Shown here in pieces: positions 1-64,000 of a stretch of DNA of 64,000 nt (positions are counted from its first letter, which is position 1; each line of letters opens with the position of its first letter). Made by a program: the position numbers and the translations under genes. The DNA is from Lachnospiraceae bacterium. Lineage in GTDB: Bacteria; Bacillota; Clostridia; Lachnospirales; Lachnospiraceae. Under the pieces are notes generated by a model that did not search any database, was not told the origin of the DNA, and saw only the letters and a program-made list of their open reading frames with translations. Location: contig JAFSYI010000034.1 in assembly GCA_017450065.1 (NCBI GenBank), forward strand, positions 1-64,000, given 5' to 3'.

Positions 1-29
1 TCTTAACTTCCTAGATATTTAACCCTCAA
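1..29. repeat. left terminal inverted repeat of the IS
   Basis: Reads TCTTAACTTCCTA, four bases, then TTTAACCCTCAA. It matches the right end at 2168-2197 in inverse orientation, with differences only in the central few bases. Confidence 0.85.
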
Positions 30-96
30 TGGGTTGGGACTCAAAAACAAGAATGCCGAAAGCACTGAAAATACGCGGAATATAGCGGTTTTGGGG

Positions 97-146
97 TTGA
101 AAAAGATACAGATTTGCGGTATAATAATCAAGGGTTAATTAACCCT
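97..146 (+). promoter_or_regulatory. transposase promoter and palindrome at its start site
   Basis: A sigma-A-like promoter is visible: TTGAAA at 97-102, a 17-base spacer, and TATAAT at 120-125. Immediately downstream, where transcription should begin, is the perfect palindrome AGGGTTAATTAACCCT (131-146), which reuses the TTTAACCCT-type sequence found in both terminal repeats. A transposase that binds the ends could therefore also bind here and repress its own gene; that is inference. The ribosome binding site AAGGAGG follows at about 148-154. Confidence 0.6.
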
Positions 147-162
147 CAAAGGAGGGGCGCAA

Positions 163-1911
163 ATGTATCTGAACTGTAAGGTCAAGATCCCGGAGACAGA
201 CGGGAAGATATCGGTCAAAACTATCAGTGGTACACCATACGTATACTATGAGTATGCCCGTATCTACAACAAGGAGAAAAAATATAACGAACCAAAGAGG
301 ACATGCATAGGAAAAAGGGATAAGGAGCAGCCGGGATTCCTGTATCCAAACGAGAAGTTCCTTAAGTTTTTCCCAAGGGAACTGCTCCCTATAGAAAGGG
401 ATACCGGGAACAGGAGCGGGTGTATCCATATAGGTGCATATCTTGTGATCAGGAAGATCATATCCGATTATCAGCTTGATGAGATGATCGCAAGGATAAT
501 AGGCAGGGATGCAGGATTGTTCCTGGATCTTACAGCCTATTCGATCATCATGGAAGATAACGCAGGGCAGTACTATCCGGATTACGCATACAATCATGCA
601 CTGTTCACAAATGACATGAGGATATACAGTGATTCGAAAGTGTCCGATTTTCTGAATAGTATAACGGTAGACCAGAGGATAAGTTTCTTAAATGAGTGGA
701 ACAGACACCGTGATCACCGCGAGAAGATATATATATCGTATGATTCTACAAACAAAACATGCCAGGCAGGAGACATAGATCTTGTAGAACTGGGGCATGC
801 AAAGGAAGGCATTGAAAAAGATATATTCAATTATTCGATAGCGTATGACCGCAATAACAGGGAGCCATTGTTTTATGAGGCATATCCCGGGAGCATAGTG
901 GATATATCACAGCTGCAGTACACACTTAAGAAGGCAAAGAGCTACGGATATGAGCATGTTGGTTTCATCCTGGACAGGGGATATTTCTGCAAGGAAAATA
1001 TCGGCTTCATGGATGAGAACGGATACGATTTTGTGATAATGGTAAAGGGAATGAAGAGCCTCGTTAGCGAACTGGTTCTTCAGGTACAGGGAGGATTTGA
1101 AAACGACAGAAAGAACAGCATAAGGGCATACAGGGTCAGCGGTACAACAGTAAAAAGGAAGCTGTTTGCCACGGACAGGAAGGAGCGGTATTTCCATATC
1201 TATTACGATGATGGGAAGAAAGCATACGAGAGGGAAAGGTTTGAATACAAGATCGACCGAATGGGGAAGAAACTGAAGGAACTCATGGGAGAACCCATAC
1301 GCCCGGCAGGTGATTATAATAAGTATTTTGATCTTGTATACTGGCATGAGGGCCAGCCTGATGAAAAGTTCATGTCCGGAATAGAACTGAACGACGTGAT
1401 AAACAGGGAGATAAAGCTCTGTGGATATTTTGTCATCGTCACATCTGCAAAGATGACTGCGGCAGAAGCACTTAAACTCTATAAGAGCAGGGATGGTTCG
1501 GAGAAGACGTTCAGGGGGGATAAATCCTATCTCGGGGCACACTGTGAAAGAGTATACTCGAATGAATCCATAGATGCAAAGATATTCATAGGCTTTGTCG
1601 CAACGATCATCAGATGCAGACTTTACACACTTTTGAAAGATGGATCCGGCCGTATGGATAAGAAGCAGAACTATATGACAGTCCCTGCAGCGATAAAGGA
1701 ACTGGAAAAGATAGAGATGCTCAGGGGAGCTGATAATGAATACAGCCTTGATTATGCTGTTACCGCAACTCAGAAAACGATATTGAATGCCTTTGATATG
1801 ACAGCCGATAACGTGCACAAACAGGCAAGAGGGATCAGTTCAGATCTGGCAAGGATAGAGATGGAATCTATTGGTATGGAGATTGATACTGAAGGAAAGG
1901 AAGGTGCCTGA
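163..1911 (+). CDS. IS4/IS1634-type DDE transposase
   Basis: This 582-residue protein catalyses cut-and-paste transposition of the surrounding element. Visible catalytic signature: D194 in YDSTNKT, D271 in FILDRGYF, and E447 inside Y440-xx-R443-xxx-E447-x6-K454, the Y(2)R(3)E(6)K signature of IS4-like transposases. The region between D271 and E447 is long, as expected for an insertion domain in this group. The ATG at 163 follows an AAGGAGG site. The frame is uninterrupted, so the enzyme may be active. Only two bases separate its stop from the small second ORF. Confidence 0.93.
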   Translation: MYLNCKVKIPETDGKISVKTISGTPYVYYEYARIYNKEKKYNEPKRTCIGKRDKEQPGFLYPNEKFLKFFPRELLPIERDTGNRSGCIHIGAYLVIRKIISDYQLDEMIARIIGRDAGLFLDLTAYSIIMEDNAGQYYPDYAYNHALFTNDMRIYSDSKVSDFLNSITVDQRISFLNEWNRHRDHREKIYISYDSTNKTCQAGDIDLVELGHAKEGIEKDIFNYSIAYDRNNREPLFYEAYPGSIVDISQLQYTLKKAKSYGYEHVGFILDRGYFCKENIGFMDENGYDFVIMVKGMKSLVSELVLQVQGGFENDRKNSIRAYRVSGTTVKRKLFATDRKERYFHIYYDDGKKAYERERFEYKIDRMGKKLKELMGEPIRPAGDYNKYFDLVYWHEGQPDEKFMSGIELNDVINREIKLCGYFVIVTSAKMTAAEALKLYKSRDGSEKTFRGDKSYLGAHCERVYSNESIDAKIFIGFVATIIRCRLYTLLKDGSGRMDKKQNYMTVPAAIKELEKIEMLRGADNEYSLDYAVTATQKTILNAFDMTADNVHKQARGISSDLARIEMESIGMEIDTEGKEGA

Positions 1912-1913
1912 GC

Positions 1914-2171
1914 ATGGCTGTAAGAATGTCATTGGATGAAAAGATAGAGAAGGCAGAGGCTGTTGTAGCGGCTGCGAAGAAGAAATATGATGATGCTTTG
2001 GATGAACTGGAAAAGCTTGTTGCAAAACGTAAAGAACTGGATGACAAGAAAGTGCTCCAAGCATACCATTCCGGTCAGAAAACAGCAGATGAGATCATAG
2101 CGTTTATAAATTCCGGAGATGAAGAGGAAAAACCTAAGAGACCTGTTAAGCGGACATATAAGAAGCGTTGA
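1914..2171 (+). CDS. small IS accessory protein, coiled coil with basic tail
   Basis: An 85-residue protein with an N-terminal helical, probably coiled-coil stretch (roughly residues 6-45, rich in K, E and A) and a strongly basic end KRPVKRTYKKR. It starts two bases after the transposase stop and its own stop lies at the inner edge of the right terminal repeat, so it belongs to the element. A DNA-binding or regulatory helper role is plausible from the basic tail but not shown. I do not recognise a named family. Confidence 0.65.
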   Translation: MAVRMSLDEKIEKAEAVVAAAKKKYDDALDELEKLVAKRKELDDKKVLQAYHSGQKTADEIIAFINSGDEEEKPKRPVKRTYKKR

Positions 2172-2197
2172 GGGTTAAAAAACATAGGAAGTTAAGA
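2168..2197. repeat. right terminal inverted repeat of the IS
   Basis: Reads TTGAGGGTTAAA, a short variable centre, then TAGGAAGTTAAGA. It is the inverse of bases 1-29. The TGA stop of the small ORF lies at its inner edge. Confidence 0.85.
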
Positions 2198-2289
2198 ATT
2201 TTCTTTATAGTCGTTTATATTTTTTGGACTGTTTTATAGCTGTTTATAGTTTTAGTCAAGAGTGACCTTGATGTCCTGATACATACGGT

Positions 2290-2333
2290 ATAGTTATAAA
2301 ACTATTGTTTATAGTTTGTATATATGATAATAT
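2290..2333 (+). promoter_or_regulatory. promoter and palindrome in an AT-rich gap
   Basis: The 181-base gap after the IS is very AT-rich and repeats the word GTTTATA several times. It contains the inverted repeat ATAGTT-ATAA-AACTAT (2290-2305), followed by TTGTTT (2305-2310), a 17-base spacer and TAATAT (2328-2333). This is a plausible promoter with an operator for the ATPase gene at 2379. Confidence 0.4.
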
Positions 2334-2378
2334 AGTTGAGTAAAAAGAATTGATTCGACTTTCAAAGAGGATTACAGT

Positions 2379-3449
2379 TTGTCATTCACGGACCTGAAGA
2401 GAAGAGAAATAAAGAATTACCTGCTAAGGAAGATAGATGAGGACGTTCCCGCGTTGACTTCCAAAGTGGCTGATGCATTCGGAATATCAGCGACGAGTGT
2501 TAAGAGGTATCTTGAAGCGGAGCTTTCGGATCGTCATATCCATCCGGATAAGGAAAGAGAATGCGGGTACGGACTTGAGACTGTAAGAAAGAGCTTTATA
2601 TACGATATAGATAAACTCAGCGAAGATGAGGATGGAATAGTATATGAGGATATCCTGCCTATACTGAATGTAAATGATAAGGCCGGCAGAATATGGAGAT
2701 ATACTCTGCCGGAGATATTCAATAATGCCATAGAGCATTCGCAGGGGCATAAAGTAAAGGTAAACGCCGAGTTGAATTATCTGTACTGCAGAATATGTGT
2801 TACCGATGATGGGATAGGTATATTCAGAAATATTCTTGAAGTGATGAAGAAGCAGGGTTATGTCGATCCAAAATACTCCGATGCAGTGATGGAATTATAT
2901 AAGGGTAAGTTCACATCGATACCTGAGCGCCATACAGGTGAGGGTATCTTTTTTACCATGAGGCTTCTTGACAAGCTTGCCATAGTTTCGGAGGGAACGA
3001 TGTTGAGAAGCGGTTATTCCGGGGAGGTTTCTTATATTCGATCGCATCTATTATCTTACGCAATGAAGCTTTCAGGAAAGGGGACGGTGGTGATCATGCA
3101 GATCGAAAACGAAACGAAGCGGGATGCAAGTGAAGTGTTCAGTACATATGCGGATGTTGACGAGGGATTTATCATTACAAGGATTCCTGTGTTTGAAGCC
3201 TGCCTGGACAGGGATCCCATAGCACGGTCGCAAGCCAGGAGAATGTGTGCACGACTGGACTCCTTTAAGGAAGCAGTGCTTGATTTTGACAAGGTAGATA
3301 TAATGGGCCAGGGATTTGCGGATGAGGTCTTTAGGGTTTATGCAAAATCACATCCGACTGTCACGCTTAAACCGATCAATATGAACGCTGATGTACAGAG
3401 GATGTACTTGTATACTATAAATAATAAGGTTGAGGTACCGAGATTCTGA
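2379..3449 (+). CDS. HTH + histidine-kinase-type ATPase + STAS-like (DUF4325) protein
   Basis: A 356-residue three-part protein. Residues 1-50 look like a winged-helix DNA-binding segment (SKVADAFGISATSVKRYL). The middle has a GHKL-type ATP-binding fold with N-box NNAIEHSQGH, G1 motif VTDDGIG and a later glycine box HTGEGIFF. The end (about 280-345) resembles the STAS-like DUF4325 fold, with LDFDKVDIMGQGFADEVF. The start is TTG at 2379, supported by AAAGAGG at 2364-2370. Proteins of this layout are thought to act as regulatory switches like anti-sigma kinases. The partner and target are not evident here. Confidence 0.75.
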   Translation: MSFTDLKRREIKNYLLRKIDEDVPALTSKVADAFGISATSVKRYLEAELSDRHIHPDKERECGYGLETVRKSFIYDIDKLSEDEDGIVYEDILPILNVNDKAGRIWRYTLPEIFNNAIEHSQGHKVKVNAELNYLYCRICVTDDGIGIFRNILEVMKKQGYVDPKYSDAVMELYKGKFTSIPERHTGEGIFFTMRLLDKLAIVSEGTMLRSGYSGEVSYIRSHLLSYAMKLSGKGTVVIMQIENETKRDASEVFSTYADVDEGFIITRIPVFEACLDRDPIARSQARRMCARLDSFKEAVLDFDKVDIMGQGFADEVFRVYAKSHPTVTLKPINMNADVQRMYLYTINNKVEVPRF

Positions 3450-3473
3450 AGTTAAGACGCCGGCTGACGCTTC

Positions 3474-4700
3474 TTATACCACGGTTTTCAGCATTTCCTT
3501 TAACCGGTGTATATGAGTATGGTTTGCCTTTACTTTCTCGTATCCGTTGCGGGCTATGGCAGCGCGTTCATCCTCGTGGGTCAGGTAGTAGGAGCATTTA
3601 TCAACAAGCTCTTCAGGGCTTGAATAGCTTTCCAGATCTTCTCCTATAATAAACATATCCTCAAGCTCGGGCTGGTAGTTGGTCATAAGGAAACCGCCGC
3701 AGCCGAGGATGTCAAAGCACCTTAAAGGAAGCCCGGTTTCAATCGGGCGCATCGTAATATTAAGGTTGATGCGTGAGAGGTTGAAAACCTTGGGCATTTC
3801 AGTAAGGGTATTGACACCGGGGTGAACATAGAGGCCGGACAGGGAGGGGGCACATTCCCGAAGATCGGTTATGACTGAAGCAGTATCTGCAAGTGAGGAT
3901 ACATTACTTCTCGTATAAAGATCTACATGAAAGAATTTCGATAACAGGCTAAGAGTTCGCTCCCGCTCGGTTACTGCAATGTGTGAGCCGATATATCTGT
4001 GAGAAACCACGTAATTATCCGATTCAGCCACTCCCTCCTTGAATACCGGAAAATCATCTCCTGCCGCTTCCTTTATTTCCGAAACAATCCTCTTATCCAA
4101 AGCATCCTTAACGGGATAATACCCGTATATCTTCATACAGCTTTCAATCATTGCATCGATATATCCTCTGGTATAATCCGACAGTCCGGTCAGCTGTGAT
4201 AACGGATCCTTCTCGCGATAGGTTGATCCGACAAAGGAAATATCTGATGAGAATCTCTTCCTGTCTTTATCATTTATGGATGAGATGATCTTATCAAACC
4301 GGTCGACAGCGGAAGCAAGCGGCAGATGGAAAATGCCGTCAGGATTGTGCCGGGAATACAGGTCATACTGCGCCCTGTCGAACAGGAAAATCCTGTTTGT
4401 TGTATTGCATATCGACTTGTCAAACAATGTAAGTATTGGAGAATCAACCGTCTGTGACAGGTATGGCACATTCAGGATCCGGCATACTTCTGCTATGGCC
4501 GGATAATAGTTGATCCCGTATACGAACAAAGGTGCATATTTCGAAATATATGCTTCGAGAAGTTCTATCCGCCTGGCATTTGAAATGTCCTTATCCGTCA
4601 TCTCCTCGGTTATCTCAATGACGTTAAGCCCCGATCTTGTGAACGCATCTATCATATCGGGCTCATATATGCTGTTGTATCTGTAGAAGATTATATTCAT
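3474..4700 (-). CDS. CgeB-like glycosyltransferase
   Basis: A 408-residue GT-B type protein. The N-terminal half (IIFYRYNSIYEPDM; later FVYGINYYPAIAEVC) resembles DUF3880. The C-terminal part, with LRCFDILGCGGFLMTNYQPEL and a final helix ARNGYEKVKANHT, matches the CgeB-type Glyco_trans_1_2 region. It is a clear paralogue of the protein at 10143-11420, sharing SFVG, the KIYGYY segment and the YQPEL loop. The ATG at 4700 is preceded by GGGAG. It is transcribed divergently from the P-loop gene at 4836. It probably transfers a sugar to a surface or flagellar glycan; the substrate is unknown. Confidence 0.82.
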   Translation of the reverse strand: MNIIFYRYNSIYEPDMIDAFTRSGLNVIEITEEMTDKDISNARRIELLEAYISKYAPLFVYGINYYPAIAEVCRILNVPYLSQTVDSPILTLFDKSICNTTNRIFLFDRAQYDLYSRHNPDGIFHLPLASAVDRFDKIISSINDKDRKRFSSDISFVGSTYREKDPLSQLTGLSDYTRGYIDAMIESCMKIYGYYPVKDALDKRIVSEIKEAAGDDFPVFKEGVAESDNYVVSHRYIGSHIAVTERERTLSLLSKFFHVDLYTRSNVSSLADTASVITDLRECAPSLSGLYVHPGVNTLTEMPKVFNLSRINLNITMRPIETGLPLRCFDILGCGGFLMTNYQPELEDMFIIGEDLESYSSPEELVDKCSYYLTHEDERAAIARNGYEKVKANHTHIHRLKEMLKTVV

Positions 4701-4835
4701 GGATGTCTCCCATTGTATAATATGATATAGTATACTAATAATAAAAGTATAGTATTACGATTTATATATGTATTATATAGTATAATATATCGAAAAGTAA
4801 TATTTTTCACGATAAACAGGCAGAGGTTAATCAGA
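4701..4835. promoter_or_regulatory. very AT-rich divergent promoter region
   Basis: The 135 bases between two divergent starts are almost entirely A and T, with many TATA-type words, including TATAAT at 4781-4786 on the plus strand. Both the glycosyltransferase (minus) and the P-loop gene (plus) must be transcribed from here. I could not choose exact -35 boxes. Confidence 0.35.
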
Positions 4836-5798
4836 GTGGTAGGGAAATATAGAATTGAGATATACAATAATAAGCTGCATTATCAGCTTGAAATAAAACG
4901 TAATATAACAATCATTCAGGGAAATAGCGCAACAGGAAAGACTACGCTTATTAACCTCGTTTCCGAATATGCCAGACTTGGTAAAGGTTCAGGAATAACT
5001 CTGAACTGCGAGAAAGAATGCCTTGTATTGCCTTATGTACGCTGGCAGGAGTTTATGAAGGAAACAAAGGATAGCATTATATTTGTGGAAGAGAATATGC
5101 CGTTCATCAGAACAAAGGAATTTGCTGAATGTGTTAATTATTCTGACAACTATTATGTAATAATATACAGAGATAGTCTGCCGCAGCTCTCATACAGTGT
5201 CGAAGAAATATATGGGATTAAAGAAGATAGAGAAAGTCAGAAATATATAAAGGCAAAAAGGGTTTATGAGTCTCTGTACAATATATATAACCTTAAGGAA
5301 AAGATTCATGTAAAACCCGATATTGTCATTACAGAAGATGCTAACTCAGGCCATGAGTTTTTTGATGCTTTGTTTGATTGTGAATGTGTGGCATGTGAAG
5401 GTAAGTCTAAAGTTCATAAGATGATGTCAGAGAGAGCATCTGATGGAAAGACGGTGCTGGGAATAGTGGACGGGGCTGCTTTCGGGTCAGATATACAGAA
5501 AATCATGAGAACTATCACAGGCAAAGAGGATAAATGTTGTCTGTATGCACCGGAATCTTTCGAGTACCTTATTCTTAAATCAGGTCTGATTAAATGTGAT
5601 TTAGGTGTAATTGACCAGACATACGATTATGCTGATAGTGTGAAATATATAAGCTGGGAACAATTTTATACTGACATACTGAGTGAAGAGACAAGAAATA
5701 CTGATCATCAGTATTCAAAAACCAGACTTAATGATTTCTATAAATCCCGTGGATTTCTTAAAAAAGTAATGAATATCATGACTGGGATAGAAAAGTGA
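4836..5798 (+). CDS. P-loop ATPase with possible TOPRIM-like C-terminal part
   Basis: A 320-residue protein I cannot assign to a named family. It has a Walker A motif GNSATGKT (residues 29-36), a Walker B-like IIFVEE (81-86), and a C-terminal half with IVITEDANSG (acidic E167/D168) and LGIVDGAAFGSD (D212, D219). Such spaced acidic motifs resemble the TOPRIM part of OLD-type ATPase-nucleases, but this is a by-eye match. The start is GTG at 4836 with CAGAGG at 4821-4826. It lies 16 bases upstream of a DUF4869 gene, probably in one operon. Both genes look more AT-rich than their neighbours, suggesting a transferred cassette. Confidence 0.6.
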   Translation: MVGKYRIEIYNNKLHYQLEIKRNITIIQGNSATGKTTLINLVSEYARLGKGSGITLNCEKECLVLPYVRWQEFMKETKDSIIFVEENMPFIRTKEFAECVNYSDNYYVIIYRDSLPQLSYSVEEIYGIKEDRESQKYIKAKRVYESLYNIYNLKEKIHVKPDIVITEDANSGHEFFDALFDCECVACEGKSKVHKMMSERASDGKTVLGIVDGAAFGSDIQKIMRTITGKEDKCCLYAPESFEYLILKSGLIKCDLGVIDQTYDYADSVKYISWEQFYTDILSEETRNTDHQYSKTRLNDFYKSRGFLKKVMNIMTGIEK

Positions 5799-5814
5799 CA
5801 GGAAGGATAGAGGC

Positions 5815-6264
5815 ATGCTTAATATAATATATGGCGATTTAGAATCTGATAACTACATATTTGATCCGGATACTTTCTTCAATAATACGTATGAGGAAGA
5901 TTGGATAACTGATGATCTTTCAAAGCAGATGATACTGGATGTTGATAAATCGAAGGTAATAGGTCCGCACCTTATTGACAGTCCTGTACTGGGACCCATT
6001 TCACAGAAAGAGCTATCCGGTGGTGTAAAGACTCTTATTCTTATAAATAATGATGAAAAACACATCTTTAACGCATCTGCCTGTGGAGACAATTGTGCGC
6101 GGTGGCTTCTCAAAATAGGAGAAATGAAGGATGTGACTGTTCGATTAGGATATTTTATGGACTTTGGAGATGGAGAAATAGAAATAAGAGTTGATAATAC
6201 CGGCAAAATAGTACATTCCGCATCGGAACTGGATGATGAGATCATAACAAATGATCTGCTCTGA
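5815..6264 (+). CDS. DUF4869 family protein
   Basis: A 149-residue protein matching my knowledge of DUF4869. Typical segments are MLNIIYGD at the start, FFNNTYEEDWITD, DSPVLGPIS, LSGGVKTLIL and the cysteine-containing HIFNASACGDNCARWLLKI. No enzymatic function is established for the family. The gene follows the P-loop ATPase by 16 bases with GGAAGG as ribosome site, and a perfect palindrome follows it (6274-6290). The small size and tight pairing with an ATPase fit a two-gene defence or toxin-antitoxin-like unit, which is inference only. Confidence 0.75.
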   Translation: MLNIIYGDLESDNYIFDPDTFFNNTYEEDWITDDLSKQMILDVDKSKVIGPHLIDSPVLGPISQKELSGGVKTLILINNDEKHIFNASACGDNCARWLLKIGEMKDVTVRLGYFMDFGDGEIEIRVDNTGKIVHSASELDDEIITNDLL

Positions 6265-6273
6265 AAGTAAAAT

Positions 6274-6290
6274 CTGTTCACGGTGAACAG
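6274..6290. promoter_or_regulatory. perfect palindrome after the DUF4869 gene
   Basis: CTGTTCAC-G-GTGAACAG, eight-base arms around one base, flanked by AAAT and GTTTT. It could be a small terminator of the upstream pair or an operator for the next gene. It starts 10 bases after the DUF4869 stop and ends 33 bases before the next ATG. Confidence 0.4.
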
Positions 6291-6323
6291 GTTTTGTCAA
6301 AAAGTATCTTTAAGAGGAAAAAG

Positions 6324-7439
6324 ATGGAACAGAAGTTTGACACAATAGTGGTTATTACGCCGAAGGATTTCCTGCGGTTAAGGAGCAATTATACAAGGCT
6401 GATAAAATGGCTGCCACATGGAATGATCATATTTATAGGAAATGAAGAGGTCGGGAGGCTGGTTAAAGAGCTTGCCGGGGAATTATTGCCGGATATAGAT
6501 AATACGGTTAATGACGGTTCCGGAAAAGAAGCGTCAACAACAGTTGTATACGGCAGCAGGCTTGGATTTATCAATGAAAATGATGTGCTCCCCTTCGTTG
6601 ATGTCCACAGAGTCGTGGCCGCTAAGATGGAACCTCTCCTTAAGGGAAGGGAGCTTCCGCGGGGTATTACCGGATGGTATTACCAGCAGTTCCTTAAGAT
6701 GGAGTACAGCCGGATATGCACTCAGAAATCCGATCCACTGCATAATGAGGAAAACAATCCACCCCGGGATAAGGAATGCGTGGAAGAATATAAAATAGAA
6801 GATATAAACAACGAAGGATGTAAGACCGCATATTATATGTCCTGGGACGGCGACACAGTGCCATGTAAGGAAGTGGTTATGTTCAACGACGAAGGTAAGC
6901 CATACCTTGACCTTAAGCATGAGTATAATGAGCTGTATTTTACTACCATGGGCAAGCTTATTCCGGGACTTGGGAAGTTCATCGAGCCATCCTTTATTTC
7001 GGAGCATATGCTATTCAGGTGCGATATCATGAAGAGGCTGATCGATAAGATCGAAGCTAATGATACTATCCCGGGCAGCAGGTTTTATGAAAAGATAATT
7101 AACTGCATTCCTCTTAAGGATATTCAGGGAAACGGATTCTCTGAGTTCGAAACCTATGGCAGCTTCGTATGCCTTACTTCCCCACAGGCATATAAATTAA
7201 GGGAATGGCATTCATTCAGGCTTGCAGGTGAGTTCTTTGATCCGGAGACTATTTCGGATGATGATTATGAATGGCTTTCGCATGATTTTGATGCTGTATC
7301 TTTTGAAAAGGGGATGACAGTCAGGGAAGATCACCGGAACCTCTTCGACAACAAGGAATACCAATCGAAACTTAGTGCAGGAAAAATGCTCAAGATCGCA
7401 CAGGAGGAGTTCAAAGACGGATATATCGAGAAGTTGTAG
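6324..7439 (+). CDS. DUF6492 family glycosyltransferase-like protein
   Basis: A 371-residue protein. It has an N-terminal strand FDTIVVITPKDF, GITGWYYQQFLKMEY, and a DxD-like YYMSWDGDTVP of the kind that binds metal and nucleotide sugar in GT-A enzymes. Then come FISEHMLF and FSEFETYGSF. This pattern is typical of DUF6492. I chose ATG 6324 because AAGAGG sits six bases upstream; an in-frame TTG at 6294 would add ten basic residues but has a poor ribosome site. It stands among glycosyltransferases, consistent with surface glycan synthesis. Confidence 0.78.
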   Translation: MEQKFDTIVVITPKDFLRLRSNYTRLIKWLPHGMIIFIGNEEVGRLVKELAGELLPDIDNTVNDGSGKEASTTVVYGSRLGFINENDVLPFVDVHRVVAAKMEPLLKGRELPRGITGWYYQQFLKMEYSRICTQKSDPLHNEENNPPRDKECVEEYKIEDINNEGCKTAYYMSWDGDTVPCKEVVMFNDEGKPYLDLKHEYNELYFTTMGKLIPGLGKFIEPSFISEHMLFRCDIMKRLIDKIEANDTIPGSRFYEKIINCIPLKDIQGNGFSEFETYGSFVCLTSPQAYKLREWHSFRLAGEFFDPETISDDDYEWLSHDFDAVSFEKGMTVREDHRNLFDNKEYQSKLSAGKMLKIAQEEFKDGYIEKL

Positions 7440-7502
7440 CAAATGTATTAAACTACAAAACAAAAGGATACTTGCATCCATTTTGAAAAAATGATATGGT
7501 TA

Positions 7503-7585
7503 ATATAGTTTGAGCAGATTATACATGTATTATAAACACATAATCTGCTCAAACTATATAGAAAAACATGATTTGAGCAGATTAT
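7503..7585. repeat. three copies of TTTGAGCAGATTAT, two as a 20-bp inverted repeat
   Basis: Bases 7503-7522 (ATATAGTTTGAGCAGATTAT) are perfectly inverted at 7540-7559, separated by 17 bases. A third, direct copy TTTGAGCAGATTAT lies at 7572-7585, ending two bases before the ribosome site of the ATPase gene. The layout is that of an operator array or a large DNA/RNA hairpin directly controlling that gene. Confidence 0.85.
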
Positions 7586-7598
7586 ATGAGGTAATTTG

Positions 7599-9020
7599 AT
7601 GAATATCGTTGGAAGAATATCTGAAGCATATAAGTTGAAACAGTGTGCAGAGTCGCCAAGGCCGGAATTTGTGGTCGTTTATGGACGGCGAAGGGTTGGA
7701 AAGACGTATCTCATCAAAGAATACTTTAATGGTCGTTTTTCTTTCTATGCCACAGGTGTTTTGAGAGGAAAAACCAGGGATCAGTTAAGAGCATTTAATG
7801 CAGCATTGAAGCAATATGGCTGCGGCGAGAAATCAGATCCCAAGGATTGGTTTGAAGCTTTTGGCAGGCTGAGGAGTATCCTGAGCAGTGATAAGGCGTT
7901 ACGCGATCCGGGAAGTGGGAAAAGGATTGTCTTTTTGGATGAGGTTCCTTGGATGGATACCGCGCGTTCGGATTTCAGGGTGGCGCTTGATTATTTCTGG
8001 AACAGCTTCGCATCCTCTGTTCAGGATCTTATGCTCATTGTTTGTGGATCAGCAACTTCGTGGATAATCAATAATATTCTTTCCGATAAAGGGGGATTTT
8101 ATAATCGGGTAACCAGACAGATTTATCTGGCACCGTTTTCCCTGGCGGAATGCGAAGAACTGCTTAAGGCCAACGGCATCACGGTAAACAGACAGCAGAT
8201 TGTAGAATTATATATGGTGTTTGGTGGAATACCATATTACCTTAATCTTTTGGATAAACGCATGAGTCTGTTCCAAAACATTGACGCTATGCTTTTTGAA
8301 CCGCATGGGGAACTGTATAATGAATACGATCATTTATTTGAGTCATTGTTCAGAAATCACAATAATCATATTCGCGTGATCGAAGCTTTATCCAGGAGAA
8401 ATTACGGTATGCTCAGGACAGAGCTTGTGGAATGTTCAGGTGTTTCTAACGGAGAGGGCCTGACAAAAACGCTTAGTGAACTGGAACAATGCGGTTTTAT
8501 CAGGAAATACAGGAATTATTCAAAACGGGAACAGAGCTTCTATTATCAGATCATAGATCCGTTTATCCTTTTTTCATTAAAAACAAAACGGGACAAAGCA
8601 ATTGACCGATGGAGCACATTTATAACGACACCGGCTTATTACGCATGGCAGGGGAATGCATTTGAGATCGTTTGCCTGAATCATGTTCCTCAGATCAAGG
8701 GGGCGCTCGGAATTTCGGGAATATCATCCGCTGAATATTCGTGGAGAAGCAGCCACTCTGATCCGCAGGTGCAGGTGGATATGATCATTGACCGTAAGGA
8801 TGATGTGATAAATGTTTGTGAAATGAAGTTTTCAAATGAAGAATTTGTAATTAATGTTGATTATAAAAAAGAACTCAATCATAAATTGGATGCTTTTCGC
8901 ATAGAAACAGGAACAAAGAAAGCCTTATTCCTTACGATGGTAACACTGAATGGGTTGAAGACAAATGAGTATTCCTCAATGATACAGAATGTGATCGATG
9001 GGGATAGACTGTTTATGTAA
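7599..9020 (+). CDS. DUF234-type AAA ATPase (ATP_bind_2) with PD-(D/E)xK-like tail
   Basis: A 473-residue STAND-like ATPase of the archaeal-type family often found in many copies per genome. Walker A is GRRRVGKT (29-36) and Walker B IVFLDE (110-115). There is a conserved sensor segment LMLIVCGSATSW and the family phrase FGGIPYYL. A helix-turn-helix-like region follows (RRNYGMLRTELVECSGVSNG). The C-terminus has QVDMIID followed by CEMKF, the D...ExK pattern of DUF234 nuclease-like ends. ATG 7599 is chosen over TTG 7596 because GAGGT is six bases upstream. Function is unknown. It is preceded by a triple repeat that may control it. Confidence 0.85.
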   Translation: MNIVGRISEAYKLKQCAESPRPEFVVVYGRRRVGKTYLIKEYFNGRFSFYATGVLRGKTRDQLRAFNAALKQYGCGEKSDPKDWFEAFGRLRSILSSDKALRDPGSGKRIVFLDEVPWMDTARSDFRVALDYFWNSFASSVQDLMLIVCGSATSWIINNILSDKGGFYNRVTRQIYLAPFSLAECEELLKANGITVNRQQIVELYMVFGGIPYYLNLLDKRMSLFQNIDAMLFEPHGELYNEYDHLFESLFRNHNNHIRVIEALSRRNYGMLRTELVECSGVSNGEGLTKTLSELEQCGFIRKYRNYSKREQSFYYQIIDPFILFSLKTKRDKAIDRWSTFITTPAYYAWQGNAFEIVCLNHVPQIKGALGISGISSAEYSWRSSHSDPQVQVDMIIDRKDDVINVCEMKFSNEEFVINVDYKKELNHKLDAFRIETGTKKALFLTMVTLNGLKTNEYSSMIQNVIDGDRLFM

Positions 9021-9240
9021 GATGCCGACAGAACTGTTGACATACCTGATATAAATGGTATCATAGAACCATAGAGGACCATTCGGGGATAATCTCAGTA
9101 CCAATTATGTGCCGCTTCTGTATCATGCGGATGTTGCTTTGACGACAAGGGCAGTTTAAAGCGGATCATGAAACCGAAAACCGGCATCGTGACTCCGTAT
9201 TCATCGGAGCTGCCTCATGCCCCCAAACGGAGGTAAGGAC
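9021..9240. other. gap with no supported gene
   Basis: These 220 bases hold no convincing gene. A short open stretch around 9073-9160 ends in a stop and has no start or ribosome site; it could be a decayed gene end. I see no clear terminator hairpin. Confidence 0.3.
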
Positions 9241-10074
9241 ATGGATCAGATGATGAGAGAAAGACAATTGGCAAGGCTTAGATATTACAAGGAAAGGCTT
9301 GAAATGACCTATAAGGACATTGCCGACAGGTCAGGCGTACCGGAGAGTACCGTTAAGAAGGTCCTTACCGGAGCTACGAAGAACCCGAGGCCCGGGACTT
9401 TCCGTGATATTGAAGAGGCGCTTGGGATAAAGCATGTGGTTGAAGAGATAGCTGAGGAATCGCCCGGGTTAAGGATGCAGTATGGTTATGCTGAAACAGA
9501 AGGAACCTCAGCTTTGGATACCATTGATTATGAACGCGCCAACGATGGGAAGCTGACTCTGGATGACTACTATGCGCTTCCCGATGACAGGCGTGTGGAG
9601 CTGATAGACGGTGTTTTCTATGATATGGCATCTCCGACCAGTACGCATCAGATGATCATAACCTCGCTCGCACGTCAAATTGGGAACTTTATAGATGCGA
9701 ATAAAGGGAAAAGTATCCCCTTCGTATCCCCGATGGATGTACAGCTTGACAGGGATAAAAAGACCATGCTGGAACCCGATCTGTTTGTGGTCTGTGACAG
9801 AGATAAGATCATGGAGCATTATATTTTCGGAGCCCCGGATTTCATCATAGAGGTCGTATCACCTTTGTCCAAGCTGAACGACTATGTTCTGAAGCTGTGG
9901 AAGTATGCGAATTCCGGTGTCAGGGAATACTGGATAATTGATCATAAGAAAAATCTTGTAAGAACTTATTTCTTTGAGGATGATGTAGATCCCGTAGATT
10001 ACACGCTTAATGATGATATTCCTGTCAGGATATATGATGGGAAGCTTACTCTTAACCTTAACGGGATACTATGA
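9241..10074 (+). CDS. HTH-Uma2 family (DUF820) nuclease-like protein
   Basis: A 277-residue protein joining an N-terminal Xre-type helix-turn-helix (ERLEMTYKDIADRSGVPEST) to a Uma2 domain. The Uma2 part shows RRVELIDGVFYDM, HQMIITSLARQIGNFI, the acidic EPDLFVV, the catalytic-type FIIEVVSP and LKLWKYANSGVREYWIID, matching the PD-(D/E)xK-like Uma2 fold. ATG 9241 is favoured because GGAGGT lies six bases upstream; an ATG at 9217 would start before that site. Uma2 genes are usually orphan and of unknown role; the HTH suggests DNA binding or self-regulation. Confidence 0.85.
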   Translation: MDQMMRERQLARLRYYKERLEMTYKDIADRSGVPESTVKKVLTGATKNPRPGTFRDIEEALGIKHVVEEIAEESPGLRMQYGYAETEGTSALDTIDYERANDGKLTLDDYYALPDDRRVELIDGVFYDMASPTSTHQMIITSLARQIGNFIDANKGKSIPFVSPMDVQLDRDKKTMLEPDLFVVCDRDKIMEHYIFGAPDFIIEVVSPLSKLNDYVLKLWKYANSGVREYWIIDHKKNLVRTYFFEDDVDPVDYTLNDDIPVRIYDGKLTLNLNGIL

Positions 10075-10142
10075 ATGAGGAATCGGTATGAGATCCGGCA
10101 GATTGGCTTTATCGGGAAATAATGTGGATGGGGCACGGAAAT

Positions 10143-11420
10143 ATGAACATACTTATATTTGAATGGGGAAGCTATAATCACAACGATATATTGGAAACCT
10201 TTAAGAAAAAGGGTTATGGTTTTAAGGTTGTTAAGCACCGCTTTGAGGATGTCAACCATGATGATGAGTTCGTGAACAGATTCGATAAGCTGCTTGAGGA
10301 CGGAGCATATGACTTTGTTTACAGTACCAATTTCTTTCCGCTGGTTTCCGAATGCTGCAACAGAAAAGGTGTAAAATACATCTCCTGGTCATATGATGCT
10401 CCGCTTGACGTGCCGGATATAGAGAGGACTTTGGGACTTCCGTGTAATTATGCTTTCATGTATGACAGAGAGCAGGTGCAGGGGTACAGGAATAAGGGAT
10501 TCGACAATGTTTTCCATCTTCCTCTTGCAGTTAATACGAAGCGGCTTGACGGTATACACTTAAGTGCAGCGGAGAGAAAGAAATACGGAGCACAGATAAG
10601 CTTCGTCGGTAACCTGTACGATTCACAGATGCTGAATATCAGAAGTATACTGGATGAGTTCCATCAGGGCTATCTTGATGCTGTTATGAAAGCACAGTCT
10701 AAGATATACGGATATTATCTTGTTGATGATGTCCTGACGGATGAATTGATGAGTGACATAAACAGGACTGTTTATGATAAGACGGTAGAATACAGGAAGC
10801 AGAGCAACAATAAAAGATCAAATGATGAAACTGACGTAAACTTGATAAATACCGCAGTTGAATCAGATGCGTCAGGCGCGAAAAGGAATGACGCGAAAGA
10901 GAGTGAAAGTGATAATGTCCTTCATATAAGCCGCGAAGCTCTCTCGTATGCCATGGCTGCACAGATAACACGTGAGGAACGCCTGCTCGCTCTTAAGCTC
11001 CTTTCGGGACATTATGATGTAAAGCTGTATTCAAAGGAGAAGAACGATCTGCTTGATAAAGTCACATACATGGGCACGGCAGATTATGATAAAGAGATGC
11101 CAATGGTGTTTAAGAGCAGTGATATCAACCTTAATATGACTCTTCGCTGCATACGATCGGGGATACCTTTAAGGGCGCTTGATATTATGGGAGCCGGAGG
11201 CTTCCTTCTGTCCAATTATCAGCCTGAGCTTGCGGAATGCTTCGTGGATGGTGAAGAAGCTGTGATGTATGAAAGCATTGAGGATATGTATGCGAAGGCA
11301 TCATTCTATCTTGCAAACCCGGAGATCCGCATGGAAATAGCCCGCAGAGGGCATGAGAAGGTATCGCGGGAATACAGATATGAGGATAGAATTGATGAAA
11401 TGTTTAATAAAGCATTATAG
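10143..11420 (+). CDS. CgeB-like glycosyltransferase with hydrophilic insert
   Basis: A 425-residue paralogue of the protein at 3474-4700. MNILIFEWGSYNHNDIL at the start aligns with the start of that protein, which favours ATG 10143 over an in-frame ATG at 10122. The C-terminal CgeB part has LRALDIMGAGGFLLSNYQPEL and ARRGHEKVSREY. Unlike its paralogue it carries about 40 hydrophilic residues (roughly 218-260, rich in N, D, S, K) in the middle, an apparent disordered linker. It precedes a GT4 gene by 30 bases and probably shares its transcript. Confidence 0.82.
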   Translation: MNILIFEWGSYNHNDILETFKKKGYGFKVVKHRFEDVNHDDEFVNRFDKLLEDGAYDFVYSTNFFPLVSECCNRKGVKYISWSYDAPLDVPDIERTLGLPCNYAFMYDREQVQGYRNKGFDNVFHLPLAVNTKRLDGIHLSAAERKKYGAQISFVGNLYDSQMLNIRSILDEFHQGYLDAVMKAQSKIYGYYLVDDVLTDELMSDINRTVYDKTVEYRKQSNNKRSNDETDVNLINTAVESDASGAKRNDAKESESDNVLHISREALSYAMAAQITREERLLALKLLSGHYDVKLYSKEKNDLLDKVTYMGTADYDKEMPMVFKSSDINLNMTLRCIRSGIPLRALDIMGAGGFLLSNYQPELAECFVDGEEAVMYESIEDMYAKASFYLANPEIRMEIARRGHEKVSREYRYEDRIDEMFNKAL

Positions 11421-11450
11421 TAAATGACAATGGAAATCAGGGGAATATAA

Positions 11451-12737
11451 ATGAGATGGGTAACTTTATTTCTTAAAACAGAGAATGTCCATCTGCTTAA
11501 GGATGTGGGGATGATCCCCTATTACCTTATGAAGGAGCATGGTGTGGACAGTACGGTTGCCACATGGAAGAACGGTGAGGATTACTCCTATGCGGATAAT
11601 GAGGTGAAGGGGCTGAAGCTCGAGTTCGTTCCGTGTTCGGGACATGGCAGAGAGCTTGACGGGATGCTGTATCTGGTTAAGAATGCAAAGAAAATTGATG
11701 TTCTTAATATCTATCATCTTAACCTTTCGAGCTATCTGTATGAAATAGTCTACAGGCTGTTTAACAGAAGAGGCTGTATATATCTGAAGCTTGACATGAA
11801 TCCTGCCGGCTTTGTTACATGCTTTAAGAAGAATCCTGTGGGGATGATCAAGCGCGCCACAATAAGAAGGGCGGATATAGCTTCCGTGGAGACGATGGCA
11901 ATGAAGAAGAAGCTTAGGAAGTTCTTCGGCGACAAGATCATCTACATTCCCAATGGATGCTACCGGGATACTAACAATACCGATAATGAACCGGAAGATG
12001 TATGTAAAACAGCCGAAACAGCCAAAACAACTGTAAAATCAGCTTTGGATCCGGATACAAACGGACAGCCTGCATGTACAACAATAACAGAAGATGCGAA
12101 CGCTGTAACAGGTGCGGGAAAGAGTTATGATAATAAAGCGTTAGAACAAGTGAAACAGACTGAATTACCGCGTAAAAACATCATCCTTACGGTGGGTAAT
12201 CTCGGAACCTATGAGAAGGCGACGGATGTTCTGCTTGATGCGTTCGCCATGTATGCCGCGAGATCAAAAAATACAGACTGGAGCTTAAGGCTCATAGGAA
12301 GCGTTGATGAGAGCTTCAGGGATCATATAGTTGATTATTATAAGAAGAATCCTGAGCTTGAAAAAAGAGTGATATTTACGGGGCCGGTCACAGACAAGGC
12401 AAGGCTTGATAAAGAATACAGGCAGGCTAAGATATTTACGCTTCCGTCACTTTCCGAGAGCTTCGGGATAGTTCTGGTTGAAGCCGCATCAAGAGGCTGC
12501 TATCTTATAACCTCCGATATGGTTCCGGCAGGGTATGATATTTCTCATGGTTATGAAAACGGAACGGCAGTTCCCGCGGGAGATGCAGGGACCCTTAGTG
12601 AAGCCTTTATAAGGATATGCGACGGAGAAATGGACTGGGATAAAACGGCAGAAAAAACAGCAGCCTATGTTAAGGCTGCTTATGACTGGAGCAGGATAGT
12701 CGACAGGCTGTATAATGATATCAGGCTTTCCTTGTAG
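11451..12737 (+). CDS. GT4-type glycosyltransferase with a long linker insert
   Basis: A 428-residue GT-B enzyme. The N-terminal Rossmann half ends near IIYIPNGCY (about 163-171). The C-terminal half begins IILTVGNLGTYEKATDVLLDAF and holds the E-x7-E region LPSLSESFGIVLVEAAS that binds the sugar nucleotide. Between the halves is an extra low-complexity segment (about 172-240) rich in T, A, D and N with no resemblance to the fold. The neighbouring CgeB-like gene has a similar linker. ATG 11451 follows AGGGG. Donor and acceptor are not evident. It ends 18 bases from a convergent GT2 gene. Confidence 0.83.
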   Translation: MRWVTLFLKTENVHLLKDVGMIPYYLMKEHGVDSTVATWKNGEDYSYADNEVKGLKLEFVPCSGHGRELDGMLYLVKNAKKIDVLNIYHLNLSSYLYEIVYRLFNRRGCIYLKLDMNPAGFVTCFKKNPVGMIKRATIRRADIASVETMAMKKKLRKFFGDKIIYIPNGCYRDTNNTDNEPEDVCKTAETAKTTVKSALDPDTNGQPACTTITEDANAVTGAGKSYDNKALEQVKQTELPRKNIILTVGNLGTYEKATDVLLDAFAMYAARSKNTDWSLRLIGSVDESFRDHIVDYYKKNPELEKRVIFTGPVTDKARLDKEYRQAKIFTLPSLSESFGIVLVEAASRGCYLITSDMVPAGYDISHGYENGTAVPAGDAGTLSEAFIRICDGEMDWDKTAEKTAAYVKAAYDWSRIVDRLYNDIRLSL

Positions 12738-12755
12738 ATATCAGTCCGGTTGTAT

Positions 12756-13616
12756 TTACAGCTTCGCCTTCTCCCACTCGGGTATGGTCAGTCTGGCGTT
12801 TTGCTTTCTTACCTTTAACTGGAAGCCGCGGATCATTTTCTTAATAAAGTCGGGGAAATGATCCATCACGAACTGCTTGATCTTCATCTGTCTTATCATG
12901 ACGGTCAGTTCTGCTGCCGTCGGACCGCTTAACCCGTGTGAATTCTTGATCTTGAGAGTCTCCATATATGTATCATACAGCTTAAGTGATGACACGCCGT
13001 CCTTGGAAATTATGCAGGTGATCACACCTGTATCCCTGAAGAAAAATCCCTTCTTATACATGGATAACAGAAAATCATAATCGGCAACTATCCTGTAACC
13101 TGTTTTGTACGGATACCTGCTCATGAGCTCGCGGTTTATAAAGGCCGACTGATGTGAGAATGGCATTCTTTCCTCTATCTTATCGAAAGCCTTGCGGAAC
13201 ATGTAATATCGTCCGTATTCGCACTCCACCGCATCACCGTAGAGAATGGCGGCACCGGGATAATTGCTTTTGCTGAATATATCTGTCAGAACCGAAGAGC
13301 TGTAGAAGCAGTCCCCGGCATTCATGAAATTCACCCAGTTACCGGTGGCCATGGTCACACCCTTGTTCATGGCATCATAAAGTCCGCCGTCTTTTTCTGA
13401 GACGACCTTTAAGTCAACGCCTCTTTCTCTGAACCGTTCCCTGTATACATTTAATCTGTCCAAAGTTCCATCAGACGAACCGCCGTCTTTGATTATATAT
13501 TCATAATCGGAATAATCCTGAGCCAACACGGATTCCACCGTCTTTATAATGCTTTTCCCGGGATTCAGGCAAACCGTTATAATGGAAATATTTGGTTTTT
13601 TTTCTTTTCTGTTCAT
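12756..13616 (-). CDS. GT2 family glycosyltransferase
   Basis: A 286-residue GT-A enzyme opening with ISIITVCLNPGKSI, then VESVLAQDYSDYEYIIKDGGSSDGT and SEKDGGLYDAMNKGVTMATGNWVNFMNAGD, the standard GT2 nucleotide-sugar fold and DxD-like region. ATG 13616 gives the usual N-terminus. An in-frame TTG at 13667 would add 17 residues; its apparent GGAG ribosome site is part of the terminator stem of the upstream gene, so I disfavour it. Neither start has a good ribosome site, so the start is uncertain. It likely acts with the surrounding glycan genes. Confidence 0.8.
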   Translation of the reverse strand: MNRKEKKPNISIITVCLNPGKSIIKTVESVLAQDYSDYEYIIKDGGSSDGTLDRLNVYRERFRERGVDLKVVSEKDGGLYDAMNKGVTMATGNWVNFMNAGDCFYSSSVLTDIFSKSNYPGAAILYGDAVECEYGRYYMFRKAFDKIEERMPFSHQSAFINRELMSRYPYKTGYRIVADYDFLLSMYKKGFFFRDTGVITCIISKDGVSSLKLYDTYMETLKIKNSHGLSGPTAAELTVMIRQMKIKQFVMDHFPDFIKKMIRGFQLKVRKQNARLTIPEWEKAKL

Positions 13617-13664
13617 ATCATACAGTATATCACGATTTCTACGTAAAGTCATTAAAACAGGCGG

Positions 13665-13698
13665 CAAAAAAACAACTCCCTCATATTGAAGGAGCTGT
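13665..13698 (-). terminator. rho-independent terminator of the small secreted protein gene
   Basis: On the minus strand ACAGCTCC pairs with GGAGTTGT (one G-U) across an 11-base loop, followed by a run of seven T. It lies 50 bases after the stop of the gene at 13748. Confidence 0.8.
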
Positions 13699-13747
13699 AT
13701 AGTTATTCATTTGGTTGTGAAGCAGTGTTCGGTTCTTTATAAACTCA

Positions 13748-14236
13748 TTACCTCGGATACATAGCTGAGAAATCAGCTACGGCCTTTGCAAGATTGGCTT
13801 CCCACTGCTGCCTGTCTGCAACTGCCTTATTGTATTCAGCCATTGCCTGAGGGATCATTGCTGCATATGTAGGATTTACTGCAGCGAGATTGGTATAGTT
13901 GTTAACAACTTCCTGCTTGATCCTCTCTGTTTCCTTAAGGTTTATTATTGCCTTGTTAAGGTAGTTTATGTAGTTGTCGGCTTCGGCACGATTGTAACGG
14001 CTAACCTCGTTTAATGCCATTGCTGCCTGCTGAGCAGCTGCACCCTTATCAGCCATTGAATCGGTAATTGCCTTGACCTGTGTTGCAACTACATCCTGAT
14101 GAGCTGCCAGAGTGGCGATCAGCTGTGCTTCTGTTGTTATTGTTGCGGGATCTGTTATCTCTGCTGCCATTACGGGAGCTGCGGAAATAACTGTAATTGC
14201 TGCGCTTATAACGAACAGCTTGGATAATTTCTTCAT
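13748..14236 (-). CDS. small secreted helical protein of unknown function
   Basis: A 162-residue protein with a clear signal peptide (MKKLSKLFVISAAITVISAAPVMA, cleavage after VMA at about residue 24). The mature part is helical and rich in alanine, with LNKAIINLKETERIKQEVVNNY and a final aromatic AMYPR. I recognise no domain. ATG 14236 is chosen because AGGAGG stands seven bases upstream; an earlier in-frame start would precede that site. It is a single-gene unit with its own terminator. Export and the glycan-gene neighbourhood suggest a cell-surface role. Confidence 0.75.
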   Translation of the reverse strand: MKKLSKLFVISAAITVISAAPVMAAEITDPATITTEAQLIATLAAHQDVVATQVKAITDSMADKGAAAQQAAMALNEVSRYNRAEADNYINYLNKAIINLKETERIKQEVVNNYTNLAAVNPTYAAMIPQAMAEYNKAVADRQQWEANLAKAVADFSAMYPR

Positions 14237-14473
14237 TATAATTCCTCCTTTACCTGAAAACTGATTGCTGTGACCGGACATGTAAACGTTTTTTCTTTGC
14301 CTCAGTCTGTATGATTGTACTCCAAAATCAGTAATATAACAAGATAAATGAAAAAAATTGTGACTTTTACCATATATTGTAGCAAAATCTTCAGCTGTAA
14401 TGTAAAAACTTATAAAAGTTATACTCGTATATGGTCATTTATGGTATAGTGATAAAAGGAGGCGCAGACTGAT

Positions 14474-15370
14474 ATGAAATGTACTTCGGTTATGGTAATA
14501 CTTAATTACAATGACATGAGGGTTACCGAAAAGCTGGCCGGAAAGGTTAAGGACTATGAATGCCCGGACAGGGTCATAGTTGTTGATAATGCTTCGACCG
14601 ACGGCTCGTATGAACATCTTAAAGGGGCGTTCAGCAAGACGGAGGTGGATGTTATCGAAACGTCCGTTAACGGAGGCTATGCCAGCGGGAATAACTTCGG
14701 GATAAGATATGCGATACAGCATTACAATCCCGAATATATTTTTGTGGCCAATCCCGATGTAGCCGTATCCGAAGATACGTTTAAGAAAATGATAGCCGTA
14801 ATGCAGAGGCATAGTGAGTACGGAGTGACCGCGCCGGTCGTAAACCAGGGCTATAATGTATGGAACCTGCCGGGGTTTGCCGGGATGATAGAGAGCCTCT
14901 TCCTTGTATGGTTCAATCTGGATAAAAAGAGGATAAAGAGCAGGCTTACGGCACTGCAGGCTGAAGTCGTGGATGCCGGTGTCGTGGAGGGGTCTTTCTT
15001 CCTTATAAGAAGAAGTGATTATGAGAATATAGACGGTTTTGATGAAAGGACATTCCTGTATGCGGAGGAGATCATCCTTGCAAGGCGTCTTAAGGATAGA
15101 GGGAAGAAGGTAGGAGTACTTCCGGGCTTAAGATATGATCATCTGCACTCGCAAAGTATTAAGAAGGAATACAATGCCTCCAAGCGAAGGGCGTTTCCCA
15201 ATTTCTACAGAAGCTTCCGTATTTATAATAAGTATTATCTTAAGACCAATATCCTGCAGGACGGTATTTTCAGCATATGCTACGGACTTGCGTATTTTGA
15301 GAGATTTATTTATGATATTGTAATGAGATTTTCAGGGGAAAAACAGAATGCTAAAACGAAAGCTGAGTGA
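14474..15370 (+). CDS. GT2 family glycosyltransferase (rhamnosyltransferase-like)
   Basis: A 298-residue GT-A enzyme: VMVILNYNDMRVTEKL, VIVVDNASTDGSYEHL, ETSVNGGYASGNNFGIRYA, then FVANPDVAVS as the DxD region and VEGSFFLIRRSDYENIDGFDERTFLYAEEI. This pattern is typical of WbbL-like rhamnosyltransferases, though the actual sugar cannot be read from sequence. GGAGG lies at 14458-14462, a rather long 11 bases before ATG. It overlaps the next gene by 23 bases, so the two are co-translated. Confidence 0.88.
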   Translation: MKCTSVMVILNYNDMRVTEKLAGKVKDYECPDRVIVVDNASTDGSYEHLKGAFSKTEVDVIETSVNGGYASGNNFGIRYAIQHYNPEYIFVANPDVAVSEDTFKKMIAVMQRHSEYGVTAPVVNQGYNVWNLPGFAGMIESLFLVWFNLDKKRIKSRLTALQAEVVDAGVVEGSFFLIRRSDYENIDGFDERTFLYAEEIILARRLKDRGKKVGVLPGLRYDHLHSQSIKKEYNASKRRAFPNFYRSFRIYNKYYLKTNILQDGIFSICYGLAYFERFIYDIVMRFSGEKQNAKTKAE

Positions 15371-16064
15371 ACTGGGTTCCGTGCTGTACCGCCGGATATG
15401 CTATCCATTTATCCGGATGGGTATTGAGAGCAGGACATACAGTATCATGAAACAGGGCTCTTATCTAAACAAGGGATCGGTACTTGAGGGAAGAAATTAT
15501 ATAGGTAAAGAAGTGCTTCTGTCTAATGTCAGAGTGGGATACGGATCCGTTGTCAATAATTATTCGGATATTTCCAATGCTGTAATAGGAAGGTACACGT
15601 CCATCGGTGCACGGGTGACAGTTGCGCTTGGATCACACCCGCTCGATGGAAAACATGCAGCTCTGCATACAGCCTTCTATTCAACAAAAAAAATACACGG
15701 ATATTCCTATGCAAAGAAGGATTCCTACGTATGCGAGAAATATCTTGATGAAAAGAACAGCATTCAGATAAGGGTCGGAAATGATGTGTGGATCGGAAAT
15801 AATGTTACACTTATAGAAGGAATTACCATAGGCGACGGGGCAGCTGTTGTTGCAGGCGCAGTAGTAACAAAGGATGTTGAACCATATGCAGTCTACGGAG
15901 GTGTTCCGGCCAGAAAGATAAAGGACAGATTTCCCGAGGATAAGATTGATAAGCTGCTTAAGCTTAAGTGGTGGGAGATGGATGAAGCGGTTATAAAGGG
16001 AAAAGTCGGCAGCGGAGAATTTGATGACGTGGACATACTTCTTGATAAGTCCGGTTCATTATGA
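15348..16064 (+). CDS. hexapeptide-repeat O-acetyltransferase (CatB-like)
   Basis: A 238-residue left-handed beta-helix acyltransferase. Hexapeptide repeats run from about residue 35 (KGSVLEGRNYIGKEVLLSNV) and again from about 143 (IRVGNDVWIGNNVTLIEG, then IGDGAAVVAGAVVTKDV). ALGSHPLDGKHAALH carries the likely catalytic histidine, and YAVYGGVPARKIKDRF is the usual closing phrase. It probably acetylates a sugar in the glycan made by the adjacent GT2. Its ATG lies inside the end of that gene. Confidence 0.88.
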   Translation: MLKRKLSELGSVLYRRICYPFIRMGIESRTYSIMKQGSYLNKGSVLEGRNYIGKEVLLSNVRVGYGSVVNNYSDISNAVIGRYTSIGARVTVALGSHPLDGKHAALHTAFYSTKKIHGYSYAKKDSYVCEKYLDEKNSIQIRVGNDVWIGNNVTLIEGITIGDGAAVVAGAVVTKDVEPYAVYGGVPARKIKDRFPEDKIDKLLKLKWWEMDEAVIKGKVGSGEFDDVDILLDKSGSL

Positions 16065-16156
16065 ATGGTTACTGTAATAAATAATTTTTCGGTTTTTCAT
16101 AACAAATATTCAGGTAACCATGCACAGTTGCTCTGTAAGAAAAAAGGGGAGATATA

Positions 16157-17866
16157 ATGGATAGAATAGCAATAGTGGTAATAGCATATAACAGAACGGT
16201 CCCGCTTCTTCGGCTGTTAGATTCCCTTACCAACGCATATTATCCCGAGGAACTGGATGTACCGCTCATAATCAGCGTCGACAAGAGCTTTAATACAACG
16301 GTTGCCGATATTGCGAAGGATTATGTGTGGGAGCACGGTGATAAATATGTACGTCTGCATGAGGAGAATCTCGGCTTAAGACAGCACGTGCTTATGTGCG
16401 GGGATATAGCCAATGAATTTGACGGTGTCATACTTCTGGAGGATGATCTGTATGTATCTCCGTCATTTTATATGTACACACTGGCTGCCTTTGCGCGGAC
16501 AAGAATGGTTCAGAAGATCGGCGGGATCTCACTTTATAATCACCGCCTGAACGTTCATGCAAGAGAGCCCTTCGAGGCGATCGACGACGGATACGATAAT
16601 TATTATATGCAGCTTGCTTCATCATGGGGACAGGCATTTTCCACGGAGCAGTGGAGAGCCTTCAGAAGCTGGTATGAGGAGCATAAGGATGAACCTGTTG
16701 CAGCCGATAATGTTCCCGTCAATGTATCCTCGTGGTCCGAAAAATCATGGTTAAAATACTGTATTAAATATCTGATCGAAACAGGAAAGTATTTTCTGTA
16801 TCCGAGAGTTTCATATGCGACCAATTTCGGTGATGAGGGTGAGCATATGAGTGCTGACGGAGGCGGCAACGATCTTCAGGTACCGCTTGCCGGGCTGAGA
16901 AGATTCGGCCAGATAGATCTCCATTTTTCCGATATAGATGAATCAATGGCCATATATGATGCATATTTCGAGAATATGTGTCTTGAATACAGGCTTCCGA
17001 CTGTTGTAAGAGGACAGGTAAGCATAGATATTTACGGAATGCGTCAGAGCAGTGGATATAAGCGTTATGTTCTTAGCAGCAGACCGCTGCCATACAGGAT
17101 GCTTGAAAGCTATGGACGGAGGCTGAGACCTGTTGATGCCAATGTGATCTGCAAGATTGAGGGTATGGACTTCTTCCTGTATGATACGCAGAAGGCCGGC
17201 AAGGCTCCGGCAGTTAATGATGTGTCAAAATATCTGTATAATTACAGGGCTCTTAAGGCGAAGGAAATGATGAAGATCCTTATGTACCGGGTAAAGCTTA
17301 AGACGCCATTCGGCAAGCCGAGGAAGAAGCCTGCAAGGGGTATACCGACCGGAAGCCGACGTATAAAGACGTTAAACGAGAATTCCGTAAATGAGAATGT
17401 GAACGCAGAGAGTATTGAAAATACAGATATAACAGATGAAACGGAATCCGGCATGACTGTTACTGATTCTACGGAACAGACATCTGCAGGGCAGGAATAT
17501 ACCGAACAGATATCTGCGGAGCAGGGATATCCGGGTCAGGAATATGCAGAGCAGGGACTTGCTGAGCAGGGATATCCGGGTCAGGAATATGCAGAGCAGG
17601 GACTTGCGGAGCAGGAATATCCGGAACAGGGATCGGCGGAACTTCAATTTGCGGAACAGAATGCTGCCGGAGACCTGTCTTCGGATGCGGGGAACCTTCA
17701 GCCGGAAGGTACTGATGTTCCCGACTCCGGTGAAGATGCAGCAGATGTTGCCAGGGCTCCGGCGGGACAGTCCGAAGATTTGGCAGGCAATTCCTCCGGA
17801 GACGGGTCCGGCAGTGTATCCTCTGCTTCTGACAGGAGGGAACTGCATATACTGTCCGGAGAATAG
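16157..17866 (+). CDS. glycosyltransferase with 15-residue tandem-repeat tail
   Basis: A 569-residue protein. Residues 1-290 are a GT-A type domain: IAIVVIAYNRTVPLLRLLDSL, LRQHVLMCGDIA and VILLEDDLYVSPSFYMY, where EDD is the metal site. YMQLASSWGQAF is also typical. From about residue 410 the protein becomes acidic and low in complexity, with EQGYPGQEYAEQGLA repeated almost exactly twice from codon 455 (45-base units at 17519 and 17564) and degenerate copies on both sides. A GGGGAG ribosome site precedes ATG 16157. The tail may act as a linker or surface tether. It lies just upstream of the asparagine synthase. Confidence 0.82.
   Translation: MDRIAIVVIAYNRTVPLLRLLDSLTNAYYPEELDVPLIISVDKSFNTTVADIAKDYVWEHGDKYVRLHEENLGLRQHVLMCGDIANEFDGVILLEDDLYVSPSFYMYTLAAFARTRMVQKIGGISLYNHRLNVHAREPFEAIDDGYDNYYMQLASSWGQAFSTEQWRAFRSWYEEHKDEPVAADNVPVNVSSWSEKSWLKYCIKYLIETGKYFLYPRVSYATNFGDEGEHMSADGGGNDLQVPLAGLRRFGQIDLHFSDIDESMAIYDAYFENMCLEYRLPTVVRGQVSIDIYGMRQSSGYKRYVLSSRPLPYRMLESYGRRLRPVDANVICKIEGMDFFLYDTQKAGKAPAVNDVSKYLYNYRALKAKEMMKILMYRVKLKTPFGKPRKKPARGIPTGSRRIKTLNENSVNENVNAESIENTDITDETESGMTVTDSTEQTSAGQEYTEQISAEQGYPGQEYAEQGLAEQGYPGQEYAEQGLAEQEYPEQGSAELQFAEQNAAGDLSSDAGNLQPEGTDVPDSGEDAADVARAPAGQSEDLAGNSSGDGSGSVSSASDRRELHILSGE
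17519..17608 (+). repeat. two near-identical 45-bp coding repeats
   Basis: The 45-base unit starting GAGCAGGGATATCCGGG occurs at 17519 and 17564 with nearly complete identity. It encodes EQGYPGQEYAEQGLA. Degenerate versions extend the tract from about 17487 to 17660. Near-identity at the DNA level suggests recent duplication. Confidence 0.85.
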
Positions 17867-17890
17867 GTCTTAGGATAAAGGGATGGACAT

Positions 17891-19825
17891 ATGTGCGGAA
17901 TATTTGGAGTTATAAATAAGAAAACCGACGCAAAGCTTGCGGATAAATGTGTCGACCGCATGGCGCACAGAGGACCCGACGGCCGGGGCGTATGGCAGGA
18001 GAAGGGCACGACTCTCGGACACAGGAGACTGGCAATACTGGATCTTTCCGCAGACGGTGCACAGCCCATGCTTTACGGAGAATATGCAGGGACTTCATGT
18101 GAAGACAGAAGGACAGGCTGCAGCGGAGACGGCCGGTATGTACTTTGCTTTAACGGTGAGATATATAATTTTGTGGAGATAAGGGAAGAGCTTAAGCAGA
18201 AGGGTTACAGCTTTAAGAGTGATTCGGATTCGGAGGTTCTGCTTGTTTCATTCATCGAATGGAAGGAGGACTGTCTTAAGAGATTCAACGGTATGTGGGC
18301 CTTCCTTATCTGGGACAGACTGGAAGAGAAGCTGTTCATATCAAGAGACAGATATGGAGTAAAGCCTCTCTTTTATGCTGAACTTCCTGACAATGCCATA
18401 GCATTCGGCTCCGAGATGAAGGCAATAACCCCTCTTATGGGAAGGATAAGGCCTGACAGGAAGCTGGTAACGGATCCTGAGCGTATAGTCTTCTATGAAA
18501 GTACCGAAGAATGTGTTATAGAAGGGATCAGACGCTTTCCGGCGGGCTGCTATGCATATGCGGATAAAAGCGGGATGAGGATAGAGCGGTATTATAATAC
18601 TCTGGATAATCTCGTTACCGTATCGTCCTCTTATGAAGAACAGGTCGAAATGTTCAGGGAGCTCTTTCTGGATGCCTGCAGGCTGAGAATGAGAAGTGAT
18701 GTAACGATAGGGACCGCTCTGTCAGGCGGACTGGATTCCTCCGCAACGATATGCGCGATGGGGCATCTGTCTGAAAGTAATGCAAAGGGTGACCATGGCG
18801 TTAACGTAAGCAGCGACAGGATGAACAGGGACTGGCAGCATGCATATGTCGCGACCTTCCCCGGTACTACGATGGATGAGTCGGAATATGCAAGGAAGGT
18901 GACCGATTATCTGGGGATAAACAGTACCTTTGTAAAGATAGATCCAAAGAGGGCGATCGGCAGACTGGATGATTTCATATACCTGTTTGAAGACGTGTAT
19001 CTGACCAGCCCTATACCGATGATGCTTCTGTACGGTGAGTTAAGGAAGGATAATACCATTGTTACCATAGACGGACATGGGGCGGACGAGCTGTTTGGAG
19101 GCTATACCTTTGATTTTATCCATGCCCTCAGGGATGCAAGAGGAAGTAAAGAAAAGAATATGGTGCTTGACGCCTACATTGGGAGCTTTCCGAAGGACGG
19201 AAGTAATATTGCCCTTAAGAATTCAGGCAGGATGGGCATAAAGCTTAACTATATGAAACGCCGGCTTAAGGACAGGCTTAAGCAGAATACCCGTGATTAT
19301 AAGAAGGTACGGGCAGCGGGTGACAGGCGTTATGAGAGGATGGATACCCTGAACAAGATTCTGTATGCATCATCACATGAGACGATACTTCCCACCCTGC
19401 TGAGGAACTACGACCGTTACAGCATGGCCAACAGCGTGGAGATAAGGATGCCGTTTATGGATCACAGGATAGTTGAAATGGCAATGTCCCTGGGATGGAA
19501 GAGTAAGCTTCACGGCGGGTACAGCAAGTCGATAATAAGGGATGCCATGGCGCCTTTTATGCCGCACGACATAGCATACAGGAGGACCAAGATAGGCTTC
19601 AATACCCCGATAGTCGAGTGGATGCAGGGACCGCTTAAAGAATACTTTACCGATATTCTCGGTTCGGAATCCTTTAAGAACTGTGATCTTATCGATCCCG
19701 TATCCGTTACCGAAAGGGTTAACGGTGTGATCAATAACCGTAATGCTACCTTTGCCATGGGTGAACAGGCATGGAGCGCACTGTATCCGTATCTCTGGCA
19801 GGAGAATGTCCTTAAACGTCTGTGA
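17891..19825 (+). CDS. asnB: glutamine-hydrolysing asparagine synthase
   Basis: A 644-residue two-domain enzyme. MCGIFG puts the nucleophile Cys at position 2 of a class II glutamine amidotransferase; RGPDGRG and CFNGEIYNF are conserved. The synthetase half has the PP-loop SGGLDSS (about 278-284), then YDRYSMANSVEIRMPFMDHR. It makes asparagine from aspartate, or amidates a related carboxyl group. Such genes in glycan clusters often modify uronic acids or peptides, so the role here is open. It starts 24 bases after the repeat-tailed glycosyltransferase. Confidence 0.88.
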   Translation: MCGIFGVINKKTDAKLADKCVDRMAHRGPDGRGVWQEKGTTLGHRRLAILDLSADGAQPMLYGEYAGTSCEDRRTGCSGDGRYVLCFNGEIYNFVEIREELKQKGYSFKSDSDSEVLLVSFIEWKEDCLKRFNGMWAFLIWDRLEEKLFISRDRYGVKPLFYAELPDNAIAFGSEMKAITPLMGRIRPDRKLVTDPERIVFYESTEECVIEGIRRFPAGCYAYADKSGMRIERYYNTLDNLVTVSSSYEEQVEMFRELFLDACRLRMRSDVTIGTALSGGLDSSATICAMGHLSESNAKGDHGVNVSSDRMNRDWQHAYVATFPGTTMDESEYARKVTDYLGINSTFVKIDPKRAIGRLDDFIYLFEDVYLTSPIPMMLLYGELRKDNTIVTIDGHGADELFGGYTFDFIHALRDARGSKEKNMVLDAYIGSFPKDGSNIALKNSGRMGIKLNYMKRRLKDRLKQNTRDYKKVRAAGDRRYERMDTLNKILYASSHETILPTLLRNYDRYSMANSVEIRMPFMDHRIVEMAMSLGWKSKLHGGYSKSIIRDAMAPFMPHDIAYRRTKIGFNTPIVEWMQGPLKEYFTDILGSESFKNCDLIDPVSVTERVNGVINNRNATFAMGEQAWSALYPYLWQENVLKRL

Positions 19826-19856
19826 TATACAGGGATTTCTCCGGATATCTGTGATA

Positions 19857-22430
19857 TTAAATGGTCTTATAGAACCGGATAAGCAGATCGGCAGTCTGTT
19901 TATCCGGTTTTTTGTCGCTGTAGAAGCACTCCTGTGTCTTGAGACAGAGTGCATCAAGACCGATGTTCTCTTTACCGGCGTATTCCATGATACGTTTTCT
20001 TATCTTAAGTAAAGATTTTTTATGATCCGACGTGTTCAGCCGGACAGATGCCGTGCTGACCGCGTCTTCGGGATTTCTCAGGATATCATCTATCAGCCCA
20101 AATGTATTGGCAACAAGCTCCGGGCGTTCATCCCTTAATAACCTCCGAAGCTTTGCTGAGGCTCTTTCATAGCGGTAAACCACGGAGGGTGCATAATCAC
20201 CTTTAAGATAACTTCTGCGCTGTCTGTTAAACAGTATGAACATCTTATATGCATGTTTAAAGAGTGGGATGAGCATAAGAATAACGATTATCCAAACAAA
20301 GATCATGAATGCGGGAGTCTCCCCCAGGTTAAGCAGGCCTGCGGGATCAATATCGGGAGTCTCGATATCCGTACTCTGCTCCGATGCATCAGGCACTTCA
20401 TCGGGTCTGAAGAAACGCCCCAGCGCGTTCAGGAAATCACCGTATCCGGCAGAAGCTGCTCCCGTATCCGGCACGGTAAATTCAACGGGAAACCAGCCAA
20501 AGCCCTGCACATACACTTCTACCCAGGCATGTGCGTCCCCGTCGGTTACCTCAGTTGTGATGACCGCCGATTCTTTGATCGGATTGGTTCCGGTGAAATA
20601 GTATGATTTTTCCTCATCGATCGCCTCACCTGTTTCAGATATGCCGGTGGGCGTAACAACATATCCTTCCACGTATCTTGCCGGAATACCGTATGACCGT
20701 AAAAGCATTGCACCTGCGGAAGCAAAATGCGCACAGTATCCACGCTTCTGATCTTTGAGAAAATAGGTAACAAAATCCCTGTTGTAAGGCGTGGCTCCCG
20801 GAGCCATGTCGTAAGTATAATTATTCAGGAAATAACGGTAGATCAGGTTGATCTGCCCGCTGACCGAATCATCCGTTCCTATTTCGCTGTGATATGACAT
20901 GAGCTCATCATATATTGTATCCGGGATCTGGAGATAGTTCTTATAGACTTCGGTTTCATATTCCTTTAATTCGGCCAGTTCGTCTTCCGAGAATGTATCA
21001 TAAAGGATGTCCGGGTTATTGAAGACGACATTGCCCATTGATGAGAAGTATGGGATGAATTCATATGTAGCTTCCTGATCTATGGCAGAGAAGCCCTTCT
21101 GGTATGAATAAAGCTCCACCGTGGCTTTCGGGGAAACGGAGGACAGAAAGTACGGAGTGTAGACATATCCCGTGGAAGCATCGATGTTTTTTACGGTCAT
21201 TCTGGCGGAGTTCTTATCAAAGACACCGTCATTCATAAGACCGAGAGTGGTTTTGCTTTCAAGCAGAAGGCGGTGCGTAGCAAGGTCCTGACGGGAGAAT
21301 GACTGTGTGTAACTGTTTGTCTGCATGTTCAGCTCATAACCGGTTTCCTCGGACGGAGCGTTCCACTGATAGCCGGTATACTGCTGCCCTGTGTATCCCT
21401 TAAGATACAGAGTCTCGAAGGAATAAGGTACAAATGTTACTTCAAGATCCGTTTCGTAATCAGGAGAAACGCTTCTCACACCACCGAGCCTGCCTCCGCT
21501 TATACCTCCCTTGGCCTGATAACGGTTAAACATTCCGGCAAGACCGGTCTGTGTAAGGATCTTAACGCTCTCATCAAGTTTTTTTCTGGAATCGCTTTTG
21601 TTCAGTATGGCCTCCGACTCCGAAGTCGTTACCGAGGAAGCTGTAAAAATACTGAATATTAGGGAAATAAAAAGCGCAAAGAGAGAGAGCATGGTCATTG
21701 ACCGCGCGTTTGATTTGTGAAAGACAATATGACGTCCTGCCTTATCGTCATAGTCGAAGCTGTACTCACGAGGTTTGCCGCGTCTGGCGGGCTGTACAAA
21801 GAAGAAGTGCCCGGAATGGCGCAGCAGATATATACCGAAATATGATAAAAACAGCAGCACAAGTGAAAAATACGACGGATATCTTCCTATAAAAATGCCA
21901 AGCTGCAGCGGCACGAAGGTCAGGCCGAAAACCGTACCGAAATACATGTTGTTGAATACATCCACGTTAAGCAGAAGGACAAGGAAAATACCGAGGAAGA
22001 TACTGACGGCGGTTACCGTTAAATATCTGTCGGTTATTATTTCCGTATATTCGCGGACAGATGAGAGAAGATAGTAATCGGAGTATATTTCATTGATGAT
22101 ATTAAGAAGGGCCTGGAAGCCAGAATTGGCATAGCTTCTGAAGGTAACGAGCGCATAGGAGAAGATAAAAAGAAAGACTATGTATCCACAGTTGTACAGC
22201 AGCCTTGAAATATGTATCAGTGCCAGAAAGACAGATGATGCCAGCATGATGATAAATAAAGCAGCATAGTTTGCGGATATGTCGAATTCCGACAGTACGC
22301 CGGTCATACAGCCGTAGGCGGCCGTAAAGATGAGCACACCGATAAGGACACAATGGATTATGTCATTGTATCTGTCATGACCGGTATTCTCCTTGATATC
22401 ATATCCGTAATAGAGTCTTTCACTTAACAT
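19857..22430 (-). CDS. membrane-anchored transglutaminase-like protein (TgpA type)
   Basis: An 857-residue membrane protein. The N-terminus has about six transmembrane helices (first at roughly residues 25-100). A large extracellular part carries the transglutaminase core: Cys in KRGYCAHFASAGAMLLRSYG, His in DAHAWVEVYV, and GWFPVEFT where many relatives have Asp instead of Glu. Another membrane helix (AFMIFVWIIVILMLIPLF) and a DUF4129-like tail follow. It is the third gene of a moxR-DUF58-transglutaminase operon and overlaps the DUF58 gene by 11 bases. The role is unknown; a cell-envelope function is likely. Confidence 0.88.
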   Translation of the reverse strand: MLSERLYYGYDIKENTGHDRYNDIIHCVLIGVLIFTAAYGCMTGVLSEFDISANYAALFIIMLASSVFLALIHISRLLYNCGYIVFLFIFSYALVTFRSYANSGFQALLNIINEIYSDYYLLSSVREYTEIITDRYLTVTAVSIFLGIFLVLLLNVDVFNNMYFGTVFGLTFVPLQLGIFIGRYPSYFSLVLLFLSYFGIYLLRHSGHFFFVQPARRGKPREYSFDYDDKAGRHIVFHKSNARSMTMLSLFALFISLIFSIFTASSVTTSESEAILNKSDSRKKLDESVKILTQTGLAGMFNRYQAKGGISGGRLGGVRSVSPDYETDLEVTFVPYSFETLYLKGYTGQQYTGYQWNAPSEETGYELNMQTNSYTQSFSRQDLATHRLLLESKTTLGLMNDGVFDKNSARMTVKNIDASTGYVYTPYFLSSVSPKATVELYSYQKGFSAIDQEATYEFIPYFSSMGNVVFNNPDILYDTFSEDELAELKEYETEVYKNYLQIPDTIYDELMSYHSEIGTDDSVSGQINLIYRYFLNNYTYDMAPGATPYNRDFVTYFLKDQKRGYCAHFASAGAMLLRSYGIPARYVEGYVVTPTGISETGEAIDEEKSYYFTGTNPIKESAVITTEVTDGDAHAWVEVYVQGFGWFPVEFTVPDTGAASAGYGDFLNALGRFFRPDEVPDASEQSTDIETPDIDPAGLLNLGETPAFMIFVWIIVILMLIPLFKHAYKMFILFNRQRRSYLKGDYAPSVVYRYERASAKLRRLLRDERPELVANTFGLIDDILRNPEDAVSTASVRLNTSDHKKSLLKIRKRIMEYAGKENIGLDALCLKTQECFYSDKKPDKQTADLLIRFYKTI

Positions 22431-23598
22431 GTATCAGAGTCCCTTTACTGAGTCCGGCCCGTTCATATATCGTAAGAGCCAGATCGGCAGTATTATAGCT
22501 TCCTGCATAAAATGCCCGGGTCATTATGTCGCTTAAGTCATCGGCTGAATGTATCAGCTGTTCGGTAAAATCCTGGCTTCCGGCATTATAGTATATAAAA
22601 CGGAAGGCTTCACCTGCATTCAGAAGCTCCATGGATACGGACCAGGCTTCTTCTATGGCTCTGTCAAGTACATGGTACAGGGAGTCATCCGTACCGCCGC
22701 TTGCAATAAATGCCCGTTCGCAGGTTTCCCTGTCAGGCTGATACAGCTCAAGCAGAACAGTGAATTCATTTGAAGAGGTTGCCTCGTTATCCTTGACTAT
22801 GAGCTTGTCAAGCTTTTCCGTAAGCTTCCAATGGATCCTTGAAAGGCGGTCTCCGGGCCGGTATTCCCTTATATCGGTTACGTTACTGGATACGCTGCCT
22901 CTTCTGTCGTTATCGGTAAATTCATCAAAGCCTTCTTCATATATAAGCTCCATCCTCTTCTCCCTGGGAGGAGTGTCAGGCATTATGGTGACAGATGCTT
23001 CGGCGGACAACGGCCTGCCGAAGCTGAACAGGTGAAGATAATCATATACGGTTATATAGGTTATCGATGAAGTGTATATTCCGTATTTGTCATAGCTTAC
23101 AGGGAAGGACAGCCTGTTGCCTTTCCCCGGCTTTAACTGAAGCGAATGTATTACCGGCTCTCCTCCGCCGTAAAACAGCGATCCGGTATTTAGCGTGATT
23201 TCCGCACTTGAAACAGGAAACCAGGTTGGGTTGGAAACGGTGAGAATAAGCTGTGACTGTCCGCCCTTTATGCAGACCGGCGGATCATTTATAAGACCGG
23301 GTTCAAGCCGGTTAAATGCATATCTGGTCAGATTGTAGGAAAATACAGGCAGAGATAAAAGCAGTATGGAGATCAGATAGAAAAAGGTCTGGAGATAGAA
23401 CGCCGACAAGGCAAAAGAGACCAGCACAAGGGACACATATGATATCCAGGCATCTGTGCGGGAGGTGACAAAGCTCATGATGCGGCCGAGCCATTTTCTG
23501 CGCCTTAATGCCCTGCGTTCACCAAAGCCCGGTGAAGGCTGTATAACTGCTTGTGAGTTGGAGGTTCTTTTCATATATGTATATCCGGTATGTATCAT
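22420..23598 (-). CDS. DUF58 domain protein
   Basis: A 392-residue protein with two adjacent hydrophobic helices near residues 50-90 and a C-terminal DUF58 region. The family signature is REYRPGDRLSRIHWKLTEKLDKLIVKDNE-like (the invariant RPGD and IHWK are seen). DUF58 proteins are related to von Willebrand A folds and accompany MoxR ATPases. The ATG at 23598 falls inside a 38-base palindrome and has no ribosome site. ATG 23574 (MKRTSNSQ) is an alternative, also weak. The stop overlaps the transglutaminase start. Confidence 0.88.
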   Translation of the reverse strand: MIHTGYTYMKRTSNSQAVIQPSPGFGERRALRRRKWLGRIMSFVTSRTDAWISYVSLVLVSFALSAFYLQTFFYLISILLLSLPVFSYNLTRYAFNRLEPGLINDPPVCIKGGQSQLILTVSNPTWFPVSSAEITLNTGSLFYGGGEPVIHSLQLKPGKGNRLSFPVSYDKYGIYTSSITYITVYDYLHLFSFGRPLSAEASVTIMPDTPPREKRMELIYEEGFDEFTDNDRRGSVSSNVTDIREYRPGDRLSRIHWKLTEKLDKLIVKDNEATSSNEFTVLLELYQPDRETCERAFIASGGTDDSLYHVLDRAIEEAWSVSMELLNAGEAFRFIYYNAGSQDFTEQLIHSADDLSDIMTRAFYAGSYNTADLALTIYERAGLSKGTLIHVK

Positions 23599-23631
23599 AA
23601 GGGGTACCGCTTGCGGTGGATCCCTTATGAT
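23594..23631. repeat. 38-bp palindrome, family shared with 38281 and 49581
   Basis: ATCATAAGGG and CCCTTATGAT enclose TACCGC-TT-GCGGT. A near-identical 39-base version with different inner stem bases is at 38281-38319, and a half copy in reverse is at 49581-49605. It lies in the moxR/DUF58 gap, overlapping the annotated start. Confidence 0.8.
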
Positions 23632-23733
23632 GGTTCACGGTTTTCATATTCTGCTTTACACTACCATCATGGGAGCGGTATCTGACCGTTTGCCATGAGT
23701 ATAAGTCGGTGTCTGTCGTTTGTCTGTAACGTT

Positions 23734-24657
23734 TTACACAGGTACGGGAACGGTGTTAAGGGTCATATTGATTATATCCCGGATATTCTTCCCCGTTGCC
23801 TTGGCCTTGGTTGAGAGGATTATCCTGTGGTTGCACACAGCATAAAAGACCCTGTGAATATCCTCGGGTGTGACGAAATTGCGCATGTTGTAGCATGCAT
23901 GTGCACGGGCCATCTTAAGAATGGCAATGGAACCGCGCGGGGATATGCCCTGAAGCAGCAGATCTGTTTTGCGGGTTGCTTCTGCCAGGGATACGATGTA
24001 ATCACAGACAGCGTCTGAGGCATGGATATTGTCGCATTCTTCCTGAAGCTTAAGGAGATCTTCACCGGTCATGACCGTGTTGACCGAGTCTATTGATTCA
24101 AAGGAATGCCCCTTGAGTATTTCTGTTGCTTCATCATGTCCCGGGTAGCCCAGAGTGAGCCTTACGAAGAACCGGTCGAGCTGTGAATCGGGAAGCTTCT
24201 GTGTTCCGGAAGCCCCGATCGGATTCTGGGTGGCAATAACAAAGAAGGGAGGCTTGAGACGGTAGGTGGTTGATTCCACGGTAACTCTTCTTTCCTCCAT
24301 TACCTCAAGCAGAGCGGCCTGTGTCTTGGGAGAGGTCCTGTTTATCTCGTCTGCAAGAAACAGATTCGTGAATACGGCTCCGGGCCGGAAGGTGAAATCG
24401 TTTCGCTCCCTGTCGTACATTGAAAATCCGAGAATGTCGCTCGGAAGTACATCCGGGGTAAACTGCATACGCTTGTAGCTGATGCCGAGAGAACGGGACA
24501 GAGCTACGGCGAGAGTGGTCTTACCGACTCCGGGTATATCTTCAAGCAGGATATGTCCTCTTGCCAGTATGGCGCACAGCACCATATCTATAACATCATC
24601 CTTGCCTCGAAGTACCTTGCATATTTCGTTTTTGACTGAATAAAGGTTATTGCTCAT
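23734..24657 (-). CDS. MoxR-family AAA+ ATPase
   Basis: A 307-residue AAA+ protein: Walker A GVGKTTL within HILLEDIPGVGKTT, Walker B NLFLADEINRTSPKTQAAL, sensor ATQNPIGASGTQKLPDSQLDRF. The C-terminal lid has ISPRGSIAIL. MoxR ATPases are chaperone-like factors that cooperate with DUF58/VWA proteins. This gene leads the operon with the DUF58 and transglutaminase genes. A 135-base gap with a palindromic repeat separates it from the DUF58 gene, which could lower expression of the later genes. Confidence 0.92.
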   Translation of the reverse strand: MSNNLYSVKNEICKVLRGKDDVIDMVLCAILARGHILLEDIPGVGKTTLAVALSRSLGISYKRMQFTPDVLPSDILGFSMYDRERNDFTFRPGAVFTNLFLADEINRTSPKTQAALLEVMEERRVTVESTTYRLKPPFFVIATQNPIGASGTQKLPDSQLDRFFVRLTLGYPGHDEATEILKGHSFESIDSVNTVMTGEDLLKLQEECDNIHASDAVCDYIVSLAEATRKTDLLLQGISPRGSIAILKMARAHACYNMRNFVTPEDIHRVFYAVCNHRIILSTKAKATGKNIRDIINMTLNTVPVPV

Positions 24658-24853
24658 GGGAGCATTATATCATTCTCCCAAAGCATAAATCAATCACTTT
24701 CGCAGGCGAATGTGTCGTACCGGAAGAATTAAGGTTGTACGGAAATATGATTTGGAGTATTATGTATTAGAACCGTTTTTGACGGACAGGTACTAAAGCC
24801 TGTTCTGAATGGTTACATATTTTAACACATGAGCAGAGGAGACGTGACCTGTT

Positions 24854-25261
24854 ATGAGTAAACTTGAAGAAGCAAGAGAAATCTTTTCGAAGGATCTGTA
24901 TGCGACAAGGGTTTCGGGCGCAGTTATAGAAGAGGTTGGGGAGAATTACAGTAAATGCAGCATGAGGCTTAAGGATGAGCACAGGAATGCCTATGGCGGT
25001 ATCATGGGAGGATGTATTTATACGCTGGCGGATTTTGCATTCGCCGTGGCGTCCAATTTTGATAAAGAACGGCTTACGGTAAGCCTGACGGGTCAGGCAA
25101 GCTTTCTGTCGATGTCGAAGGGGTCGGTGCTGTATGCAGAGACGAAGCTTATAAAGGAAGGGCGTAATAACTGCTTTTACGAGGTGATGATCACGGACGA
25201 CCTTGGTAAGGATATAGCTGTGGTGTATTTTACGGGCGCGCATCTTGACAGGCCGATGTAA
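24854..25261 (+). CDS. PaaI-like hotdog thioesterase
   Basis: A 135-residue hotdog-fold protein. HRNAYGGIMGGCIYTLADFAFAVASN is the active-site helix region; the usual HGG reads YGG here. LTGQASFLSMSKGSVLYAETKLIKEGRN and the final VYFTGAHLDR fit PaaI-type acyl-CoA thioesterases. It probably hydrolyses an acyl- or aryl-CoA; the substrate is not evident. The only ribosome-like site, AGAGGA, is about 12 bases before the ATG. Confidence 0.85.
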   Translation: MSKLEEAREIFSKDLYATRVSGAVIEEVGENYSKCSMRLKDEHRNAYGGIMGGCIYTLADFAFAVASNFDKERLTVSLTGQASFLSMSKGSVLYAETKLIKEGRNNCFYEVMITDDLGKDIAVVYFTGAHLDRPM

Positions 25262-25358
25262 GCCTGAGGGCTTTGCCTGCAGCCAGAAAAATGTTGCTGA
25301 CAATAGTGTTTTTTGGTAGAATACCTTTGATGATATACTGAATGAAAGAGGAACAGCC

Positions 25359-26228
25359 ATGGGCGGAATTTTATCGGGCCTTAACAAGATCGGAATAACA
25401 GGATTAGACAAGATCGATATTTATGCCGAACCGGAAGAGAAGAAGCCTGTTGCCGAAGGAAATCCGGCTCCGGTGATCCCGAAGATCACTGTTATGACAG
25501 AAAGGGATTATCTGTTTCCGAAGAGTCATACCTGCCCGGTCTGTTATAAAGAATTCAAAACACCTACGGTAAGGGTGAACAAGTTAAAGCCACGCGGAGT
25601 CGATACGGATCTCAGGCCCAGATTTGAAGGGATAGATCCTCTTAAATATGATATAGTTCTGTGTCATGAATGCGGATATGCTGCTCTCGGAAACTATTTT
25701 GACAAGCTTTCGGCCACTCAGATAAAGCTTATAAAACAGGGGATCAGCAAGAATTACAGAAGGATATCCGAGAGCGATACCTATACCTACGACCAGGCTT
25801 TTATGAGATTTCAGCTTGCGCTTGGGAATGCGGTGGTTAAAAGGGCCAAAGCCGGCGAGAAGGCTTATCTGTGCCTTAAGATGGCATGGATACTCCGCGG
25901 TAAACGTGAAGCCATAGACTCCGGTCTTGAGGTGTGCGATGAAGGCGATTATGCAACGTTAATACAGGAAATAGAGCAGAGCCAGATGGAGCTTCTGGAA
26001 AATGCCGTTGAAGGTTTCATGAGTGCTAAATCCAACGAGACCTTTCCCATCTGCGGAATGGATAAGAATACGCTGGAGTATATTATCGCAGTCGAGTCCG
26101 TAAAGCTTGAGAAATACGATATTGCTTCCCGGATGCTTGATGGACTGCTTGAGAGGCCTTCGGTAAACAAGGTGATGAAAAAGAAATGCGAAGAAATGAA
26201 AGAACAGATCGGTCACCTCGGGTTTTAA
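25359..26228 (+). CDS. DUF2225 family protein
   Basis: A 289-residue cytoplasmic protein with two CxxC pairs (HTCPVCYKEFKTP and VLCHECGYAALG), likely one zinc site, followed by a helical TPR-like C-terminal half. The family has no established function. GAAAGAGG lies seven to ten bases before the ATG. A possible promoter is TTGCTG (25294-25299), 17 bases, TAGAAT (25317-25322). A hairpin after the gene (26268-26291) may end its transcript. Confidence 0.85.
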   Translation: MGGILSGLNKIGITGLDKIDIYAEPEEKKPVAEGNPAPVIPKITVMTERDYLFPKSHTCPVCYKEFKTPTVRVNKLKPRGVDTDLRPRFEGIDPLKYDIVLCHECGYAALGNYFDKLSATQIKLIKQGISKNYRRISESDTYTYDQAFMRFQLALGNAVVKRAKAGEKAYLCLKMAWILRGKREAIDSGLEVCDEGDYATLIQEIEQSQMELLENAVEGFMSAKSNETFPICGMDKNTLEYIIAVESVKLEKYDIASRMLDGLLERPSVNKVMKKKCEEMKEQIGHLGF

Positions 26229-26267
26229 CGGCAAGGCTGATAATGTCATGAATCATATTAAGGCTGT

Positions 26268-26291
26268 AAATCCATGCTCCGGCATGGATTT
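26268..26291 (+). terminator. hairpin after the DUF2225 gene
   Basis: AAATCCATGC-TCCG-GCATGGATTT is a perfect 10-base stem with a four-base loop. Only a weak T-rich tail follows, so it is a probable but not strong terminator. Confidence 0.6.
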
Positions 26292-26324
26292 ATTGTACTG
26301 ACAGTAAATTAAAGAGGATTTGTA

Positions 26325-26627
26325 ATGTCTACACAGAACGAATACAGGGAAGAAACAAAGGACCGGATAAGAGAACCGAAAAAATACAGTGTTGTAATGA
26401 TCAATGATGATTTTACAACGATGGATTTTGTTGTTGATATCCTGATGGATATTTTTAACAAGAACAGAGATGATGCAAATACTCTGATGCTTACCGTTCA
26501 CAGGAACGGAAGGGCCGTGGTGGGTGTATATCCTTATGATATCGCGCTGACCAAGGTTAATAAGGCCACGGAGAGAGCCAAGAAGGAAGGCTTTCCCTTC
26601 AGAATGTCTATAGTAGAGGACTTATGA
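26325..26627 (+). CDS. clpS: ClpS adaptor of the ClpAP protease
   Basis: A 100-residue protein with the ClpS core YSVVMINDDFTTMDFVV and LTVHRNGRAVVGVYPYDIA. These form the pocket that binds N-terminal destabilising residues and the surface that docks on ClpA. It delivers N-degron substrates and inhibits other ClpA substrates. The stop is one base before the clpA ATG, so the two are translationally coupled. AGAGGA precedes the ATG. Confidence 0.93.
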   Translation: MSTQNEYREETKDRIREPKKYSVVMINDDFTTMDFVVDILMDIFNKNRDDANTLMLTVHRNGRAVVGVYPYDIALTKVNKATERAKKEGFPFRMSIVEDL

Positions 26628-26628
26628 T

Positions 26629-29097
26629 ATGAATCTGAGTAAGGAAGCGGCGGCTATGCTGAGGGATTCGATCATGTATGCCGCGGAACACAGATATGAA
26701 TATGTTACACCGGAGATACTCATACTGATGCTGTGTGATAATGATGATTTTAAAACGGCATTCACACAGTGCGGAGGCGATATTTACAGTCTCAAAGAGG
26801 ATCTTAAGAGCTACGGTGAGCAGTATATCGAGCATGGGGACGGATCAGACGGGGATCCGGATGAAGGCATGGGAAGCCTGAGCGAACCCGAGCTTTCGAT
26901 AGGAGTGGCCTATGTCCTTGCAGGCGCAGGAGAGCAGGCAATAAGCAGCGGAAGAAATGAAATAGATGTAAGGCATATAGTTCATGCCGTCTGGCAGCTG
27001 CCTGAGAGCTATGCTGTTTATTATATGGAACGGCAGGGCGTTGACAAGGCGGATATGCTGGGCGTAATGAGTGAGTTAAGCGATGATGACGAGCCGGTGG
27101 TCATGGAGAGTGCGTCAAAAGTCAAAGGCAGTGCCGTTAAATCATACGCACCCTGTATCAATGATATGCTCGACGGAGTAAATCCGCTTATCGGAAGAGA
27201 GGATGAGTTGGAGCGGACAATACAGATACTGTGCAGGAAGGATAAGAACAATCCGCTTCATATCGGGGATCCGGGCGTCGGTAAGACGGCAATAACCTAT
27301 GGTCTTGCACAGAGGATAAACAGCGGAGACGTGCCTGATGTTTTAAAGGGAAGCCGGATATTTTCACTGGATCTTGGCGGAATGCTTGCGGGGAGCCAGT
27401 ACAGGGGTGACTTTGAAAACAGGCTTAAGAAGGTGCTTACCGAAATAGACAAGGAAGAGAAGCCGATCATTTATATAGATGAGATCCATAATATATCAGG
27501 TGCGGGAGCCGTGAGCGGGAGCTCGTTCGATGCCGCGAATATGCTTAAGCCGTATCTTGCCGGCGGTCACATCCGGTTTATCGGAGCGACGACGTATGAG
27601 GAGTATAAGAAGCATTTTGAAAAGAATAAGAGCCTCGTAAGACGGTTCCAGAATGTGGATATAAAGGAACCTTCGGAGGAGGAAACGGTTAAGATCCTTA
27701 AGGGCTTAAAGCAGGGATATGAGGACTTCCACGGTGTGACCTATGCCGAGGGTGTGATCGAATATGCCGTTGCGATGAGTGCAAAATATATCAATGAAAG
27801 ATTCCTTCCGGATAAGGCGATAGATATAATCGATGAAGCCGGTGCCTACAGGAAGCTGCACCCTGTGGTTTCCGTTAAGGATATTATCGGGCAGGCAGGC
27901 GGATATTCATCCGGAAATACCGGTGAACAGACAGGAGATCCGGAAGCTGCATACGGCTTCGGACCGGATGGTGACAGGACATATGGGATTGAGTATGATT
28001 CGATAGAAGGGATAGAGGGTCTGACACGTTCGGATGAAGGTGATCCCGACGGCGGACAGGTTGACGTCTCCGGAATAATCAAACAGGGCGACCAGGTGGT
28101 GGACAGGGACATAGTGGCTAAGGTGCTTACTAAGATCTGCCGTGTTCCCATAGAGAGCGTTGAGACTGAGGAAAACGAGAACCTTATACATCTTGAGGAT
28201 AAGCTTAAGGATCAGATATTCGGACAGGATGAAGCCATAGCACAGGCTGTAAATGCAGTAAAATTCTCTTATGCCGGACTGCTGGAGGATAATAAGCCGC
28301 TTGCGAGCCTTCTGTTCGTGGGTCCCACAGGTGTGGGAAAGACAGAGGTGGCAAGATGCCTTGCAAAAGAACTGGGCGTTAAGCTTATAAGGTTTGACAT
28401 GAGTGAATACGGTGAAAAGCATGCGGTTGCGAAGCTCATAGGCTCTCCTGCGGGTTATGTCGGTTATGAGGAAGGCGGTCTGCTTACGGAAGAGATACGG
28501 AAGAATCCGTCCTCTGTACTTTTGCTTGATGAGGTCGAAAAGGCTCATCCGGATATTTACAGCGTACTGCTTCAGGTCATGGATTATGCCACCCTTACAG
28601 ACAACCAGGGCAGGAAGGCTGATTTTTCCAATGTTGTCATCATAATGACTTCCAATGCGGGGGCTAACAGGATAGGTAAGAAGGGAATAGGCTTTCAGAG
28701 CGGATATCAGGATGACAGTATCCTTATGGAGGAGGTTAAACGGGTTTTCCAGCCTGAATTCCGTAACCGGCTGAACAAGATCGTTGTTTTTAACGGTATG
28801 GATGACGATATGGGCTCGCGCATAGTTAATAAGAAGCTTAAAGAACTTAAGGAGATGCTGCTAAAGAAGAAGGTGGAACTTACCGCAGATGACAGTGCGG
28901 TCGGACTGCTTAAGGAAAAGGGCATCAGCAGGGAGTTCGGGGCAAGGGAGGTAGACCGTGTCATAAGGAATGACATAAAGCCTCTGTTTGTTGACGAGAT
29001 CCTGTTCGGAAGGCTTAAGGACGGCGGAGAGCTTACGCTGACTGCCGGGGGGGATGAATTTAAGATCTGTATTAACGATTCATTGGCATTGCGTTAG
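26629..29097 (+). CDS. clpA: ClpA-type AAA+ unfoldase
   Basis: An 822-residue two-ring unfoldase that feeds proteins to ClpP. It has an N-domain (1-150), D1 with GDPGVGKTA and IIYIDEIHNISGAGA, and D2 with GPTGVGKTE and LLLDEVEKAHPDI. An IGF ClpP-docking loop occurs in KKGIGFQSG. An unusual 70-residue acidic, glycine-rich insert (about 420-490, with GEQTGDPEAAYGFGPDGD) separates the end of D1 from the VVDRDIVAKVL segment of D2. It is coupled to clpS. Confidence 0.93.
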   Translation: MNLSKEAAAMLRDSIMYAAEHRYEYVTPEILILMLCDNDDFKTAFTQCGGDIYSLKEDLKSYGEQYIEHGDGSDGDPDEGMGSLSEPELSIGVAYVLAGAGEQAISSGRNEIDVRHIVHAVWQLPESYAVYYMERQGVDKADMLGVMSELSDDDEPVVMESASKVKGSAVKSYAPCINDMLDGVNPLIGREDELERTIQILCRKDKNNPLHIGDPGVGKTAITYGLAQRINSGDVPDVLKGSRIFSLDLGGMLAGSQYRGDFENRLKKVLTEIDKEEKPIIYIDEIHNISGAGAVSGSSFDAANMLKPYLAGGHIRFIGATTYEEYKKHFEKNKSLVRRFQNVDIKEPSEEETVKILKGLKQGYEDFHGVTYAEGVIEYAVAMSAKYINERFLPDKAIDIIDEAGAYRKLHPVVSVKDIIGQAGGYSSGNTGEQTGDPEAAYGFGPDGDRTYGIEYDSIEGIEGLTRSDEGDPDGGQVDVSGIIKQGDQVVDRDIVAKVLTKICRVPIESVETEENENLIHLEDKLKDQIFGQDEAIAQAVNAVKFSYAGLLEDNKPLASLLFVGPTGVGKTEVARCLAKELGVKLIRFDMSEYGEKHAVAKLIGSPAGYVGYEEGGLLTEEIRKNPSSVLLLDEVEKAHPDIYSVLLQVMDYATLTDNQGRKADFSNVVIIMTSNAGANRIGKKGIGFQSGYQDDSILMEEVKRVFQPEFRNRLNKIVVFNGMDDDMGSRIVNKKLKELKEMLLKKKVELTADDSAVGLLKEKGISREFGAREVDRVIRNDIKPLFVDEILFGRLKDGGELTLTAGGDEFKICINDSLALR

Positions 29098-29126
29098 TCT
29101 GTGCCTTTGTACTTGAGAAACGTAAA

Positions 29127-29157
29127 ATATACGGATGCTGATGCAGCATCCGTATAT
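29127..29157. terminator. bidirectional terminator between clpA and the Sel1-like gene
   Basis: ATATACGGATGCTG and CAGCATCCGTATAT form a perfect 14-base stem around ATG, between two convergent genes. Upstream AAAA and downstream CTGTTT give moderate tails in both directions. Confidence 0.8.
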
Positions 29158-29190
29158 CTGTTTAGTGTGATATTGTATCCGGTATGGCTT

Positions 29191-30264
29191 TTACAGCTCG
29201 ATCGCAAGATCATATACCCGCGGATTCAGCTGCTTTATGCAGTCCATGTGTTCGTTCATCAGTTCAATATTATTATCATAGTCCTTATGGAAATACTTTA
29301 TGAGGTTATAAAATGCCCAGGCAGAGTTGCTGTCAGGGTATTTTGTTGCTTTAAGGAAGTATTCCCTGGCAAGAGCCCTGTTTATATGGGAATGGCTTAT
29401 CGCACAGCCGCCGTCTGACGAATGGATCTCTCCGGTCATATATAAAAGACCGAGCCGGTTGGCGGCATAGGGTTCGTATTTATCTGCCGATGCCTTTAAC
29501 AGTCCGGCATATTCGTTCACCGTATCTTCAAGCACCTCTATGCTGCTCCCTTCTTCAACTGAGGTAACGATAAGATCGGCAAGATAAGCTGCCTTGTTAT
29601 TGCATGCGTAAACATATCCGCATTCAACGGCTTTATCAAGACACGCTTCGGAAGCCTTCAACCAGGCTTCGGGAGTATCCATTACACCGGTCTGCAGGCC
29701 TGCCTTTACAAAATTATGATTTTCCAGACTATCCTTAACCGCCGGAAGGAGTCCGCTGTAGAGAGCGCTGTCGCCGGCGGCTTCCCTCAGTATCCTTCCT
29801 ATAAGATTCAGGGCTTCGGGTGATCCGGTATGTTCGACACAGGCACACGAAAGCAGAAGAGCGGTGTTAAGGCGCTGCGCGCGGGTCATTGATTCAATGG
29901 CTCCTATCCTTCCGCAGTTTCTTAAGGGATCCGTTCTTTTATAATCGATGAGGTATAATCCCAGCATCCTGAAAGCGTGCGGATATGAATGGCCGCTGCA
30001 TACCCATGATCCGTCGTCGGCTATGGTTATTCCCGAAGCTTTGAGATAGAGGCTGAAGGCCTCGCGGTAAGGATCGGGGCGGTATATTTTCTTATAATAG
30101 ATCAGGTCCGCATACAGCTTGCGGGCTACAGTATTTCCTGAGTCGGCGGTATACATTATTCCTCTTTCCGCATTGGGGGATGACACTCCCGAGCTTGTGA
30201 GTATATTGATGGTGTATTCCTTAAGGTCGGTTTCGTAACTTCCGTCACATGTAAAGATGTTCAT
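29191..30264 (-). CDS. Sel1/TPR-like repeat protein of unknown function
   Basis: A 357-residue, largely helical, soluble protein. The C-terminal half has Sel1-like features (NRLGLLYMTGEIHSS; ALAREYFLKATKYPDSNSAWAFYNL). The N-terminal half has AFRMLGLYLIDYK and repeated A/L-rich helices. Such repeats bind other proteins; no catalytic site is visible. ATG 30264 is chosen because GGAGGAG is directly upstream; an in-frame ATG further up at 30321 would precede that site. It follows the SDR gene on the same strand by 103 bases. Confidence 0.65.
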   Translation of the reverse strand: MNIFTCDGSYETDLKEYTINILTSSGVSSPNAERGIMYTADSGNTVARKLYADLIYYKKIYRPDPYREAFSLYLKASGITIADDGSWVCSGHSYPHAFRMLGLYLIDYKRTDPLRNCGRIGAIESMTRAQRLNTALLLSCACVEHTGSPEALNLIGRILREAAGDSALYSGLLPAVKDSLENHNFVKAGLQTGVMDTPEAWLKASEACLDKAVECGYVYACNNKAAYLADLIVTSVEEGSSIEVLEDTVNEYAGLLKASADKYEPYAANRLGLLYMTGEIHSSDGGCAISHSHINRALAREYFLKATKYPDSNSAWAFYNLIKYFHKDYDNNIELMNEHMDCIKQLNPRVYDLAIEL

Positions 30265-30367
30265 TTCTCCTCCTTTGCCGGTTGGGCATACTGTCTTTTG
30301 ACTAAGGCCATACCTGTTCATTATGGCAGGTATCTGATTTCGTGACCGGTCTGTACCCTGCGCCTGC

Positions 30368-31090
30368 TCAGATCCATCCTCCGTCGAGGGTGATTATCTG
30401 TCCGGTCAGATAATCGTTCCCGGTACACAGCTGCACGGCCAGTCTTGCAACCTCTCCCGGCTGTCCCATCCTGTCCGCGGGGATACCGGAGACTATTTCA
30501 TTTATTTCTTCTTTATTGAAAATACTGTTCATATCTGTATCGATCATTCCGCATGCTATGGCGTTTACCTGGATGTTACTGGGCGCCAGTTCTTTTGCGA
30601 GTGCCTTTGTAAAAGCATTCAGTCCTCCCTTTGCTGCCGAGTAGGCTACCTCCATTGATGCGCCGTGTTCACCCCAGACCGATGATATGTTAAGGATCTT
30701 GCCTTTTTTCTCCCTGAGCATAAGCGGTATTGCCAGCCTTGATGTATAGAAGGCACTGCTCAGGTTGGCTGATATGATATGATCCCAGTCCTGCGGACTC
30801 ATGTCCTGTGTAAGACCGTGATATGATAAACCTGCATTATTTATAAGTACATCCAGTCTGCCGGTCTCCCTGAAGAGTTCATCCGCATTTTCGTGTTCGG
30901 CAAGATCTCCCGTGAAGGTCCTGCAACTGACTTTGTACCGGGCCTTGAGTTCGTCGGAAAGCTGCCTCAGCATTTCGGCGTTTTTCAGGCAGGTTATCGT
31001 AAGATCGTAGCCGTTTGCAGCGAATTCCCGGGCGAGTGCCCTGCCTATCCCGCGTGAAGCTCCTGTTATTACGGCATGTTTTCTGTCCAT
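30368..31090 (-). CDS. short-chain dehydrogenase/reductase (FabG-like)
   Basis: A 240-residue classical SDR: cofactor motif TGASRGIG near the start, NNAG, ISS followed by the catalytic YSAAK, and the C-terminal LTGQIITLDGGWI. It resembles FabG-type reductases, including the small YmfI-like ones; the substrate cannot be told from sequence. ATG 31090 gives the usual N-terminus MDRKHAVITGASRG. An in-frame ATG at 31123 has no ribosome site and lies at the edge of a MITE-like element. Confidence 0.88.
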   Translation of the reverse strand: MDRKHAVITGASRGIGRALAREFAANGYDLTITCLKNAEMLRQLSDELKARYKVSCRTFTGDLAEHENADELFRETGRLDVLINNAGLSYHGLTQDMSPQDWDHIISANLSSAFYTSRLAIPLMLREKKGKILNISSVWGEHGASMEVAYSAAKGGLNAFTKALAKELAPSNIQVNAIACGMIDTDMNSIFNKEEINEIVSGIPADRMGQPGEVARLAVQLCTGNDYLTGQIITLDGGWI

Positions 31091-31128
31091 GGTTTCACGG
31101 CCTTTCGTATATAAGCTGGTCATTTATC

Positions 31129-31252
31129 TATAGTAAACGAAATAAATAATTTCGTTTACTATACCAAATTGATGCACACGATTGCGATAGGATGGGCATC
31201 TTCGATGCCTCGCAATCGGCGCAAAGTGAACGAATTAAATTCGTTCACTATA
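31129..31252. repeat. MITE-like element of three hairpins
   Basis: The 124-base block begins TATAGTAAACGAA and ends TTCGTTCACTATA, a 12/13 inverted match. It contains three stems: TATAGTAAACGAAAT / ATTTCGTTTACTATA (31129-31163, perfect 15-base arms); GATTGCGA / TCGCAATC with inner GGCATC / GATGCC (31180-31217); and AGTGAACGAATT / AATTCGTTCACT (31225-31249, perfect 12-base arms). It sits in the divergent gap between the SDR and trxB. Confidence 0.8.
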
Positions 31253-31480
31253 AATTACACTTGAATTACAGATTTATTGGTTGGATCAGCCGGTCTGTAT
31301 TTTAGCTTTTTGGGTTGTATTTGTAAACTGTACAATATATAATATACAAAATATTGTATTTCCGGTCAAGGATACTACAAAATGCGCGAATCGGCGCTGC
31401 TGTACTGTTACCGCATACCGGATCAGCTTACAGTTGTACAAAATATGATGTAAATCATGTTCAATCACAGGAGGGTTAAT

Positions 31481-32431
31481 ATGGCGGAATTATATGATCT
31501 TATCATTGCGGGAGCCGGTCCGGCAGGACTTACGGCTGCGATTTATGCGGCAAGGGCCGAGCTTAAGGTTATTCTTATCGAAAAGAACTACATAAACGGG
31601 GGACAGATAATAAACACTTACGAGATAGACAATTATCCGGGAATGCCCGGGCTGTCCGGTATGGATCTTGCAACGAAGATGTCGGAACACGTTGATAAAT
31701 ACGGCGTTAAGAGAGAGATCGCCGATATAACCGGTCTGGATCTGGCAGGGGATGTGAAGAAGGTCATCACCGACAAAGGAACATACGAAGCCAGAGCTGT
31801 TATGCTTGCGACAGGCAATTCTCCCGGAAAGCTCATGGTAAAGGGTGAAGAGGAGCTTGCAGGTATGGGTGTATCCTATTGTGCCACCTGTGACGGTGCC
31901 TTCTTCAGGAAGAAGACGGTTGCGGTCATCGGAGGCGGTGATGTTGCTGTCGAGGATGCCATTTTCCTCGCCAGAGGCTGTGCGAAGGTTTATATCGTAC
32001 ACAGGAGAGATGAGCTCAGAGCGGCCAAGACCCTGCAGACTGCTTTGTTTGCCTGCGATAATGTTGAGCCTGTATGGAATACTGTTCTTAAGGAAATATC
32101 CGGAAACGGTATGGTGGAAAAAATAGTTGTTTCCAATGTAAAAGACGGAAGCGAGAAGGAGATAGAGGTCAACGGTGTATTCATTGCCGTCGGAAATACT
32201 CCCAACAATTCATATATAAAGGGAGGAACCGACAGGGATTCACTTAAGGACGGAGAGCTTCTTCTTGATGCAAAGGGCTATGTGGTGGCCGGTGAAGACT
32301 GCGCAACCAATATCCCCGGTGTATACGCGATAGGCGATATAAGGAGCAAGGCATTAAGACAGGTATCTACAGCGGTTGCCGACGGAGCCAATGCTGTTTA
32401 TGCTGCCGAGAAATATCTTCTGGGTGCATGA
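31481..32431 (+). CDS. trxB: thioredoxin reductase
   Basis: A 316-residue flavoprotein that passes electrons from NAD(P)H to thioredoxin. FAD site GAGPAGLTAAIYAARA, redox pair CATCDG, second nucleotide site GGGDVAVEDA, and C-terminal YAIGDIRSKALRQVSTAVADGA. ATG 31481 is chosen because AGGAGG is at 31468-31473; an in-frame ATG at 31457 would lie upstream of it. The upstream region to 31253 is AT-rich and must contain the promoter. Confidence 0.93.
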   Translation: MAELYDLIIAGAGPAGLTAAIYAARAELKVILIEKNYINGGQIINTYEIDNYPGMPGLSGMDLATKMSEHVDKYGVKREIADITGLDLAGDVKKVITDKGTYEARAVMLATGNSPGKLMVKGEEELAGMGVSYCATCDGAFFRKKTVAVIGGGDVAVEDAIFLARGCAKVYIVHRRDELRAAKTLQTALFACDNVEPVWNTVLKEISGNGMVEKIVVSNVKDGSEKEIEVNGVFIAVGNTPNNSYIKGGTDRDSLKDGELLLDAKGYVVAGEDCATNIPGVYAIGDIRSKALRQVSTAVADGANAVYAAEKYLLGA

Positions 32432-32457
32432 TGCCAAAAGCTGTTGATATGTAAATG

Positions 32458-32476
32458 TGTTAACAAAAAGTTAACA
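32458..32476. promoter_or_regulatory. perfect inverted repeat after trxB
   Basis: TGTTAAC-AAAAA-GTTAACA. It may be part of a terminator-like hairpin after trxB or a protein-binding site upstream of the hydrolase gene. Its half-sites resemble Rex half-sites, but the seven-base separation of TGTTAA and TTAACA does not fit. Confidence 0.4.
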
Positions 32477-32521
32477 ATTTGCCTTTTCAGCCCATGTATT
32501 CAAGGTCCTGTGGCCGGATTG

Positions 32522-32535
32522 CGAACGGGTGTTCG
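32522..32535. promoter_or_regulatory. LexA (SOS) box candidate upstream of the hydrolase gene
   Basis: CGAACGGGTGTTCG, with outer pairs extending it to TTGCGAAC-GGGT-GTTCGCAA (32519-32538). The Gram-positive LexA consensus is CGAAC-RNRY-GTTYG/C, and every position fits. It is centred about 30 bases upstream of the -35 box of the hydrolase gene, so repression from here is possible but not the usual overlap. Confidence 0.5.
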
Positions 32536-32555
32536 CAAAAACGGGTTAAATTGAG

Positions 32556-32617
32556 TTGACAAAGATATGACATAGTGTTATATTTGCATGAGCGACGAAA
32601 TGTAACCTTTTTGTAAC
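32556..32617 (+). promoter_or_regulatory. strong promoter followed by a WalR-type box
   Basis: TTGACA at 32556-32561, exactly 17 bases, TATATT at 32579-32584. Downstream, TGTAAC-CTTTT-TGTAAC (32601-32617) fits the WalR/YycF consensus of two TGTWAH repeats five bases apart. WalR controls peptidoglycan hydrolases in Firmicutes, which is what the next gene encodes. A position after the start site suggests repression. Confidence 0.6.
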
Positions 32618-32631
32618 ATGTGGAGGAATAT

Positions 32632-34215
32632 ATGACGAGAAGTGTAATCAGAGTTGCGGCACTGGGTCTTACGGCTGCAATTGTTATTACAGGAAGCTTT
32701 TCAACAACAGTAAGCGCTGCAACGGCTGCATCGGTTCTTCCGTCAGGCGGCGGTATCCTGGCAACGGGAAGCGGCGTATCAATAAAGGATATCAAGGCCG
32801 AAAGAGCAAGAAGTGCAGCACAGCAGAAGGCTCAGGAGCTTCATAACAGCGTTAACAGCATTAATGAAAAGACAGAGTCGGGTAAAGAAGTCCTTACCGC
32901 AAGTACAAGTGATAAGATCGATATATCGATAAAGGCAGAGACGCCTGCATCAAAGGCAGTCAGGAATTCCGAGACTCTTAACGGAACGGCCATAGTCGGA
33001 AGTGCCGCGGAAGGTGCTTCGATGACGGTAACCGAAACAGAGGAAGCAAGGGAACTCATAGCGACTCCCACTCCGGAACCCGAGCCTGAGACGGTAAGTG
33101 AGGACCAGATCTCCGTAAGCGAGAACCAGGCTACGGTAAGCGGTGATTCGGTATCGGAGAATCAGGTCGAGCCTGAAGAAAAGAAGGAAGAAAAGGTTGA
33201 GGAGAAGAAGGACGGCCCCACAATAGAGGTTTATCTGGCATCAGGTAAGTTCGATAACGGGGATGAGGATTTCTCAAACCTGATAATCGCCGATGTTTCC
33301 TATTATGTTAATGTAAGAGACATTCCCAGTGAGGACGGCGAGGTTGTAGGTAAGCTGTACAAGAATTCGGCAGGTGAATGGCTGGATAAGGACGGCGACT
33401 GGTATAAGATCAAATCCGGAAATGTAACCGGTTATGTTAAGAGCGAGTTTGTTGTGAGCGGTGAGGCTGCAGTCGAGATGGCTAAGAAAGTCGGCGAACG
33501 TGTGGCAGTCGTTACAACCACAACTCTTAAGGTAAGAGAAGAGGCAAGCCTTGATTCATCGGTTCTTGGTCTTGTTCCCATGGAGGACAGGCTGACTGTA
33601 GTGGAAGAAACCGATGAATGGGTTAAGGTTTCGATAGAGGAAGGTGACGGATGGGTAAGCAAAGAATTCGTTACCGTATCCACAGAGTTCCCGAAGGCAG
33701 AGAGCAAGGCTGAAGAGGAAGCACGTCTCCGTAAGGAAGAGGCGGCAAGGCAGGCAGCCATTGCGGCAGCCAACAGGGCAGCTGCAGCAAAGAAGGGTGC
33801 CAAAGGCGGCAAGTCCGGCGGCAGGAGTGGCAAGTCCGGCGGAGGAGTTACCTACTCGGCATCGGGTGGCGGTGCAGGCGGTTCGGTTGCCAATTACGCA
33901 TTACAGTTTGTCGGAAATCCTTATGTATACGGTGGTTCGAGCCTGACAGGCGGAACGGACTGCTCCGGATTCACGATGAGTGTATACAGGAACTTCGGCG
34001 TATCACTTCCTCATTCGTCAGGTGCGCAGAGGAGTGTCGGATACAGTGTAGGCGGTCTTGGAAATGCTCAGGCAGGCGATATCGTATGTTACTCGGGTCA
34101 TGTAGGTATCTACATCGGCGGTGGCCAGATAGTACATGCAAGTACGGCTTCAACCGGTATCAAGGTGTCGAATGCAGGTTACAGAAATGTTTTGGATGTA
34201 AGACGAATATTCTGA
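32632..34215 (+). CDS. secreted NlpC/P60 peptidoglycan hydrolase with two SH3b domains
   Basis: A 527-residue exported protein. The signal peptide is about residues 1-27 (ending TTVSAA). A disordered, glutamate-rich stretch follows, then two bacterial SH3 domains (about 218-278 and 286-348), a coiled, alanine- and lysine-rich linker, a G/S/K-rich linker, and an NlpC/P60 domain with C444 in GGTDCSGFT and H490 in SGHVGIYIG. It should cut peptide cross-bridges in the cell wall during growth or division. ATG 32632 follows GGAGG. A strong terminator closes the gene. Confidence 0.92.
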   Translation: MTRSVIRVAALGLTAAIVITGSFSTTVSAATAASVLPSGGGILATGSGVSIKDIKAERARSAAQQKAQELHNSVNSINEKTESGKEVLTASTSDKIDISIKAETPASKAVRNSETLNGTAIVGSAAEGASMTVTETEEARELIATPTPEPEPETVSEDQISVSENQATVSGDSVSENQVEPEEKKEEKVEEKKDGPTIEVYLASGKFDNGDEDFSNLIIADVSYYVNVRDIPSEDGEVVGKLYKNSAGEWLDKDGDWYKIKSGNVTGYVKSEFVVSGEAAVEMAKKVGERVAVVTTTTLKVREEASLDSSVLGLVPMEDRLTVVEETDEWVKVSIEEGDGWVSKEFVTVSTEFPKAESKAEEEARLRKEEAARQAAIAAANRAAAAKKGAKGGKSGGRSGKSGGGVTYSASGGGAGGSVANYALQFVGNPYVYGGSSLTGGTDCSGFTMSVYRNFGVSLPHSSGAQRSVGYSVGGLGNAQAGDIVCYSGHVGIYIGGGQIVHASTASTGIKVSNAGYRNVLDVRRIF

Positions 34216-34236
34216 TCGGATATAATAAGAAGGCTG

Positions 34237-34271
34237 ATCCCCCCGGAATCATTATTCCGGGGGATTTTTTT
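34237..34271 (+). terminator. rho-independent terminator of the hydrolase gene
   Basis: ATCCCCC(C)GGAAT pairs with ATTCCGGGGGAT around a short CATT loop, followed by a run of T. It is a textbook terminator 22 bases after the stop. Confidence 0.93.
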
Positions 34272-34393
34272 GGACATTAATTATACTTATTCATACCTTT
34301 TTGTAACGTAAGTAAGTATATTTCCACAATACAATTGCAACAACCGGCTTTAAATGTTATAATTTTGATATTATCCGGAAGGGGGTGACTGAA

Positions 34394-34921
34394 ATGAAAT
34401 TTGTAATAGTCGGAAAAAATATTGATCTTACGGAAGGACTCAAGAGTGCCGTAGAAGATAAGATAGGAAAGCTTGAAAGGTATTTTACGCCGGAAACAGA
34501 GGTGCATGTTACTCTGAGCGTGGAAAAGGACCGTCAGAAAATCGAAGTAACGATTCCGGTCAAGGGCAGCATAATCAGATCCGAACAGGTCAGCAATGAT
34601 ATGTATGTATCCATAGACCTGGTAGAGGAGATAATCGAGAGACAGCTTAAGAAATACAAAAACAAGATAGCGGACGGCAAGTACGGCTCCGGAAGCCTAA
34701 AGGAAGAATTCATGGAGAAGGAGTACGATGATGAGGATGAGATCCAGATAGTCCGCAGTAAGAAGTTTGATATTAAGCCGATGTATCCTGAGGATGCTTG
34801 TGTACAGATGGAGCTTCTGGGACATAGTTTTTATGTTTTCTGCAATGCGGAAACAGACCAGGTAAACGTGGTTTACAAGAGAAAAGGCAATACATATGGA
34901 CTTATAGAGCCTGAGGTATGA
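34394..34921 (+). CDS. hpf: ribosome hibernation promoting factor, long form
   Basis: A 175-residue protein that joins two 70S ribosomes in stationary phase. The N-terminal domain starts MKFVIVGKNIDLTEGLKSAVEDKIGKLERYF. The C-terminal dimerisation domain runs from about 115 with FDIKPMYPEDACVQMELLGHSFYVFCNAETDQVNVVYKRK. An acidic linker lies between them. ATG 34394 is preceded by AGGGGG; an in-frame GTG at 34385 lies within that site. Confidence 0.93.
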   Translation: MKFVIVGKNIDLTEGLKSAVEDKIGKLERYFTPETEVHVTLSVEKDRQKIEVTIPVKGSIIRSEQVSNDMYVSIDLVEEIIERQLKKYKNKIADGKYGSGSLKEEFMEKEYDDEDEIQIVRSKKFDIKPMYPEDACVQMELLGHSFYVFCNAETDQVNVVYKRKGNTYGLIEPEV

Positions 34922-34953
34922 ACGGCAGGCGTCACAGACCGGTTTAAGAGATA

Positions 34954-34990
34954 TCCGGCAGTTGAACGAGAGGATTATTCTCCTGCCGGA
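34954..34990. other. hairpin in the hpf/thl gap
   Basis: TCCGGCAG pairs with CTGCCGGA across about 21 bases that contain an inner GAG...CTC stem. There is no T-run, so it is not a standard terminator. It may be part of an mRNA 3' end or a leader. Confidence 0.4.
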
Positions 34991-35032
34991 CTTACGATGG
35001 TTTGAGAGTGTGATGAGGATTAAGGGGAGAAT

Positions 35033-35098
35033 ATGTTCCTGATAAAGGAAATATGGCTCCCTTTATACTTTTTTGTTGTAAAAGCCAATGCGCTGTGA
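35033..35098 (+). CDS. possible 21-residue hydrophobic small protein
   Basis: An ATG with a good ribosome site (AAGGGGAG, five bases away) opens a 21-codon frame reading MFLIKEIWLPLYFFVVKANA, ending in TGA directly before the -10 box of the thl promoter. The hydrophobic centre could span a membrane. Nothing else supports it, and it is too short to judge by composition. Confidence 0.3.
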   Translation: MFLIKEIWLPLYFFVVKANAL

Positions 35099-35104
35099 TA
35101 TAAT
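35076..35104 (+). promoter_or_regulatory. promoter of the butyryl-CoA operon
   Basis: TTGTAA (35076-35081), 17 bases, TATAAT (35099-35104), with an extended -10 TG two bases upstream. Transcription should start near 35111, giving a leader of about 76 bases. Confidence 0.7.
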
Positions 35105-35116
35105 CGAACTCAGAGA

Positions 35117-35134
35117 CTGTTAAAAAATTAACAA
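35117..35134. promoter_or_regulatory. Rex operator candidate at the butyryl-CoA operon
   Basis: CTGTTAA-AAAA-TTAACAA matches the clostridial Rex consensus TTGTTAA-N4-TTAACAA at 13 of 14 defined positions. It begins about six bases after the predicted transcription start, where bound Rex would block RNA polymerase. Rex senses the NADH/NAD+ ratio and is known to control butyrate and butanol genes in clostridia. Confidence 0.7.
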
Positions 35135-35186
35135 ACATAAATGCAGCAAATAGTTACCAAATAATTAATTCAACGGAGGTATCAGA

Positions 35187-36383
35187 ATGTCAAAAAAAGT
35201 CGTAATTGCAAGTGCTTGCCGTACAGCTATCGGTACTATGGGCGGATCATTGTCAACGATTCCCGTAGCAGATCTGGGAGCTATCGTAATCAAGGAAGCT
35301 GTTAACAGGGCAGGTATCAAGCCGGAGGATGTTGAGCATGTATACATGGGATGTGTTATACAGGCAGGACAGGGCCAGAACGTTGCCCGTCAGGCATCCA
35401 TAAAGGCAGGTCTTCCCATTGAAACACCCGCAGTTACAAGCAATGTTGTATGCGGATCGGGTCTTAACTGTGTAAACCAGGCAGCACAGATGATAATGGC
35501 AGGAGATGCTGATGTTGTTGTTGCCGGTGGTATGGAGAACATGTCAATGGCTCCTTTCGCAATCCCCAACGGACGTTACGGATACAGGATGATGTGGCCT
35601 TCACAGAGCCAGGGCGGTCTTGTTGATACAATGGTTAAGGATGCTCTCTGGGATGCATTCAATGATTACCATATGATCACAACGGCTGATAATATTGCAA
35701 AGCAGTGGAATCTTACAAGAGAAGAGCTTGATGAGTTCGCGCTTAAGAGCCAGCTGAAGGCATGCGCAGCTATCGAGAACGGCGCATTCAAGGATGAGAT
35801 AGTTCCGGTTGAAGTTAAGAAGAAGAAAGAAACAGTTGTTTTTGATACAGATGAAGGCCCGAGACAGGGTTCCACAATTGAAGGACTTGCCAAGCTTCGT
35901 CCCATTAATCCGGACGGCTTTGTTACGGCAGGTAATGCTTCCGGTATCAATGACGGTGCTGCAGCTGTTGTTGTAATGAGCGAAGAGAAAGCTAAGGAGC
36001 TTGGTGTTAAGCCTATGGCTACATTTGTTGCAGGCGCTCTTGCAGGTGTTGATCCCACGATCATGGGTATCGGACCTGTTGCAGCAACAAGGAAGGCTAT
36101 GGCAAAGGCAGGCTATAAGATCGAAGACTTCGACATCATCGAGGCTAACGAGGCATTTGCAGCTCAGTCTGTTGCAGTTGGCAAGGATCTCGGAATAGAT
36201 GTTGACAAGCAGCTTAACCCTAACGGTGGCGCGATCGCACTCGGACATCCCGTAGGAGCATCGGGAGCACGTATCTTTGTTACTCTCCTTCATGAGATGC
36301 AGAAGAAGGGCGCAAAGAAGGGTCTTGCAACACTGTGTATCGGCGGCGGCATGGGCTGCGCAACGATAGTTGAGATGGACTAA
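35187..36383 (+). CDS. thl: acetyl-CoA C-acetyltransferase (thiolase)
   Basis: A 398-residue thiolase that condenses two acetyl-CoA to acetoacetyl-CoA, the first step to butyrate. Catalytic residues: C89 in VVCGSGLN, H354 in [10 protein letters not shown] and C384 in [10 protein letters not shown]. The conserved [10 protein letters not shown] is present. CGGAGG precedes ATG 35187. It is the first gene of thl-crt-hbd-bcd-etfB-etfA, behind a Rex-like operator. It is followed by an 800-base repeat-filled gap. Confidence 0.96.
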
Positions 36384-36442
36384 GTATTTAACAAGGTTAG
36401 TTGATACCGCACTATCGGGGATCTATCGGGTTTTTATCAAAA

Positions 36443-37126
36443 GCCGGCCAAATACCCACTAAATGAAGAAAGAATTGTTTTGGTGGGTAAAAAAAGAGAA
36501 AAAAAGCCGGCCAAATACCTACTAAATAGAGAAAGAAATGTTTTGGTAGGTAAAAAAAGAGAAAAAAGCCGGCCAAATACCTACTAAATGAAGAAAGAAA
36601 TGATTTGGTGGGTAAAATGAGAGAAAAAAAGCCGGTCAAATACCTACTAGATGGAGAAAGAAATGTTTTGGTAGGTAAAAAAAGAGAAAAAAAGCCGGCC
36701 AAATACCTACTAAATGAAGAAAGAATTGTTTTGGTGGGTAAAATGAGAGAAAAAAAGCCGGTCAAATACCTACTAAATAAAGAAAGAAATGATTTGGTGG
36801 GTAAAATGAGAGAAAAAAAGTCGGCTAAATACCTACTAAATGAAGAAAGAAATGTTTTGGTAGGTAAAATGAGAGAAAAAAAGTCGGCCAAATACCTACT
36901 AAATGAGGAAAGAATTGTTTTGGTGGGTAAAATAAGCGAAAAAAGACCGGCCAAATACCTACTAAATGAAGAAAGAAATGATTTGGTGGGTAAAATAAGC
37001 GAAAAAAGACCGGCCAAATACCTACTAAATGAAGAAAGAAATGTTTTGGTGGGTAAAATGAGTGCTAGAAACTCAAAAAAATGCCTACTAAATCTGGGAA
37101 GAATGATTTTAGTAGGCAAAATGTGA
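36443..37126 (+). repeat. array of about eleven 63-bp hairpin repeats between thl and crt
   Basis: The word GCCGGCCAAATACCTACTAAAT recurs with small changes starting at 36443, 36506, 36568, 36631, 36694, 36757, 36820, 36883, about 36946 and 37009, with a degenerate last copy. Spacing is 62 or 63 bases. Each unit contains a stem ACCTACTAAAT / ATTTGGTAGGT around a purine-rich loop. The first copy has ACCCAC with GTGGGT and the last GCCTAC with GTAGGC, which keeps pairing. The rest of the 805-base gap (36384-36442 and 37127-37188) holds only the crt ribosome site. Confidence 0.93.
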
Positions 37127-37188
37127 GCTTCATAGTTGTGGCGAAGAAAAGCAGTAGCTGAGAAAAATTTGAAAGAAGGTGTAATTTA

Positions 37189-38022
37189 GTGGAGTTTGTA
37201 TTATACGAACAGAAAGATGCCATCGGCATTATAACCATCAATCGCGAGAAGGCTTTAAATGCTCTCAATTCACAGGTGCTTGATGAGCTTAACGAAGCTT
37301 TTGATGCAGTTGATCTTAATACCGTAAGATGTCTTATACTTACAGGTGCGGGTGAGAAGTCATTTGTAGCCGGCGCGGATATAGGTGAGATGTCAACACT
37401 TACCAAGGCAGAGGGTGAGGCCTTCGGCAAGAAGGGAAATGATGTGTTCAGGAAGATAGAGACCTTCCCGATCCCTGTTATTGCCGCAATAAATGGTTTC
37501 GCACTCGGCGGCGGATGTGAGATATCCATGAGCTGCGATATCAGGATATGTTCCGAGAACGCAATGTTCGGACAGCCTGAGGTGGGTCTTGGAATTACTC
37601 CGGGGTTTGGCGGAACACAGAGGCTTGCGCGTCTTGTTGGCGCAGGTATGGCTAAACAGATGATCTATACAGCACGTAATATCAAGGCAGATGAGGCATA
37701 CAGGATAGGTCTGGTTAACGAGGTTGTTAAGGCTACCGTTGACGAGGAAGGCAATGTTACGGTATCTGCAAAGGAGAACCTTATGGCAGCGGCTGAGAAG
37801 ATGGCAGCTTCCATTGCAAAGAATGCGCCTATCGCCGTACGTAACTGCAAGAAGGCAATAAATGACGGACTTGAGGTGGATATGGACAAGGCTATCGTCA
37901 TTGAAGAGAAGCTCTTCGGTGACTGCTTCGAGACAGAAGATCAGAAGGCCGGTATGGGTAACTTCCTTAAGAAGAAGGATGATCCTACCAAGGTGAAGGT
38001 GGTTGATTTCAAGAACTGCTAG
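37189..38022 (+). CDS. crt: crotonase (3-hydroxybutyryl-CoA dehydratase)
   Basis: A 277-residue enoyl-CoA hydratase that dehydrates 3-hydroxybutyryl-CoA to crotonyl-CoA. The oxyanion-hole segments are FVAGADIGEM and FALGGGCEI; the catalytic glutamates lie in CEISMSCD and GQPEVGLGITPGFGGTQRL. It is slightly longer than usual (about 260) because of an insert near 180-190 (DEEGNVTVSAKEN). The start is GTG at 37189 with GAAGGT upstream. It is the second gene of the butyrate operon. Confidence 0.94.
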   Translation: MEFVLYEQKDAIGIITINREKALNALNSQVLDELNEAFDAVDLNTVRCLILTGAGEKSFVAGADIGEMSTLTKAEGEAFGKKGNDVFRKIETFPIPVIAAINGFALGGGCEISMSCDIRICSENAMFGQPEVGLGITPGFGGTQRLARLVGAGMAKQMIYTARNIKADEAYRIGLVNEVVKATVDEEGNVTVSAKENLMAAAEKMAASIAKNAPIAVRNCKKAINDGLEVDMDKAIVIEEKLFGDCFETEDQKAGMGNFLKKKDDPTKVKVVDFKNC

Positions 38023-38051
38023 CATTTCGGCCTGAAAAATGAAAGAACTTG

Positions 38052-38341
38052 GTAACTATTCAGTACAGTACATAAGATTTAAAATATGATCTGTCATGCT
38101 CGCATGTAAACAGTATATTTTATGAATTTATGTATTTGAGCAGAACGCTTAGCGAGGGTGCTAAACATCCTGGGGATGTTTGCTCAGCACCGGCCGAAAT
38201 GAAGTGTAGACATTTTCGAATTTAGTATACATGCCGGATGGATCTCAAACAGCGAAGAATACGAAGTATTTTGAGAATTCATCATGAGGGGTACCACGAA
38301 GTGGTGGAGTCCTTATGATACTACTTGTTCTGAATAGTTGC
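38052..38341. repeat. MITE-like palindromic block between crt and hbd
   Basis: Bounded by GTAACTATTCAG (38052-38063) and its inverse CTGAATAGTTGC (38330-38341, one change). Inside are CATGCTCGCATG, the stem GGTGCT...AGCACC with inner ACATCC / GGATGT (about 38157-38191), CTCAAA...TTTGAG enclosing AATAC-GAA-GTATT (38258-38270), and a 39-base palindrome (38281-38319). It fills most of the 476-base gap; the remaining bases to 38498 are AT-rich with short direct repeats (gtaatacgtaatacg) and the hbd ribosome site. Confidence 0.7.
38281..38319. repeat. 39-bp palindrome, second copy of the 23594 family
   Basis: ATCATGAGGG and CCTTATGAT enclose ACCAC-GAA-GTGGT. The outer arms match the copy at 23594-23631, while the inner stem has changed on both sides (ACCGC/GCGGT there), which preserves pairing. 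Confidence 0.8.
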
Positions 38342-38498
38342 AGAACTTGTTAAACAGAACATATTAAATAACCTTTCTGATAAGCAATATGAAAAGGGAA
38401 ATTAGTAAAAAGTAATATGTAATTCGTAATACGTAATACGTAAAAAAAGTGGTAATTATAATCAGTAAGCAATAAGTATTAAAAATGGAGGAAACAAA

Positions 38499-39371
38499 AT
38501 GAAGGTTGGTGTAATCGGTGCCGGTACAATGGGGCAGGGTATTGCTAAGGCATTTGCCCAGACAGATGGTTATGAAGTAGCACTCTGCGATATCAAGCAG
38601 GAGTGGGCAGAAGGCGGTAAGGACAAGATAATCAAGGGTTATGATAAGCTTGTTGCCAAGGGAAAGATGACACAGGAGGATGCAGATAAGATAGTAGCCC
38701 GCATCACGCCCGGTCTCAAGGAAGATATCTGTGCAGACTGTGACCTCATCGTAGAGGCTGCATTCGAGGATATGGAGGTTAAGAAGACTACATTCAAGGA
38801 GCTTGATGAGATATGCAAGGATTCATGTGTATTCGCATCAAACACATCTTCACTTTCGATCACAGAGATCGGTAATGGCCTTAAGAGGCCCATGGTTGGT
38901 ATGCATTTCTTCAATCCCGCAGACCGCATGAAGCTTATCGAGGTTATCGCAGGCGTTAATACACCCGATGAAACAGTAGAATGCATTAAGAAGATATCTG
39001 AAGAGATAGGTAAGACACCCGTACAGGTTAACGAGGCAGCAGGCTTTGTAGTTAACCGTATCCTTATCCCGATGATCAATGAAGCTGCTTTCATTAAGAT
39101 GGAAGGCGTTTCGGATGTTGCAGGCATCGACTCGGCAATGAAGCTTGGTGCCAATCATCCCATGGGTCCCCTTGAACTGGGTGATTTCGTAGGACTTGAT
39201 ATCTGCCTTGCAATAATGGACGTTCTTTATAAGGAGACAGGCGATTCCAAGTATCGTGCATGTCCTCTTATCCGTAAGATGGTACGTGGCGGCAACCTTG
39301 GTGTTAAGTCAGGCAAGGGCTTCTATATCTACAACGAAGACAGGACCAAGACTCCTGTTGACGCGCAGTAA
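38499..39371 (+). CDS. hbd: 3-hydroxybutyryl-CoA dehydrogenase
   Basis: A 290-residue enzyme that reduces acetoacetyl-CoA to 3-hydroxybutyryl-CoA with NAD(P)H. It has the Rossmann motif GAGTMGQGIAKAFA, SNTSSLSITEI, the catalytic His in GMHFFNPADRMKLIEV, and NHPMGPLELGDFVGLD. The size fits the family. GGAGG precedes the ATG. It is the third gene of the operon, between two gaps that carry the repeated word TTCTGAATAGTT. Confidence 0.96.
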   Translation: MKVGVIGAGTMGQGIAKAFAQTDGYEVALCDIKQEWAEGGKDKIIKGYDKLVAKGKMTQEDADKIVARITPGLKEDICADCDLIVEAAFEDMEVKKTTFKELDEICKDSCVFASNTSSLSITEIGNGLKRPMVGMHFFNPADRMKLIEVIAGVNTPDETVECIKKISEEIGKTPVQVNEAAGFVVNRILIPMINEAAFIKMEGVSDVAGIDSAMKLGANHPMGPLELGDFVGLDICLAIMDVLYKETGDSKYRACPLIRKMVRGGNLGVKSGKGFYIYNEDRTKTPVDAQ

Positions 39372-39402
39372 GATATGTCATTCTTAAACGAATGCGAATG
39401 AT

Positions 39403-39427
39403 CCGGTATTATCTTTAATGATACCGG
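39403..39427. other. hairpin between hbd and bcd
   Basis: CCGGTAT pairs with ATACCGG around TATCTTTAATG. It lies in the 149-base gap, which also contains AGAAAG / CTTTCT and a copy of TTCTGAATAGTTAC (39472-39485). Confidence 0.6.
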
Positions 39428-39520
39428 TTAAAGATCCGTGACTATCCGGAAACATAGAAAGATATCTCGCTTTCTGAATAGTTACAAGTAGAATCAATAA
39501 TATATATGGAGGAATAAATC

Positions 39521-40687
39521 ATGGATTTTTCTTTATCAAAAGAACATGAAATGGCGAGACAGTTATTTAAGGAATTCGCCGAGAATGAAGTAAAGCCTCT
39601 TGCTCAGGAGATCGATGAGCAGCACAGGTTCCCCAGGGAGACTGTTGATAAGATGGCTAAGTACGGTTTCTTAGGTATTCCTGTACCCAAGGAGTACGGC
39701 GGACAGGGATGTGATATCCTTACATACGCTATGTGTGTTGAGGAACTCTCCAAGGTTTGCGGTACTACAGGCGTTATCGTTTCGGCACATACTTCACTGT
39801 GTGTTGATCCTATCATGACCTTCGGTACGGAAGAACAGAAGCAGAAATACGCAGTACCTTTGGCAAAGGGTGAGAAGCTTGGTGCTTTCGGTCTTACCGA
39901 GCCCGGAGCAGGAACAGATGCACAGGGTCAGCAGACCAAGGCTGTACTTGATGGTGATGAGTGGGTACTTAACGGTTCCAAGTGCTTCATTACAAACGGT
40001 AAGGAAGCAGATGTATACGTAATCTTTGCAGTTACAGGCAAGGTAGAGAAGCGTGGCAAGATGATGAAGGAGATATCCGCATTCATCGTTGAAAAGGGAA
40101 CCCCCGGCTTTACCTTCGGTACCAAGGAAAACAAGATGGGTATCTGCGGTTCATCAACATATGAGCTTATCTTTACAGACTGCCGTATCCCGAAGGACAA
40201 CCTTCTTGGAAAGCAGGGCAAGGGCTTCAATATAGCAATGCATACACTTGACGGTGGACGTATCGGTATTGCCGCTCAGGCACTCGGCCTGGCAGCAGGC
40301 GCTCTTGAGACTACAATTAATTACGTTAAGGAGAGGAAGCAGTTCGGTCGTGCGATCGGAGCATTCCAGAACACCCAGTTCCAGCTTGCAGACATGGCTA
40401 CAAAGGTAGAGGCTGCAAGGATGCTTGTTTACAAGGCAGCACGTGCAAAGGATCAGTATCAGAAGGATGGCAAGACATCCTACTCTGTAGAGGCTGCTAT
40501 GGCTAAGCTGTGTGCCGCTGAGGTGGCAATGGAAGTTACAACCAAGGCTGTACAGCTTCACGGTGGTTACGGATACATCAAGGAGTATGATGTTGAGCGT
40601 ATGATGCGTGATGCCAAGATCACCGAGATCTACGAAGGAACCAGCGAAGTTCAGCGAATGGTCATCTCCGCGAACATACTTAAGTAA
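39521..40687 (+). CDS. bcd: butyryl-CoA dehydrogenase
   Basis: A 388-residue acyl-CoA dehydrogenase. With EtfAB it reduces crotonyl-CoA to butyryl-CoA and, in clostridial complexes, couples this to ferredoxin reduction. It shows the FAD-binding FGLTEPGAGTDAQG, FITNGKEADVYVIFA, the mid-region ALGLAAGALE, RKQFGRAIGAFQNTQFQLADMA, HGGYGYIKEYDVERMMRDAKITEIYEGTSEV with the catalytic Glu in YEGTSE. GGAGG precedes the ATG. A 349-base structured gap separates it from etfB. Confidence 0.96.
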   Translation: MDFSLSKEHEMARQLFKEFAENEVKPLAQEIDEQHRFPRETVDKMAKYGFLGIPVPKEYGGQGCDILTYAMCVEELSKVCGTTGVIVSAHTSLCVDPIMTFGTEEQKQKYAVPLAKGEKLGAFGLTEPGAGTDAQGQQTKAVLDGDEWVLNGSKCFITNGKEADVYVIFAVTGKVEKRGKMMKEISAFIVEKGTPGFTFGTKENKMGICGSSTYELIFTDCRIPKDNLLGKQGKGFNIAMHTLDGGRIGIAAQALGLAAGALETTINYVKERKQFGRAIGAFQNTQFQLADMATKVEAARMLVYKAARAKDQYQKDGKTSYSVEAAMAKLCAAEVAMEVTTKAVQLHGGYGYIKEYDVERMMRDAKITEIYEGTSEVQRMVISANILK

Positions 40688-40757
40688 GACTCGTCAGGAT
40701 TCAGACACGAAAGCGATGACCGCTTGCGGGCATGAGCTTGAGTGGATGAAGACTGGA

Positions 40758-40799
40758 GCAGTTGCAACGCAACTGCGCGATCGAAAATGCGAAGCATTT
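40758..40799. repeat. two perfect small hairpins before the 45-bp array
   Basis: GCAGTTGC-AAC-GCAACTGC (40758-40776) and AAATGC-GAA-GCATTT (40785-40799). The second merges with the first unit of the tandem array. The 68 bases from the bcd stop to here hold no gene. Confidence 0.75.
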
Positions 40800-41010
40800 G
40801 AGATCTCGCGTCTTAAAAGAAGCAAGAGATATCAATAAGCATTTGAGATCTCGCGTCTTAAAAGAAGCAGGAGATATCAATAAGCATTTGAGATCTCGCG
40901 TCTTAAAAGAAGCAGGAGATATCAATAAGCATTTGAGATCTCGCGTCTTAAAAGAAGCAGGAGATATCAATAAGCATTTGAGATCTCGTGTCTTTAAAAG
41001 CAAGAGATAA
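40794..41010 (+). repeat. five 45-bp hairpin repeats between bcd and etfB
   Basis: Units start at 40794, 40839, 40884, 40929 and 40974, exactly 45 bases apart; the last is shortened and degenerate. Each unit forms a long stem: TTGAGATCTC pairs with GAGATATCAA in 9 of 10 positions, enclosing GCGTCTT paired with AAGAAGC. Units two to four are nearly identical. Confidence 0.93.
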
Positions 41011-41036
41011 ATATTATCAAAGAAAGGACAAAAACT

Positions 41037-41822
41037 ATGAAAGTAGTAGTATGTATTAAACAGGTTCCGGATACAAAGGGCGGCGTTAAGTTCAATCCCG
41101 ACGGAACACTTGATAGAGGTGCCATGCTTGCGATCATGAATCCCGATGATAAGGCAGGTTTGGAAGCAGCGCTCAGATTAAAGGATGAATACGGTGCAGA
41201 GGTTACAGTACTTACAATGGGTCTTCCCAAGGCTACGGACGTACTTCGCGAGGCATTGGCAATGGGCGCAGACAAGGGTGTACTCGTAACAGACCGCGTA
41301 CTTGGCGGTGCTGATACATGGGCTACATCAACCACAATAGCAGGTGCACTCAGGAATCTTGAGTATGATCTTATCATCACAGGACGTCAGGCTATCGATG
41401 GTGATACGGCACAGGTTGGTCCTCAGATCGCAGAGCATCTCGGACTTCCCGTAATTTCATATGCACAGGAAATAAAGATCGATGGAGACAAGGTTATCGT
41501 TAAGCGTCAGTATGATGACCGTTATCATATGCTTGAAGCTAAGATGCCCTGCCTTATAACCGCTCTTTCAGAACTGAATGAGCCCAGATATATGACACCC
41601 GGCGGAATCTTTGATGCAGTTGCTGCAGAGATTACCACATGGGGCCGTGCAGACCTTAAGGATGTTGAGGACGGTAACTTAGGACTTAACGGATCACCTA
41701 CCAAGATTGCAAAGGCATCCGACAAGGTTCGTAAGGGCGCAGGTGAGAAGGTTACACCCGAATCACCCGAAGAAGCAGTAGCATATATCGTTGGTAAGTT
41801 AGACGAGAAGCATATCATATGA
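41037..41822 (+). CDS. etfB: electron transfer flavoprotein, beta subunit
   Basis: A 261-residue EtfB/FixA protein: MKVVVCIKQVPDTKG at the start, NPDDKAGLEAALRLKD, the signature LIITGRQAIDGDTAQVGPQIAEHLGLP. Partner of EtfA in the complex with butyryl-CoA dehydrogenase. GAAAGGA precedes the ATG. A tandem hairpin array lies just upstream and two structured elements just downstream. Confidence 0.96.
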   Translation: MKVVVCIKQVPDTKGGVKFNPDGTLDRGAMLAIMNPDDKAGLEAALRLKDEYGAEVTVLTMGLPKATDVLREALAMGADKGVLVTDRVLGGADTWATSTTIAGALRNLEYDLIITGRQAIDGDTAQVGPQIAEHLGLPVISYAQEIKIDGDKVIVKRQYDDRYHMLEAKMPCLITALSELNEPRYMTPGGIFDAVAAEITTWGRADLKDVEDGNLGLNGSPTKIAKASDKVRKGAGEKVTPESPEEAVAYIVGKLDEKHII

Positions 41823-41974
41823 TTGATATAAGGTCGAAAAGTCGGCATACGTCGTGCCAGCACGTAAGGATGACCGACCTTGAGACCTTAACAAACATGA
41901 GCAAGGAGCGCGGCAGTGCGGAATGCGAATGTTTGTAGCATCACGGGAGCAAAGCGAAGTGATGCGTATATCAA
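41823..41974 (+). repeat. structured RNA-like element, copy 1, between etfB and etfA
   Basis: The outer arms are TTGATATA (41823-41830) and TATATCAA (41967-41974). Inner stems: AAGGTC/GACCTT (41830-41835 with 41876-41881), ACAAACAT/ATGTTTGT (41891-41898 with 41929-41936), GCGC-GGCA-GTGC (41908-41919) and GCATCAC/GTGATGC (41938-41944 with 41959-41965). Copy 2 directly follows and keeps all of these stems with changed bases. Confidence 0.85.
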
Positions 41975-42156
41975 GATATAAGGTCGAAAAGTCGGCATAC
42001 GTCGTGCCTGCGAAGCGAGGCAAGTAAGGATGCCTGACCTTGAGACCTTAACACGAATGAGCAAGTAGTCCGGCAGGACGGATTGCGGATTCGTGTAGCG
42101 ACGCATCGCCAGTCCTTTAGGACATCGCGAGAGTGAAACGGAGCGATGCGTATATC
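41975..42156 (+). repeat. structured RNA-like element, copy 2, between etfB and etfA
   Basis: The outer arms are GATATA and TATATC. Stems: AAGGTC/GACCTT kept; ACACGAAT/ATTCGTGT (42051-42058 with 42089-42096); GTCC-GGCA-GGAC (42068-42079); GCATCGC/GCGATGC (42103-42109 with 42143-42149). It is about 30 bases longer than copy 1 because of extra small hairpins such as GTCC-TTTA-GGAC (42112-42123). Confidence 0.85.
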
Positions 42157-42184
42157 ATAAAAAAGAAAGGATAGGAAAAACATT

Positions 42185-43258
42185 ATGAAAATGACTCCTG
42201 AACAGATTGCGCAGTACAAGGGTGTCTTCGTATTTGCGCAGCAGGTTGACAATAAGGTCAGCGGTATCGCATATGAATTACTTGGAAAGGCTAAAGAGCT
42301 TGCAGAGTCTCTCGAGACCAAGGAGGTTACAGCCGTTCTTATCGGATCTGATGTAAAATCACTTGCAGACTCTCTTGCAGAATACGGTGCAGACAAGGTT
42401 ATCGTTGTAGATGATCCCGAGCTTAAGGAATACAGAACAGAGCCTTATGCACATGCTCTTTCATCGGTTATCAACGAGTTCAAGCCTGAGATCGTTCTGG
42501 TTGGCGCAACAGCTATCGGACGTGATCTCGGCCCTACAGTATCAGCCCGTGTTGAGACAGGACTTACGGCTGACTGTACAGTACTTGATATTGGTGATTT
42601 TCCTCTTCAGCCGGTTCCCGGCAAAGAGGATGAGCAGCTTCACGGACAGCTTCTTATGACACGTCCCGCATTCGGCGGTAATACAATAGCTACTATCGCC
42701 TGCCCTGACAACCGTCCTCAGATGGCTACGGTACGTCCCGGCGTTATGCAGAAGATCGAGCCCAAGAAGGGTGCAAAGGCAGAGGTTATAGAGTTCAATC
42801 CCGGTTTCACACCTAACAACAGATATGTAACCATTAAGGAAGTTGTTAAGGCTGTATCGGATGTTAAGGATATCATGGATGCCAAGATCCTTGTATCAGG
42901 CGGACGTGGTGTAGGATCACCCGAGAACTTCAAGATCCTTGAGGACCTCGCAGAGGCACTTGGCGGACAGGTATCATGCTCGCGTGCGGTTGTAGATGCA
43001 GGCTGGAAGCCCAAGGATATGCAGGTAGGACAGACAGGTAAGACAGTACGTCCCAACCTTTATGTGGCAGTAGGTATTTCAGGTGCCATCCAGCACGTTG
43101 CAGGTATGGAGGAATCAGACGTCATCGTTGCGATAAACAAGGATGAGGATGCTCCTATCTTTGATGTGGCTGACTACGGTGTTGTAGGAGATCTTAACAA
43201 GATCGTTCCGAAGCTTACCGAGGAGATCAAGGCTGCCAAGGCTAAGAAGCAGGATTGA
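42185..43258 (+). CDS. etfA: electron transfer flavoprotein, alpha subunit
   Basis: A 357-residue EtfA/FixB protein. The N-terminal part resembles EtfB ([12 protein letters not shown]). The C-terminal FAD domain has [61 protein letters not shown] and [21 protein letters not shown]. It completes the butyryl-CoA dehydrogenase/Etf complex and is the last gene of the operon. GAAAGGA lies upstream. A strong terminator follows at 43314. Confidence 0.96.
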
Positions 43259-43313
43259 TCACAAGCCTGAAACAGAGAAGAATAAGAACAGCATAACGGA
43301 TTAAATGAGATAA

Positions 43314-43352
43314 AGCCCCTGTGGATATTGAAGACACAGGGGCTATTTTTTA
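43314..43352 (+). terminator. rho-independent terminator of the butyryl-CoA operon
   Basis: AGCCCCTGTG and CACAGGGGCT form a perfect 10-base stem around an 11-base loop, followed by ATTTTTT. It lies 55 bases after the etfA stop. Confidence 0.95.
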
Positions 43353-43372
43353 AGTAAATTTAATTAAGCATA

Positions 43373-43401
43373 TTGACGGTATATTGCGTCGGTGATATTA
43401 T
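43373..43401 (+). promoter_or_regulatory. promoter of the chemotaxis receptor gene
   Basis: TTGACG (43373-43378), 17 bases, TATTAT (43396-43401). It predicts a 5' leader of about 130 bases that contains two inverted repeats. Confidence 0.65.
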
Positions 43402-43409
43402 TGATTTGG

Positions 43410-43507
43410 GGATTTTGTACAAATCCACGCATATCTAAAAAAATCCTGGGATCTGTCGGAACTGCCAAAGCGTAAAAGCGGAAGTTAATCTAATCTGCGA
43501 CAGATCC
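43410..43507 (+). other. structured 5' leader of the chemotaxis receptor gene
   Basis: A small hairpin GGATTT-TGTAC-AAATCC (about 43410-43427) is followed by a large perfect stem GGATCTGTCG (43449-43458) with CGACAGATCC (43498-43507). The latter encloses AACT...AGTT and smaller pairs. It ends 30 bases before the ATG. It could be a riboswitch-like leader or just a hairpin; it does not match c-di-GMP-I features that I know. Confidence 0.5.
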
Positions 43508-43537
43508 ACATTGAGGATGCAGTCAGGGGGGGTAAAA

Positions 43538-45664
43538 ATGAAGACTTATAAGATGAAAAGCATCATCGTAACGATGGTTGCGATCACAACGGCTGTCGGC
43601 ATAGCAATTCTGTGCATTCTGGCATCTGTCAATTCCAGTTCCATGCTCGATGAAAAGATTAATGAGAATATGTCCACTTATCTTGATGCACAGGTTAATT
43701 CCGTGGAGGAATTTGTTAAGAATTCCGAGAATAAGCTTATGCTGTATGCAAGGAATAAGGTTGTATCGGACCTGATAAACGAAGATAAGGCTGATCTGAC
43801 AGCCAATCCGGACAGAGAGATGCCGATGTTCAACGATGAGAGTTATAATACGGCAGCTTACTATACAGATAATTATCCTTCTTATCCGGAGGCACAGCAG
43901 TATACGATGGATTACTACGGACAGCTGGATAACTGGGAGGGACTGTATATAGGAAACGAAGAGACAAGGATACTGTCCTATTCGGTTCCGCCTGTAATAG
44001 GCAGGGTATTAAGGGATGATCCGGACAGGCGCAAGCAGCTTATGGATGCCATGAACGCCAATCTTAACGGAGTATATAATGCAGGAATCATTGTATCTCC
44101 CGGAACAGGCCAGCTGTGTCTTTCGATGTATGCCCCGGTACTTCAGGACGGTAAGATGATAGGATATGTAGGCGGTGGAGTCTTCCATTCACAGCTTGAG
44201 AGCACACTTACCAGCCTGACACTTAACGGAGTCAGCAACAGTAATCTGTACATGATAAATACGCAGACGGGAGTCGTATTTACTGATACCCAGGCTACCG
44301 ATGCGGAGAAGGAGACGATAATAGCGCAGGAGGCTACACGTCCTGTTCTGCTGGAGGTTATCGGAAGAGCAAGAGACAAGGGTATAGCCGACGGACAGTT
44401 TGAGTTCAAGGATGGTGGCAAGACTCTGATGGTTAATTACAAGACCATACCCGGATATGACTGGGCTCTGGTCATAACAGCGGATAAGAGTGAACTCTAT
44501 GCTGCTTCTACTAACAATCTCCGTCTAATGATAATACTTGGCGTGGTAGCGTTTGCAATTATCGTAATAATCGTATTCATTCTTACTACGACCATTTCCA
44601 AACCGCTGGTTGAGGCAGTTGAGGAGATCAATAAGACCGCAAGCGGTGATATATCATCAGAGGTAAGGATAAGAAGCAAGGTCCGTGAGGTGGATCAGAT
44701 AGGGCGGAGCCTGACGGATCTTAAGAGAAAGCTTCGTGATGTAATAGTAAAGACAAAGGATATGTCCAATGACCTGAGTATTGCAGGAACAGATCTGGCG
44801 GGTAGTGCAGACAGGGCGACAGCCACATCTTCACATGTTACCGGAGCGGTAAGTGAGGTATCAAGAGGAGCAACGTCCCAGGCTGAATCCGTGCAGACAG
44901 CTGCGGCAAGAACCGATTCCATGGGAACCGATATAGATAATATCTCATCCAATATAGCGTCGCTTGACGAGGCTTCCGAGAATATGAAGAACAGCTGCGA
45001 CAAGGTTGCAAATGCTCTCAGGGAGATAGTATCACAGAACAGGAATGTATCGGATGCCATATCCGAGATCGGAAATACAATCAGCGCCACAAATGACAGC
45101 GCAAACGAGATCGCAAAGTTCTCGGATGCCATCAACAGTATCGCGGCTCAGACCAATCTGCTTTCCCTCAATGCATCCATAGAGGCGGCACGTGCGGGAG
45201 AAGCCGGACGAGGTTTTGCCGTTGTTGCTGACGAGATAAGGGCACTGGCTGATCAGTCCAAGAACAGCGCCGATGAAATAAGGACTATAGTCGATAAGCT
45301 TCTGTACGATGCGGGACAGTCGGTTAAGACCATGGATTCACTTAATGAGAGCTTCCGCTCACAGGGAGAAGAGATACTGTCGGCACAGCAGGATATGAAT
45401 GAAATGTCTGATAACGTAATTGTGGTATCGGATAATTCAAGGTCCATAAGAAGTATGGTAAGAAACCTTGAGTCAGCCAAAGAATCACTGGTTGAGATAG
45501 TTGAGAGCCTGTCGGCGATTTCCGAAGAGAATGCGGCATCCACTCAGGAAACAAGCGAATCCATGAGTGAGCTCGGAACCACATTCTCGGTGATAAATGA
45601 ATCCGCATCACAGCTTCAGGTACTTGCTGCAGATCTGACGGATACGATAAGTTACTTCAAGTAA
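43538..45664 (+). CDS. methyl-accepting chemotaxis protein
   Basis: A 708-residue receptor. It has an N-terminal membrane helix (about 8-30), a periplasmic-type dCache sensor (to about 330), a second membrane helix ([29 protein letters not shown]), a HAMP domain, and a signalling domain with the conserved hairpin tip [40 protein letters not shown]-like sequence. It ends with no CheR-docking pentapeptide. ATG 43538 follows GGGGGG; an in-frame TTG at 43511 is upstream of that site. The ligand is unknown. It has its own promoter and leader. Confidence 0.93.
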
Positions 45665-45683
45665 AAGGCACACAGATCTCATG

Positions 45684-46658
45684 TCATGAAATCTGCAGCC
45701 GTCTTATCCATACACAGGCAAGCTCGATCCACAGACCGGCATCTTCTACGGGTGCCGGTTCTGTTTCTGTAACGGTATCATATGTATCCGCACTGAACTC
45801 TTCAATTATTTCATTTCTTCGCGCGTCTGAAACATTAATACCTCTGCCTTCCCGTAATGCTTTGATGGCAAGGTATACCTGATCCATGGTATAGACGCCT
45901 TTGCTGTCACTTGTATCCTTAACCGTGCCAAGCCCGTGTATACCGGTCGGGAAGACATAGTGGGCGAAGGGTATTCCTTCCTTTCTGAGGGCCATGGCAA
46001 AGAGATAGCTGTTTTCAACAGGAACCAGCTCGTCGGTCTGTGTCTGCCACAGGAAACAGGGAGGTGTATCTGCGGAAACATGTTTTTCCAGTGAAAAATA
46101 ATCAAGCTCCTCAGGCGCTGCATTTTCACCGAGAAGAATATCCAAAGAGGATTGATGGGTAAATTCTCCTGAGGTTATCACCGGATATGAAAGTATTGCG
46201 CCGTCAGGTCTGTTGGATATATCCGCGTATTCCGGATTCTCATCATGCACATCATTATAATGGGTGATAAGGCTTGCACACAGATGCCCCGAAGCCGAGA
46301 AACCGCAAATGATAAATCTGCCGCCCTTTATATGGTATTCATCCGCATGCTTTCTAATGAATCTTACAGCCCGTGATATGTCTTTAAGCGGCTGGTCTTT
46401 CAGGGGAACAGATGATGTTACGTCGGTGGAATACGTAAGAACAAATGCGTTCATCCCCCGCTTGAAAAATTCGTCAGCCACGGGTTCACCCTCATGCGGG
46501 GCACATATACGGTACCCGCCGCCGGGAAGGATCAGTATACAGTCTCTGGTCCTGTCATCTTCATCGTGCAGATATGCGTGTATGTCAGGTATAAAACCGT
46601 AAGCTGCCGCATAAGTATATTCATTACCGTTCCATATATTTTCTCTTAACTGTTTCAT
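45684..46658 (-). CDS. alpha/beta-hydrolase, esterase type
   Basis: A 324-residue hydrolase. ILILPGGGYRICAPHEGEPVA forms the oxyanion region. The nucleophile elbow is GFSASG with Ser in the middle. The acid lies near WQTQTDELVPVENS and the His in FPTGIHGLG. It resembles BD-FAE/acetyl-xylan-esterase-like enzymes, which fits a plant-fibre degrader. The protein is cytoplasmic (no signal peptide). AAAGGA lies eight bases upstream of the ATG. It converges with the chemotaxis gene with 19 bases between stops. Confidence 0.85.
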   Translation of the reverse strand: MKQLRENIWNGNEYTYAAAYGFIPDIHAYLHDEDDRTRDCILILPGGGYRICAPHEGEPVADEFFKRGMNAFVLTYSTDVTSSVPLKDQPLKDISRAVRFIRKHADEYHIKGGRFIICGFSASGHLCASLITHYNDVHDENPEYADISNRPDGAILSYPVITSGEFTHQSSLDILLGENAAPEELDYFSLEKHVSADTPPCFLWQTQTDELVPVENSYLFAMALRKEGIPFAHYVFPTGIHGLGTVKDTSDSKGVYTMDQVYLAIKALREGRGINVSDARRNEIIEEFSADTYDTVTETEPAPVEDAGLWIELACVWIRRLQIS

Positions 46659-46814
46659 GATCCGTATCCTTTCCGTATGTTTTGGATGCTGACTGCTTCA
46701 TTTTGAGCCTGCTTTGGATGATTACCCGTTTTCACCGTATGGCGCATGGATTTCCATGACTCAGCCTGTTTGATTATATCACTCTTTAAAGTACAAGGCT
46801 ACCTTGAAAAGTAA

Positions 46815-46843
46815 TTGATATTAATTGAAAAATCTGTTATATT
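46815..46843 (+). promoter_or_regulatory. secA promoter
   Basis: TTGATA (46815-46820), 17 bases, TATATT (46838-46843). The leader to the ATG is about 85 bases. The rest of the gap shows no clear gene. Confidence 0.6.
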
Positions 46844-46934
46844 TAGTATTCGGACAGTTATATACGGATAGCATGTGACCGGTTTATAAAGGACGCGGCC
46901 GGATGCGTTACAGGCAGGAGATCGGATTTATATT

Positions 46935-49499
46935 ATGAAGTTAGTAGATAAAATATTCGGAACCCATTCGGAGAGAGAGCTTAAGCTCATCACTCCGCTT
47001 GTGGATAAGGTTGAATCCTTAAGGGATTCAATGATGGCATTAAGCGATGAACAGCTTAAGGATAAGACAAGGGAATTTAAGTCAAGACTGAACGACGGAG
47101 CGACCCTTGATGACATACTTCCTGAAGCATTTGCGACTGTAAGGGAAGCAGCCAGGCGTGTACTCAACATGGAACATTACAGGGTGCAGATCATCGGCGG
47201 TATCATTCTTCATCAGGGACGAATAGCCGAGATGAAGACAGGTGAAGGTAAGACGCTCGTATCCACACTTCCCGCATATCTTAATGCCCTGACAGGACGC
47301 GGGGTCCATGTTGTAACGGTAAATGATTACCTGGCAAAGCGTGATGCCGAGTGGATGGGACAGGTTCATGAATTCCTGGGACTGACGGTCGGAGTGGTAC
47401 TTAATTCAATGACTCCCGAAGAGAGGCGCACTGCATATGCCTGTGATATCACATATGTGACCAATAACGAGCTTGGGTTTGATTACCTCAGGGATAATAT
47501 GGTCATATATAAGGAACAGCTCGTACTTCGTGACCTCGCATATGCGATCATCGATGAGGTTGACTCGGTGCTCATAGATGAAGCACGTACCCCTCTTATC
47601 ATTTCGGGACAGAGCGGTAAATCAACCAAGCTATACGAGATATGCGACATGCTTGCCCGCCAGCTTAAGCGTGGTGAGGATATGGAAGACCTCTCGAAGA
47701 TGGATGCCATAATGGGTATCGAGAGAGAAGAGACGGGTGACTTCATAGTTAATGAGAAGGATAAGTTCGTAACTCTTACTGCCGAGGGTGTTAAGAAGGT
47801 TGAGAGATTTTTCCAGATAGATAACCTTGCGGATCCCGAGAATGTTGAGATCCAGAACAATATTATACTTGCGCTTCGTGCCCACAACCTGATGTTCCGC
47901 GATCAGGACTATGTCGTAAAGGACGATCAGGTTCTTATCGTTGATGAGTTTACCGGACGTATCATGCCCGGACGCCGGTATTCGGACGGTCTTCATCAGG
48001 CAATAGAGGCCAAGGAGCATGTGAAGGTTAAGAGAGAGAGTAAGACACTTGCCACGATCACCTTCCAGAACTTCTTTAACAAGTTCGAGAAGAAGGCTGG
48101 AATGACCGGTACGGCGCTTACTGAGGAGAAGGAATTCCGTGATATCTACGGAATGGACGTTATAGAGATACCAACCAACAGACCCATTGCAAGAAAGGAT
48201 CTTCAGGACGCGGTATATAAGACAAGGAAGGAAAAGCTTAAGGCTATCTGTGATGAAATAGAGAGAGCCCACGCGACCGGACAGCCCATTCTGGTCGGTA
48301 CGATCACCATAGAGGCTTCCGAAGAGATAAGTGCCATGCTTAAGAGACGCGGCATCCAGCATAATGTGCTGAATGCAAAGTTCCATGAGATGGAAGCGGA
48401 GATAGTGGCTGATGCCGGTATCCACGGCGCGGTCACGATCGCCACCAACATGGCAGGCCGTGGTACTGATATCAAGCTGGATGAGGAATCAAGGGCAGCA
48501 GGCGGTCTTAAGATAATAGGTACTGAGCGGCATGAGAGCCGTCGTATAGATAATCAGCTCAGAGGACGTTCCGGACGTCAGGGAGATCCGGGTGAATCAC
48601 GTTTCTTCATATCTCTTGAGGATGACCTGATGAGACTGTTCGGCTCGGAAAGACTCATGCAGATATTTACGACTCTCGGTGTTCCCGAAGGTGAGCAGAT
48701 AGAGCATAAGATGCTTACAAGCGCGATCGAGAAGGCGCAGATGAAAATAGAGGCAAATAACTTCGGTATCAGAAAGAATCTGCTGGAATACGATCAGGTG
48801 AACAATGAACAGCGTGAGATCATCTATGCGGAAAGACGCCGCGTGCTTGACGGTGAGAGCATGAGGGATGTCGTATTCAAGATGGCAACCGATTTTGTCG
48901 AGAATACGGTTGATATGTGCGTCGGAGAGAGCAACAGCTGGGAGGATTGGGATCTTCCCGAGCTTAACCAGCATCTGAGAGTCACCATACCTGTCGAAGA
49001 GATCAAGACTCCGGATATAAAAGGACTTAAGAAGGAACAGCTTAAGCATAAGCTTAAGGAGGAGACGGTCAAGCTCTATGAGGCGAAGGAGGCTGAGTTC
49101 CCGATGCCCGAACAGCTGCGTGAGCTTGAACGGGTGGTTCTTCTTAAGGCCATAGACAGAAAGTGGATGGATCATATTGACGATATGGATCAGCTCCGTC
49201 AGGGTATCGGTCTGCAGGCCTACGGTCAGAGAGATCCTTTGGTCGAATATAAGATGTCAGGTTATGATATGTTCAATGCCATGACAGAAAGCATTGCAGA
49301 AGAGACAGTAAGAGTACTGTTCCATATCAAGATAGAGCAGAAGGTTGAACGTGAAGAGGTAGCCAAGGTTACGGGAACCAACAAGGATGACAGTGCGGTT
49401 AGAGCTCCCAGGAAGAGGGCTGAGAACAAGATCTACCCCAACGATCCCTGCCCCTGCGGAAGCGGCAAGAAATATAAGCAGTGCTGCGGCAGGAAGTAA
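46935..49499 (+). CDS. secA: SecA, preprotein translocase ATPase
   Basis: An 854-residue motor that pushes unfolded proteins through SecYEG. Walker A is in [29 protein letters not shown] is the DEAD-like Walker B, and [12 protein letters not shown] and [23 protein letters not shown] are helicase motifs. The zinc-binding SEC-C end [13 protein letters not shown] is intact and binds SecB or ribosomes. It is of standard length. AGGAG precedes the ATG. Confidence 0.97.
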
Positions 49500-49580
49500 G
49501 TCACAGGGAAGGTTCTTTTGTCCTGAGTCAGTGCTGTAAAGCAGATTATGAAAGTAAAGAGCCGTGATAAAGAATACACA

Positions 49581-49605
49581 CCGTAAGCGGTAACCCTTAT
49601 GACGG
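49581..49605. repeat. half copy of the 38-bp palindrome family
   Basis: Read on the minus strand, CATAAGGGTTACCGCTTACGG matches the first half of the 23594 element (CATAAGGGGTACCGCTTGCGG) with two changes. It stands in the secA/prfB gap, 19 bases before the prfB ATG. Confidence 0.6.
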
Positions 49606-49623
49606 TATAATCGAGGAATAGTT

Positions 49624-50742
49624 ATGGTCGAATTGGATAATATAAAAACAGAATTGCTTACATATGAGGAGCCCCTTAAAGAGATAAGGGCTTCTCTTTC
49701 TCTTGAAGATAAAGCAAGGCGTGTGGAGGAGCTGGAACGTGAGATGGAAGCCCCGGGCTTCTGGGATGATGCGGAGAGAGCCCAGAAGTTCACCAAGGAG
49801 CTGGGCAATCTTAAGGATACGATAGCTCTTGTTAACGGCCTGGATCAGCAGTATGACGACATTCAGACGCTGCTTGAGATGGGATATGAAGAGAATGATC
49901 CCGATATGGTTCCGGAGATACAGGCGGAATTTGATGAATTCAGGGAGAAGCTTGAGAACCTGCGTATAAGTACCCTTCTGTCAGGTGAGTATGACGGAAA
50001 TAACGCAATACTCCGTCTTAATGCGGGTGCGGGAGGAACTGAGAGCTGCGACTGGGCTTCAATGCTTTACAGGATGTATTCAAGGTGGGCGGAAAAAAGA
50101 GGCTTCGGCGTAGAAGTGCTTGATTTCCTGGACGGAGATGAGGCCGGTATCAAATCAGTCACCTTCCAGGTTAACGGACAGAATGCCTATGGATATCTTA
50201 AGTCCGAAAAGGGTGTACACAGACTGGTCAGGATATCGCCTTTCAACGCACAGGGGAAAAGACAGACCAGCTTCGTTTCACTGGATGTAATGCCTGAGAT
50301 CAACGAGGATCTGGATGTTGAGATAAACGATGATGATCTGAGGATAGATACCTATCGAAGCTCAGGTGCCGGCGGTCAGCACATAAACAAGACCAGTTCG
50401 GCAATAAGGATAACCCATATTCCCACGGGAATTGTGGTTCAGTGCCAGAATGAGCGTTCACAGTTCCAGAACAAGGACAAGGCAATGCAGATGCTGAAGG
50501 CAAAGCTGTATATGCTCAAGCAGGAGGAGAACGCCGAGAAGCTTTCGGATATAAGAGGTGATGTCAAGGAGATAGGCTGGGGCAGCCAGATACGCTCATA
50601 TGTTATGCAGCCGTATACGCTTGTAAAGGATCACCGGACTAACGAGGAAGTGGCTCAGGTGGACAAGGTTATGGACGGATATATCGACCCGTTCATAAAT
50701 GCATATCTTAAATGGATAAACACACGGCCGGGAGAAGAATAA
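49624..50742 (+). CDS. prfB: peptide chain release factor 2
   Basis: A 372-residue RF2 that ends translation at UGA and UAA. It contains the peptidyl-tRNA hydrolysis motif SGAGGQHINKTSSAIRITH with GGQ and the anticodon-like region around ISPFNAQGKRQTSF. The reading frame is continuous from ATG 49624, so the programmed +1 frameshift found near codon 25 in most bacteria is absent: the site reads EIRASLSLEDKARRVEELE without a stop. GAGGA precedes the ATG. uvrA begins 54 bases later. Confidence 0.95.
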   Translation: MVELDNIKTELLTYEEPLKEIRASLSLEDKARRVEELEREMEAPGFWDDAERAQKFTKELGNLKDTIALVNGLDQQYDDIQTLLEMGYEENDPDMVPEIQAEFDEFREKLENLRISTLLSGEYDGNNAILRLNAGAGGTESCDWASMLYRMYSRWAEKRGFGVEVLDFLDGDEAGIKSVTFQVNGQNAYGYLKSEKGVHRLVRISPFNAQGKRQTSFVSLDVMPEINEDLDVEINDDDLRIDTYRSSGAGGQHINKTSSAIRITHIPTGIVVQCQNERSQFQNKDKAMQMLKAKLYMLKQEENAEKLSDIRGDVKEIGWGSQIRSYVMQPYTLVKDHRTNEEVAQVDKVMDGYIDPFINAYLKWINTRPGEE

Positions 50743-50796
50743 AACGGCAGGAGGATGAACCGTCAGGTATGTTACCGGCTTTAAAGGAGATGAAAC

Positions 50797-53706
50797 ATGG
50801 CAGTCAGGATGGACGGCAGGAAATACATAAGGATAAGGGGTGCTTCCGAGCACAACCTTAAGAATATAGATATCGATATACCGAGGGATCAGCTTGTTGT
50901 GCTGACAGGACTGTCGGGCTCGGGAAAATCATCATTGGCTTTTGATACGATATATGCGGAAGGACAGCGGCGCTATATGGAGTCGCTGTCTTCTTATGCA
51001 AGACAGTTTCTGGGACAGATGGAAAAGCCGGAGGTTGAAAGCATAGAAGGTCTTCCGCCTGCAATATCCATAGACCAGAAATCTACCAACAGGAATCCCA
51101 GATCCACTGTCGGGACCGTAACGGAGATATATGACTATCTGAGACTTTTATATGCAAGGATAGGTATACCGCATTGCCCGAACTGTGGAAGGGAGATAGT
51201 AAAGCAGACCGTAGACCAGATGGTTGATACCATCATGGAGCTTTCCGAGGGTACCAGATTCATGCTTCTGGCTCCTGTAGTGCGGGGTCGGAAGGGTGAG
51301 CATGCCAAGGTATTCGACAGGGCAAAGAAGAGCGGTTACGCAAGGGTCATGGTGGACGGGAACCAGTATGATCTGTCGGAAGAGATAAAGCTTGACAAAA
51401 ATATAAAACATAACATAGAGGTAGTGGTTGACCGCCTTATTGTAAGGGAGGGTATTGAGAGAAGGCTTACGGATTCCCTGGAGAATTCGCTTGCACTTAC
51501 CGAAGGACTTGCGATCGTGGATATAGTCGGTATGCCGGAATCCGATCAGAAAAACAGCACAGACAGTAAGGTAAAAAGCGGTAACAGGATAAACTTCTCG
51601 CAGAGCTTTTCATGCCCTGACTGTAATATAAGCATAGATGAGATAGAGCCCAGAAGTTTTTCGTTTAATAATCCCTTCGGAGCCTGCCCGGTATGTGCGG
51701 GCCTGGGATATAAGATGGAATTTGATATCGACCTGATGATCCCGGATACATCCCTGTCAATCTCGCAGGGCGCGATAGCCGTTATGGGCTGGCAGAGCTG
51801 CACGGACCCAAAGAGCTTCACCTATGCGACTCTCAAGGCATTGAGCGAGGCCTACAAATTCAGCCTTGATACCCCGTTTGAGGATTATCCCGACAGGGTT
51901 AAAAATGTTCTTATCTACGGAACGGACGGAAAAGAGATAAAGGTAAGGTATAAGGGACAGCGCGGAGAGGGTGTGTATGACGTTGCCTTTGACGGGCTTA
52001 TCAGGAATGTTGAAAGAAGGTACCGTGAAACAGGATCCGAGTCCATGAAGGCGGAATATGAATCCTTCATGAGGATCACACCGTGCAATGAGTGCGGTGG
52101 AAAGAGGCTTAAGCCCGGAGCCCTGGCAGTTACGATAGGTGATAAGAACATATACGACATTACGACCTATTCTATCAATAAGCTCCTTGATTTCTTTAAC
52201 GGACTTGAGCTTAATAAACAGCAGCAGATCATTGGGCAGAGGATAATAAAGGAAATAAAGGGAAGGCTCAGCTTCCTCGTTCAGGTCGGACTTGATTATC
52301 TGACACTTGCAAGAGCCACGGGCTCCCTGTCCGGAGGCGAAGCACAGCGTATAAGGCTGGCAACCCAGATAGGTTCCGGACTTGTGGGTGTTGCCTATAT
52401 CCTTGATGAGCCAAGCATCGGACTGCACCAGAGAGATAACGATAAGCTGCTCGGTGCGCTCAAGGATCTGAGGGATCTTGGTAATTCACTTATTGTTGTT
52501 GAGCATGATGAGGATACGATGCTCGAGGCGGATTATGTTGTTGACATAGGTCCGGCTGCCGGGGAACACGGCGGAAATGTCATCTGCGCGGGAACCGCCA
52601 AAGAGCTTATGGAAAATCCTGATTCGATCACGGGTCAGTATCTTTCGGGACGGTTAAGCATTCCTGTACCGGACAAAAGAAGAAAGCCTAAGGGATGGCT
52701 TAAGATAAAGGGTGCCGAGGAGAATAATCTTAAGAAAATAGACGTTGATATACCTCTCGGAGTATTTACATGCATTACCGGTGTTTCGGGCTCCGGAAAG
52801 AGTTCTCTCATAAACGAGATATTATATAAAGCACTCGCGAAGAAGCTTAACAGGGCCAAGACCATACCCGGAAAGCATAAAACAATAGAGGGTGTCGATA
52901 AGCTCGACAAGGTCATTGACATTGACCAGTCGCCTATCGGAAGGACGCCGCGTTCGAACCCGGCAACGTATACGGGAGTGTTCGATCAGATAAGAGATCT
53001 GTTTGCGGGGACCCAGGATGCCAAGGCAAAGGGTTACAGCAAGGGAAGGTTTTCCTTCAATGTCAAAGGGGGAAGGTGCGAAGCCTGCGCCGGAGACGGT
53101 ATAATCAAGATAGAGATGCATTTCCTTCCTGATGTATATGTGCCCTGTGAGGTCTGTGGAGGAAAGAGGTACAACCGTGAGACCCTTGATGTAAAATATA
53201 AGGGTAAGAATATTTATGACGTTCTTGATATGACGGTCGAAGAGGCAATGACATATTTTGAGAATCTTCCGACCATAAAAAGAAAGATAGAAACCCTTAA
53301 TGATGTGGGACTTTCCTATATTAAGCTCGGCCAGCCTTCTACCACTCTGTCGGGAGGCGAGGCGCAGCGTATCAAACTGGCAACGGAGCTGTCAAAGAAG
53401 AGCACAGGCAAGACCATTTATATTCTGGATGAGCCTACGACAGGCCTGCATTTTGCCGATGTCCACAGGCTGGTCGATATCCTTCATAAGCTTGCCGAAA
53501 ACGGAAATACCGTGGTTGTGATAGAGCATAACCTCGACGTTATTAAAACGGCGGACTACATCATCGACATGGGTCCCGAAGGCGGTGACGGAGGCGGTAC
53601 GGTAGTTGCTTCGGGAACGCCCGAGGAGGTGGCGGAGAACAGGTCATCATACACCGGTATATATGTAAAACGTGAGCTTAAGAAGGCTGCCGGGAGGGCA
53701 AAGTAA
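50797..53706 (+). CDS. uvrA: excinuclease ABC subunit A
   Basis: A 969-residue DNA damage sensor of nucleotide excision repair. There are two ABC ATPase modules with Walker [10 protein letters not shown] (near residue 40) and GVSGSGKSS (near 665), and two signature LSGGEAQRI motifs. Zinc-binding cysteine sets are visible ([13 protein letters not shown] and [25 protein letters not shown] and [10 protein letters not shown]). The length is normal. AAAGGAG precedes the ATG. No SOS box was seen directly upstream. Confidence 0.96.
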
Positions 53707-53808
53707 AGACCGTTTTTCATAAAGGGTTAAGAAAATCAGAATAAGTCCGATATAATTCATGTAAGGATATAAAAGCATCCGGTCAGGGAACAGGATGCGG
53801 TAATGCAT

Positions 53809-53858
53809 GGAAGCATGATGACAGAGCAAAGCTCTCTGCTGTTATGCTTCATTTTTTA
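53809..53858 (+). terminator. terminator after uvrA
   Basis: GAAGCAT pairs with ATGCTTC, enclosing further partial pairs (ACAGAG...CTCTG), followed by ATTTTTT. It is about 100 bases after the uvrA stop. Confidence 0.75.
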
Positions 53859-53902
53859 TACGGATAATTGATTTTCCTCTTTTAAATGACAGCCTTTTAG
53901 AG

Positions 53903-53923
53903 TATAATAAATTGATTTATTAT
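53903..53923 (+). promoter_or_regulatory. mbl -10 box overlapped by a perfect palindrome
   Basis: TATAAT at 53903-53908 overlaps ATAATAAAT-TG-ATTTATTAT (53904-53923), perfect nine-base arms. The -35 region 17 bases upstream is poor (TTTTAA). The layout suggests an operator on this promoter. Confidence 0.45.
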
Positions 53924-53966
53924 GTAAATTGACTTAACCAGTTTCAGTTTAAAAAGGGGAAATACT

Positions 53967-54968
53967 ATGGTTTATACAGACATTGGAATAGATCTGGGAA
54001 CTGCCAGCATACTGGTATACATTCACGGAAAAGGAGTAGTGTTAAAGGAGCCGTCGGTTGTAGCCTTTGACAGGGATACAAATAAGATAAAGGCAATAGG
54101 TGAGGAAGCAAGGCTGATGCTTGGACGTACTCCCGGAAATATCGTGGCGGTAAGGCCTCTCAGGCAGGGAGTTATCTCGGATTATACGGTTACCGAGAAG
54201 ATGCTTAAATACTTCATACAGAAGGCCATAGGAAGAAAGACCTTCCGTAAGCCGAGGATCAGCGTATGTGTACCCAGCGGCGTGACCGAGGTTGAGAAGA
54301 AGGCGGTTGAAGATGCTACCTACCAGGCAGGGGCAAGGGATGTTGAGATAATCGAGGAGCCGATCGCGGCAGCTATAGGAGCCGGGATAGACATAAGCAA
54401 GCCCTGCGGGAACATGATAGTGGATATAGGCGGAGGAACCTCGGATATTGCCGTTATCTCTCTTGGAGGCACTGTAGTAAGCAATTCCGTCAAGATCGCG
54501 GGTGATGATTTTGACGAGGCAATCGTAAGATATATGAGAAAGAAGCATAATCTGCTGATCGGTGAGAGAACGGCGGAGGAGCTTAAGATAAAGATCGGTA
54601 CTGCATTCAAACAGCCTGAGGTTGACTATCTTGAAGTAAGGGGACGTAATCTGGTAACGGGACTTCCCAGAACAGTCAAGGTATCAAGTGAGGAAACCGA
54701 AGAAGCGCTGCGTGAGACAACGGCTCAGATAGTAGAGGCGATCCACAGCGTGCTTGAGAGGACTCCGCCGGAGCTGGCTGCCGATATCGCAGACAGAGGG
54801 ATAGTCCTTACGGGCGGCGGAAGCCTTCTCAGGGGACTTGAAGACCTGATCGCATATAAGACAGGTATAAACACAGTTACCGCCGAAGATCCGATGACGG
54901 CGGTGGCAATAGGAACAGGTAAATATGTAGAGCTCAGGTCGGGATATGACGCCGACATAGATGCGTGA
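53967..54968 (+). CDS. mbl: MreB-like actin homologue, probably Mbl
   Basis: A 333-residue bacterial actin that guides cell-wall synthesis along the cell side. Actin-fold phosphate loops: IGIDLGTASILVYIHGKG and MIVDIGGGTSDIAVISLGG; adenosine motif GIVLTGGGSLLRGLEDLI. Two flagellar FlgF/FlgG-type genes follow, as in the mbl-flhO-flhP arrangement of Bacillus subtilis, which favours Mbl over MreB. AAAGGGG precedes the ATG. Confidence 0.9.
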   Translation: MVYTDIGIDLGTASILVYIHGKGVVLKEPSVVAFDRDTNKIKAIGEEARLMLGRTPGNIVAVRPLRQGVISDYTVTEKMLKYFIQKAIGRKTFRKPRISVCVPSGVTEVEKKAVEDATYQAGARDVEIIEEPIAAAIGAGIDISKPCGNMIVDIGGGTSDIAVISLGGTVVSNSVKIAGDDFDEAIVRYMRKKHNLLIGERTAEELKIKIGTAFKQPEVDYLEVRGRNLVTGLPRTVKVSSEETEEALRETTAQIVEAIHSVLERTPPELAADIADRGIVLTGGGSLLRGLEDLIAYKTGINTVTAEDPMTAVAIGTGKYVELRSGYDADIDA

Positions 54969-55063
54969 TCCGGCCGGGCCCGGTAAATGATAAATACAGG
55001 TATATGTGCTGTTTCTGATAGTCGGATATGGGGAATCAACAGTAGCGGCAGGGGGTGTAACTT

Positions 55064-55870
55064 ATGTTAAAAGGACTGTATACGGCCAGCACCGGAATGG
55101 TAAACGAGCAGCGGAGGGTAGACATACTGTCGAACAATATGGCCAACGCGGCAACCACCGGTTATAAGAAGGAGGGTTCAACCTCACAGGCTTTCAAGGA
55201 TGTGCTGGCTTATAAGATTAAGGACAGGACAGAGCCCTATATGGCAAGGTATGAGGGCATCATGAACATGGGCGTCAAGATCGGTGAGACCTATACCGAT
55301 TATTCGCAGGGCTCGTTCCATGAAACGGGAAATACCTTTGACGTGGCACTGGCCGGTAAGGGATTCTTTAATATCGAATATACGAATAAACCCATGAACG
55401 GGCAGGAGCAGGAAACCTCGGTAAAATATACAAGAGACGGTACCTTTACCTTAAATCTCAAGGGTGAGCTGGTGACCAAGGACGGAGATTATGTACTGGA
55501 TACCAATGGCCAGCATATAACCCTTGATCCGCTTCTCAAATATGAAATAGACAGAGCGGGTGTTATAAGGATAGCTTCACCCGGAGCGCAGCAGGGTGTT
55601 GAGCAGGCAACGATCGGAGTTACGGATTTCGAAGACTATGACTTTCTTGAAAAGTACGGAGAGAATCTGTACACGCCTGTGGAAGGAGCGAACCAGGTGG
55701 CGGCAGAGGCGCAGGTATATTCGGGATATCTGGAGGCGTCCAATGTCCAGGTGGTTCAGGAAATGGTGGATCTTATAGCTTTTACAAGAGCATATGAATC
55801 AAACCAGAAGATCATACAGGCCTATGATCAGACACTTGATAAAGCAGTTAACGATCTTGGTAAGATTTAA
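55064..55870 (+). CDS. flagellar rod/hook-family protein, FlgF/FlhO type
   Basis: A 268-residue flagellar basal-body rod protein. The N-terminus is MLKGLYTASTGMVNEQRRVDILSNNMANAATTGYK-like with the conserved asparagines. The central KGFFNIEY...YTRDGTFTLN and the C-terminal YSGYLEASNVQVVQEMVDLIAFTRAYESNQKIIQAYD pack the coiled-coil termini in the rod. Order after mbl fits FlhO. The start here is unusual in being preceded by AGGGGGTG. It is followed by the FlgG-type gene. Confidence 0.87.
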   Translation: MLKGLYTASTGMVNEQRRVDILSNNMANAATTGYKKEGSTSQAFKDVLAYKIKDRTEPYMARYEGIMNMGVKIGETYTDYSQGSFHETGNTFDVALAGKGFFNIEYTNKPMNGQEQETSVKYTRDGTFTLNLKGELVTKDGDYVLDTNGQHITLDPLLKYEIDRAGVIRIASPGAQQGVEQATIGVTDFEDYDFLEKYGENLYTPVEGANQVAAEAQVYSGYLEASNVQVVQEMVDLIAFTRAYESNQKIIQAYDQTLDKAVNDLGKI

Positions 55871-55992
55871 ACACAGATATGGTGCCTGTAATATGAAGGT
55901 ATAATGAAAAGCCGGCGTCTTTATGACAGATGCCTGCCGGTGAAAAAGAGCAATAAACAGGGTAGTGTAAAGCAGGTCATGGAGGGTTATAT

Positions 55993-56871
55993 ATGGTAAG
56001 AACATTATGGACAGCTGCTTCGGGAATGATAGGACAGCAGACTAACGTGGATACGATAGCAAATAATCTTGCCAATGTTAATACAGTGGGTTACAAGACA
56101 GAGGTAAATGAGTTCAAGTCTCTGCTATATCAGACATTGCAGAGTAAGACGACAACAGCCAACGGTGAGAATAAGCCCATAGGGGCTCAGGTGGGACTGG
56201 GTGTGAGAAATGCATCCATAACCTCCCAGTTTACCCAGGGTTCTTTTCTGGAATCGGAGAATCCTACGGCATTTGCCATAGGCGGTGACGGCTTCTTCGC
56301 CGTACAGACGGGAACTACTCCTGCCGATATCCGCTATACAAGGAACGGTAATTTCATTTTCGCTTTGGGAGATATACAGGGAAATACTCTTAAGCTTACG
56401 GATTCGGACGGACATCCGGTCCTGACGAGTGCGGGGAATCCGCTGGTAATTAACCTTGGTGACATACAGAAGATCAATCCGGATGTGAATAAACTGATGG
56501 GCGACAGGATCACGGTGGATGAAATGGGTCAGCTTATGTATCCCGATCAGCAGAATAATCTTCAGTATATAGGTGGAGCCGACAATCCTCTTACGATAGG
56601 TCTGTATCAGTTCCAGAATCCTTCGGGACTTAATAAGGCGGGTGATTCGCTGTATTCGGTGACAGCCGCTTCGGGAGCCGCAATAAATGAGGCAAATAAT
56701 GCAAATGTCGAAAAATCCGTGATCCGTCAGGGATATCTGGAAGGCTCCAACGTACAGGTTGCGGATGAGATGGTAAATCTTATCATTGCCCAGAGAGCAT
56801 ACGAATTTAACAGCAAGGCAATACAGGCAGCCGATACCATGATGCAGGAAGCTAACGAACTGAGAAGGTAG
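55993..56871 (+). CDS. flgG: flagellar distal rod protein, FlgG/FlhP type
   Basis: A 292-residue rod protein: LWTAASGMIGQQTNVDTIANNLANVNTVGYKTE at the start, GDGFFAVQTG and YTRNGNF in the middle, RQGYLEGSNVQVADEMVNLIIAQRAYEFNSKAIQAAD at the end. These termini form the rod coiled coil. FlgG builds the distal rod; an FlhP-type role is possible given its place. GGAGG precedes the ATG. The 122-base gap upstream has an imperfect GCCGGC stem. Confidence 0.9.
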   Translation: MVRTLWTAASGMIGQQTNVDTIANNLANVNTVGYKTEVNEFKSLLYQTLQSKTTTANGENKPIGAQVGLGVRNASITSQFTQGSFLESENPTAFAIGGDGFFAVQTGTTPADIRYTRNGNFIFALGDIQGNTLKLTDSDGHPVLTSAGNPLVINLGDIQKINPDVNKLMGDRITVDEMGQLMYPDQQNNLQYIGGADNPLTIGLYQFQNPSGLNKAGDSLYSVTAASGAAINEANNANVEKSVIRQGYLEGSNVQVADEMVNLIIAQRAYEFNSKAIQAADTMMQEANELRR

Positions 56872-56961
56872 TAGTACAGATCTTTATCGGAGCTGTTATT
56901 AACAGGTATGGAATTGTGGCATTATGTGGGCCGGGACCGGTATGGTTATGGAGGCGGGTTT

Positions 56962-57417
56962 ATGGAAATAGGATCTTTGAATTCCGCATATTTCAATAAT
57001 ATGCTTGAAAACACGGGAAGCTCGACAGAGAACATTAAGAATAAGCTGAACAGTGCCAAAGCTGCGGGCAAGGCTCCGTCGGATGACGAGCTTATGGAGG
57101 TATGTAAGGAGTTCGAGGCATATTTTATGGAGCAGATATTCAAGAACATGAAAAGCTCCATGGTTCCCAAAAGTGAAGAAACCTCCGGTTCAATGGCTAC
57201 GCTTAAAGGCTATTATGAAGATGAGATGATGAAGGAGTATGCAAAGAGCGCCGCGGGCCAGTCGACAAACGGGCTTGCGCAGATGCTTTTTGAACAGATG
57301 AAACGGAATTACAGTACCACTGATATTCCATCGGGGAAAAACGATCCCGCCGCGGAGACCACGGAAAGTGCAGCCGCAGCAGGGACAATACAGGCTGATG
57401 AGGAGCATAAACAGTAA
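56962..57417 (+). CDS. FlgJ-like rod-binding protein
   Basis: A 151-residue protein with the rod-binding domain: LMEVCKEFEAYFMEQIFKNMKSSM and GYYEDEMMKEYAKSAAGQ. It lacks the C-terminal muramidase domain of proteobacterial FlgJ, as is common in Firmicutes. It should cap and help assemble the flagellar rod. ATG 56962 is preceded by GGAGG; an in-frame ATG at 56908 would lie before that site. It follows the FlgG-type gene in one probable operon. Confidence 0.85.
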   Translation: MEIGSLNSAYFNNMLENTGSSTENIKNKLNSAKAAGKAPSDDELMEVCKEFEAYFMEQIFKNMKSSMVPKSEETSGSMATLKGYYEDEMMKEYAKSAAGQSTNGLAQMLFEQMKRNYSTTDIPSGKNDPAAETTESAAAAGTIQADEEHKQ

Positions 57418-57450
57418 ACGGGTAAGTTAAGTGTGTTATAAAGAAAACAG

Positions 57451-59667
57451 ATGGATTCAATAAGGGGATATATAGAGCATATTATTTTCAGGAATGAAGA
57501 TAACGGTTATACGGTTCTTAACCTTGTTTCGGGAGAGGATGAGATAACCTGCGTCGGATTCTTTGAATATGCTGACGAAGGGGAAAATGTAGAGCTTAAG
57601 GGCAGCTATACCGAACATGCGGTATACGGTGACCAGTTTAAGGTGGAGTCCTATGAGATAAGGCCGCCCGAGGATACGCTTTCGATAATAAGATATCTCG
57701 GTTCGGGAGCGATCAAAGGTGTCGGCCAGGCACTGGCTGTAAGGATAGTTAAGGAATTCGGGGAGGATACCTTCAGGGTTATCGAAGAAGAGCCCGAACG
57801 TCTTGCGGCGGTAAAAGGAATAAGTGACAGAAAGGCACGGGAGATAGCGCTTCAGTTATCGGACAAACAGGAGCTGAGGCGGGTGATGGTCTTTCTTTCG
57901 GGGTACGGCATATCAGGCGCATTAGCCAGTAAGATATATAACAGATACGGCAGTGAAACATATCGAATAATCAGCGAAAATCCCTATTTACTTGCAGATG
58001 ATATAAACGGAGTAGGCTTCAAAACAGCCGATGCCATAGCAAGAAGAGCCGGTATAGAAACAGATTCCGACTTCCGCATAAGAAGTGCGATCACATATAT
58101 CCTTGGCGTGGCAGCAGGTGAAGGCCACTGCTATCTGCCCGTTGAGGAGCTGATAACGAGATCCGTAAAGCTTCTGGAGGTTTCCGGGGATTCCGTAAGG
58201 ACTCAGATATCGAACCTGTCCGTTGAGCAGAAGATATTTATAAAAAAGATAAAAGAAGAAACGGCAGTATACGGTAAAGCCTTCTATTATATGGAGCTTA
58301 ACTGCGCAAGAAGGCTTAAGGATCTTGATATAACGGCCTATGAGGATGAAGCAGATATATATAAGAAGCTTGGCGGAATTGAAAGGTCGGAAAAAAAAGA
58401 GCTTGAAGAACTGCAGCGCAAAGCGGTCGTGAAAGCTGTCTGCAACGGACTTACAGTGATAACCGGAGGTCCGGGAACCGGTAAGACAACGATAATAAAT
58501 ATGATAATACGGTTCTTTGAAGCCGAGAGGATGGATTTCGTTCTCGCCGCTCCGACCGGAAGAGCAGCCAAGCGGATGACGGAGACTACGGGATTCGAGG
58601 CCTCAACCATCCAGCGGCTGCTTAAGTTAAGACCGGCGGGAAAAGAGGATGAGCGCGGGGGCTTTTATTATGAAATGAATGAGGATAATCCGATAGAAGC
58701 CGATGCGGTGATCATAGATGAGATGTCGATGGTGGATCTTCCGCTGTTTAATGCCCTGTTAAGGGCCGTTCCCGTAGGCGCAAGGCTTATACTTGTAGGG
58801 GATATCAACCAGCTTCCCAGTGTCGGACCGGGAGCCGTCCTTAAGGATGTGATCCGTTCGGGAAGCTTTAATGTGATCGAGCTTAAGAAGATATTCAGGC
58901 AGGCCGAACAGAGCGATATCGTTGTAAACGCCCATATGATAAATGAAGGAAGACATCCCGCGCTTGATAACCGGAGTACAGATTTCTTCTTCATTGAAAG
59001 AGATAATGTGGATCTTATTCTAAACAATATCATTCATCTTATCAGGGAGAAGCTGCCCAAATACGTAAATGCCGCTCCGTATGATATACAGGTTCTTACT
59101 CCGATGCGAAAGGGAAGCCTGGGGGTTGAATCACTAAATCCGATAATACAGAGGTACCTGAATCCCGCAGATCCGTCAAAAAAGGAATATGAAACGGATG
59201 ATGCTGTCTTCCGCGAGGGCGACAAGGTCATGCAGATAAAGAACAATTATCAGCTTGAGTGGGAGATAGTCAGCAGATACGGGATCCCGGTCGACAGCGG
59301 AACCGGGGTATTTAACGGAGATATGGGGATAATAAAGGAAATAGACAGGCTGAATGAAACGATGGTCGTTGAGTACGACGGTCAGAGGCGGGTAAATTAT
59401 CCTCTTTCGGGGATCGATGAGCTCGAGCATGCCTTTGCCGTGACCATTCACAAATCCCAGGGAAGTGAGTATCCTGCGGTCGTGATCCCGCTGCTTAACG
59501 GCCCGAGGATGCTGTTTAACAGGAATCTTCTGTATACCGGGTTCACGAGGGCCAGGGACTGTGTTGTCATTTTGGGCAGCAGGGAAAAGGTGAACGAGAT
59601 GATCGATAATACTGATGAGCATTTAAGATATACCGGGCTGGATTATCAGATATCCGGGATGGAATAG
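57451..59667 (+). CDS. recD2: RecD2-type DNA helicase
   Basis: A 738-residue SF1B helicase acting outside RecBCD. N-terminal OB and helix-hairpin-helix regions (GSGAIKGVGQALAVRIV; LAAVKGISDRKAREIA; DINGVGFKTADAIARR) are followed by Walker A GGPGTGKT (339-346), Walker B VIIDEMSMVDLPLFNALL, LVGDINQLPSVGPG and the final AVTIHKSQGSEYPAVVIPLL. No clear ribosome site precedes the ATG. The gene lies between flagellar and competence genes. Confidence 0.93.
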   Translation: MDSIRGYIEHIIFRNEDNGYTVLNLVSGEDEITCVGFFEYADEGENVELKGSYTEHAVYGDQFKVESYEIRPPEDTLSIIRYLGSGAIKGVGQALAVRIVKEFGEDTFRVIEEEPERLAAVKGISDRKAREIALQLSDKQELRRVMVFLSGYGISGALASKIYNRYGSETYRIISENPYLLADDINGVGFKTADAIARRAGIETDSDFRIRSAITYILGVAAGEGHCYLPVEELITRSVKLLEVSGDSVRTQISNLSVEQKIFIKKIKEETAVYGKAFYYMELNCARRLKDLDITAYEDEADIYKKLGGIERSEKKELEELQRKAVVKAVCNGLTVITGGPGTGKTTIINMIIRFFEAERMDFVLAAPTGRAAKRMTETTGFEASTIQRLLKLRPAGKEDERGGFYYEMNEDNPIEADAVIIDEMSMVDLPLFNALLRAVPVGARLILVGDINQLPSVGPGAVLKDVIRSGSFNVIELKKIFRQAEQSDIVVNAHMINEGRHPALDNRSTDFFFIERDNVDLILNNIIHLIREKLPKYVNAAPYDIQVLTPMRKGSLGVESLNPIIQRYLNPADPSKKEYETDDAVFREGDKVMQIKNNYQLEWEIVSRYGIPVDSGTGVFNGDMGIIKEIDRLNETMVVEYDGQRRVNYPLSGIDELEHAFAVTIHKSQGSEYPAVVIPLLNGPRMLFNRNLLYTGFTRARDCVVILGSREKVNEMIDNTDEHLRYTGLDYQISGME

Positions 59668-59683
59668 AAGCAGTACGGAATTT

Positions 59684-60406
59684 ATGGGCACGATATATGA
59701 AAAAATTCAGGAAATGATATATCCCGGACGTTGTCCGGTATGCGATGACGCCGTGGGATACGGCAGAGGCCTTATATGCGGTGAATGCAGTGAAGATCTT
59801 AAGCCGATAACGGAACCGTATTGTATGAAATGCGGAAAACCCGTGAGGAATGAAGCATTCAGGATGTGCAGGGAATGCAGTACAAAGGCGGATACGTACG
59901 AATATGTACGGGGCCGTGCGCTATATGAATATGACGGGGCGCTTAAGGACAGCCTGTACAGGTTCAAATACGGCGGACGCAGGGAATACGCGCGTTTCTA
60001 TGCGGAAAGGATGGCGAACGTCATGGGTGAACAGATCATCGGCTGGAAACCCCAGGCGCTTATCCCCATACCTGTCCATAGAAGCAGGCTCAGGCAGCGC
60101 GGATATAATCAGGCGGCGGTCCTTGCAAAGGAGCTTTCAAAGATCATCTCCGTACCTGTAAGGGAGGATATTCTGATCAGGAGTGAGAAAACGCGGGTTC
60201 AGAAGGAACTGTCGGCTGATGAAAGAAGAAATAATTTGAAAAAGGCTTTAAAAATAGCCCATTTTGATGTAAAATTAAAGAACATCGTGTTAATTGACGA
60301 TATATATACTACAGGGAGCACAATCAATGCCGCAGCTTCCTGTCTGCGTGATGCGGGGGCAGATAATATCTATTACGCAGTCATAGGTGCGGCGGTTAAT
60401 GATTGA
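59684..60406 (+). CDS. comFC: ComF family phosphoribosyltransferase-like protein
   Basis: A 240-residue protein with an N-terminal zinc region (CPVCDDAVGYGRGLICGEC; CMKCGKPV; CREC) and a phosphoribosyltransferase fold ending in LIDDIYTTGSTINAAASCLRDAGA, the PRPP loop. ComFC is needed for DNA uptake and helps process incoming single strands. The next gene is yvyF-like, as in the comF-flagellar locus of Bacillus subtilis. Its ATG is 17 bases after recD2. Confidence 0.9.
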   Translation: MGTIYEKIQEMIYPGRCPVCDDAVGYGRGLICGECSEDLKPITEPYCMKCGKPVRNEAFRMCRECSTKADTYEYVRGRALYEYDGALKDSLYRFKYGGRREYARFYAERMANVMGEQIIGWKPQALIPIPVHRSRLRQRGYNQAAVLAKELSKIISVPVREDILIRSEKTRVQKELSADERRNNLKKALKIAHFDVKLKNIVLIDDIYTTGSTINAAASCLRDAGADNIYYAVIGAAVND

Positions 60407-60438
60407 AAACAAGACAAAAAAACAGGGAGGTATGAATT

Positions 60439-60846
60439 ATGAATCCACGAAATTGTAAGTTATGCGGAAGGTTGTTTAATTATATAGCAGGGCCTCCGTA
60501 CTGCCCGGCATGTAAGGACGACCTTGAGAAGAAGTTTCAGGAAGCCAAGGAGTTTATAAGGAACACACCGCATGCAACGGTTGCCATGGTAGCCGAGGAG
60601 TGTAAGGTTCCCGAGAAACAGGTTAAGGAGTGGATAAGGGAAGAGAGACTTATATTTGCCGATGCTACGGTTGCCGGAATAACCTGCGAAAGCTGTGGCG
60701 AGCCGATCCTTACCGGACGTTTCTGCGTTAAGTGTAAGAATCAGGTGATGAATGACTTGAACGGCGCTATCAGGAAGCCCGAGGCTCCCAAGGTTGAGAA
60801 GAAGACTAAGGACAGCCCGAGAATGAGGTTCCTTGATAACAGATAG
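60439..60846 (+). CDS. YvyF-like flagellar operon protein
   Basis: A 135-residue protein matching the flagellar-operon family that includes YvyF: CKLCGRLFNYIAGPPYCPAC is a CxxC pair, then TVAMVAEECKVPEKQVKEWIREERLIF is a helix-turn-helix-like segment, and a second CESCGEPILTGRFCVKC zinc site follows. Its position after comFC agrees. A regulatory role in flagellar synthesis is suspected. GGGAGG precedes the ATG. Confidence 0.87.
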   Translation: MNPRNCKLCGRLFNYIAGPPYCPACKDDLEKKFQEAKEFIRNTPHATVAMVAEECKVPEKQVKEWIREERLIFADATVAGITCESCGEPILTGRFCVKCKNQVMNDLNGAIRKPEAPKVEKKTKDSPRMRFLDNR

Positions 60847-60855
60847 GAAACACAA

Positions 60856-61245
60856 ATGTTAAATGAAGACCGAATAGAACTTATGACCAAAATGGCTGCT
60901 TATGAAAACAGGCAGGGGAAGAAGGATATGCCGATCAACTCATATTTCAGGGGTGATTATATCAGCTTCCAGGTTCTCAAATCGGCATTATATGCCACCG
61001 TGGGATTCGCTCTTGCGGTGGCAATGTATATATTGTATGATATTGAGGGCTTCCTGACGGATTTCTATAAAATGGATATACCTGAATTCGTCAAGGGACT
61101 GGGTGTTAAGTATGCCATAGTATTGGCAGTATATCTGCTGATATCATACTTTGTATATGCCTTCAGGTTCACGAGGGCTAAAAAGCATATCAAAAAATAT
61201 GTTGCCCAGCTTAAGGAGCTTGAAGAGATGTACGAATGGGAATAG
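60856..61245 (+). CDS. membrane protein of unknown function, two helices
   Basis: A 129-residue protein with an acidic, soluble start (about 1-40) and two predicted membrane helices (about 45-65 ALYATVGFALAVAMYILYDI; 80-102 KYAIVLAVYLLISYFVYAF). A charged, helical tail follows with KKHIKKYVAQLKELEEMY. I do not recognise a family. It starts nine bases after the yvyF-like gene and 27 bases before another membrane protein, so it is probably in the operon that leads to cdaA. Confidence 0.65.
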   Translation: MLNEDRIELMTKMAAYENRQGKKDMPINSYFRGDYISFQVLKSALYATVGFALAVAMYILYDIEGFLTDFYKMDIPEFVKGLGVKYAIVLAVYLLISYFVYAFRFTRAKKHIKKYVAQLKELEEMYEWE

Positions 61246-61272
61246 ATAAAATAGTACTGAGAGGTTTCTGAC

Positions 61273-62253
61273 ATGACGAATCTGCTTGTCATAAAGGAAC
61301 AGCTGATAGGCTTCTTTTCCAGATTTGAAGCCTATATAAAGGCTGTTATCAAGTTCTTTTTATCCATGGTTGCATTACTGTTGATAAATTCGGATCTTGG
61401 CTATATGTCAAAGATCGATAACGGTGCGCTGGTGCTCATCGTGTCTTTATTATGCTCATTTCTGCCAATGAATCTGACAGTGATCATCATGGGTGTATTT
61501 ATCCTGCTGCATCTGTATGCTCTGTCACTGGAGTGCGCTCTGGTCGTCGGGATAGTATTTGTGATACTGTTTGTGATCTATCTGAGATTTGCTCCGACTG
61601 ATTCGGCTTCAGTTATACTTATGCCGATATGCTATATGCTCAGGATACCGTATGTGGTTCCGCTTACGCTCGGATATGTGGGAAATCCCATGTCATGTGT
61701 GGCTACCGCGTGCGGAACAGTGATCTATTATATGCTTGAATATGTCAAAGCCAATGCCGAGCAGATATCTTCACTCGGATCGGATGCGGAATCGGCGCTC
61801 GGAAGCTTCAAATATCTGATAGACGGACTGCTTGGTAATGACGAAATGCTTCTTATGGCCATAACATGTGCCGTAGTGGTCATTGCGGTTTATATGATCA
61901 AGAGTCTTCCCATAGATTATTCATGGAAGATAGCTTTGGGCATGGGCGTTGTGGTTAACGTTCTCATAATACTTATCGGCTGTTCCGCGTTGGAAGTGGA
62001 CATGTCGATAGGAGGAGTATTTATAAGTACAATGATTTCGGCGGTCATTGTTCTGATCATTCAGTTTTTCATATTTAATGTCGATTATTCGAGAACTGAG
62101 AACGTACAGTTTGAGGATGACGAGTATTATTACTATGTTAAGGCGATACCGAAGGTTTCGGTGGAAGCACCCGATGTCAACGTGAAGAGGTTCAGCTCAT
62201 ATGACGATGACGACGATTATGAAAACATGAATGATGATTTTTATGCGCAGTAG
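61273..62253 (+). CDS. polytopic membrane protein of unknown function
   Basis: A 326-residue protein with about eight membrane helices between residues 20 and 275. A loop at about 155-185 (ANAEQISSLGSDAESALGSF) breaks them. The tail is acidic and carries YDDDDDYENMNDD. I do not recognise a named family. The gene precedes cdaA by 33 bases and follows the two-helix protein by 27, so all probably share a transcript. A role linked to c-di-AMP or the envelope is only a guess from position. Confidence 0.65.
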   Translation: MTNLLVIKEQLIGFFSRFEAYIKAVIKFFLSMVALLLINSDLGYMSKIDNGALVLIVSLLCSFLPMNLTVIIMGVFILLHLYALSLECALVVGIVFVILFVIYLRFAPTDSASVILMPICYMLRIPYVVPLTLGYVGNPMSCVATACGTVIYYMLEYVKANAEQISSLGSDAESALGSFKYLIDGLLGNDEMLLMAITCAVVVIAVYMIKSLPIDYSWKIALGMGVVVNVLIILIGCSALEVDMSIGGVFISTMISAVIVLIIQFFIFNVDYSRTENVQFEDDEYYYYVKAIPKVSVEAPDVNVKRFSSYDDDDDYENMNDDFYAQ

Positions 62254-62286
62254 CTGTAATAAAGGGTGAAAGGGTTGTAATCCCAG

Positions 62287-63180
62287 ATGGAACAGATAGG
62301 CGAATCCATTAAAACATTTACGGACCGGTACCTTGGATGGGTATCGATGCCGATGATAAGATGGACTGATATAGTTGAGATCATAATAATTTCATTTCTT
62401 GTATACCATCTGCTTAAGTGGATCAAGACCACAAGGGCATGGTCACTTTTGCGGGGTATCATAATCATATTGGTCTTTGTGTTTATAGCAGCACTGTTCG
62501 ATATGACAACGATACTCTGGATAGCAAAGAATGTAACGGGAATCGCCGTTACCGCTTTGGTTGTCGTATTTCAGCCCGAGCTGCGTAAGGCTTTGGAACA
62601 GCTGGGCAAATCCAATGTACTCTCCGGTATTCTTCAGTTTGACCCTACAAGAGTAGCCAGTGAATTATTCTCGGATGCAACAATAGATGAGCTTGTAAGA
62701 GCGTCCTATGAAATGGGTAAGGCCAAGACAGGAGCTCTTATTGTAATACAGAACAACGATCTGCTGACCGAGTATGAGCTTACTGGTATAATGATAGATT
62801 CGCTCGTGTCAAGCCAGCTCCTTATCAATATTTTTGAGCATAATACACCTTTGCACGACGGAGCGGTGATAATCCGCGGCAACAGGATAAGTGCAGCGAC
62901 CTGTTATCTTCCGCTGTCTGATAATATGCAGCTGAGCAAGGAGCTCGGTACAAGGCATCGTGCGGGCGTAGGTATATCGGAAGCGACGGATTCCCTTACG
63001 ATCATAGTGTCGGAGGAAACCGGACGTGTTTCCGTAGCACAGGGAGGCGAACTCTCGAGGAATATTGACGAGAGCTTCCTGAGAAATAAGCTTCAGGTGC
63101 TTCAGAGTAAGACATTGGAAGAGAAAAAGTTCATTTTCAGGAAAGGCGGGGCTAAGAATGAAGGAAAAGCTGACAAATAA
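62287..63180 (+). CDS. cdaA: diadenylate cyclase CdaA
   Basis: A 297-residue enzyme that makes the second messenger c-di-AMP from two ATP. Three N-terminal membrane helices (about 35-105) precede the DAC domain with D191-G192-A193 in HDGAVIIRG and R223-H224-R225 in GTRHRAGVGISE, the two catalytic motifs. c-di-AMP controls potassium uptake and osmotic balance. The stop lies 23 bases inside the cdaR start, so the pair is coupled. Confidence 0.96.
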   Translation: MEQIGESIKTFTDRYLGWVSMPMIRWTDIVEIIIISFLVYHLLKWIKTTRAWSLLRGIIIILVFVFIAALFDMTTILWIAKNVTGIAVTALVVVFQPELRKALEQLGKSNVLSGILQFDPTRVASELFSDATIDELVRASYEMGKAKTGALIVIQNNDLLTEYELTGIMIDSLVSSQLLINIFEHNTPLHDGAVIIRGNRISAATCYLPLSDNMQLSKELGTRHRAGVGISEATDSLTIIVSEETGRVSVAQGGELSRNIDESFLRNKLQVLQSKTLEEKKFIFRKGGAKNEGKADK

Positions 63181-64000
63181 TCTTGGCCTTAAGCTTATTT
63201 CGGTAGGCCTGGCCATAATACTCTGGATAATCGTTGTAAGCATAGATGATCCGGTCATCACAAGAACCTTCAGCGGAATAGAAGTGGAGGTGCTTAATGC
63301 CGATGCCGTAACATCGCAGGGAAAGACCTACGAGATACTGGACGGCAGTAACAACATAGCGGTATCCGTATCCGCCAAGCGCTCCATCCTGGAGAAGATA
63401 AGCAAGGACTATATCAAGGCGACTGCCGATCTTAAGGAAATGACCATACTGAATTCGGCGGCGATAAATGTCAGGACAACGCGTTATTCGGATATGATCA
63501 CGTCTATCACACCGCTTACAAAGAATCTTAAGCTGGCCGTGGAGGATCTTGATAAGAAACAGCTGTCGATAACGGTTGAAACAATAGGTAATCCGGCCAA
63601 AGGATATGTGGTCGGAAATAACAGCCCGAGTGTGAACATAACGACTGTGACGGGAGCCGCATCAAAGGTTTCCAGGATATCCAGGGCAGTGGCGACGGTG
63701 GATGTTTCCGGAAGGACATCAAATATAAGAACGGGAGCAGAGGTTGTCCTGTATGACGGTAACGGAGATCCGGTCAACAGTTCTTCGGTTTCTGTCAGCG
63801 TCAGGGAGATCGTGGTAGATGTTGATATACTTGAGACGAAGGAGATTTCCGTAAGCGCGGCAGTATCAGGTACCACGGCTGAAGGCTTCGCATATACAGG
63901 ACTTGTATCGGTAGATCCCGAGACTGTGCTTGTTGCCGGAAGCGGAACCGTATTTAATAATCTTGAAAGCATTGTGATACCGGCAGAGGATATATCCATT
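63158..64000 (+). CDS. cdaR: CdaR, YbbR-domain regulator of CdaA (partial)
   Basis: The first 281 codons, open to the window end. A single N-terminal membrane helix (about residues 9-27, GLKLISVGLAIILWIIVVSI) is followed by YbbR repeats with the recurrent phrases VTRTFSGIEVEVLNAD-like, SITVETIGNPAKGYVVG and SVSAAVSGTTAEGFAYTG. CdaR binds CdaA at the membrane and tunes c-di-AMP synthesis. ATG 63158 overlaps the end of cdaA. The gene product should continue past the window. Confidence 0.92.
   Translation, partial: MKEKLTNNLGLKLISVGLAIILWIIVVSIDDPVITRTFSGIEVEVLNADAVTSQGKTYEILDGSNNIAVSVSAKRSILEKISKDYIKATADLKEMTILNSAAINVRTTRYSDMITSITPLTKNLKLAVEDLDKKQLSITVETIGNPAKGYVVGNNSPSVNITTVTGAASKVSRISRAVATVDVSGRTSNIRTGAEVVLYDGNGDPVNSSSVSVSVREIVVDVDILETKEISVSAAVSGTTAEGFAYTGLVSVDPETVLVAGSGTVFNNLESIVIPAEDISI

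Follow-up and report, generated by a model that had tools for sequence, protein, structure and literature searches.

The region described here lies in a window of 64,000 nucleotides (contig JAFSYI010000034.1, positions 1 to 64,000, of the Lachnospiraceae bacterium assembly GCA_017450065.1). On its forward strand, an open reading frame for the small subunit of electron transfer flavoprotein (etfB, 261 amino acids, positions 41037 to 41822) ends with a TGA stop codon at 41820 to 41822, and the frame for the large subunit (etfA) runs from 42185 to 43258. These gene names are labels given in a preliminary description of this DNA on the basis of the open reading frames, and we have kept them as such; etfB is matched in 36 of 61 genomes, including that of the host (E ≤ 1e-60). 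Between the two genes are two structured units in forward orientation, copy 1 at 41824 to 41973 and copy 2 at 41974 to 42157, which adjoin each other head to tail and leave a gap of 27 nt before etfA. On the other side of etfB, a 45-bp tandem repeat (4.6 copies with 98% matches, window positions 40792 to 41000) separates it from an open reading frame at 39521 to 40687, which we take to be bcd-like. This repeat is open in the forward frame as repeats of KHLRSRVLKEAGDIN (open reading frame 40762 to 41010).

The preliminary description had reported tandem copies that share stems and differ by paired changes, and each stem that it named can be located in the sequence. In the minimum free energy (MFE) fold of copy 1, a closing helix joins TTGATATA (41823 to 41830), which is directly 3' of the etfB stop codon and begins 1 base ahead of the Rfam start, to TATATCAA (41967 to 41974). 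The same fold has a first arm at 41830 to 41889 (stem AAGGTC/GACCTT, 41830 to 41835 and 41884 to 41889, with an internal hairpin), a second arm at 41891 to 41936 (ACAAACAT/ATGTTTGT, 41891 to 41898 and 41929 to 41936, with the apical hairpin GCGC-GGCA-GTGC at 41908 to 41919; this is helix 2 of the covariation analysis), and a third arm at 41938 to 41965 (GCATCAC/GTGATGC, 41938 to 41944 and 41959 to 41965; helix 6 of the covariation count). A position check places the copy 2 counterpart of the second arm, ACACGAAT/ATTCGTGT, at 42051 to 42058 and 42089 to 42096, its apical hairpin GTCC-GGCA-GGAC at 42068 to 42079, and its third arm GCATCGC/GCGATGC at 42103 to 42109 and 42143 to 42149. Copy 2 has additional insertions in its first and third arms and is followed by no 3' tail. 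The outer arm TTGATATA/TATATCAA, which had been assigned to both copies, is exact in copy 1, but its equivalent in copy 2 is GATATA/TATATC.

Both units match the Rfam family RF01699 (Clostridiales-1), which has the same multi-arm structure, and both span the whole model above the curated gathering cut-off of 48 bits. The cmscan score is 93.6 bits for copy 1 (model positions 1 to 166 of 166), which belongs to the tail-less class described below, and 49.6 bits, barely above the cut-off, for copy 2. A covariance model built in this analysis (R1) scores them at 107.6 and 79.7 bits, respectively, with both copies in its training set. The two window units thus add new copies to an RNA family that was already known, and the earlier remark that they fit no named one is wrong. 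The earlier division into two adjacent units stands, but their exact lengths do not, since the Rfam model gives 150 and 184 bases in place of 152 and 182. Rfam lists the family as type "Gene; sRNA." In the table of Weinberg et al. (2010) (PMC2864571), Clostridiales-1 is entered as a probable RNA from Clostridiales and human gut, with an "n" for both cis-regulation and switch, meaning that it is probably not either.

The family is abundant among relatives of the host. The host genome has 22 matches, 17 of them above the cut-off, and copies lie at or near the ends of contigs C10, C42, C46, C67, C69, C82, and C90 of this assembly (G000), so the host copy number may be an underestimate. At least one match is present in 30 of the 61 genomes, the host's included (29 above the cut-off), and in a Lachnospiraceae-wide sample, for which up to 13 candidates per genome were scored, 112 of 200 genomes have matches (87 above the cut-off). 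In a single genome, G098, we counted 111 matches at E ≤ 0.001, and tandem copies occur in several genomes. The core pattern of Clostridiales-1 has 0 matches in viral contigs, on which basis we rejected carriage of the element by phage. The end patterns gave 0 matches in these contigs for one end and 15, which may be due to chance, for the other.

The RNA structure of the family is strongly supported. The fold energies of copy 1 and copy 2 have z scores of -5.5 and -6.1 relative to 200 dinucleotide shuffles, none of which equaled them. A comparison of the predicted pairs of the two copies gives 7 double changes that remain paired, 1 single change that remains paired, 4 broken pairs, 42 unchanged pairs, and 1 pair at a gap. 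In an alignment of 34 copies from many genomes, 95.4% of cells are paired, compared with 73.8% in column shuffles; changes on both sides are found in 26 of 29 pairs; the covariation score is 0.574, compared with 0.181 in shuffles; and the signal is lost when partners are slid by 1 to 3 columns. Although the consensus structure was predicted from the same 34-copy alignment on which it was later scored, which favors structure, the margin is large. Absence of covariation, which the preliminary description had named as the evidence that would count against its proposal of selection for structure, was looked for over these 34 copies; covariation is present, and the proposal holds. The outer (closing) helix is absent from the 34-copy consensus and was assessed separately. 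With one locus taken for each of 33 upstream gene families, it has a mean of 7.9 Watson-Crick pairs, compared with 4.1 when partners are shuffled and a maximum of 4.75 in 1000 shuffles. Extension of this helix into the flanking bases is weak when taken alone, with 6 of 1000 shuffles as high for Watson-Crick pairs and 117 of 1000 when G-U pairs are included. Between orthologous copies, many pairs are preserved by double changes and others are broken (e.g., 6 broken pairs and 1 double change between L334 and L338).

Some copies of the family are longer than the Rfam model. In an alignment of the flanks of the G098 copies, a tail of ~30 nt extends beyond the 3' end of the Rfam core and ends in CCTTTTGACCCC(T/A)ACATC, the mirror of the 5' end, GATACCAGGGTCAAAAGG. 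The Rfam match stops at the core and excludes this tail, which completes the terminal inverted repeat of the tailed copies. Complete G098 copies are ~183 bp, with GATACCAGGGTCAAAAGG and CCTTTTGACCCC(T/A)ACATC as imperfect terminal inverted repeats, and such repeats are found in tailed copies of G098, the host genome, and others. (A copy was scored as tailed if it had TTTTGACCCC with ≤2 mismatches within 55 nt, a rule that labels L325, L326, and L328 doubtfully; a cruder count also accepted a second motif for the set of named genomes.) Direct repeats of at least 5 bp flank 34 of 42 complete G098 elements and are exactly 7 bp in 28 of them, compared with 6.6% of shuffled flank pairs; the duplicated target is an AT-rich 7-mer, roughly ATNNNAT. 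In the host genome, an identical 7-mer is present on either side of all 3 elements for which both ends were read (by eye). We conclude that part of the family is a miniature inverted-repeat transposon, a conclusion that is well supported.

Shortened and variant forms also occur. G098 contains mini-derivatives of 44, 75 to 76, and 78 bp (L285, L287, L289, L292, L293, L294, and L298) with direct repeats on both sides, which retain just the terminal repeats or, beyond these ends, a portion of a single arm. A second subfamily in the named genomes (L154, L155, and L214) has ends of the form GAGCC... and ...GGGCAACTC-like, with 7-bp direct repeats starting with AT (by eye). In the host's genus, the third arms of L353, L361, L363, and L366 share a palindromic insert (CATAAGG..CCTTATG-like), as if a small repeat had entered the loop. 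A partner transposase gene would be expected to have ends that match GATNNNGGGGTCAAAAG, with 7-bp duplications. No such gene was recognized, with frames judged by eye, around 20 stretches at solo 3' ends in G098, which are part of such ends, or at 13 ends in the host genome; what adjoins these solo ends is a mini-derivative, a remnant of the core, or other sequence. When ends up to 4.5 kb apart were paired at 303 loci, those with direct repeats of at least 5 bp delimited elements of 69 and 180 to 199 bp only. By eye, no autonomous partner with these ends was recognized among the frames around the 303 loci and the solo ends of G098 and the host genome.

Many copies, including both window units, have no 3' tail, and in the host's genus these copies are oriented relative to the neighboring genes. 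The genus set comprises the host's genus plus genomes G052 and G057 (80 copies among those listed, 72 of them tail-less). Of the tail-less copies, 50 of 72 lie between two co-directional sense genes. The stop codon of the upstream sense gene lies no more than 12 nt from the first helix, at the 5' end of the element, in 43 of 59 cases, while 0 of 11 antisense genes end within 12 nt of the 3' end of a tail-less copy. The 43 stop-adjoining copies represent 33 upstream gene families. In 21 of the 43, the closing helix takes in the whole upstream stop codon, in 8 it takes in part of it, and in 14 none of it. In the window, the etfB stop codon is just outside the closing helix, and copy 1, by its Rfam bounds, starts one base past it, a placement that the preliminary description had overlooked. 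The stop codons at the 43 copies are 22 TGA, 19 TAA, and 2 TAG. A signal for stop-codon read-through or recoding was considered and set aside, given that TAA and TAG stops also occur. Upstream genes include those for a sigma-70 factor, thiolase, phosphofructokinase, glutamine synthetase, orotidine monophosphate (OMP) decarboxylase, nucleotidyltransferases, RNase HII, and hydroxyacyl-CoA dehydrogenase. Among 20 upstream proteins scanned with Pfam, one of which had no Pfam match, there was no common pathway, and a shared gene function was rejected for this sample.

In contrast with the tail-less copies, the tailed copies of G098 adjoin gene ends in either orientation (sense, 4 of 13; antisense, 6 of 17). 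The difference between 43:0 sense to antisense in the tail-less genus set and 4:6 in tailed G098 copies is significant by Fisher's test (P = 9e-6), as it is when each gene family is counted once (33:0 versus 4:6; P = 3e-5) or when the tailed copies of the genus are added to those of G098 (43:0 versus 6:6; P = 3e-5). Under a looser rule, which accepts any open frame of at least 120 codons within 15 nt, the tail-less genus set has 45 sense and 5 antisense cases among 69 copies, compared with 3 and 5 among 45 tailed G098 copies (P = 0.0024). We also tallied a pattern-search set of named genomes, those listed being mostly Lachnospiraceae and other Clostridiales. From its 142 matches, 78 were picked by hand for gene context (with cut-off, partial, and weak matches dropped), and 86 were used under the looser rule. 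Tail-less copies in this set give 20 sense and 6 antisense cases of 74 (P = 0.009), and 30 of 73 lie between two sense genes, a smaller share than among the genus copies (50 of 72). Beyond G098, tailed copies lean toward the sense orientation: in the genus set, 2 of 3 sense stop codons and 0 of 3 antisense ones lie within 12 nt, and in the named set 4 of 12 are sense and 1 is antisense by the looser rule. With all sets pooled under the looser rule, the ratio is 65:11 for tail-less and 7:6 for tailed copies (P = 0.015), but without G098 and the genus set there is no difference (20:6 versus 4:1). The contrast between tailed and tail-less copies, and with it the indication that insertion is blind to orientation, therefore rests on G098, because tailed copies elsewhere lean sense. 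The sense placement of the tail-less copies of the genus at stop codons is strong and stands without that contrast.

Comparison of orthologous sites indicates that occupancy varies among close relatives. Among 28 genus genomes, the etfB-etfA junction is occupied in 7, lacks the element in 20, and is ambiguous in 1. On an etfB tree of 22 genomes (6 of the 28 rows were left out by a start-motif filter), the occupied rows require 3 changes. The occupied sites hold three types of element (by eye), while their flanks are 92 to 99% identical in the three genomes compared, and in G021 one copy is followed by an apparent fused remnant; the remnant and the differing types imply that these arrays have been shuffled. 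At the pyrF site (OMP decarboxylase domain), some genomes have the element or its remnants and other close ones have gaps of 7 to 23 nt; in G032 the closing helix extends into the last pyrF codons (CCTGTGAAACA/TGTTTCACAGG). The end of etfB is alike with and without the element and pyrF C termini are similar among close relatives, which implies that these stop codons are natural and are not truncations. At the etf site, signs of a 7-bp duplication are suggestive in G026 only, where 6 of 7 positions match (~5% by chance); the host genome, G036, and G017 have 3 mismatches. The mobility that the preliminary description had thought possible for the unit is supported for the family, since its tailed members carry inverted repeats at their termini and direct repeats of 7 bp and since 20 of the 28 junctions are empty, but not for the two window copies, which have no 3' terminal repeat and no clear duplication. 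The window units are probably old, immobile copies of Clostridiales-1. At another site (L329 in G017 and L333 in G013), flanks that are 94% and 90% identical enclose elements of clearly different type in the same gap, which could be explained by rapid turnover, by conversion, or by insertions that recurred at this site. The type also differs between close genomes at L006/L049, and rearrangement or loss has affected several orthologous copies. Whole types that differ at L006/L049 and L329/L333 point to fast turnover.

Several explanations can be weighed against these observations. The most serious rival to the one that we favor, although we think it rather unlikely, is that the tail-less copies are neutral remnants: the family would be a DNA transposon only, its hairpins would serve transposition, and its compensatory changes would have arisen in the mobile lineage or through hairpin-templated repair. 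Placement at stop codons would then be survivorship, since insertion at a stop is harmless and a target T joined to the GA of the element end creates a stop. Mobility is well supported by the direct repeats in G098 and the 7-mers in the host genome, the target fits stop-codon contexts, tailed copies, too, adjoin gene ends (4 of 13 sense and 6 of 17 antisense), the small sets of tailed copies elsewhere lean sense (2:0 and 4:1), and the rearrangement or loss of several orthologous copies is as expected of remnants. However, survivorship predicts equal orientation, because either end of the G098 element would make the same stop, and the tail-less copies of the genus are 43:0 (45:5 by the looser rule), compared with 4:6 (3:5) for tailed G098 copies. 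In addition, the closing helix is kept at 33 loci with its strands ~110 to 190 nt apart, a distance over which local hairpin repair could not easily maintain them.

Two other readings take the element to be a regulator of a more conventional kind. A cis-regulator of the downstream gene (a riboswitch, attenuator, or translational switch) would be consistent with the sense start that lies 16 to 47 nt away in 19 of 59 cases in the genus set. Yet the element is tightly aligned with the upstream stop codon and not with the downstream start, the "n" entries for cis-regulation and switch in the table of Weinberg et al. (PMC2864571) are against it, and the lack of a shared pathway among the upstream genes scanned argues against a metabolite switch; we regard this reading as very improbable. 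A family of trans-acting small RNA genes, with their own transcription and merely located between genes, seems to us very improbable, even though it agrees with the Rfam type, with the "n" for cis-regulation in the same table (PMC2864571), and with the discrete, multicopy nature of the element. Most tail-less copies of the genus (50 of 72) are co-directional between sense genes, and, judging from position alone, a start at a stop codon leaves little space for a promoter of their own.

The reading that we prefer, with slightly better than even confidence, is that Clostridiales-1 is a transposon-derived intercistronic mRNA element that works like the stop-proximal repetitive extragenic palindromes (REPs) of Escherichia coli. 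The tail-less copies would descend from tailed ones: sense copies that land at a stop codon inside an operon would be kept, and the tail and target duplication would decay while the folded core persists with compensatory changes. The closing helix would come to begin at the upstream stop codon or to include it. Once the terminating ribosome departs, the multi-arm structure could close behind the stop codon, block 3'-5' decay of the upstream cistron, and perhaps slow or modulate termination, and the element might in this way set the ratio of upstream to downstream protein, as reported for stop-proximal REPs in E. coli. At the window locus, the retained RNA would act in cis on the etfB-etfA message. 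This functional step, the block to decay or the effect on termination in cis, is drawn by analogy, and we put it forward tentatively, at somewhat less than an even chance. A more specific version, which we consider doubtful, is that the element is a portable 3'-end RNA module: the host would domesticate sense copies that land at a stop codon, with the closing helix rebuilt to embed or abut the stop. If that were true, formation of the helix would report the presence of a ribosome at termination and would couple upstream translation either to decay of the message or to the gene that follows.

The tailed and tail-less forms can be compared with two known classes of repeat. Miniature inverted-repeat transposable elements (MITEs) are short, have terminal inverted repeats, duplicate their target, and reach high copy number. 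Tailed Clostridiales-1 copies have the terminal inverted repeats, which the window copies, without a tail, lack; target-site duplication is present in G098 (34 of 42), and empty orthologous sites are found at etfB-etfA, with the pyrF site variable. In size, terminal repeats, target duplication, and number of copies, tailed Clostridiales-1 elements resemble the MITEs of prokaryotes (reviewed in PMC10969869). Unlike MITEs, Clostridiales-1 has a conserved, covarying multi-arm structure as its body, and its tail-less copies appear to be kept in one orientation. REPs and the bacterial interspersed mosaic elements (BIMEs) that they form are based on a palindrome of 20 to 40 bp that is mobilized by a RAYT (Y1) transposase without target duplication. 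Membership of Clostridiales-1 in this class was rejected, as tailed copies are ~183 bp with 7-bp direct repeats. The two are alike in being repeats that fold in mRNA and that sometimes adjoin a stop codon (for REPs, see PMC5082802), and E. coli REPs within 15 nt of stop codons are described as blocking 3'-5' decay and stalling ribosomes (Liang, Rudd, and Deutscher, 2015, as cited in PMC5082802). They differ in that the REP is a palindrome of 20 to 40 bp and Clostridiales-1 a multi-arm structure of 150 to 180 nt, in that tailed Clostridiales-1 elements leave 7-bp duplications, and in that the stop codon lies wholly within the closing helix in 21 of 43 tail-less copies.

In the portion of Weinberg et al. 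(2010) that describes the family (PMC2864571), neither mobility nor placement at stop codons is mentioned, and no link of Clostridiales-1 to transposition or stop codons was found among titles and abstract openings in the open-access literature. Relative to the open-access literature searched, the transposon nature of the family and its placement at stop codons appear to be new. If this reading is correct, a family that Rfam lists as an sRNA gene would acquire both a derivation from a miniature transposon and a place where its action can be tested, namely the stop codon of the cistron in front. Clostridia would then have their own version of the stop-proximal REPs, one that is matched in 112 of the 200 genomes sampled from a single bacterial family. 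The elements lie behind central genes, including those for etfB, thiolase, hydroxyacyl-CoA dehydrogenase, phosphofructokinase, and pyrF, and close relatives that have or lack the element at the same orthologous site would constitute a natural experiment.
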